Positions 1-24,060 of a stretch of DNA of 24,060 nucleotides are shown piece after piece. Source of the DNA: a virus; IMG/VR virus record IMGVR_UViG_3300033144_004547, positions 1-24,060 of that record; one strand, 5' to 3'. Below the pieces are notes generated by a model. The model was not told the DNA's origin. It worked only from the letters and a program-made list of their open reading frames with translations, and did no database searches. The translations under genes were made by a program, and so were the position numbers. Positions within the stretch are counted from its first letter, which is position 1. Every line of letters begins with the position of its first letter.

Positions 1-174
1 ATCAATAATGTTGATATATGTCCGTGAGGGCGGATCACTCGCATCTCCCTCATTCCCATAATCAACAGCAATGGAAGTCCAAAGAAGATCACTTTCAATC
101 GTTATACCAGAACCAGATTCTAAGGTAAACTGGCTAGCAAAACGTGTAGTGATAATTGGTTGAACGGTTGCCAT
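1..174 (-). CDS. Unknown protein, N-terminal part, cut by window edge
   Basis: An ATG at 174 overlaps the TAA of the preceding gene (TAATG), and the frame then stays open for 58 codons to the window edge. The product begins MATVQPIITTRFASQFTLE and is rich in Ser, Thr and Ile, as expected of a beta-rich virion protein. No domain is recognisable from this fragment. The TAATG junction matches several other junctions in this operon (19680, 10728, 3800), which supports the start. It was missed by simple ORF listing only because its stop lies outside the window. Confidence 0.6.
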   Translation of the reverse strand, partial: MATVQPIITTRFASQFTLESGSGITIESDLLWTSIAVDYGNEGDASDPPSRTYINIID

Positions 175-581
175 TACGCGGATAGTGTTAGTGTATTACT
201 CTTACTGTTACTTCCAACAGCACGAATCTCAACTGTCTCTAAAATCTCTAAATCTATTGTATCCATCGTGATATCTTTTGAACTCTCACCAGATGCAAAG
301 TGCACGAGATGATCTGGGTCATTTTGAAACTGGCAGCGCGAGGAATCAATCGCTTGTATTACTACGACAGCACCATTAGCGTCAGCGGGTGTAACTAAGA
401 TAACAGTTACTATAACCGAATCACCGCTTGCAATTGGATCTGAAGCAAAAGAAACAGAAAGAATCTCCCCCAAGCTTTCTCCATCGAAAGAAGTTCCATT
501 AAACACTCTAGGGTCATCCACACGCAAAGCCAAGCTAGAACCTGGGCCAGAAAGAAAGACATTTGCTTGAAACTCCGTCAC
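174..581 (-). CDS. Ig-like beta-sandwich protein or C-terminal part of a frameshifted gene
   Basis: The frame is open from about 672 to the TAA at 174. Its last ~90 residues look like a bacterial Ig-like domain: a strand with GDSVIVTVILVTPA, then GGAVVV-like and FASGESSKDITMD strands, ending in TVEIRAVGSNSKSNTLTLSA. The start is unresolved. I use a GTG at 581; other choices are TTG at 650, 605 or 533, the last lying just after the TAG of the upstream gene. None has a good Shine-Dalgarno site. Read from TTG at 605, the N-terminus is hydrophobic (KLLILLTVTEFQA), which resembles a signal peptide. The frame is +1 relative to the 447-residue gene upstream, so a frameshift joining the two is also possible. 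Probably a virion or adhesion accessory protein by position. Confidence 0.55.
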   Translation of the reverse strand: MTEFQANVFLSGPGSSLALRVDDPRVFNGTSFDGESLGEILSVSFASDPIASGDSVIVTVILVTPADANGAVVVIQAIDSSRCQFQNDPDHLVHFASGESSKDITMDTIDLEILETVEIRAVGSNSKSNTLTLSA

Positions 582-1878
582 TGTGAGCAGTATCAACAAT
601 TTCAAGATTGATGTTACGATATGGCATGATTGCATCCCACATTTGACCAATACATGGGGCAGGACTCTTCAAGTCATTTGGATTACATGCAACCCAGGGT
701 TCCCAGATTTGCGCGGCCCCGCCTAACCAAGAGATCCCATTAGGATACCCTACATTAAATGGCATTGATTCACTAATGTTATTCATAATAAGTGGACCAC
801 CATCACCTCCATCACCCACTGGACCTACAATATTTACATTTGTAAAATTTCCCTCCAATTCAATTGCAAAATTACCAACTAGATTTGATACATCTCGTAG
901 TTTTGTTCCGAAAGGACTACCCGCAAAAATGGTAGCCTTTGTGATATTTCGTGCAGATTCAGATTCACCCTCAAGCGTTTTTAATTTCAGGGCACCAGCA
1001 AAAAGTTTTCCTTCCTGTGTACTAGCATTCAAATCAGGTTGGTCTAGCAATGCCTGAAATTCATTTACAAAACATCGAATATCTTCTGTTCCATTTAAAA
1101 CAGCTACTTCTACTGATGTACCTTCTTCATCTTCAGCAATAAATGATGGATGGTCACTACCAGTTCCACCAACAGGCCAACCCCCGAGTCTAGAATAAAT
1201 AAAAATTCTTCTATCAATAGAAGCAACTTTTACTTTTTCTGACGTGACATACAATTCTATCTTATTTCCAGATTCCAGTGAGTCTTGGCTTCTTGCAATA
1301 AATCCACCACCACGCGGAGCTTCACCAATTGTGGATGTTCCTAATGCGTTACCAAAAGTGATACGCGCAGAACAAGTATTTCCACCAACAAGTTCAATCT
1401 GAGAAATAACATCACCTAATCCATCTGTCTCTGTTTTTATTACAGTCGCAATAATACCCAGAGAAGCATACATTATTGTAAGACCTTGAATAGCAGCAGC
1501 ATGAACTTCTGATCTAGTTGGACTAGCTGGAATAGCTATAGTCGGAGAAAATCCAGCATCTAGTAGAGCTTGAGGACAACCACCAGTACAACAATTTGTT
1601 ACATCATCAATTACAACAGGTTGAAAAGCTGGAGCAGACGCACCATCAAAATCAAAGGAATAAATACTAGCACTACCTGGCCCTGAGGCACAAAAGGAGA
1701 TAACAAATGCAAAACTGTCAGTCTTAATTTTTATAACCGCACCAACATCTTCTATATCCCAATTCGCTTGAGCAAAAATACCACGCAGTTTGGCCACACC
1801 TGATACTACATTTTCACAAGTATCTCCGGATGCTTCTAACAACCCGTAAACATGTCCAACATCTGCGTAAGTGCTCAT
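535..1878 (-). CDS. Predicted virion or tail-fibre-associated protein (447 aa)
   Basis: The ATG at 1878 overlaps the TGA of the upstream gene (ATGA), which fixes the start. The 447-residue product begins MSTYADVGHVYGLLEAS. I recognise no family. Two stretches near residues 45-80 and 140-175 look related (VIK-x-x-TD-x4-VIS in each), suggesting an internal duplication. The middle is beta-rich, and a Gly/Asp-rich stretch (GPVGDGGDGGP) precedes a Trp-rich C-terminal part (SWLGGAAQIWEPWVACNP). Cysteines are unusually frequent. The last ~15 residues before the TAG look less protein-like than the overlapping +1 frame, so the true C-terminus may lie in the next ORF. Position after fibre-like genes suggests a tail or adhesion role; this is inference. 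Confidence 0.75.
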   Translation of the reverse strand: MSTYADVGHVYGLLEASGDTCENVVSGVAKLRGIFAQANWDIEDVGAVIKIKTDSFAFVISFCASGPGSASIYSFDFDGASAPAFQPVVIDDVTNCCTGGCPQALLDAGFSPTIAIPASPTRSEVHAAAIQGLTIMYASLGIIATVIKTETDGLGDVISQIELVGGNTCSARITFGNALGTSTIGEAPRGGGFIARSQDSLESGNKIELYVTSEKVKVASIDRRIFIYSRLGGWPVGGTGSDHPSFIAEDEEGTSVEVAVLNGTEDIRCFVNEFQALLDQPDLNASTQEGKLFAGALKLKTLEGESESARNITKATIFAGSPFGTKLRDVSNLVGNFAIELEGNFTNVNIVGPVGDGGDGGPLIMNNISESMPFNVGYPNGISWLGGAAQIWEPWVACNPNDLKSPAPCIGQMWDAIMPYRNINLEIVDTAHSDGVSSKCLSFWPRF

Positions 1879-2882
1879 AAGACAGAAAGTCCTGAATTCA
1901 GAAACATTGTTGTAGCTTGATTATCATTTGTAGGATTGCGCGTACCATCAAAGTAAACCCACCTACGTTCAGCAAATGGATCTATAACTGTTCCATCAGT
2001 AAATCCTTCTGACAAAATCAATGCATCCCAAAAGAAACCATTTATAGTTGCAGTTGTTTCTCCGGGCAGAGTCCATATCGCAGTAGCAGGTAGCATAAAA
2101 GCGCTCCATTTAGTTGGATCACTCATATCTAAATCTAAACCACGATTCCAAATTCGTCGGCCAGAAGTGATAAACTCTTCTCTACCACTCCTAACTGTCA
2201 TAAAACGCAAAAGATCCCTATCTCCCTTTTGTGTAATATGACTGGTTCCGGCATCAAACTTTGTACGATACACACTCCAATCTTTTCCGCCTCCATCACC
2301 GCCAAATGATCCAGTATCTCTTCTAAATCTACTACTACCAACCGCCATATGTATAACACCAAACCTTTGTTGAAGTGCTTTAGGTACATTTACTACAGAC
2401 GCAACAAGCATCCTATCTGGCGCGCTACTTACACTTCCTATATTAGACCCCCAATAAGCAAACTGATATCGGTTACAATGAAAATTGAAATCACCAACAT
2501 CAGCGTAACGAAGACGAAACTGTTCTGAAGAAATAGTCGTGTCAGTAAGAAATTCAGTTGTTCCATTGTGATCTACTCCTAATCCTAGAACAAGAAAGTT
2601 TGAATTTTGTCCATTGTCAATCTGTAAGACTAACTTATTTCCTACATACCAACTCGGAACATTATTGTCATCATACCAAGGACTCTGTTGTGATCTCAGT
2701 TTATACCCAGTACCAAATGCCTGCGCGGTTGGTCCTTCGATAATGGTCCATCCAACTGATAGCAGATTATCAACCAGCAGCGTTGTGATAGAATCTTGAT
2801 TAATTGCAGCCGAGAGTAGTTTTTCATATTTCTTAAACCCCACTCCGGAGAACGCAACTAAATCTGTTACTTTAGTTGACAC
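1875..2882 (-). CDS. Predicted tail-fibre or virion protein (335 aa)
   Basis: The preferred start is the GTG at 2882, giving MSTKVTDLVAFSGVGFKKY and an 11-nt overlap with the TAA of the previous gene. A TTG at 2936 would add 18 residues but overlap much more. The next gene's product also starts with MST. The protein is unfamiliar: a helical first ~45 residues, then a beta-rich body with many aromatics, a Gly-rich loop (GSFGGDGGGKDW), and a C-terminal part with PFAERRWVYFDGTRNP. It has neither a signal peptide nor a membrane segment. Sitting between a coiled-coil fibre-like protein and another large beta-rich protein, it is most likely part of the tail or adhesion apparatus. Coding is well supported by length and tight coupling; function is inference. 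Confidence 0.75.
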   Translation of the reverse strand: MSTKVTDLVAFSGVGFKKYEKLLSAAINQDSITTLLVDNLLSVGWTIIEGPTAQAFGTGYKLRSQQSPWYDDNNVPSWYVGNKLVLQIDNGQNSNFLVLGLGVDHNGTTEFLTDTTISSEQFRLRYADVGDFNFHCNRYQFAYWGSNIGSVSSAPDRMLVASVVNVPKALQQRFGVIHMAVGSSRFRRDTGSFGGDGGGKDWSVYRTKFDAGTSHITQKGDRDLLRFMTVRSGREEFITSGRRIWNRGLDLDMSDPTKWSAFMLPATAIWTLPGETTATINGFFWDALILSEGFTDGTVIDPFAERRWVYFDGTRNPTNDNQATTMFLNSGLSVL

Positions 2883-3441
2883 GTAATGCAAGAAATGTAT
2901 ACAGGCCGACTGCATTATTGACAGCTGTAATGTCAAAAGTAAAGTAGTCGAGACCAGCTACATTTCTGTTCTCCTTAAAATCGGTAATGAATCCCCAGTT
3001 AGATCCACTAGAAACAGTTAGAAGAGACCCATCGAACAAATCGTCACTTGTTCCCTCTTCTTCATTGAAGTGATTCCATCTCATTGTAAAATCGCCACCA
3101 CTAGGAGCAGTGTCTAAACGAGCCCCGCAAAAAACGGGTACGCCAAATTGCTCGCGTGGCATATAAACTACGGGCTGTGGAGAACTGATATCATCGCCAA
3201 CAGCAGGACTACCGAGAGACAAATCAATAATGACAACACCTGGAAATAATTGTTGTGTCGCTTCGGTTGCTTGGATTGCATTAAGTTCTCTCCGTGTTAC
3301 ATAGTCAGCTGGGTCTGTACTATCTCCGGCATTGATAATACGCCGACCGGTGAGATCAATATTCTGCGAACGTAGACGATCCATCTCTGTACGCAAAAGA
3401 CTAATCTCACGGCCAGCATCTTCTAAGGTTCTCACATTCAT
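2872..3441 (-). CDS. Short coiled-coil tail-fibre-like protein (189 aa)
   Basis: The ATG at 3441 overlaps the TGA of the upstream gene (ATGA), giving MNVRTLEDAGREISLLRTEM. Residues ~5-30 form a heptad-like coiled coil. They are followed by GRRIINAGDSTDPADYVTRREL, a pattern often seen in phage fibre and tail proteins, where a short trimeric coil leads into a distal domain. The remaining ~130 residues are a beta-rich domain ending in FLALRVN. The frame is open further upstream, to a TTG at 3510, but this would overlap the preceding gene by 73 nt and adds a Cys-rich stretch in that gene's shadow. Likely a trimeric fibre component or adaptor; the exact partner is unknown. Confidence 0.8.
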   Translation of the reverse strand: MNVRTLEDAGREISLLRTEMDRLRSQNIDLTGRRIINAGDSTDPADYVTRRELNAIQATEATQQLFPGVVIIDLSLGSPAVGDDISSPQPVVYMPREQFGVPVFCGARLDTAPSGGDFTMRWNHFNEEEGTSDDLFDGSLLTVSSGSNWGFITDFKENRNVAGLDYFTFDITAVNNAVGLYTFLALRVN

Positions 3442-3800
3442 GGCAGAACTGGAAAGCTCAAAAGAGACCACGCAAATAATGCAGGTTGTATCTTTTGAAA
3501 ACACAAACAAGCATCACCTAAAATCGTAATATCGTTCTGGCTCTTACAAATAACCGTACAATCCAATGACGCAGATGGCCCGGACGGAAAGATTACAGTT
3601 GTGACGATATTTACCGTTCCTTGTTCGATAACTGTAGCATCAAAATCTACCCGGTACACTTTATCACTAGTAGCAATCCTGGTTTCTAACTGGAGTTGCG
3701 TATCAAAAATCTGAACGCTCCCAGTTGTACTCACAGCTACAAATTTGACTTGACCAAAAGCCAAAGATGAAAAGATAAGAATTGAAAGTAGTAGTTTCAT
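3438..3800 (-). CDS. Small secreted protein with signal peptide
   Basis: The ATG at 3800 overlaps the TAA of the 1382-residue gene, with AGAGG eight bases upstream. The first 17 residues, MKLLLSILIFSSLAFGQ, form a textbook signal peptide: one Lys, a hydrophobic core, and a type I cleavage pattern A-F-G before Gln. There is no lipobox Cys at +1. The mature part (~103 aa) looks like a small beta-sandwich with three Cys around residues 81-99 (CTVICK, ACLC). The final ~20 residues (PALFAWSLLSFPVLP) are hydrophobic and odd. In the next frame the same bases encode a Cys-rich continuation, so a late frameshift is conceivable. A signal peptide inside a tail operon is unusual. Possible roles include superinfection exclusion or a periplasmic function, but these are guesses. 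Confidence 0.7.
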   Translation of the reverse strand: MKLLLSILIFSSLAFGQVKFVAVSTTGSVQIFDTQLQLETRIATSDKVYRVDFDATVIEQGTVNIVTTVIFPSGPSASLDCTVICKSQNDITILGDACLCFQKIQPALFAWSLLSFPVLP

Positions 3801-6800
3801 TAGCCTAACCTCTGTTGCTCCATTTCAGTTTGTTGTCCAGATTGTGCGTGCCAGATATCAACATAGTGTCGATGAAACGCATCATCTGATTTGAAGGTAA
3901 TCCGAAAAACTGTCCCACGAACTCCTTTAATCATCGGAACATCGTAGTCAATTTCTTTATTAGCTGTCGTAACTATGGTTCCATTGTCTAATTCAACATC
4001 CTTATCATAGATACGCCAGACAAGTGATGTACCAGTTGCAACCATCCGAATACGAAAACGGCGTAACCAAGTGGCGCGTGGATATTCTGCTGGACCAACC
4101 TGGTCAAACTTCTTAGATACAGGTAGAACCTCCACAACTTCAGGCGTTTCAAAGGAATAGAACTCAAATGGATCTCCTGCGGATTCTAGAGTTCCGCCAA
4201 TATCAATACCAAATGCGTCTTCTTCGATATGATGTAGTACAGTTCTCTTTTCAGTCGTATTAAAAACTGAAGATGGAAATGCTACTCCATCAATAAAGGG
4301 GGTGTATGTTACATCATTTCCTCTCGTATTGATCACAAGTGGAATAGTACGCACACGTTTTCTTGCAGCTACTCCGTAGTTTGTTGGGGGGATGACAATG
4401 AATTTGGCTGGTCCAGGGACTTTTTCGGTAACTGTGTCATCGAAGTTGATTCCATAGAATTCGAATGGAAGAGCTGACTCTCCTTCCACCGTTTCAAGAT
4501 TCCCGCCAATGTCATGTCCAATTGTTTCGCTACGGAAATAATGGATGACTGTTGATTCGGTGGTAGTGTTAAAAACAGTTGTTTCAGATTGTGCAACTCC
4601 ATCGACATACGGCGTAAACCTAACCGAATGTCCACGAGTGTTGAGGAAGAGGGCGAATGCGTGGAATCGTTTGCGTGAGTCTGTGTCAAGATTTGTCCTC
4701 GGGATTCTGAAGAATTTAGTTGGTTCTGGAAGTAGTTCAAGTCTTTCTGGTTTAAGAAGATCATAAAACTCAAACGGCTCATCCGTAAGAGCAATGATCT
4801 CATAACACAGATCAACAAAAACTTTATCCACAAGATAGTAGTAAGAGAAAGTTTCCTTCCGATTACCACTGAATGTTTTTGGGCCTTGTCTAACTCCATC
4901 TAGTATAGGCTCAAAAGAAATGGAACCGCCGCGAGGATTTAAGACAAAAGAATTTCGGCTAAATCGTTTCCTTGCCGCGGTCCCAAAGTCGGTACAGGCA
5001 AAAATGAATTTCGCAGGTGCAGGTAACGCTTCAGTAACCGTTTCATCTGCATCCCAATCATAAAATTCAAATTGCTGTTCTGTTAGTCCATCAAGAATTC
5101 CACCTAGATCCGTTCCCACGACTTCGTTCTTAACAAAGTAGATATAAGTTTCTTTTCTATTGGTGTTAATAGTCTCACTTGGTAACGAGGTGGAATCGAC
5201 CAATGGCGTAAATCGCACATCCTGTCCCCTCGTATCAATAACAAGGGCAATTCGTACAAATCGTTTTCTCGAAGGAGTGCCCAGATTAGTGAAAGGAATG
5301 CGGAACCAACGTGCAAGGTCAGGAAGAACTTCAGTATGGCGAGGGTTAAGAAGTTCATAGAATTCAACTACTCCATTTCCTTCAACTTGAATGTCGATTC
5401 CCATTTCATGCCCAATCGTTTCATCACGAAAGGCAATACTATAGAAATCCTTAACAGAACTATTTCCATTGAAGGCTTCCACGGTTTGTAACACTCCATC
5501 TAGAACGGGAGTTACAATGAAGTTATTTCCTCTGGCGTCAAGACTGAATGGTAGATCGTAGAATCTCTTACGTCCTGCAACCTTAAATGCAGTGGGAGGA
5601 ACCCGTAGGTAGTTAATTTGCTCAGGGCGGGGCTCAAAGACAATATTCCAGTAGTAGAATTTGAAGTCGTGCAATCCCGCAGTAGATACAATTTTGAGCG
5701 AGTAGGACTGTCCAAGATTGGCATTTGTTTCACTCAGATTGATATTAACAATGCTAGGGCCATTGAACTGATAATCACCAAGAGTAATGTAGTTATCATC
5801 CCCATTACTCGCAATCGAAACAGTAACGATCTCGTCATTTGAATCTGCATATAGTTTTAACACCATCAAATCTTTACGATTATTCGGCGCGCCTCCATCT
5901 AAGTACGAAGTCCTCAATTCAAACGTCTGGCGATTTGGCTCCACGTCCAAGATATCACCGACATCAATTTGGCGAATAAATTCATCGCCCCCATCTCCAA
6001 AAACTCCAAGAATGGTATCATCTTCCTCCGTAAACAAATCTACAGGATTGAGAAAATAAGGATACCAATAACGCTTGATAAAATCGTACACGTAACAACG
6101 GCGAGTAAGACCGTCTGATAATGTGACTGAGGTAAAGAGTTTGTCCTTTCGTACCGCCGCGCTATAATTGACAGTATTATCACTACCAATAAGTACGCTA
6201 GCAATACCGTGCCTAGCTTCATCATCATAGAGTAGTCTAGTATGTCCAACAAGACTTGCATTTTGTGCTCCACCTAAAATTCTCCATCCAGACCCCGACA
6301 TATAGATAACTGAGTTATCGTACACAGCATGTGCGTCAGAAATAGGAGCCTGTTTAACACCTAGAGGACGAATGATAAAATCAATTGTACCATCCGGTTG
6401 CGTAGTTCCTGTACCTGCAATCTCATAGATATCAAGAGTCGTACCTACAAGCACAGAACTATTACTTACTTTAGTGATCCAAAGATTCTTTTCCGAATCT
6501 TCTCCACTAGTGTCCAAAGTAAAACGAGAATCCACCGCATCAGGATTATTGCGATCTCCCACGAATATAAAATCACTAGTGATATAAATCGACCTAGTAA
6601 AGTAATTCGTTTCCATATCAACAACAAAATCTGCCACAGGGATGAGAAAAAGATTCGGGGTTCTATTCTCAACTGTACTCCCAGTGATTCCTGTTAAAGC
6701 AGAAAGATCAGATACGTTGTCTTTGAATTGAGATAAGTCTGTACGAATCGCAACCAAAGTATAAGACAGACCTAGACCTACATTCTTCCTGTAGATATAA

Positions 6801-7948
6801 ATCTTGTCTACTTCGTCAGGATCATTAGCAATCCCGAAAGTACCAGGATCATCAGGAGTAACCATAACAAACTGATGGTCAGCTGTGATAGTATCTGTGT
6901 CAAGACTCGCGGGCGATATGGCTTCATATTTACCTCCTGCCCAAACATTCACTTGAAGATACTGATATTTTCCGTTAAGAACTCCCTGTCCTCCCTCAAT
7001 CTTAAACTCACCAAGTGCAACTTCTTGTGTTACGGAATTTTCAATGATGATCCGCAAAGACCTAACATTGGACCAATCAAGATCCGCATCAGGCCCAATT
7101 TTGACGTAATCAGATCGAGCAGCTTCGAGACCACTCCACTGGTTAATACCTTTATTAATGAGTTCAAACTCTTTTGTAAAGTCCCACTCATGATAGAAGT
7201 AATTGTCAACATGTTCGTCAGTTCCTGGAATATCTTCTAGGAGAAATTCAACACGTACACGCTGCACACGAGTGCTATCCCGAGGATGAAACCAAAGAGT
7301 AAACTGATCGTCTTCTGAAAAAGTTCCTGTAACTCCATTTTCCACCGCCGTTAGGTCAATTGGTGTAGCTTCAGTTACTACGATTCTAAAGGTTTCTGTG
7401 TCAGCTTTAACAGCCGTGCGTAATTGATTCTTACTAACCTCAGTTCCTTCTTCTACAGAAAGAGTTTGACGGTCAGGAATAATGTCAAGTACGTGTTGCT
7501 GACTTACAAGAAGAGTTGGAACCCCTGGAGTTTGCACTCCAAGATTACGAATTGTTATACCGTCATCTTTTTTCTTTTGCTGCCCGGAACAAATGATGAC
7601 TTGTCCAACTGTAGCACCATAAGCTGTAAGCGTTTGGCCTCCCGATAATACTGTTGTTCCAAATGTACCAACTTCACCAACATCTTTGACAACGACATTA
7701 GCGCCGAACAAAACAGAGCTGAGGCCAACATACCGATGCTTCGTGCCACTAAGCGTTTTAGAATACAAAGTAAGCGGTGTAGAAGCAAATTGGTCAGATA
7801 CTTTAAGTGTACCTCTAGTAAGAGAAACATTTCCTTCCTCGTCAAGGTTCAGATTATCCATACGCACAAGACCGTTAGCACGACCACGCGTTGCATCGTC
7901 AGAAGGAATCCAACCTAGTTCAAAACTTTCGCTACCTAATTGAGACAT
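3800..7948 (-). CDS. Large tail/neck protein with propeller-like N-terminus and six C-terminal repeats (1382 aa)
   Basis: The ATG at 7948 overlaps the TAA of the preceding connector gene. The N-terminal ~130 residues (ELGWIPSDDATRGRANGLVR, then LDEEGNVSLTRGTLKVS) follow the pattern of large phage proteins that begin with a landmark about object count and a reference 'price list' of strands, as in head-to-tail stabilisation or tail-hub proteins with propeller-like folds. Residues ~140-760 are beta-rich, with many Asp-Gly turns. Residues 781-1382 contain six repeats of ~100 residues, each starting with a RIP/P-T-N-x-G-x-x-x-RKRF-type strand and containing TRG, a TP-x-x-DG strand and FEFY. The sixth is degenerate. 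Immediately after a connector gene, it probably forms the neck or tail knob. I cannot assign it to a named family with certainty. Confidence 0.85.
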   Translation of the reverse strand: MSQLGSESFELGWIPSDDATRGRANGLVRMDNLNLDEEGNVSLTRGTLKVSDQFASTPLTLYSKTLSGTKHRYVGLSSVLFGANVVVKDVGEVGTFGTTVLSGGQTLTAYGATVGQVIICSGQQKKKDDGITIRNLGVQTPGVPTLLVSQQHVLDIIPDRQTLSVEEGTEVSKNQLRTAVKADTETFRIVVTEATPIDLTAVENGVTGTFSEDDQFTLWFHPRDSTRVQRVRVEFLLEDIPGTDEHVDNYFYHEWDFTKEFELINKGINQWSGLEAARSDYVKIGPDADLDWSNVRSLRIIIENSVTQEVALGEFKIEGGQGVLNGKYQYLQVNVWAGGKYEAISPASLDTDTITADHQFVMVTPDDPGTFGIANDPDEVDKIYIYRKNVGLGLSYTLVAIRTDLSQFKDNVSDLSALTGITGSTVENRTPNLFLIPVADFVVDMETNYFTRSIYITSDFIFVGDRNNPDAVDSRFTLDTSGEDSEKNLWITKVSNSSVLVGTTLDIYEIAGTGTTQPDGTIDFIIRPLGVKQAPISDAHAVYDNSVIYMSGSGWRILGGAQNASLVGHTRLLYDDEARHGIASVLIGSDNTVNYSAAVRKDKLFTSVTLSDGLTRRCYVYDFIKRYWYPYFLNPVDLFTEEDDTILGVFGDGGDEFIRQIDVGDILDVEPNRQTFELRTSYLDGGAPNNRKDLMVLKLYADSNDEIVTVSIASNGDDNYITLGDYQFNGPSIVNINLSETNANLGQSYSLKIVSTAGLHDFKFYYWNIVFEPRPEQINYLRVPPTAFKVAGRKRFYDLPFSLDARGNNFIVTPVLDGVLQTVEAFNGNSSVKDFYSIAFRDETIGHEMGIDIQVEGNGVVEFYELLNPRHTEVLPDLARWFRIPFTNLGTPSRKRFVRIALVIDTRGQDVRFTPLVDSTSLPSETINTNRKETYIYFVKNEVVGTDLGGILDGLTEQQFEFYDWDADETVTEALPAPAKFIFACTDFGTAARKRFSRNSFVLNPRGGSISFEPILDGVRQGPKTFSGNRKETFSYYYLVDKVFVDLCYEIIALTDEPFEFYDLLKPERLELLPEPTKFFRIPRTNLDTDSRKRFHAFALFLNTRGHSVRFTPYVDGVAQSETTVFNTTTESTVIHYFRSETIGHDIGGNLETVEGESALPFEFYGINFDDTVTEKVPGPAKFIVIPPTNYGVAARKRVRTIPLVINTRGNDVTYTPFIDGVAFPSSVFNTTEKRTVLHHIEEDAFGIDIGGTLESAGDPFEFYSFETPEVVEVLPVSKKFDQVGPAEYPRATWLRRFRIRMVATGTSLVWRIYDKDVELDNGTIVTTANKEIDYDVPMIKGVRGTVFRITFKSDDAFHRHYVDIWHAQSGQQTEMEQQRLG
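3803..5608 (-). repeat. Six ~100-residue protein repeats (C-terminal half of the 1382-aa protein)
   Basis: Protein-level tandem repeats at residues 781-881, 882-981, 982-1079, 1080-1183, 1184-1281 and 1282-1382, so about 300 bases each. Shared landmarks are an RKRF or RKRV strand near position 13, a D/N-TRG turn near 25, a TP-x-x-DGV strand near 35, IG-x-D-IGG near 65, FEFY near 80 and LP-x-x-x-KF at the end. Copies 2-5 are the most alike. Copy 6 keeps only the arginine-rich strand and overall length. The DNA has diverged, so these are old duplications rather than recent slippage. Confidence 0.85.
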
Positions 7949-8685
7949 TATGAAAGTAACACTCCTACTCCATCAGCCCAATTGTCTAAACTTTCTTGTA
8001 TCTCTCCTGCACTTAATGGAAAGACTGGTTTAGATATAGTAAAGTCACCTGGAAGACGTGCGTGTCTCCTTCCTGCAAACGAAAGCATTTCCAGATCAAG
8101 ATGCTGTTTGGTACTATAATATTTATGTTTCATACGAGAAACTTTCAACTTATAGAATTCAAACTGACCTTGCCAATATTGTCCTAACTGTAGATTTTGT
8201 CCATCACCTTCTTTTGAAAACGCACGCCATAAAACATACGCTTTAACTAGTGGGCGTGTACAGTAATCCGGAATCTGAAAATGGTCTACATCTCTATCTG
8301 GAGTTGTAAACCCACTAACAAGAAATCCGTTCTGTACATTCGCGCCAAACAATCCAGTTGTAATTTCTGCAATGCTCTCATTAGGAATCTTGATAAGACG
8401 CAGTGTTTGTATTCCATCATTTGAGACTGTATAATGTTTTGGTTCATTTTGTTCTGTACGGAAATTTTCAAACTGTGCATGTGGTTCCATCCCAATCAGC
8501 GGCGTTAAAGGTTTTCCTTTCCATAAGACCGAAGTGATATTAAGCAACCTACTAGGCAAAGTATAGGTAGCAGTGCCTGAAGTAATAGTGAGACTAAAAC
8601 GCTCCCAACGCAGGTATTCTTTAACAATAAGAGCTTCTTCAGCATCTTTCATCCACCTTACTAATTGGTCATTGGTCCAGATCAT
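7948..8685 (-). CDS. Head-tail connector/adaptor-like protein with C-terminal D-x-W motif
   Basis: The ATG at 8685 overlaps the TGA of the repeat gene (ATGA). The 245-residue product starts with MIWTNDQLVRWMKDAEEALI, an amphipathic helix, followed by ATYTLPSRLLNITSVLWKGKPL. It ends its core with a helical stretch around residues 145-190 (YCTRPLVKAYVLWRAFSKEG, then QLGQYWQGQFEFYKLKVSRM). This order matches gp4-type tail accessory or head-completion proteins of short-tailed phages, which bind under the portal. The last 18 residues contain SLDNWADGV, the same short motif that makes up the repeats of the gene just upstream. A second connector-like gene lies at 12379-13038. Family assignment is by pattern only. 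Confidence 0.75.
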   Translation of the reverse strand: MIWTNDQLVRWMKDAEEALIVKEYLRWERFSLTITSGTATYTLPSRLLNITSVLWKGKPLTPLIGMEPHAQFENFRTEQNEPKHYTVSNDGIQTLRLIKIPNESIAEITTGLFGANVQNGFLVSGFTTPDRDVDHFQIPDYCTRPLVKAYVLWRAFSKEGDGQNLQLGQYWQGQFEFYKLKVSRMKHKYYSTKQHLDLEMLSFAGRRHARLPGDFTISKPVFPLSAGEIQESLDNWADGVGVLLS

Positions 8686-9656
8686 GAAACACCATCATTC
8701 CAGTTTCCTAACTGATCACCAAGACCAATATGAATTTCTTTGATTCTATCTTCAGGATCATTAAGATAACGACGAAGATATGGAATCATCTCTGCTCTTT
8801 TATTCGAGGCCAAACGGCTGATTGTTTCAGCTAAAACCTCATCAGCCCAATTATCCATATCCGAAGATACAGACTGCGTGAGTTGCGCGAGAAGATTTGC
8901 AACAAGTTCATCAGACCAGTTGTCTAAACTTTGGGCAATGTTAACTAGAATTTGCGCAACAATCTTAACATCATCTTTCCAGAAATCAAGATTACTTGCA
9001 ACACGAACTTGCCATTCAGAACTGAGTGTAACTCCATCACCCCAGTTATCTAAAGAGTCTGATAAAGACGGATTCTGTAATCCAATAAAGGTAAGCGCCA
9101 CAGCATCAGTCTGTGTCATTGAATCAGAAAGATCCGCACCAACTGAATAGAGTGGGTGTAAAGAATCCTTCCAGAAGTTCAAATCATCAGAGATTACAAG
9201 CGCGCCCTGAGAAAGTAAAGAAACAGCATCATCCCAATTGGCAATTGAGTCTGTAAAGTTAAGTGCAGGGTTCGCTCCAGTATCTACACTATCTGCCCAC
9301 GCATTAAGATCATCGGATAGTTCTGCAGCTGTTCCACTAATATCTGGTGGATCAACTGCATCCAGCCAACTATCTAAATCATCCCCAGTAAGATCCTGGG
9401 TTAAAACAACGATAAGTTGCACACCAAGAGCATCCGCCCAAGCATCAAGATCATCAGCAGCAACAAAACTTTGCTCACCAAGAACATTAAGTGTAAGTCC
9501 ATCTGCCCAACTATCTAAATCATCGCCAGTAATTTCTTGTGTTAGTGGTGTAGAAGATAGCTCTGAATAGATTACAAATGCACCAGCAGTAGCGACCTGA
9601 GCGTGCCCACTCTCAGTATAAACTGCAAAGGCTCCAGCTGTATGCACTCTAGACAT
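8682..9656 (-). CDS. Repeat protein built of D-x-W-x-D units (324 aa)
   Basis: The ATG at 9656 follows a purine-rich leader with AAGGAAAG. The N-terminus carries two copies of a TAGAF-[AV]-[VI]-Y motif (residues 7-13 and 24-30). Residues 44-278 then hold eleven units of 20-24 residues with the core D-D-L-D-x-W-x-D-x-[VL]. Tryptophans sit at 50, 73, 97, 120, 141, 162, 205, 226, 247 and 270; the unit near 180 lacks its Trp. A helical insert (residues ~280-308, KRAEMIPYLRRYLNDPEDRI) precedes a last copy, DQLGNWNDGV. The units look like short amphipathic strand or helix segments with alternating hydrophobic linkers. It is probably a virion structural protein, since it lies between a fibre-like gene and a connector gene. 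I do not recognise the repeat as a named domain. Confidence 0.8.
   Translation of the reverse strand: MSRVHTAGAFAVYTESGHAQVATAGAFVIYSELSSTPLTQEITGDDLDSWADGLTLNVLGEQSFVAADDLDAWADALGVQLIVVLTQDLTGDDLDSWLDAVDPPDISGTAAELSDDLNAWADSVDTGANPALNFTDSIANWDDAVSLLSQGALVISDDLNFWKDSLHPLYSVGADLSDSMTQTDAVALTFIGLQNPSLSDSLDNWGDGVTLSSEWQVRVASNLDFWKDDVKIVAQILVNIAQSLDNWSDELVANLLAQLTQSVSSDMDNWADEVLAETISRLASNKRAEMIPYLRRYLNDPEDRIKEIHIGLGDQLGNWNDGVS
8823..9527 (-). repeat. Tandem D-x-W-x-D coding repeat, period about 63-72 bases
   Basis: Eleven consecutive copies in the 324-aa protein. Nearest-neighbour Trp spacings are mostly 21-24 residues. The DNA preserves repeated phrases, for example the antisense of GAT-GAT-TTA-GAT around each unit. 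One copy near residue 180 is degenerate. Two further copies lie outside the array: at the protein's C-terminus (residues 314-322) and at the C-terminus of the downstream connector gene (bases 7951-8004). Confidence 0.85.
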
Positions 9657-9714
9657 TATACACTTCTTTCCTTTCTTATCTTTTTTCTTCTTACACTTGT
9701 CCTTTTTTGCAATC

Positions 9715-10728
9715 TTACACGCTCAACTCATACCCACATTCCATAGCATTAACTTCAGTAGGAGTCCATGCGCTAGCAGTAGAAGGATTAACCTCAGTAA
9801 CATGGTATGCCATTTGCATTTGTATATTGATATAAGAAATATCTGCTCCAGCACTTTCAGAAGCAGAATGTCTTACAACTGTATTTACTTGTGCTGCTCC
9901 TGCCGACGTATTCTCTCCAAATGCAAATGGAATTACAGCAGCGATTGTATCCGCATCAACAGAAACCGATGCCATTGTATGGGTATCTTTGTGTGTATTG
10001 GTTGTAGATTCGTTATAGACAGACTGACTAATAGGTTCATCATCTACAGCTGCCCAATTTGTTCCAGATAAAGGCGTCCAATCCGAAGCATTTCCAGCTC
10101 CATCAGGAGATAGAATATCAACAACAAGATGATCTGAAGGAATTGCATTATTAACAGAACCAGAATCATCCATCAACACACATTCAACCCACCCAGGCTG
10201 CCCACTGTTAAATCCATCCATTTCAATACCGTCAATAATTCCGGATGCACCACCATTATTAGTATCAAGTCCAGAAAGATTAATCCACTCATTTCCATTA
10301 GTTCCATTTTCATATACTTGTATGATACCAACAGTATCACTAATAGTAACGAGAATAGAAACATTAAAAAAGGTATCTTCAGGAATTTGTTGTGAAGACG
10401 TACCAAGAAGAGTAGTTTTATCTCCTCGATACACCTTCACAAATCCACTCGCATCAGAATAGAGACTAAAATGAACAGTAGCACCTTCTAAGAATGAACA
10501 GAGCTTTCTATCTCCAATACTGGACTGATAAACCATACCAACAAGAATAATGGTTGTAGCAGCAGCAGGAAATGTAGGAACATTGGTTACACTCCAAATC
10601 TCGTCTGAAGTTGGGTACGTTCTTCCAACCGTAGCAGAACTAATTGGAGTAATACCAAAACATTCACTAGAAAAAGTATCTCCAGTATTACCAAAGATGT
10701 CCCAGTTCATTGCAAAGAAGATAGCCAT
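9715..10728 (-). CDS. Virion structural protein, LamG-like body plus common phage C-terminal domain
   Basis: The ATG at 10728 overlaps the TAA of the methyltransferase gene, with GGAG six bases upstream. The N-terminal ~190 residues read like a concanavalin/LamG-type jelly roll: strands with TIILVGMVYQSS, VHFSLYSDASGFVKVYRGD and GIIQVYENG. The C-terminal ~130 residues carry a pattern I recognise from many environmental phages: SPDGAGNASDWTPLSG with NWAAVDDEP, then HKDTHTMASV, ending in ASAWTPTEVNAMECGYELSV. That domain usually occurs in tail or capsid-surface proteins, and the LamG-like part suggests glycan binding. Likely exposed on the virion. Role is inference from family resemblance. Confidence 0.8.
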   Translation of the reverse strand: MAIFFAMNWDIFGNTGDTFSSECFGITPISSATVGRTYPTSDEIWSVTNVPTFPAAATTIILVGMVYQSSIGDRKLCSFLEGATVHFSLYSDASGFVKVYRGDKTTLLGTSSQQIPEDTFFNVSILVTISDTVGIIQVYENGTNGNEWINLSGLDTNNGGASGIIDGIEMDGFNSGQPGWVECVLMDDSGSVNNAIPSDHLVVDILSPDGAGNASDWTPLSGTNWAAVDDEPISQSVYNESTTNTHKDTHTMASVSVDADTIAAVIPFAFGENTSAGAAQVNTVVRHSASESAGADISYINIQMQMAYHVTEVNPSTASAWTPTEVNAMECGYELSV

Positions 10729-11291
10729 TACGTTCTCCAGGCCCTACAGATTAGATTGTAGTTCTGATTGTCCCACTCAAACTTATTGAACTGAAGTTCT
10801 TCAAGATACACTTGAAGGATATCTTTTGTAAATCCAGTCTTATGAAAGTCATACGGATTTGATTGTGCACCATACAAAACATTCAGAGAATCTACACGAG
10901 CAACATCAAAGTTCTCAAATGCCCACTTAATGTTTGGAACTACAATCCGCATTTCTCCATCATCATTTAGAATGCGTGTCCACTCTGCCAGGACACTACG
11001 GGTTTCTTTCCGTCCGAAATGTTCCAGAACATGCGAGCTATATACAACATCAAATTGCTTGCCAAACGGCAGTTTCCTGAGATCAGCACGGAAATCCGGC
11101 TCACATTCATCACGTATATCAACACGTGTAACATGATAATCTGTACCAAAGTCCTCATCGCGACGTTCTCCACAGCCAAGATTTACAAGACGTTTCTGTT
11201 CTTTCTCAACTTTTTCTGCCTGTCTCGGCTTTGATCCCATTGGAAGATTATAGCTACGTTTACCATATACATCCCAATGCGGACATAACAT
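10728..11291 (-). CDS. SAM-dependent methyltransferase, fused in frame to a glycosyltransferase C-terminus
   Basis: Class I (type 11) methyltransferase. VNLGCGERR is the SAM-binding motif I, DIR is the acidic residue ending strand 2, and SSHVLEHFGRKE and RILNDDGEMRIVVPN are the typical downstream motifs. The frame is open upstream of the ATG at 11291, through a stretch that reads DSFVDNVDAAVQWTEDLFFCKI and CPHWDVYGKR. That stretch is the missing end of the glycosyltransferase encoded before it. The ATG at 11240 (MGSKPRQAEKVEKE) would start a stand-alone methyltransferase but has no Shine-Dalgarno site. The substrate is unknown; a sugar or glycan is plausible given its partner. A paralogue lies at 13273-13845. 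Confidence 0.8.
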   Translation of the reverse strand: MLCPHWDVYGKRSYNLPMGSKPRQAEKVEKEQKRLVNLGCGERRDEDFGTDYHVTRVDIRDECEPDFRADLRKLPFGKQFDVVYSSHVLEHFGRKETRSVLAEWTRILNDDGEMRIVVPNIKWAFENFDVARVDSLNVLYGAQSNPYDFHKTGFTKDILQVYLEELQFNKFEWDNQNYNLICRAWRT

Positions 11292-11403
11292 GCTACCATC
11301 AGCCCAAATCTCCCACTCTGTTTTATCTTCGAGAATCTTACAAAAGAAAAGATCCTCGGTCCATTGAACGGCAGCATCGACATTATCGACAAAACTGTCC
11401 TTG

Positions 11404-11436
11404 TCAATAGTAATGTCCTGTCTCAGGATCTTTTTT
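11404..11436 (-). other. +1 frame change inside the glycosyltransferase gene
   Basis: Between an A6 run on the coding strand (11431-11436) and the UGA at 11404-11406, coding switches to the +1 frame. Both frames are readable across the interval, so the exact point cannot be fixed. A one-base excess in the A6 run would be a simple error. The stop context is UGA followed by C, but the preceding UAU gives poor +1 re-pairing and no internal Shine-Dalgarno site is seen at RF2-like distance. Confidence 0.65.
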
Positions 11437-11901
11437 AACTAACTCTTGTTCAATTAAATCTTCGAATACATCCACTCGAATCAAAGTAGCATCCATTCCA
11501 ATACCAGTGATTTTGAAAAGCTCTCCAATCTTCCAGTCCCAGTAAGAGCTAGTCCCATTGCCACGGAAAACAAGAGGATAGGCAGGATCACTTTTCGCGC
11601 AATAGATGCCTCCAACTACACCCATTTTATCATTGTGTTCCATCCAGAAGATAAGTTGTTTCAAAATATCTGGCGGAACCTGAACATCATCTCCTAGAAA
11701 GAAGAGATATTTATGATCGCTCTCTAATGCACAGTGAGCAATTTCATTTCTCGCAGCTGCTACAGGCTTACCATATACGATAGCTGTAAGAGCGTTATAA
11801 TTGATTGGAGGGCTCAAACTCTTATAAGCTTGTGCCCATTCCAAACTAACAGGACGACCCAAAGTTGGGAGTCCAATCGTAACACCGGCTTGGGGATTCA
11901 T
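11404..11901 (-). CDS. Glycosyltransferase family 2-like, N-terminal part before a frame change
   Basis: The 165-residue product starts at ATG 11901, with AGAGGA upstream, just after the previous gene. GT-A fold signs are VTIGLPTLGRPVS at the N-terminus, ARNEIAHCAL near residue 50, and a metal-binding GDDV at 70-73 after a hydrophobic strand (KYLFF). GIGMDATLIRVDVFE is the usual strand before the acceptor site. It stops at TGA 11404-11406, before the acidic TED and the late His that family members need. Both are encoded immediately downstream in the +1 frame. The gene is therefore truncated as written: either a sequence error, a decayed gene, or a frameshifted product. It would transfer a sugar from a nucleotide donor. 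Confidence 0.8.
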   Translation of the reverse strand: MNPQAGVTIGLPTLGRPVSLEWAQAYKSLSPPINYNALTAIVYGKPVAAARNEIAHCALESDHKYLFFLGDDVQVPPDILKQLIFWMEHNDKMGVVGGIYCAKSDPAYPLVFRGNGTSSYWDWKIGELFKITGIGMDATLIRVDVFEDLIEQELVKKDPETGHYY

Positions 11902-11915
11902 CGGGATTTTATCCT

Positions 11916-12389
11916 CTAATTAGAAACAGTGTAAGAAATTGACAACGTATTGCTCGTTGTTTTATCAATCGTTGAGAAAGTGGCGCGACCTAGCATAGTT
12001 CCACCTGAAGAACTATTCAAAAGAGCAGCTTCACCAAGCGTTGTATTCGCTTGATTCGTTGCAAAAGAACCTTCCGCACGCCATGAAGGCGCTACCGAAG
12101 TTACATTAGTAGTCGTCCAAGTTCCCACAGCAATGCGGACAGCTTCAGACCCTAATGCAGTATCTCCCGTAGCTGGTGCAGTTGTTGAAGTCCCAACCGC
12201 TAAATGAGTAATACTTTGAGCTGTAGCAGGACCACCTGAATAAATGGCCTCCATAACCCAACGTCTACCCGATGTAACAATCGTATTATCATGTACGATC
12301 TTTTTGACTACTGCGCCTGTTTCAGCGTTACAGAGTAGAATCTCCAAACGCCCACGCATGAGAATATGGTCTGCAATCTCAACGCCCAT
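11916..12389 (-). CDS. Virion structural protein, beta-rich (157 aa)
   Basis: I choose the ATG at 12389 (MGVEIADHILMRGRLEILLC) because GGAGG lies eight bases upstream; a GTG at 12416 is also open. Residues ~50-90 contain RRWVMEAIYSGGPATAQSIT then HLAVGTSTTAPATGDTALGS. This 'AVGTGTTAPAAGDTAL' pattern is recurrent in phage tail or baseplate-type structural proteins. The C-terminus is a series of Thr/Ser-rich strands (FSTIDKTTSNTLSISYTVSN). It overlaps the connector gene upstream by 11 bases. Probably a virion component; the exact location in the particle is not known. Confidence 0.75.
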   Translation of the reverse strand: MGVEIADHILMRGRLEILLCNAETGAVVKKIVHDNTIVTSGRRWVMEAIYSGGPATAQSITHLAVGTSTTAPATGDTALGSEAVRIAVGTWTTTNVTSVAPSWRAEGSFATNQANTTLGEAALLNSSSGGTMLGRATFSTIDKTTSNTLSISYTVSN

Positions 12390-13038
12390 AGAAAGAACCT
12401 CCACTGAACTGTTCACGTAAGATATTGATTCTATCAGGAAATGTCCTAGAATTAACGTATCTCTCTAAAACACTTAAGGCATCCTGATATTTCGCTGCAT
12501 AGATACTAGCTTTGGATATCTCCTCAGCTTGCTCTAAAAGATCCTTCATACAGTAATACTGCAATACTATTTGATACTGCTCAGGAAATCCAGGAGACTC
12601 CTGATTAGTTAATGGCATTGCATTCGCCTTATAGAAAATCTCCATCTGATCAGTAGAAGTAGGCGTTGCTGGGTGAGGGAAAAGACCAATATACTGAAAA
12701 TTGATAACTGCAAAACCATCAGGGTTTCCCGTTGCAAGTTCCCAATCCCAGCGAATTTCTTTGAAGTAGCTTACATCTTTATTTAACAACCATGATTTGC
12801 TGGATGTACTCCAAATTGCAAATACATGAAAGAAATCATAGGTCTCTTCATAAAGATTATAATAAACGGTATCATCAGCTAAATCAACCGTCATCATCTT
12901 CTCAAGAGGACGCGAAAAAAGAACTACTTCGTTGTATCCATCATCAAAACTATCATTAAGGTCAGCTGTACTATAGTAAGAGATACCATTATCGTCCAAC
13001 TCGTCTCTAACCCTATTGATAATTTCTTCTTTAGTCAT
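12379..13038 (-). CDS. Head-tail connector/adaptor-like protein (219 aa)
   Basis: The ATG at 13038 overlaps the TGA of the upstream membrane-protein gene (ATGA). The N-terminus, MTKEEIINRVRDELDDNGIS, then DLNDSFDDGYNEVVLFSRPL, is the helical opening typical of phage head-completion/adaptor proteins that follow the portal and capsid genes. The middle has beta strands with aromatic residues (VYYNLYEETYDFFHVFAIWS). Residues ~150-210 are helical (QIVLQYYCMKDLLEQAEEIS, then KYQDALSVLERYVNSR). Overall organisation is like the other connector candidate at 7948-8685, so the phage has two. Likely binds the portal or neck; assignment is by pattern. Confidence 0.75.
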   Translation of the reverse strand: MTKEEIINRVRDELDDNGISYYSTADLNDSFDDGYNEVVLFSRPLEKMMTVDLADDTVYYNLYEETYDFFHVFAIWSTSSKSWLLNKDVSYFKEIRWDWELATGNPDGFAVINFQYIGLFPHPATPTSTDQMEIFYKANAMPLTNQESPGFPEQYQIVLQYYCMKDLLEQAEEISKASIYAAKYQDALSVLERYVNSRTFPDRINILREQFSGGSFYGR

Positions 13039-13307
13039 CGTAACATTTGTTTGATTTCGTTAATGTCTCGTTGGATACGATCATTTCTTTCTTTGTTTAT
13101 AAAATTATCCTTAGATTGCTCAGAACGTATAACACTGATTTGTCCCTTTATCTCAGAAAGTGTAATATTAACCTCAGTAGAAATTGTTTCATGCTCTACA
13201 ATTTTACTGTGAAAGACATTACCATACCATGCGGCTGTTGCAGTAAGCACTGTCAAAAGACCTAACGCAATGTCACGCCATATATTGTTTACCAAAGATT
13301 TCGTCAT
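13035..13307 (-). CDS. Membrane-anchored coiled-coil protein, possible lysis or spanin-like protein
   Basis: I prefer the ATG at 13307 (MTKSLVNNIWRDIALGLLTV, 90 aa), with GGGAAG nine bases upstream. The in-frame ATG at 13337 would add ten residues. One membrane helix spans residues ~12-30 (IALGLLTVLTATAAWYGNVF). It is followed by a ~55-residue polar helical region with heptad character (ISTEVNITLSEIKGQISVIR, KERNDRIQRDINEIKQMLR). This N-terminal anchor plus outward coiled coil resembles inner-membrane spanins or some holin-like proteins, but no specific residues prove it. It overlaps the methyltransferase gene by 35 bases and the connector gene by four. Confidence 0.7.
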   Translation of the reverse strand: MTKSLVNNIWRDIALGLLTVLTATAAWYGNVFHSKIVEHETISTEVNITLSEIKGQISVIRSEQSKDNFINKERNDRIQRDINEIKQMLR

Positions 13308-13845
13308 TGATGATATCTTCCCTAGTACGTATGACATCGTCTTTCACCATTTCCAGTACAGTGTTATGGCCTTCGCCGTCATTAGTATGATGTTCAACAT
13401 GAAAACCTCTTTCTTCAAGATAGATATACAAATCAGGAGTATGACAAATAGCTACATGATAGTCATCCGTTGTATTCTGTCTCCCAAAGATCGTTGCTTC
13501 CCAAAACTCCTTTCTTCCTTGATAATTACTACTCCAATGCATGTAACATGTAGTAAACTCAGGATATGAAAGATAAAATTTTCCATCAACCTTTAGTACT
13601 CTATTTATCTCACCAAAAAGATGATCCCAGTATCGTTTTGAAATATGTTCAATGGTGTGACAAAGCCAAATCTCTTCAATAGTTCCATCTGCCCAAGGGT
13701 ATTTCGCACGTGCAATATCCATAACCAAGTCTGGTTTCATTGACTCGTCTTTGTCCACATTAAGAAAATCATCCCATTTTTGATCTCCGCAACCAAGATT
13801 TATTTTTATTGGCTCGCATTCATTCTTCTCAGTTGTTCTAGACAT
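13273..13845 (-). CDS. SAM-dependent methyltransferase, type 11
   Basis: The 190-residue product has the class I methyltransferase order: motif I INLGCGD at residues 15-21, an acidic position in NVDKDE near 31, CHTIEHIS at 62-69, and a NRVLKVDGKFYLSYPEF strand near 81-97. The C-terminal part (CHTPDLYIYLEERGFHVEHH) fits the fold's last helix and strands. It uses an ATG at 13845 within the end of the glycosyltransferase gene, a 40-base overlap that implies coupled translation. Similar glycosyltransferase-methyltransferase pairs are often glycan-modifying units. The substrate cannot be read from the sequence. It is a paralogue of the domain at 10728-11291. Confidence 0.85.
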   Translation of the reverse strand: MSRTTEKNECEPIKINLGCGDQKWDDFLNVDKDESMKPDLVMDIARAKYPWADGTIEEIWLCHTIEHISKRYWDHLFGEINRVLKVDGKFYLSYPEFTTCYMHWSSNYQGRKEFWEATIFGRQNTTDDYHVAICHTPDLYIYLEERGFHVEHHTNDGEGHNTVLEMVKDDVIRTREDIINDEIFGKQYMA

Positions 13846-14549
13846 TGTGTTCTATACTCCATTCCTCTATCATGTTGAGAATCTGATGTCATGTCAAAAA
13901 GAGATTTTTCAAGCATGCAAAACTCTTCAACATTCTCCGGACTAATTGCATATTGATCCAAAAGATGCATAGTTGGTACTTTCGTATCCATTATGATCTT
14001 TACAGTCGGCTTGTGTTCTTTTGCGCGCACACAGAAATAAACGTCTTCTGTATTGCGCGAACCCGTAACAAAATAAGGTTTTGGAATTTCTTTAAGTAAG
14101 GCTACTTTAATTAAAACACAAGAAAATCCAATAGCCCCGCATTCCACGATGCCATTATCGTCCACATGATCAGCATAATCAAGATAATCAACAAGCTGTT
14201 TTCCACCATCTTTCGTATCTTCATACTTAAATGCCATCGGCTTGAATGGATAGGACCGAATCATTGTAACGCCAGCTGCAATATCCGCGCCCGTTTCTAG
14301 CAAACTTTCGAGCACTCCATATGGAAGAATGACATCATCATCATAAAAGAAAAGATAGTCACATTCCTGTTCTAGTGCAAACTGTGCCGCAGTATTACGC
14401 ATTCCATCAATGCTTGCACGCCTTGGTGTATATGCAACAATATCCCAATCTGGGTGATTTTTACCCAAACGATACCAGAAGCTCATATGGGGAATATACG
14501 CCATAGATTGAACACTGGTCAACAAGTTACATCCTACTAAAATCTTCAT
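13806..14549 (-). CDS. Glycosyltransferase family 2-like (GT-A fold)
   Basis: The ATG at 14549 has GGAG seven bases upstream. The 247-residue product carries the expected GT-A features: an N-terminal strand (KILVGCNLL), RRASIDGMRNTAAQFAL near 43-59, a metal-binding YDDDV at 69-73 after a hydrophobic strand, GAIGFSCVLIKVALL at 138-152, a catalytic-type TED at 167-169 followed by VYFC, and a late H195 (TMHLLDQ). It should transfer a sugar from a nucleotide-sugar donor. The acceptor is unknown: phage virion, host surface or DNA glycans are all conceivable. It overlaps a methyltransferase gene by 40 bases. Confidence 0.85.
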   Translation of the reverse strand: MKILVGCNLLTSVQSMAYIPHMSFWYRLGKNHPDWDIVAYTPRRASIDGMRNTAAQFALEQECDYLFFYDDDVILPYGVLESLLETGADIAAGVTMIRSYPFKPMAFKYEDTKDGGKQLVDYLDYADHVDDNGIVECGAIGFSCVLIKVALLKEIPKPYFVTGSRNTEDVYFCVRAKEHKPTVKIIMDTKVPTMHLLDQYAISPENVEEFCMLEKSLFDMTSDSQHDRGMEYRTQCLEQLRRMNASQ

Positions 14550-14572
14550 ATCATTACTCCATCCAAATTCTA

Positions 14573-14608
14573 GGGAGAGTGATTAAGCGGTCACAAAACC
14601 ACTCTCCC
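14573..14608 (-). terminator. GC-rich hairpin after the capsid block, no U-tract
   Basis: A perfect 9-bp inverted repeat (GGGAGAGTG with CACTCTCCC on the coding strand, 14608-14600 and 14581-14573) has an 18-nt loop. It lies in the 131-base gap between the decoration-like gene and the first glycosyltransferase. No T-run follows, so it is an unusual terminator, or an RNA-processing or stabilising hairpin. An upstream ACTCTC (14664-14659) could pair with GAGAGT of the 5' arm as an alternative fold. The rest of this gap holds no convincing ORF. Confidence 0.5.
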
Positions 14609-14680
14609 ATTTATATAGCAAGGAGGCACAACCCTCTAGGTATACCGCACCCGTTTATGAGAGTCACCCACTATATAAGA

Positions 14681-15193
14681 CTACATCAACCGCAAAAACG
14701 CCTTAACATAGGCCGTCTTAGAAGTTGAACTATCACTAGTCGTTGTAGCCGCAGATGCTACAGACGCCAAAGTTTCCATTGCAACCATATCATACAGCGC
14801 ACCCGTAGAAGCAACTGCCCCAGGAGAAACACCATTAGCTACAGTTTCAACAAGCAACTGACCACCAATACCAAGGGCAGCCTGTGTCGCATAAGTTACA
14901 GTAGAAGCCGCACGAGTTACGCGAACCAATTTGATTTGACTCAAATAACCACTAACAGCAAACTCACCAGCTTCACCAGCTAAAACATCTTTCAATGCAA
15001 TTCCAGCAACAAGTTGATTTGCAATCACACCAGAAGCAGCGCTACCGGGAAGTTCAACTTCACCACCATCACGCGTACCACTCATTGTAAATGCAACAGG
15101 AACTCCAGATGGAATTGTGGATGTTGCTTCCGAAGAAACATAATGAACTGTCTGTCTACGTGGTCGATCTTTTCCGAGTCCATAACCAGGCAT
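14681..15193 (-). CDS. Head decoration-like protein (170 aa)
   Basis: The ATG at 15193 has GGAGG eight bases upstream, a strong site suited to high expression. The product is Ala/Thr/Ser/Gly-rich and beta-strand rich, with VHYVSSEATSTIPSGVPVAF, then IANQLVAGIALKDVLAGEAG and FAVSGYLSQIKLV. This composition, and the position right after the major capsid gene, fit the small beta-barrel decoration or capsid-stabilising proteins of tailed phages (DUF2190-like pattern). There are no Cys residues. It is followed by the hairpin at 14573-14608. Alternative: another small capsid-surface protein. Confidence 0.65.
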   Translation of the reverse strand: MPGYGLGKDRPRRQTVHYVSSEATSTIPSGVPVAFTMSGTRDGGEVELPGSAASGVIANQLVAGIALKDVLAGEAGEFAVSGYLSQIKLVRVTRAASTVTYATQAALGIGGQLLVETVANGVSPGAVASTGALYDMVAMETLASVASAATTTSDSSTSKTAYVKAFLRLM

Positions 15194-15207
15194 ATATATT
15201 TCCTCCT

Positions 15208-16284
15208 TTACGAAGCGATGGAAGTGTCAATGTTATAAAACACACCGTGCTTACGGCGATTATTAACACAAACATTTCCCATCCAAAGAATGTGCGCTAC
15301 CCGCGCATTGGGCTGATTAGGTGGGCTCCTAAATTCAGTGTTAGTGAAGTTAGACTGTGAGTCATATTTGATCCTAAAGAACTTCGTATTAATGAAATAC
15401 ATCGTTCCCTTAGTGATCGTAGTAGTATCATTCTGTACATCAGGAACAAACTCGTCCCAAGTAACGATAGCATTACGATACTTGATATGCTCAAATGGGA
15501 AAGCAAGAGTGGTATCATTAGGAAGACGCCCACCACCACGATTCCAAAGAGCAAACGTAAAGAGTTCATAAGTCGCCTGATCACAAAGAATGATATTAGG
15601 CGGCCCACCCGGACCCTTTCCGCAACTGTTATAAATGTTCTCAACTTCTTTCAAGAACGTATCATAAGTTGTTGCAGAAGAACTCTTGGTCTGATTACGC
15701 CAGAAGGAATGTGTATTCTGATTGATATTACCAACCGTTTCACTGGAGGTAGGATCTTTCTGAATAAGCTGTCCGAGCGGATGCACACCAGAAGCTCCTG
15801 TAACTGTAGAAGTTTGCGGAGTTTCAAGAGATGCGCCACCAGAAGCCAAAGAACCTTGAAGAATCGCTTTAGCCAATCCTTCTTGGAATCCCATTTCTGC
15901 TTGTTGAATTTTATTTTCAACAAGTGGCATAAGATTCTGCGCGTGCTGACGTTCTTCACGACGCGAAACAGAAATAGGAATAGACGCTTCACGCCACTCC
16001 CAAATTGTTTGAGTATGTCCGTCCATTGGAGAAGTATCAAGAGTATCATACCCTTCATACCAATCCATTTGCCCCAATGTATGAAGCAAAGGTAGCTTGA
16101 TATCAGTTCCGCCATCCACACTCTGATAACCTTCAGTGCTAGTAATCATTGCGAAAAACGCATTACTAGTAGAAATGTTATCAGCCAGAGTCCTTTGATA
16201 ATTTGACAACGAAGTCGTGAACAAAGTATCAAAATTTCTGGTTTCTTGGGATGGGGCGCCGCCGCTACCAAATGTAATAGCCAT
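15208..16284 (-). CDS. Major capsid protein (HK97-type, 358 aa)
   Basis: The ATG at 16284 lies downstream of GAGG. The 358-residue length and position after the scaffold are typical. Features include an N-terminal arm (residues ~1-35), an E-loop-like region around LLHTLGQMDWYEGYDTLDTS, a long spine-helix region near SRREERQHAQNLMPLVENKI, and a P-domain/A-domain C-terminal half. It ends with HILWMGNVCVNNRRKHGVFY, a motif seen in major capsid proteins of many environmental podovirus-like phages. It forms the icosahedral shell. The large opposite-strand ORF over this gene is a shadow. Confidence 0.9.
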   Translation of the reverse strand: MAITFGSGGAPSQETRNFDTLFTTSLSNYQRTLADNISTSNAFFAMITSTEGYQSVDGGTDIKLPLLHTLGQMDWYEGYDTLDTSPMDGHTQTIWEWREASIPISVSRREERQHAQNLMPLVENKIQQAEMGFQEGLAKAILQGSLASGGASLETPQTSTVTGASGVHPLGQLIQKDPTSSETVGNINQNTHSFWRNQTKSSSATTYDTFLKEVENIYNSCGKGPGGPPNIILCDQATYELFTFALWNRGGGRLPNDTTLAFPFEHIKYRNAIVTWDEFVPDVQNDTTTITKGTMYFINTKFFRIKYDSQSNFTNTEFRSPPNQPNARVAHILWMGNVCVNNRRKHGVFYNIDTSIAS

Positions 16285-16301
16285 TTTGCAGTGTCCTCAT
16301 C

Positions 16302-17075
16302 TTAGAGTTTTACTCCCTTTGCCGCAGCATCGAGAGCTTGTTGTAGTGTAGGACGGGCAGATCCAGATTTACCTTTTCTACCGTCAGAGGGGCGCAAGCC
16401 CGATTTCTTAGAATTCTTAACGATCTTTTCCATTGCTTTACCAACGCGACCATTAACATTCGAAGATTCTTTTCCTGAAACCTGAGTATAGAGCATTGCA
16501 AAATACTCCTCATAATCAGATTCCGACTCAAAAGCATTTTCAGCCGGGGGAAACTTTTTGGCAAGTTCAGTCATTTCTTCCTGGTACTTACCGAACTCTT
16601 TATTAGCCGCAGCCAACTTATCATACGCGGTATTAGCCATCGCGGTATGCCTGTCTGCTGACTGACTTTCAAATCTTGTATCGACGAAAGAACTCTTAAA
16701 GTCTTCCATCAAATTCTTGAACATGGGGCGGAGAGAAGCATATTGTGCTGGGATATGTTTTTCAACCAGTTTATCAATATTTACTTCATCAACATCACCA
16801 CCTTCTTTCTTGGTTTCTTTCTCCAAACCCATACCAAGATTATTGGCAAGATTCTGTACAACACGACGTGATTGATCTGAATCGCTATTTAATGTGTTGT
16901 ATAAATTCGCTGCAATCTGTAACTCAGCCGCACTAAGCCCAAATTGCTTTCCATCTTCATCATCACTGGTTTCTTCTTCGGAAGATTCCTCTTCAGACGT
17001 TTCTTCTTGAGCTTCTTCTTGGGATTCTTCCTGAGAAGACTCTTCAGACGTTTCTACTGTTTCTTCAACTTCCAT
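16302..17075 (-). CDS. Scaffolding-like protein with acidic N-terminus (257 aa)
   Basis: The ATG at 17075 has AGGAG eight bases upstream; that site lies inside the end of the micro-ORF before it. Residues 1-43 are almost entirely Glu, Ser, Asp and Thr, with a run of SQEE-like units. The centre is mostly helical with coiled-coil character. The C-terminal ~40 residues are basic (VKNSKKSGLRPSDGRKGKSG) and end in RPTLQQALDAAAKGVKL. An acidic N-terminus, helical body and basic C-terminus that binds capsid subunits is the standard scaffold plan, and it sits just before the major capsid gene. No protease domain is visible. Confidence 0.8.
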   Translation of the reverse strand: MEVEETVETSEESSQEESQEEAQEETSEEESSEEETSDDEDGKQFGLSAAELQIAANLYNTLNSDSDQSRRVVQNLANNLGMGLEKETKKEGGDVDEVNIDKLVEKHIPAQYASLRPMFKNLMEDFKSSFVDTRFESQSADRHTAMANTAYDKLAAANKEFGKYQEEMTELAKKFPPAENAFESESDYEEYFAMLYTQVSGKESSNVNGRVGKAMEKIVKNSKKSGLRPSDGRKGKSGSARPTLQQALDAAAKGVKL

Positions 17076-17076
17076 C

Positions 17077-17154
17077 TTAGTAACTCCTTTTCTTCTTCTT
17101 TTTCTTCTTTTTAGTAACCGCTTTCACAGTTGAACTCACAAGACTATTTGCCAT
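17077..17154 (-). CDS. 25-residue Lys-tailed micro-ORF
   Basis: An ATG at 17154 with GAGG five bases upstream opens a 25-codon ORF ending at TAA 17077-17079, one base before the scaffold ATG. The product is MANSLVSSTVKAVT followed by eight Lys, then RSY. The Lys stretch is encoded by mixed AAA and AAG codons, and its last part carries the AGGAG site of the scaffold gene. It starts right after the hairpin at 17166-17196. A polybasic peptide could bind RNA, DNA or the acidic scaffold N-terminus, or translation of it could set scaffold expression. It may also be only a purine-rich leader; the good ribosome site argues for translation. Confidence 0.5.
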   Translation of the reverse strand: MANSLVSSTVKAVTKKKKKKKKRSY

Positions 17155-17165
17155 TTCAACCTCAA

Positions 17166-17196
17166 TTGGTGGGGAGATAGAACCACTCCCCACCAA
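17166..17196 (-). terminator. 11-bp GC-rich hairpin before the scaffold block, no U-tract
   Basis: The coding strand reads TTGGTGGGGAG, a 9-nt loop, then CTCCCCACCAA, a perfect 11-bp stem. It begins seven bases after the TAG-type end of the 181-residue gene and ends 11 bases before the micro-ORF ATG. Only TT follows the stem, so classical intrinsic termination would be weak. It may attenuate or process the transcript between portal-region genes and the highly expressed capsid genes. Confidence 0.55.
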
Positions 17197-17202
17197 AAAG
17201 AC

Positions 17203-17748
17203 CTAAATCTCTCTCCTAATCTTGATTACTTTCTGTTTATCAAGCTCTTTTAGTGGATCAAGTTTCAACTTCTTCACAAGACGTGAATTCTTTTTTCTCA
17301 AAGAAGCTGGAATCTTATCAGGCAAAAGAAAAAGAAGAGCAGAACCATGATTGATGATTTCACCAAGTTCACGATAAACAGTCTCATCTATTCCATCTGG
17401 CATCTTTAGCATTTGATCAAGTGGAAACCAGACAGGTCGAAGCTCACGATATCCATCTCCCTGCCAATTACCCCCAACAACTTGTAATTCATGGGCAACA
17501 AGCCAATACTTGGAAGTACGATAGTTCTTTGTCTTTACGATTGACAGAGAATCGGTACCAAGAATCTGACGAATAGTTCTGAATACCGAATTAACTACAG
17601 GATTTTCAACCTCCCAGTAATCAATAATTCCCTCCGTCTTACTAACCCACTCTTTGAAACGCTGAAGAATCGCCCTCCGTTTAATCGTAGTCAGATCATT
17701 ATAATCTGTCGATTTAATTTCGGGTCCAAAAATGCTTTCAAACTCCAT
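17203..17748 (-). CDS. Unknown protein between portal and scaffold (181 aa)
   Basis: The ATG at 17748 follows the portal stop, with GGAG (part of the portal's last codons) six bases upstream. The product MEFESIFGPEIKSTDYNDLT is mixed alpha/beta with many charged residues and a basic C-terminus (SLRKKNSRLVKKLKLDPLKE, then KQKVIKIRREI). The middle carries YWLVAHELQVVGGNWQGDGY and ELRPVWFPLDQM. I recognise no family. Position between portal and scaffold suggests a role in head assembly or DNA packaging, and the basic tail could contact nucleic acid. It has no signal peptide or membrane helix. Confidence 0.75.
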   Translation of the reverse strand: MEFESIFGPEIKSTDYNDLTTIKRRAILQRFKEWVSKTEGIIDYWEVENPVVNSVFRTIRQILGTDSLSIVKTKNYRTSKYWLVAHELQVVGGNWQGDGYRELRPVWFPLDQMLKMPDGIDETVYRELGEIINHGSALLFLLPDKIPASLRKKNSRLVKKLKLDPLKELDKQKVIKIRREI

Positions 17749-17751
17749 ATC

Positions 17752-19680
17752 TTATACTCCTGGTTGTCCTGCTACTTGGTTTTGAATCTGATTCGTTATT
17801 TGTTCCTGGTTTGGAGGAGTTAATTGAGCCACGCGCCCCTGTGCAATCTGATTGCCTTCAGAACCCCCAGCCCCTCTGAAAAATTGCTCCAAACCAACTT
17901 CATCAGGCGACTGCCCTGTTTGTTGCATAATCTGCAAGAGTACAGCTGTTTGTTGTAACTGACTCATTCTTGCTAGTTCTGCAATCGCTTTCTCATTTCG
18001 ATATCCAACACGTTGCGCCGTCTCATAGACAAGAGCAGGTGAAAGAGCGATTTGAGGAAAATTTGTAATGATAGAAAGAAATTCGATAAACTTAGTTTTT
18101 TCTTCTTCCTGTTCAACAGGAGAAAGCGTAGATACCTCAATAGATACTTCAAAATCATCATCACCAAATTCGTCAGATGTGATAAGCTTAAAAGTATCTT
18201 CAGTAACTTTCGCTTCAGAAAATAGATCCGGAACATCTTGGGTCAATTTAATCCAGAATGGAAGGGCTAAACTATCCTTCGCCTGCTGGATAATCTCTTT
18301 TCCTAAACCAACAAGAAATTCCGCAACAATTTCCTTATCCCTAGATTCCCGGATAACACTCCGTCTTTCTACAATTCCAGCTTGTGTAGCTGTGGTTCGA
18401 TCTGAAACACCGCGTGCTTCAGCGCTCGTTCCAGAAATGACATTAAAGTCATCCTTACTAATAGATAGAGCCTGATCGTGTTGCACACCAAGATTTGGAT
18501 TACTCAGTGGTACTACTGCATTTCCAAGATTAGGATTTTTGGCAGCAGCAAATGTTCCATCACCACCATTGATAAGTTTATCTAATTCATCAGCCTCAAA
18601 TGAATCAGGATCGTAAATAAACTTTCTTACAAACCTGCGTCGATGAATACGACCTGATTCTCTAGTTTCATTGATTTCCGCTTGAGATGAAACCCAATTG
18701 AATACAGGAGGAAGAGGATAAAACCCTTCAAGACGATCACGATACTTTAATGCAAAAATACCTGAACGCTCAAATTCATCCTCAAAGATTAGACTCCCAA
18801 CCCCATAATCAAAAATACGAAAACGCTTCGCACGTAGATCCCATATTTTCCAAATAGGAACAACATCTGTAGTATTGTCAAGATCACGCTTTTCTTGCGT
18901 AGTCATATGCGCTTTAATATTATAGGTACCATGATCCTGTGAACGGTCACCAATATTTTCAATCGCATCAATACGATACTTATTATTTCTACGCGCGGCT
19001 ACCATCAAATCTTCGCGAGATTGAAAATCAAGATACCCATACCATGAACATCTATCTAACATTTGGTGATCCGTACCACCAACACGAAAGAACTTTGCCG
19101 GAATCCTTCTAAAGTAAAGTTGTTCATTATCTGGCATTTCATCTGGTTGAACAACAACTTTTCCATCTTTATCTTGTAAAGGGGAGAGATCAGACTTTAA
19201 GAATGGTTTTTGCGCATCAGGATTAGTAATCCAATCAGCAGAATAACCAACCTCACCAATCCCAAAACGGAACCATGCATCCAGAATGATTAGTTCTAGC
19301 TCTTTAGCAAATCCTTTGATACCACCCTGAGTAAAGAAATTAAGCGCATCCTCCATCAAGCGCGCCCGTTGTCCCGCCCCATTTACATCAAAGTCCCATT
19401 TAGCCGGACGCGGTTTAATAGTAAATTGTGGGCGCGAAAACAAAAGAGTAGGTGATTTTACATCAATAGAACTAAAAATCATATTCAAAACATAGGGCAT
19501 ATATTTTGAATCGTCTGTTCTATTATCATCCTCTTCCCACTGAAAACCATAATATGCAGCTTCAAGATCATCCACCCGGAAACGACTTGCCCAGCGATCG
19601 TAATATTGATTCGCCACATCAATCCGAGATTTCCAAACTTGGACTAAATCGGTATCTTTTGTTGTAGTCTTTTTAGCCAT
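17752..19680 (-). CDS. Portal protein (642 aa)
   Basis: The ATG at 19680 overlaps the terminase TAA. The 642-residue product has the portal plan: an N-terminal region with YYDRWASRFRVDDLEAAYYG, a wing/stem-like middle (ALNFFTQGGIKGFAKELELI, LDAWFRFGIGEVGYSADW), then KDDFNVISGTSAEARGVSD and TATQAGIVERRSVIRESRDK, a portal-typical segment, followed by a helical crown region. The C-terminal ~60 residues are Gln-rich (NQEQITNQIQNQVAGQPGV). It forms the 12-fold ring for DNA entry. Closest in style to portals of P22-like podoviruses, which is inference from length and motifs. Confidence 0.88.
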   Translation of the reverse strand: MAKKTTTKDTDLVQVWKSRIDVANQYYDRWASRFRVDDLEAAYYGFQWEEDDNRTDDSKYMPYVLNMIFSSIDVKSPTLLFSRPQFTIKPRPAKWDFDVNGAGQRARLMEDALNFFTQGGIKGFAKELELIILDAWFRFGIGEVGYSADWITNPDAQKPFLKSDLSPLQDKDGKVVVQPDEMPDNEQLYFRRIPAKFFRVGGTDHQMLDRCSWYGYLDFQSREDLMVAARRNNKYRIDAIENIGDRSQDHGTYNIKAHMTTQEKRDLDNTTDVVPIWKIWDLRAKRFRIFDYGVGSLIFEDEFERSGIFALKYRDRLEGFYPLPPVFNWVSSQAEINETRESGRIHRRRFVRKFIYDPDSFEADELDKLINGGDGTFAAAKNPNLGNAVVPLSNPNLGVQHDQALSISKDDFNVISGTSAEARGVSDRTTATQAGIVERRSVIRESRDKEIVAEFLVGLGKEIIQQAKDSLALPFWIKLTQDVPDLFSEAKVTEDTFKLITSDEFGDDDFEVSIEVSTLSPVEQEEEKTKFIEFLSIITNFPQIALSPALVYETAQRVGYRNEKAIAELARMSQLQQTAVLLQIMQQTGQSPDEVGLEQFFRGAGGSEGNQIAQGRVAQLTPPNQEQITNQIQNQVAGQPGV

Positions 19681-21293
19681 TATACCCTATGTCCAAAACT
19701 GTGTGGTTGAATCCCAGCCATATTCCGGAACTTTCTTTGCTGTTTCATAGCACGTTGGCGCGCATCATTGAAAGTAGTTCCTTCAACAACAAACTTATGT
19801 ACACCTGTTTTCTTTGTCACGATACAAACATTCCCATATTTAAGGGCATCATACGCATGATCCACAACTTTATCGTCTCTATCATCTCCAAAAACATCAT
19901 CTCCATCGAGAGAATAAAGCTTTTTATACTTTTGTGACTCTGTCTCTAAAACACACTTATTACAGCCAGAAGGATATTCTTGCGTCTTCATAATAAAGTA
20001 CAAACGCGGCGCATTAGTTTTCCCTGTAACAGGATGCGTGATCTTTTCTTGGAGCATCAAAGATTCACGCAAACGTGACCTAGTAAGAATCTCATTATTA
20101 TCTGCAGGATACCAATGAATCGGAGGTGCTGGAAGATATTCTGCACTACTCCACTCTTCTGCTACACTTGAAATCCCACCTTTCTTCTGTTGTGTCTTAG
20201 AAAAGATAGCTGGATCAGCAAAATTCTGAGAGATTTGTTCCACATCCATCTGCATAAATGCAATGTTTTCTCTGTGTTGACTAACGGAATGTCCTGCCTT
20301 ATAGTATTCTCTATAGACAAACATCCACTTCTTCCACACACAAATCCACAAACAAACGGTAGGTGCAGCATCCCCGTGATCCATTGCACGATAAAGTGTT
20401 CCTTCACGCATAATAGTATCAAGAAATGTCTGTGGAACATTATATAATTTTGACTCAGCTGGGATCTCAAAAATTGATCCCCCAGAACTTCCCCATTCCC
20501 CCATTACAAAGCGCTTAACAAACGCTTTACCCCTCGCCTCCATAACATCCAGCGTCTCTTGTGAAAGCGCAGGATTCTCATAAGAGGAAGCTTGAACCAT
20601 ACTATGCGTATCAGACCATGTATACTTAGTTACTTTTCCTGTTGTGCGGTTTGTACGATAACGAATCTCATTATGTTCAGCACTATCTGGATGAAAGCGC
20701 CTATAAATCCAATGCGCTTTAACGTCTGGATTGCATAAAACCATCCCATATGAAGGCGGTTTAGGTCTTCCAGTCGCCCTATTCTTTGGAAAGCGCTCTG
20801 GATCAAGATGGTCCGGAATTTCTGACATATCCCAACGATCTAATCTGGAATCAAGGTGAAGATAGATATTTTCATCTACTTCCTCGCCTTGATCAATTAG
20901 ATATGAGTTAATTTCAAGTCCGCGCACAACATTTTCGTCATAATCGTCCAAATGCATCCAAAATACTTCAGATCCATTGATTAAACGCAAATAATTAAGA
21001 GAATCAGTCCTTTTCCCACCTTTATCGTCCGCATACATCTCTGGCTGACAAATTTTGAAGAAAGTCGCCATAGTTGTGCGCTTCAAATCAGCTGCCGTAG
21101 CTCTAAGAATTGCCATTCTATACTTAGGGAAGGTAGATAACAGTAAAATTGACTTTTGACAGCCAACATAGGTTTTACCATTACCATACCCCCCCGAAAA
21201 GCATTGATTACGTTTTGTATCATAGAAAAATTCCGACTGCGGAGACCTCCCCGTAGCCGGATCTACCATAAATTTGTAATCAATGTCAGGCAA
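19680..21293 (-). CDS. terL: Terminase large subunit
   Basis: ATPase plus nuclease that packages DNA. The Walker A motif GGYGNGKT is at residues 34-41 and a Walker B-like YLIDQGEE at 131-138. The nuclease half has D305 in MDHGD, D360 in FADPAIF and D478 in VVDHAYDALKYG, matching the RuvC-like acidic set of the family. The 537-residue length is normal. The start is probably TTG at 21293, overlapping the lysozyme-like gene by eight bases and so coupled to it; an ATG at 21269 would give a protein eight residues shorter that keeps all motifs. The basic C-terminus (RQRAMKQQRKFRN) may contact portal or DNA. Confidence 0.92.
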   Translation of the reverse strand: MPDIDYKFMVDPATGRSPQSEFFYDTKRNQCFSGGYGNGKTYVGCQKSILLLSTFPKYRMAILRATAADLKRTTMATFFKICQPEMYADDKGGKRTDSLNYLRLINGSEVFWMHLDDYDENVVRGLEINSYLIDQGEEVDENIYLHLDSRLDRWDMSEIPDHLDPERFPKNRATGRPKPPSYGMVLCNPDVKAHWIYRRFHPDSAEHNEIRYRTNRTTGKVTKYTWSDTHSMVQASSYENPALSQETLDVMEARGKAFVKRFVMGEWGSSGGSIFEIPAESKLYNVPQTFLDTIMREGTLYRAMDHGDAAPTVCLWICVWKKWMFVYREYYKAGHSVSQHRENIAFMQMDVEQISQNFADPAIFSKTQQKKGGISSVAEEWSSAEYLPAPPIHWYPADNNEILTRSRLRESLMLQEKITHPVTGKTNAPRLYFIMKTQEYPSGCNKCVLETESQKYKKLYSLDGDDVFGDDRDDKVVDHAYDALKYGNVCIVTKKTGVHKFVVEGTTFNDARQRAMKQQRKFRNMAGIQPHSFGHRV

Positions 21294-21957
21294 GAATTAT
21301 TTGTGTCCTTATTTTTTGAACTTTAACCCAAGGTGCAAGTTCAGACAACAGCAAATCCCCATCTTCTAATCCAACAACAATATGTACAGCTTCATTCCAA
21401 CGCACAAGATTTCCTATCTGTACTTCCTTTCCTGTTAGATCAATCACCTTTGCATCTACAACAAAATCTCCCGGTTTAATCCCAACAATATCTTCCCCTT
21501 GATACATACCAGGACGAGGCAAAAAGTGAACATCCTCTTTTTGTGCCCATCCCTTGATTTGATGGATCGTGCTCAAAGGATAGAAACCTCGATCCATGAG
21601 AAACTGAACTACAAACTGTGCGTACTTGACAGAATGATTTCCATCTGAATCCGGCGCAAACCCTCCATACACTCCTTCTTTCCCACCAAAGAATTCTTGT
21701 AGTGATAACTCCCTCTCTACAATGTTTTTCTCTACCTGTCTGTGAAGAGCATCAAATCCTGCTTGACGATCCTCAAAGATATCAAATCCTCCATCATCTT
21801 TTTCATTAGAGGAATCCCATCCTCTCAGATTTCCAGGATTGTTATTTCTTTTGGCTTTAGAAGGATGTCCATCTGCATTCTTAATGTAAAATCCCTCAAA
21901 ATGAGCAATCGCTTCTGCAATAAGAAGGATGATTTTATTCTGACTTGGTACTGGCAT
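21286..21957 (-). CDS. Lysozyme/transglycosylase-like protein (223 aa)
   Basis: The ATG at 21957 is preceded at six bases by a perfect GAGGAGG, so I prefer it to the longer open frame reaching 22116. Residues 14-45 read AEAIAHFEGFYIKNADG, then RNNNPGNLR, a pattern common to phage cell-wall-degrading proteins of the lysozyme superfamily. E21 is the candidate catalytic acid, and DGGFDIFEDRQAGFDALHRQ (residues 55-74) supports the family. The C-terminal ~70 residues (GIKPGDFVVDAKVIDLTGKE to the end) form a separate beta-rich domain. It could be an endolysin or a virion-associated muramidase. No signal peptide from this start. It lies downstream of a holin candidate. Confidence 0.75.
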   Translation of the reverse strand: MPVPSQNKIILLIAEAIAHFEGFYIKNADGHPSKAKRNNNPGNLRGWDSSNEKDDGGFDIFEDRQAGFDALHRQVEKNIVERELSLQEFFGGKEGVYGGFAPDSDGNHSVKYAQFVVQFLMDRGFYPLSTIHQIKGWAQKEDVHFLPRPGMYQGEDIVGIKPGDFVVDAKVIDLTGKEVQIGNLVRWNEAVHIVVGLEDGDLLLSELAPWVKVQKIRTQIILA

Positions 21958-22147
21958 CAGAAACCTCCTCGGTAAGTTTGGGCTTAGTAATGTCTGTGAG
22001 GAAAGGCTTAATATGAATAAACCTAAAACGCATCCTTTCACACCACGCCATAGCCGCAACCTGAGCTTCTTTGAAAGATTTCCCTTCAAAGAAAATCTCC
22101 GTCGGTGCTCCTGCATTTGTTTTGTGCCTTAGTTTATAAATCGTCAT
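21935..22147 (-). CDS. Small unknown protein (70 aa)
   Basis: The ATG at 22147 overlaps the TAA of the membrane-protein gene (TAATG). The product, MTIYKLRHKTNAGAPTEIFF, then KSFKEAQVAAMAWCERMRFR, has a beta-beta-alpha look and ends in an acidic, Thr/Ser-rich tail. No family recognised and no membrane segment. It lies between a holin candidate and the lysozyme-like gene and overlaps the latter by 23 bases, so it may be a lysis accessory or simply a co-transcribed small protein. Confidence 0.65.
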   Translation of the reverse strand: MTIYKLRHKTNAGAPTEIFFEGKSFKEAQVAAMAWCERMRFRFIHIKPFLTDITKPKLTEEVSDASTKSE

Positions 22148-22353
22148 TATCCATCAGCCTCCGTCTCATCTTTAGGCGCGCGCAAAGTTAACGCTAAGTA
22201 TGCAAGAAGCGCGCCTACGATTGTATTAATCAGCTCTTTTATATCAGGTGAAACTGAAATTGCAACATCTGCAACTTCTCCACCCGAGCCAGAACCAATA
22301 ATACCACCCCCGATAACTACACTTGCGATTTTAGCAATTCGTTTCCAAGGCAT
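22147..22353 (-). CDS. Small two-helix membrane protein, holin candidate (68 aa)
   Basis: The ATG at 22353 directly follows the previous TAA, with GAGGAG six bases upstream. MPWKRIAKIASVVIGGGIIG gives a basic start and a Gly-rich hydrophobic stretch (residues ~8-22). A second hydrophobic segment, LINTIVGALLAYLALTLRA, spans ~41-59, and the C-terminus is charged (PKDETEADG). Small size, two possible membrane helices, a charged tail and a lysozyme-like gene two positions downstream fit a phage holin. Evidence is topology and context only. Confidence 0.65.
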   Translation of the reverse strand: MPWKRIAKIASVVIGGGIIGSGSGGEVADVAISVSPDIKELINTIVGALLAYLALTLRAPKDETEADG

Positions 22354-22689
22354 TTAGTTCTCCTCTAGTTCTTGATCTTGCTCTTCCTTATCTATCATCG
22401 AAGTTAGCACCGCACCGGATTGTTTTTCCTTTTCCTCTATACGGTAAAGAAGTTCTTTTGCAGCATCTTTACCCCATGCCTTAAAATTCTCTTTCAATTC
22501 AACAGATAAATCTAACCGCGACTCAATTTCATCTACCAAACATTTAATGGCATATACAGATCCTGGTGGTAGAAAAGTAGAATCCTCATCTTGTTGAAGA
22601 GCATTAACTGGAGTAAGAACAACACCTTCTATCTTTGTGAGAAACTTATCACTGACTAAACTTGTTTTGATTGCAAGAGCATGATTCAT
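22354..22689 (-). CDS. Unknown small protein (111 aa)
   Basis: The ATG at 22689 has GGAG five bases upstream, a better site than the GTG at 22719 that would add ten residues and overlap the previous gene. The product MNHALAIKTSLVSDKFLTKI has a strand-rich start, a Pro-Gly turn (FLPPGSVYAIKCLVDEIESR), then helical, highly charged C-terminal residues ending EEQDQELEEN. No family recognised. It lies directly after the terminase-small-subunit-like gene and could assist packaging; this is only positional. Confidence 0.65.
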   Translation of the reverse strand: MNHALAIKTSLVSDKFLTKIEGVVLTPVNALQQDEDSTFLPPGSVYAIKCLVDEIESRLDLSVELKENFKAWGKDAAKELLYRIEEKEKQSGAVLTSMIDKEEQDQELEEN

Positions 22690-22700
22690 AAAAACTCCAT

Positions 22701-23048
22701 CTAACCGCGTACTGGGCACAACACAGAATCCACACTTACAATTCCTTGCCCTTCGGAACCGTGGATCACAATATTAATTTGATTGTTTGTTTGGTCTGGT
22801 TTATCCTCCATATACCCATGTAGTTTCAAAACGGTATCTACACAACTCTTTTTAACTCCATCGTTCTCAGAGAAACGCATTAACTCGCCAAGCGTGCTGA
22901 CCGCGTCTTCTGGGGTCAATCCGGCAGTATTTAAGATTCCGCTAATATCATTCTTCTCTTCTTTTGTAGGTTCAGTAAATCCTACTTCTGCGAGAAGGGT
23001 ATCAGCGCGACTCGAAAGTGCCTTTTCAGTCTGTGGAATCAGAGCCAC
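22701..23048 (-). CDS. Terminase small subunit-like protein (115 aa)
   Basis: A GTG at 23048 with AGGAG seven bases upstream overlaps the previous stop. Residues ~10-60 are helical (ALSSRADTLLAEVGFTEPT, DAVSTLGELMRFSENDG). They are followed by VKKSCVDTVLKLHGYMEDKP and then a short strand NNQINIVIHGSE. The helix ending in LKLHGYMEDK plus a following INIVI strand is a layout I associate with small terminase subunits that recognise phage DNA. The large subunit is ~1.4 kb downstream in the same operon. No HTH can be proved by eye, so this is a moderate call. Confidence 0.55.
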   Translation of the reverse strand: MALIPQTEKALSSRADTLLAEVGFTEPTKEEKNDISGILNTAGLTPEDAVSTLGELMRFSENDGVKKSCVDTVLKLHGYMEDKPDQTNNQINIVIHGSEGQGIVSVDSVLCPVRG

Positions 23049-23221
23049 TTTTTATCTCCTTTCTTCTCCATCTCTTTTTCTTTATTCATTAAAATCTGAT
23101 ATAAGACATCAAGGTGATTTTGAGCAGGAATAATAACATGCAAAGGAGAAGGTAATATTCCACCACCTTTTGCACATTCTTCATAAGTCTTTTCCATTTC
23201 AGCCAACTTCTTTTTGTCCAT
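23039..23221 (-). CDS. Small charged helical protein (60 aa)
   Basis: The ATG at 23221 opens MDKKKLAEMEKTYEECAKGG, followed by LPSPLHVIIPAQNHLDVLYQ and a Lys/Glu-rich C-terminus (MNKEKEMEKKGDKKWL). Mostly helical. It overlaps the previous gene by 23 bases and the next by ten, consistent with a real, coupled gene. The bases coding for the end carry the AGGAG site of the following gene. No family recognised. Confidence 0.6.
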   Translation of the reverse strand: MDKKKLAEMEKTYEECAKGGGILPSPLHVIIPAQNHLDVLYQILMNKEKEMEKKGDKKWL

Positions 23222-23429
23222 CTCTTTTATGCTCCGCTATCTTTTTATGAATTGGAGAGTTTGCCACGCGCGCAACACCTAACTCATAATCGTGGCGCTC
23301 GTTGTATTCCATCTTTACCTCTGCTGCTTTAGGCACAACGATAGTATTAAAAGGATTCATTGAATTAAGAAAATTTACCCCTTCATCTAAATCCACAAGA
23401 TGTTTCTGCCCAACCAATTTATCGTTCAT
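23199..23429 (-). CDS. First gene after the structured leader, unknown (76 aa)
   Basis: I choose the ATG at 23429, with GGAG six bases upstream, over a TTG at 23441 that overlaps that site. The product begins MNDKLVGQKHLVDLDEGVNF and ends KIAEHKRDGQKEVG. It is soluble-looking, with a central VVPKAAEVKMEYNERHDYEL. Unknown family. It is the first cistron of the operon, and its ribosome site lies 17 bases beyond the 3' arm of the leader stem, so leader folding could affect its translation. Confidence 0.65.
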   Translation of the reverse strand: MNDKLVGQKHLVDLDEGVNFLNSMNPFNTIVVPKAAEVKMEYNERHDYELGVARVANSPIHKKIAEHKRDGQKEVG

Positions 23430-23450
23430 AAAAGACTCCAAAAGAATAGT

Positions 23451-23576
23451 GGCTGGGACTGTGCCAAAAGTATATCTTTACCGTCTGAATTCATACGCGG
23501 ATGGAGTTTACGCAAACAGAATCATTCGATAAAGCCAACCCACCCCTACCTTCACTTTTAGGCACAATCCCAAGCC
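23451..23576 (-). ncRNA. Candidate structured leader RNA, ~126 nt
   Basis: Arms at 23554-23576 and 23451-23471 are complementary over ~21 pairs. The 5' arm begins GGCTTGGGATTGTGCC and continues TAAAAGT; the 3' arm is ACTTTT then GGCACAGTCCCAGCC. There are only two single-base bulges and one G-U pair. The closed interior can form a second helix (GGGTGGGTT at 23545-23537 with AACTCCATCC at 23508-23499, two G-U pairs and a bulge) and a short hairpin over the TGAATTCA palindrome (23497-23482). The 5' base of the outer stem coincides with the predicted transcript start. It could be a cis-regulatory leader, a stable small RNA, or a packaging-type RNA. No known family was recognised. Confidence 0.6.
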
Positions 23577-23582
23577 GTGTTT

Positions 23583-23612
23583 AGTATAGCATACAAGGAA
23601 AGGTTCTTGCAA
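23583..23612 (-). promoter_or_regulatory. Sigma70-type extended -10 promoter
   Basis: The coding strand has TTGCAA at 23612-23607, an 18-base spacer, then TATACT at 23588-23583 preceded by TGC (extended -10). The predicted start is near 23576. It sits in the only long gene-free gap (23430-23712), after a probable terminator. A 7-bp inverted repeat (TACAAGG at 23628-23622 and CCTTGTA at 23598-23592) brackets the -35 element and could be an operator. Confidence 0.65.
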
Positions 23613-23650
23613 GTACGCGCGCCTTGTAAGTCGCTGATAGCAAAGGGCTT

Positions 23651-23684
23651 AAAAAATATTTGCTAACTCGGTATAAACGGCTAG
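23651..23684 (-). terminator. Probable intrinsic terminator of the upstream gene
   Basis: CTAGCCG (23684-23678), a 7-nt loop, then CGAGTTAG (23670-23663) pair with one G-U and one bulge. CAAATA and a T6 run (23656-23651) follow. It is ~30 bases past the end of the gene at 23713 and just before the promoter, a logical transcription boundary. The stem is weak. Confidence 0.5.
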
Positions 23685-23712
23685 GAGACGCGGATTCTTC
23701 ATGCCAAATCTA

Positions 23713-24060
23713 TTAAGATTTAGGAATCAATATAATAGTAAATGCGCCAACAGTAGGCGAGTTGTTTTGTGAAGCGATTCCACGTAACTTAACATCGGCC
23801 TTTTCTGGGATACGAATAGGTAAGAATGGAAGCGTAGGTGGAGAAACAGAACCCGCGCCCGCCACACTTTGGTGCATAAGATGGAATACTTCCCCTTGCT
23901 CCTTATCATATAACTGACAGTCAACCGCACCCGTTCCGCCACGAAGTAGCGCACAACTATAACTCATGAGCAAGCCGGTATAATTTCTCGGAATGGTATA
24001 AATCGCCATCTGAGATTGATTCCACTCTCCAGCAAGAATAAAGCAACTGACATTACTATT
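23713..24060 (-). CDS. Virion-protein-like gene, C-terminal part, cut by window edge
   Basis: The frame is open from the window edge to a TAA at 23713, giving at least 115 residues. An internal ATG at 24009 is probably not the start, because the 17 codons before it (ending CFILAGEWNQSQ) are open and continue the protein pattern. What follows, MAIYTIPRNYTGLLMSYSCA, then VFHLMHQSVAGAGSVSPPTL and EKADVKLRGIASQNNSPTVG, resembles the C-terminal domain of phage structural proteins with a 'NQSxMAxYTIPxGxTGYL' motif. It ends FTIILIPKS. It belongs to the previous transcription unit. Confidence 0.65.
   Translation of the reverse strand, partial: NSNVSCFILAGEWNQSQMAIYTIPRNYTGLLMSYSCALLRGGTGAVDCQLYDKEQGEVFHLMHQSVAGAGSVSPPTLPFLPIRIPEKADVKLRGIASQNNSPTVGAFTIILIPKS

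Follow-up and report, generated by a model that had tools for sequence, protein, structure and literature searches.

A probable long RNA hairpin at the 5' end of a phage mRNA for lysis, packaging and capsid proteins

We analyzed a virus record of 24,060 bases from IMG/VR over its full length and refer to it as the window. The mRNA for the lysis, packaging and capsid proteins of this uncultivated phage probably begins with a long RNA hairpin. The closing helix of the hairpin lies in the gap ahead of the first small gene of the cluster, starts at the first base of the predicted transcript, and has arms that pair far better than chance allows. We consider this leader to be real, probably functional, and probably of an ordinary kind among structured leaders. 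Its anatomy suggests that it may protect the 5' end of a long message.

Results

Gene order around the leader

All major genes of the window are on the minus strand (Table 1). Read along that strand, the phrog_8198 gene is followed by the gap that holds the leader stem, small genes, an endolysin-like gene, TerL, a portal-like gene, a capsid protein gene and further structural genes. The cluster downstream of the leader thus covers lysis, packaging and capsid functions over about 23 kb, and its TerL is of the ordinary large-subunit type. Two other minus-strand proteins of the window are repetitive: a 324-aa protein (8682-9656) with many DxLDxWxD(A/G/S) motif repeats, and a 1,382-aa protein (3800-7948) whose C-terminal half holds several ARKRFxRxxLVxNTRGxDVxFTPxVDG-like repeat units.

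Table 1. Features of the leader and the neighboring genes in the window
Feature	Position	Strand	Remarks
phrog_8198 gene	ends at 23713	minus	function not assigned; precedes the gap holding the leader
Predicted sigma-70 promoter	23583..23612	minus	TTGCAA-18-TATACT, TG extended -10; 9/12 match
5' arm of closing helix	23553..23576	minus	24 nt; U bulges at 23572 and 23560
Interior	23473..23552	minus	80 nt; weak helices possible, at chance level
3' arm of closing helix	23451..23472	minus	22 nt
Shine-Dalgarno (SD) GGAGU and ATG start (23429) of first gene	23427..23441	minus	outside the stem
First gene	23199..23429	minus	76 aa; C-terminal motif RVANSPIHKKI
Rest of nearby downstream gene cluster	17752..23221	minus	small genes, endolysin-like, TerL, portal-like protein
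TerS-like protein	small gene in 17752..23221	minus	115 aa; name inferred from size, position and sequence character
Holin-like protein	small gene in 17752..23221	minus	68 aa; name inferred from size, position and sequence character
TerL	19680-21293	minus	phrog_2, Terminase_6N/Terminase_3

A long helix closes the leader

The stem joins 23576-23553 to 23472-23451 on the minus strand, so that the first 24 nt of the leader meet nt 105-126 in 22 pairs, arranged in runs of 4, 11 and 7. Both one-nucleotide bulges are on the 5' side, and two pairs are G-U, the innermost among them. The segment 23451-23576 folds to -45.4 kcal/mol, compared with -31.9 ± 3.6 kcal/mol for shuffled sequences (z = -3.7; 0 of 200 shuffles as good), and the coordinates and anatomy of the inverted repeat described in the initial annotation of this DNA are right. 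The arms alone (first 24 and last 22 nt) reach -32.9 kcal/mol, whereas the best of 10,000 dinucleotide shuffles reaches -24.5. In a fold of the leader together with the gene start, leader nt 1-3 are paired with a probability of 0.99-1.0, a value that is conditional on the predicted +1.

The annotation had judged pairing this long and this well placed unlikely to arise by chance. For the arms this view holds, but the size of the stem taken alone is less telling. Among helices with loops of comparable size, a scan ranks the stem first in the window on both strands (-34.9), and the maxima for long-range inverted repeats in six whole-window shuffles run from -26.6 to -34.2; by itself, then, its size is only mildly unusual across 48 kb of strand. 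The case therefore rests on size combined with position, at a promoter and within an intergenic gap. A strong inverted repeat that merely coincides with a chance match to a promoter would be compatible with these shuffle maxima, with the chance rate of 9/12 promoter matches, and with a coarse sliding-window ranking in which the whole-fold z of the leader segment is 6th of 399 minus-strand windows. We nevertheless consider such a coincidence quite unlikely, given that none of the 10,000 leader shuffles attains the energy of the arms, that the stem falls in an intergenic gap, and that relatives have promoters at this place, two of them with 5' hairpins.

Structure in the 80-nt interior is no greater than chance (z = +0.5). 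The two further helices that had been proposed there accordingly carry no weight, and a pseudoknot considered by eye was dropped for the same lack of excess structure. The interior does contain ACUCCA, the complement of UGGAGU at the SD, and the SD has an intermediate pairing probability (about 0.5-0.9) when leader and gene start are folded together. Both would suit a switching leader, in which the first gene's translation depends on the interior (through this pairing, for example) or on a bound protein. This is distinctly unlikely in our estimation, because 6-nt complements to an SD often arise by chance, the interior lacks excess structure, and relatives share no conserved leader sequence.

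The helix begins at a predicted transcription start

The predicted +1, at approximately 23576, is the first base of the 5' arm. We can confirm this coincidence of position between the arm and the start expected from the extended -10 promoter, to which the annotation had drawn attention. In the window, promoter matches of the 9/12 extended -10 class are as numerous as chance predicts (49 found, 49 expected). Across the 4 kb before TerL in 62 related loci, we counted 14 copies of TTGACA-N17-TAnnnT on the coding strand and 6 on the other, against about 1 in mononucleotide shuffles, and in six relatives (loci L006, L008, L010, L011, L049 and L054) the cluster's first genes have a TTGACA-17 promoter ahead of them. 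These promoters at the equivalent place support the window promoter, itself of a chance-frequency class. Such comparison of sequences supports the view that the promoter is real and that the leader is transcribed. Within 23590-23640 of the window, ACTTACAAGG is found 17 nt from ACTTGCAAGA, which overlaps the -35 element; the pair is a possible operator.

Relatives of the phage and of the leader

Searches with TerL, capsid and portal proteins returned many relatives, all of them metagenomic contigs, with TerL about 35-57% identical. The only one above 50% in TerL (L005, 57%) starts at TerL, and its leader region is absent. No relatives were found in 84,980 bacterial and archaeal genomes or by way of the proteins of the first genes, and named phages stayed below 26% identity in protein searches. 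For the leader itself, a nucleotide search of named phages and blastn and nhmmer searches of the fetched relatives gave no homologue, nor did we find a conserved leader sequence in the relatives' loci. The arm word GGGAYTGTGCC(N)AAAAGT matches 8 times in 2.9 million viral contigs, in no case with a matching second arm. In Rfam, the leader had no match up to E = 5; two weak, unrelated matches fell elsewhere in the window.

The first genes share a C-terminal motif, R(V/L)xNSP(L/I)xK, in the window, L049, L053 and L016 (relatives' versions are RVANSPLFKAL, RVENSPLDKIL and RLENSPLQKRL), which fixes the positional correspondence of these loci despite the lack of BLAST similarity. More broadly, the small first-gene proteins evolve fast while an R(V/L)xNSPLxK-like C-terminal motif is kept in the window, L016, L049, L053, L054, L012 and L115. 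Another feature of the relatives is that their long non-coding stretches before the gene cluster are dense in GTAC/AGTACTAGTAC-type repeats (L016 6058-6200, L017 6100-6240, L007 440-620, L011 5165-5265, L013 3700-3930). These stretches, which could be an origin, a packaging region or a regulatory region, have no counterpart in the gap of the window.

Two relatives have structured leaders at the same place, in sequence unrelated to that of the window. The L006 leader forms a 16-bp A+U-rich stem from +4 (z = -5.4; 0 of 300 shuffles), and the L010 leader forms a long interrupted helix that spans +5 to about +121 (z = -7.4), the top inverted repeat of its scanned region. The L008 and L011 leaders hold nothing beyond chance, the L016 leader is very short, and the L054 transcript is predicted to start at or near the first codon, nearly leaderless, so not every member of the family needs the feature. 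In L010, helix formation brings together copies of the palindrome CGCC-N3-GGYG, which is operator-like and occurs at 171, 203, 304 and 1424. The promoter spacer holds one of these copies, a second closely follows +1, a third comes about 100 bp later, and a fourth lies at a greater distance. An operator explanation therefore competes in L010, and the 3' arm there would lie inside the first gene if an upstream start is used. For both reasons the comparison with relatives' leaders is not decisive, and their 5' hairpins are suggestive as backing for a function of the leader.

The palindromes raise the question of whether the inverted repeat of the window acts as DNA and plays no part in RNA, either as paired protein sites (operators with looping) or as terminal inverted repeats bounding a small insertion. 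Apart from the L010 copies, this reading can point to TTGTGCCTAAA in the leader arm, which recurs exactly at 23328-23338 in the window. We think it rather unlikely. That recurrence is near chance level, and the arms differ by one-nucleotide bulges and a G-U-giving change, as would be expected of an RNA helix more than of protein sites; moreover, the arms are not themselves palindromes, and neither a target-site duplication nor a second copy was seen. The 11-nt repeat has its leader copy at 23557-23567 (minus strand) and the other in the first gene. We rejected derivation of the 5' arm from this coding repeat because the match ends at 11 nt.

Discussion

We tentatively propose, giving it a little less than an even chance, that the leader forms a hairpin at the 5' terminus of the lysis, packaging and capsid transcript and so shields it from 5'-end-dependent decay. 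From a start near 23576, the transcript would pair its first 24 nt with nt 105-126 in a 22-bp stem flush with the 5' end. The stem would stop 9-10 nt short of the SD and leave it outside. The 5' triphosphate would then be hidden from RppH-type pyrophosphohydrolases and from decay of the RNase E, J or Y type, and the long late mRNA would survive and be translated. RppH and RNase E both need single-stranded 5' ends, and stabilization of mRNA by 5' secondary structure is established (reviewed in PMC3997798, citing Belasco's group).

The anatomy fits a stabilizing 5'-terminal stem-loop: the helix is flush with the predicted +1, the SD and start codon lie outside the stem but within about 20 nt of it, and the message is long. 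In this way, the leader resembles those of ompA and papA in E. coli and aprE in B. subtilis, where a helix is at or near the mRNA 5' end and the SD is outside (PMC3997798). It differs from them in its longer closing stem (22 bp) and 80-nt loop; the sequences are unrelated, and stabilization here is predicted. The L006 and L010 leaders, which fold from near their starts in unrelated sequence, are as expected if a 5'-proximal helix matters and its sequence does not. Several observations weigh against protection of the 5' end. No homologous leader, and hence no covariation, was found among the loci searched; a 22-bp stem with an 80-nt loop exceeds the length needed; and the 3-4 unpaired 5' nt in L006 and L010 would be less protective. 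Stabilization of the mRNA by the leader is what we infer from this anatomy.

Alternatively, host RNase III could cut the 22-bp stem, and this would either mature the 5' end of the late mRNA or unblock the first gene. The helix, with its two one-nucleotide bulges, has the roughly two turns of double-stranded RNA that such substrates offer, and the SD follows it closely; cleavage itself is a prediction. Like R1.1 of the T7 early mRNA, the leader is a long imperfect stem ahead of a gene in a phage mRNA, and the lambda N leader is another RNase III site in a phage mRNA ahead of a gene. Compared with these sites, the window has a large interior without excess structure and a stem flush with the 5' end. 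The 16-bp A+U-rich stem of L006 and the interrupted stem of L010 would be poorer substrates, and we regard processing by RNase III as unlikely.

A nascent hairpin at +1 of a long phage transcript also recalls HK022 putL, which sits just downstream of PL (PMC9378689). A put-type antiterminator would bind RNA polymerase and allow read-through of terminators along the cluster. However, put RNA consists of two stem-loops in about 70 nt (PMC9378689), whereas the window has a single long-range helix with an interior at chance level and no Rfam match. Antitermination of this type is improbable.

The initial annotation had further raised the possibilities of a free small RNA and of a packaging-type RNA, and neither gains from the present results. 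In size (about 120 nt for phi29 pRNA) and paired ends the leader is superficially like phi29 pRNA, and packaging genes are nearby. In contrast to that RNA, it forms an mRNA leader that an SD closely follows, and the TerL is of other, ordinary families. The Rfam search, which the annotation had put forward as a check, matched no family, that of phi29 pRNA included, and several relatives with the same TerL type have leaders that are short, unstructured or absent. Release of a free RNA fits poorly with the lack of a listed terminator-like site after the stem and with the start codon so close behind it. We find a packaging RNA or a free small RNA scarcely credible.

The annotation's wider suggestion of a structured leader for a packaging operon has fared better. 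The position, the closing helix, the relatives' promoters and the two 5' hairpins all favor it, although the operon is in fact one for lysis, packaging and capsid together. One could further envision that late transcripts in this phage group repeatedly re-evolve a long 5' closing helix that acts in cis, on stability or on polymerase processivity, with pairing alone under selection; this broader idea is unlikely.

A long, well-placed stem need not be a packaging RNA. If the proposed protection of the 5' end is right, the hairpin would mark where the late mRNA begins in phages whose group came to light here from metagenomes alone. It would also offer a testable case of 5'-end protection for a very long phage message.
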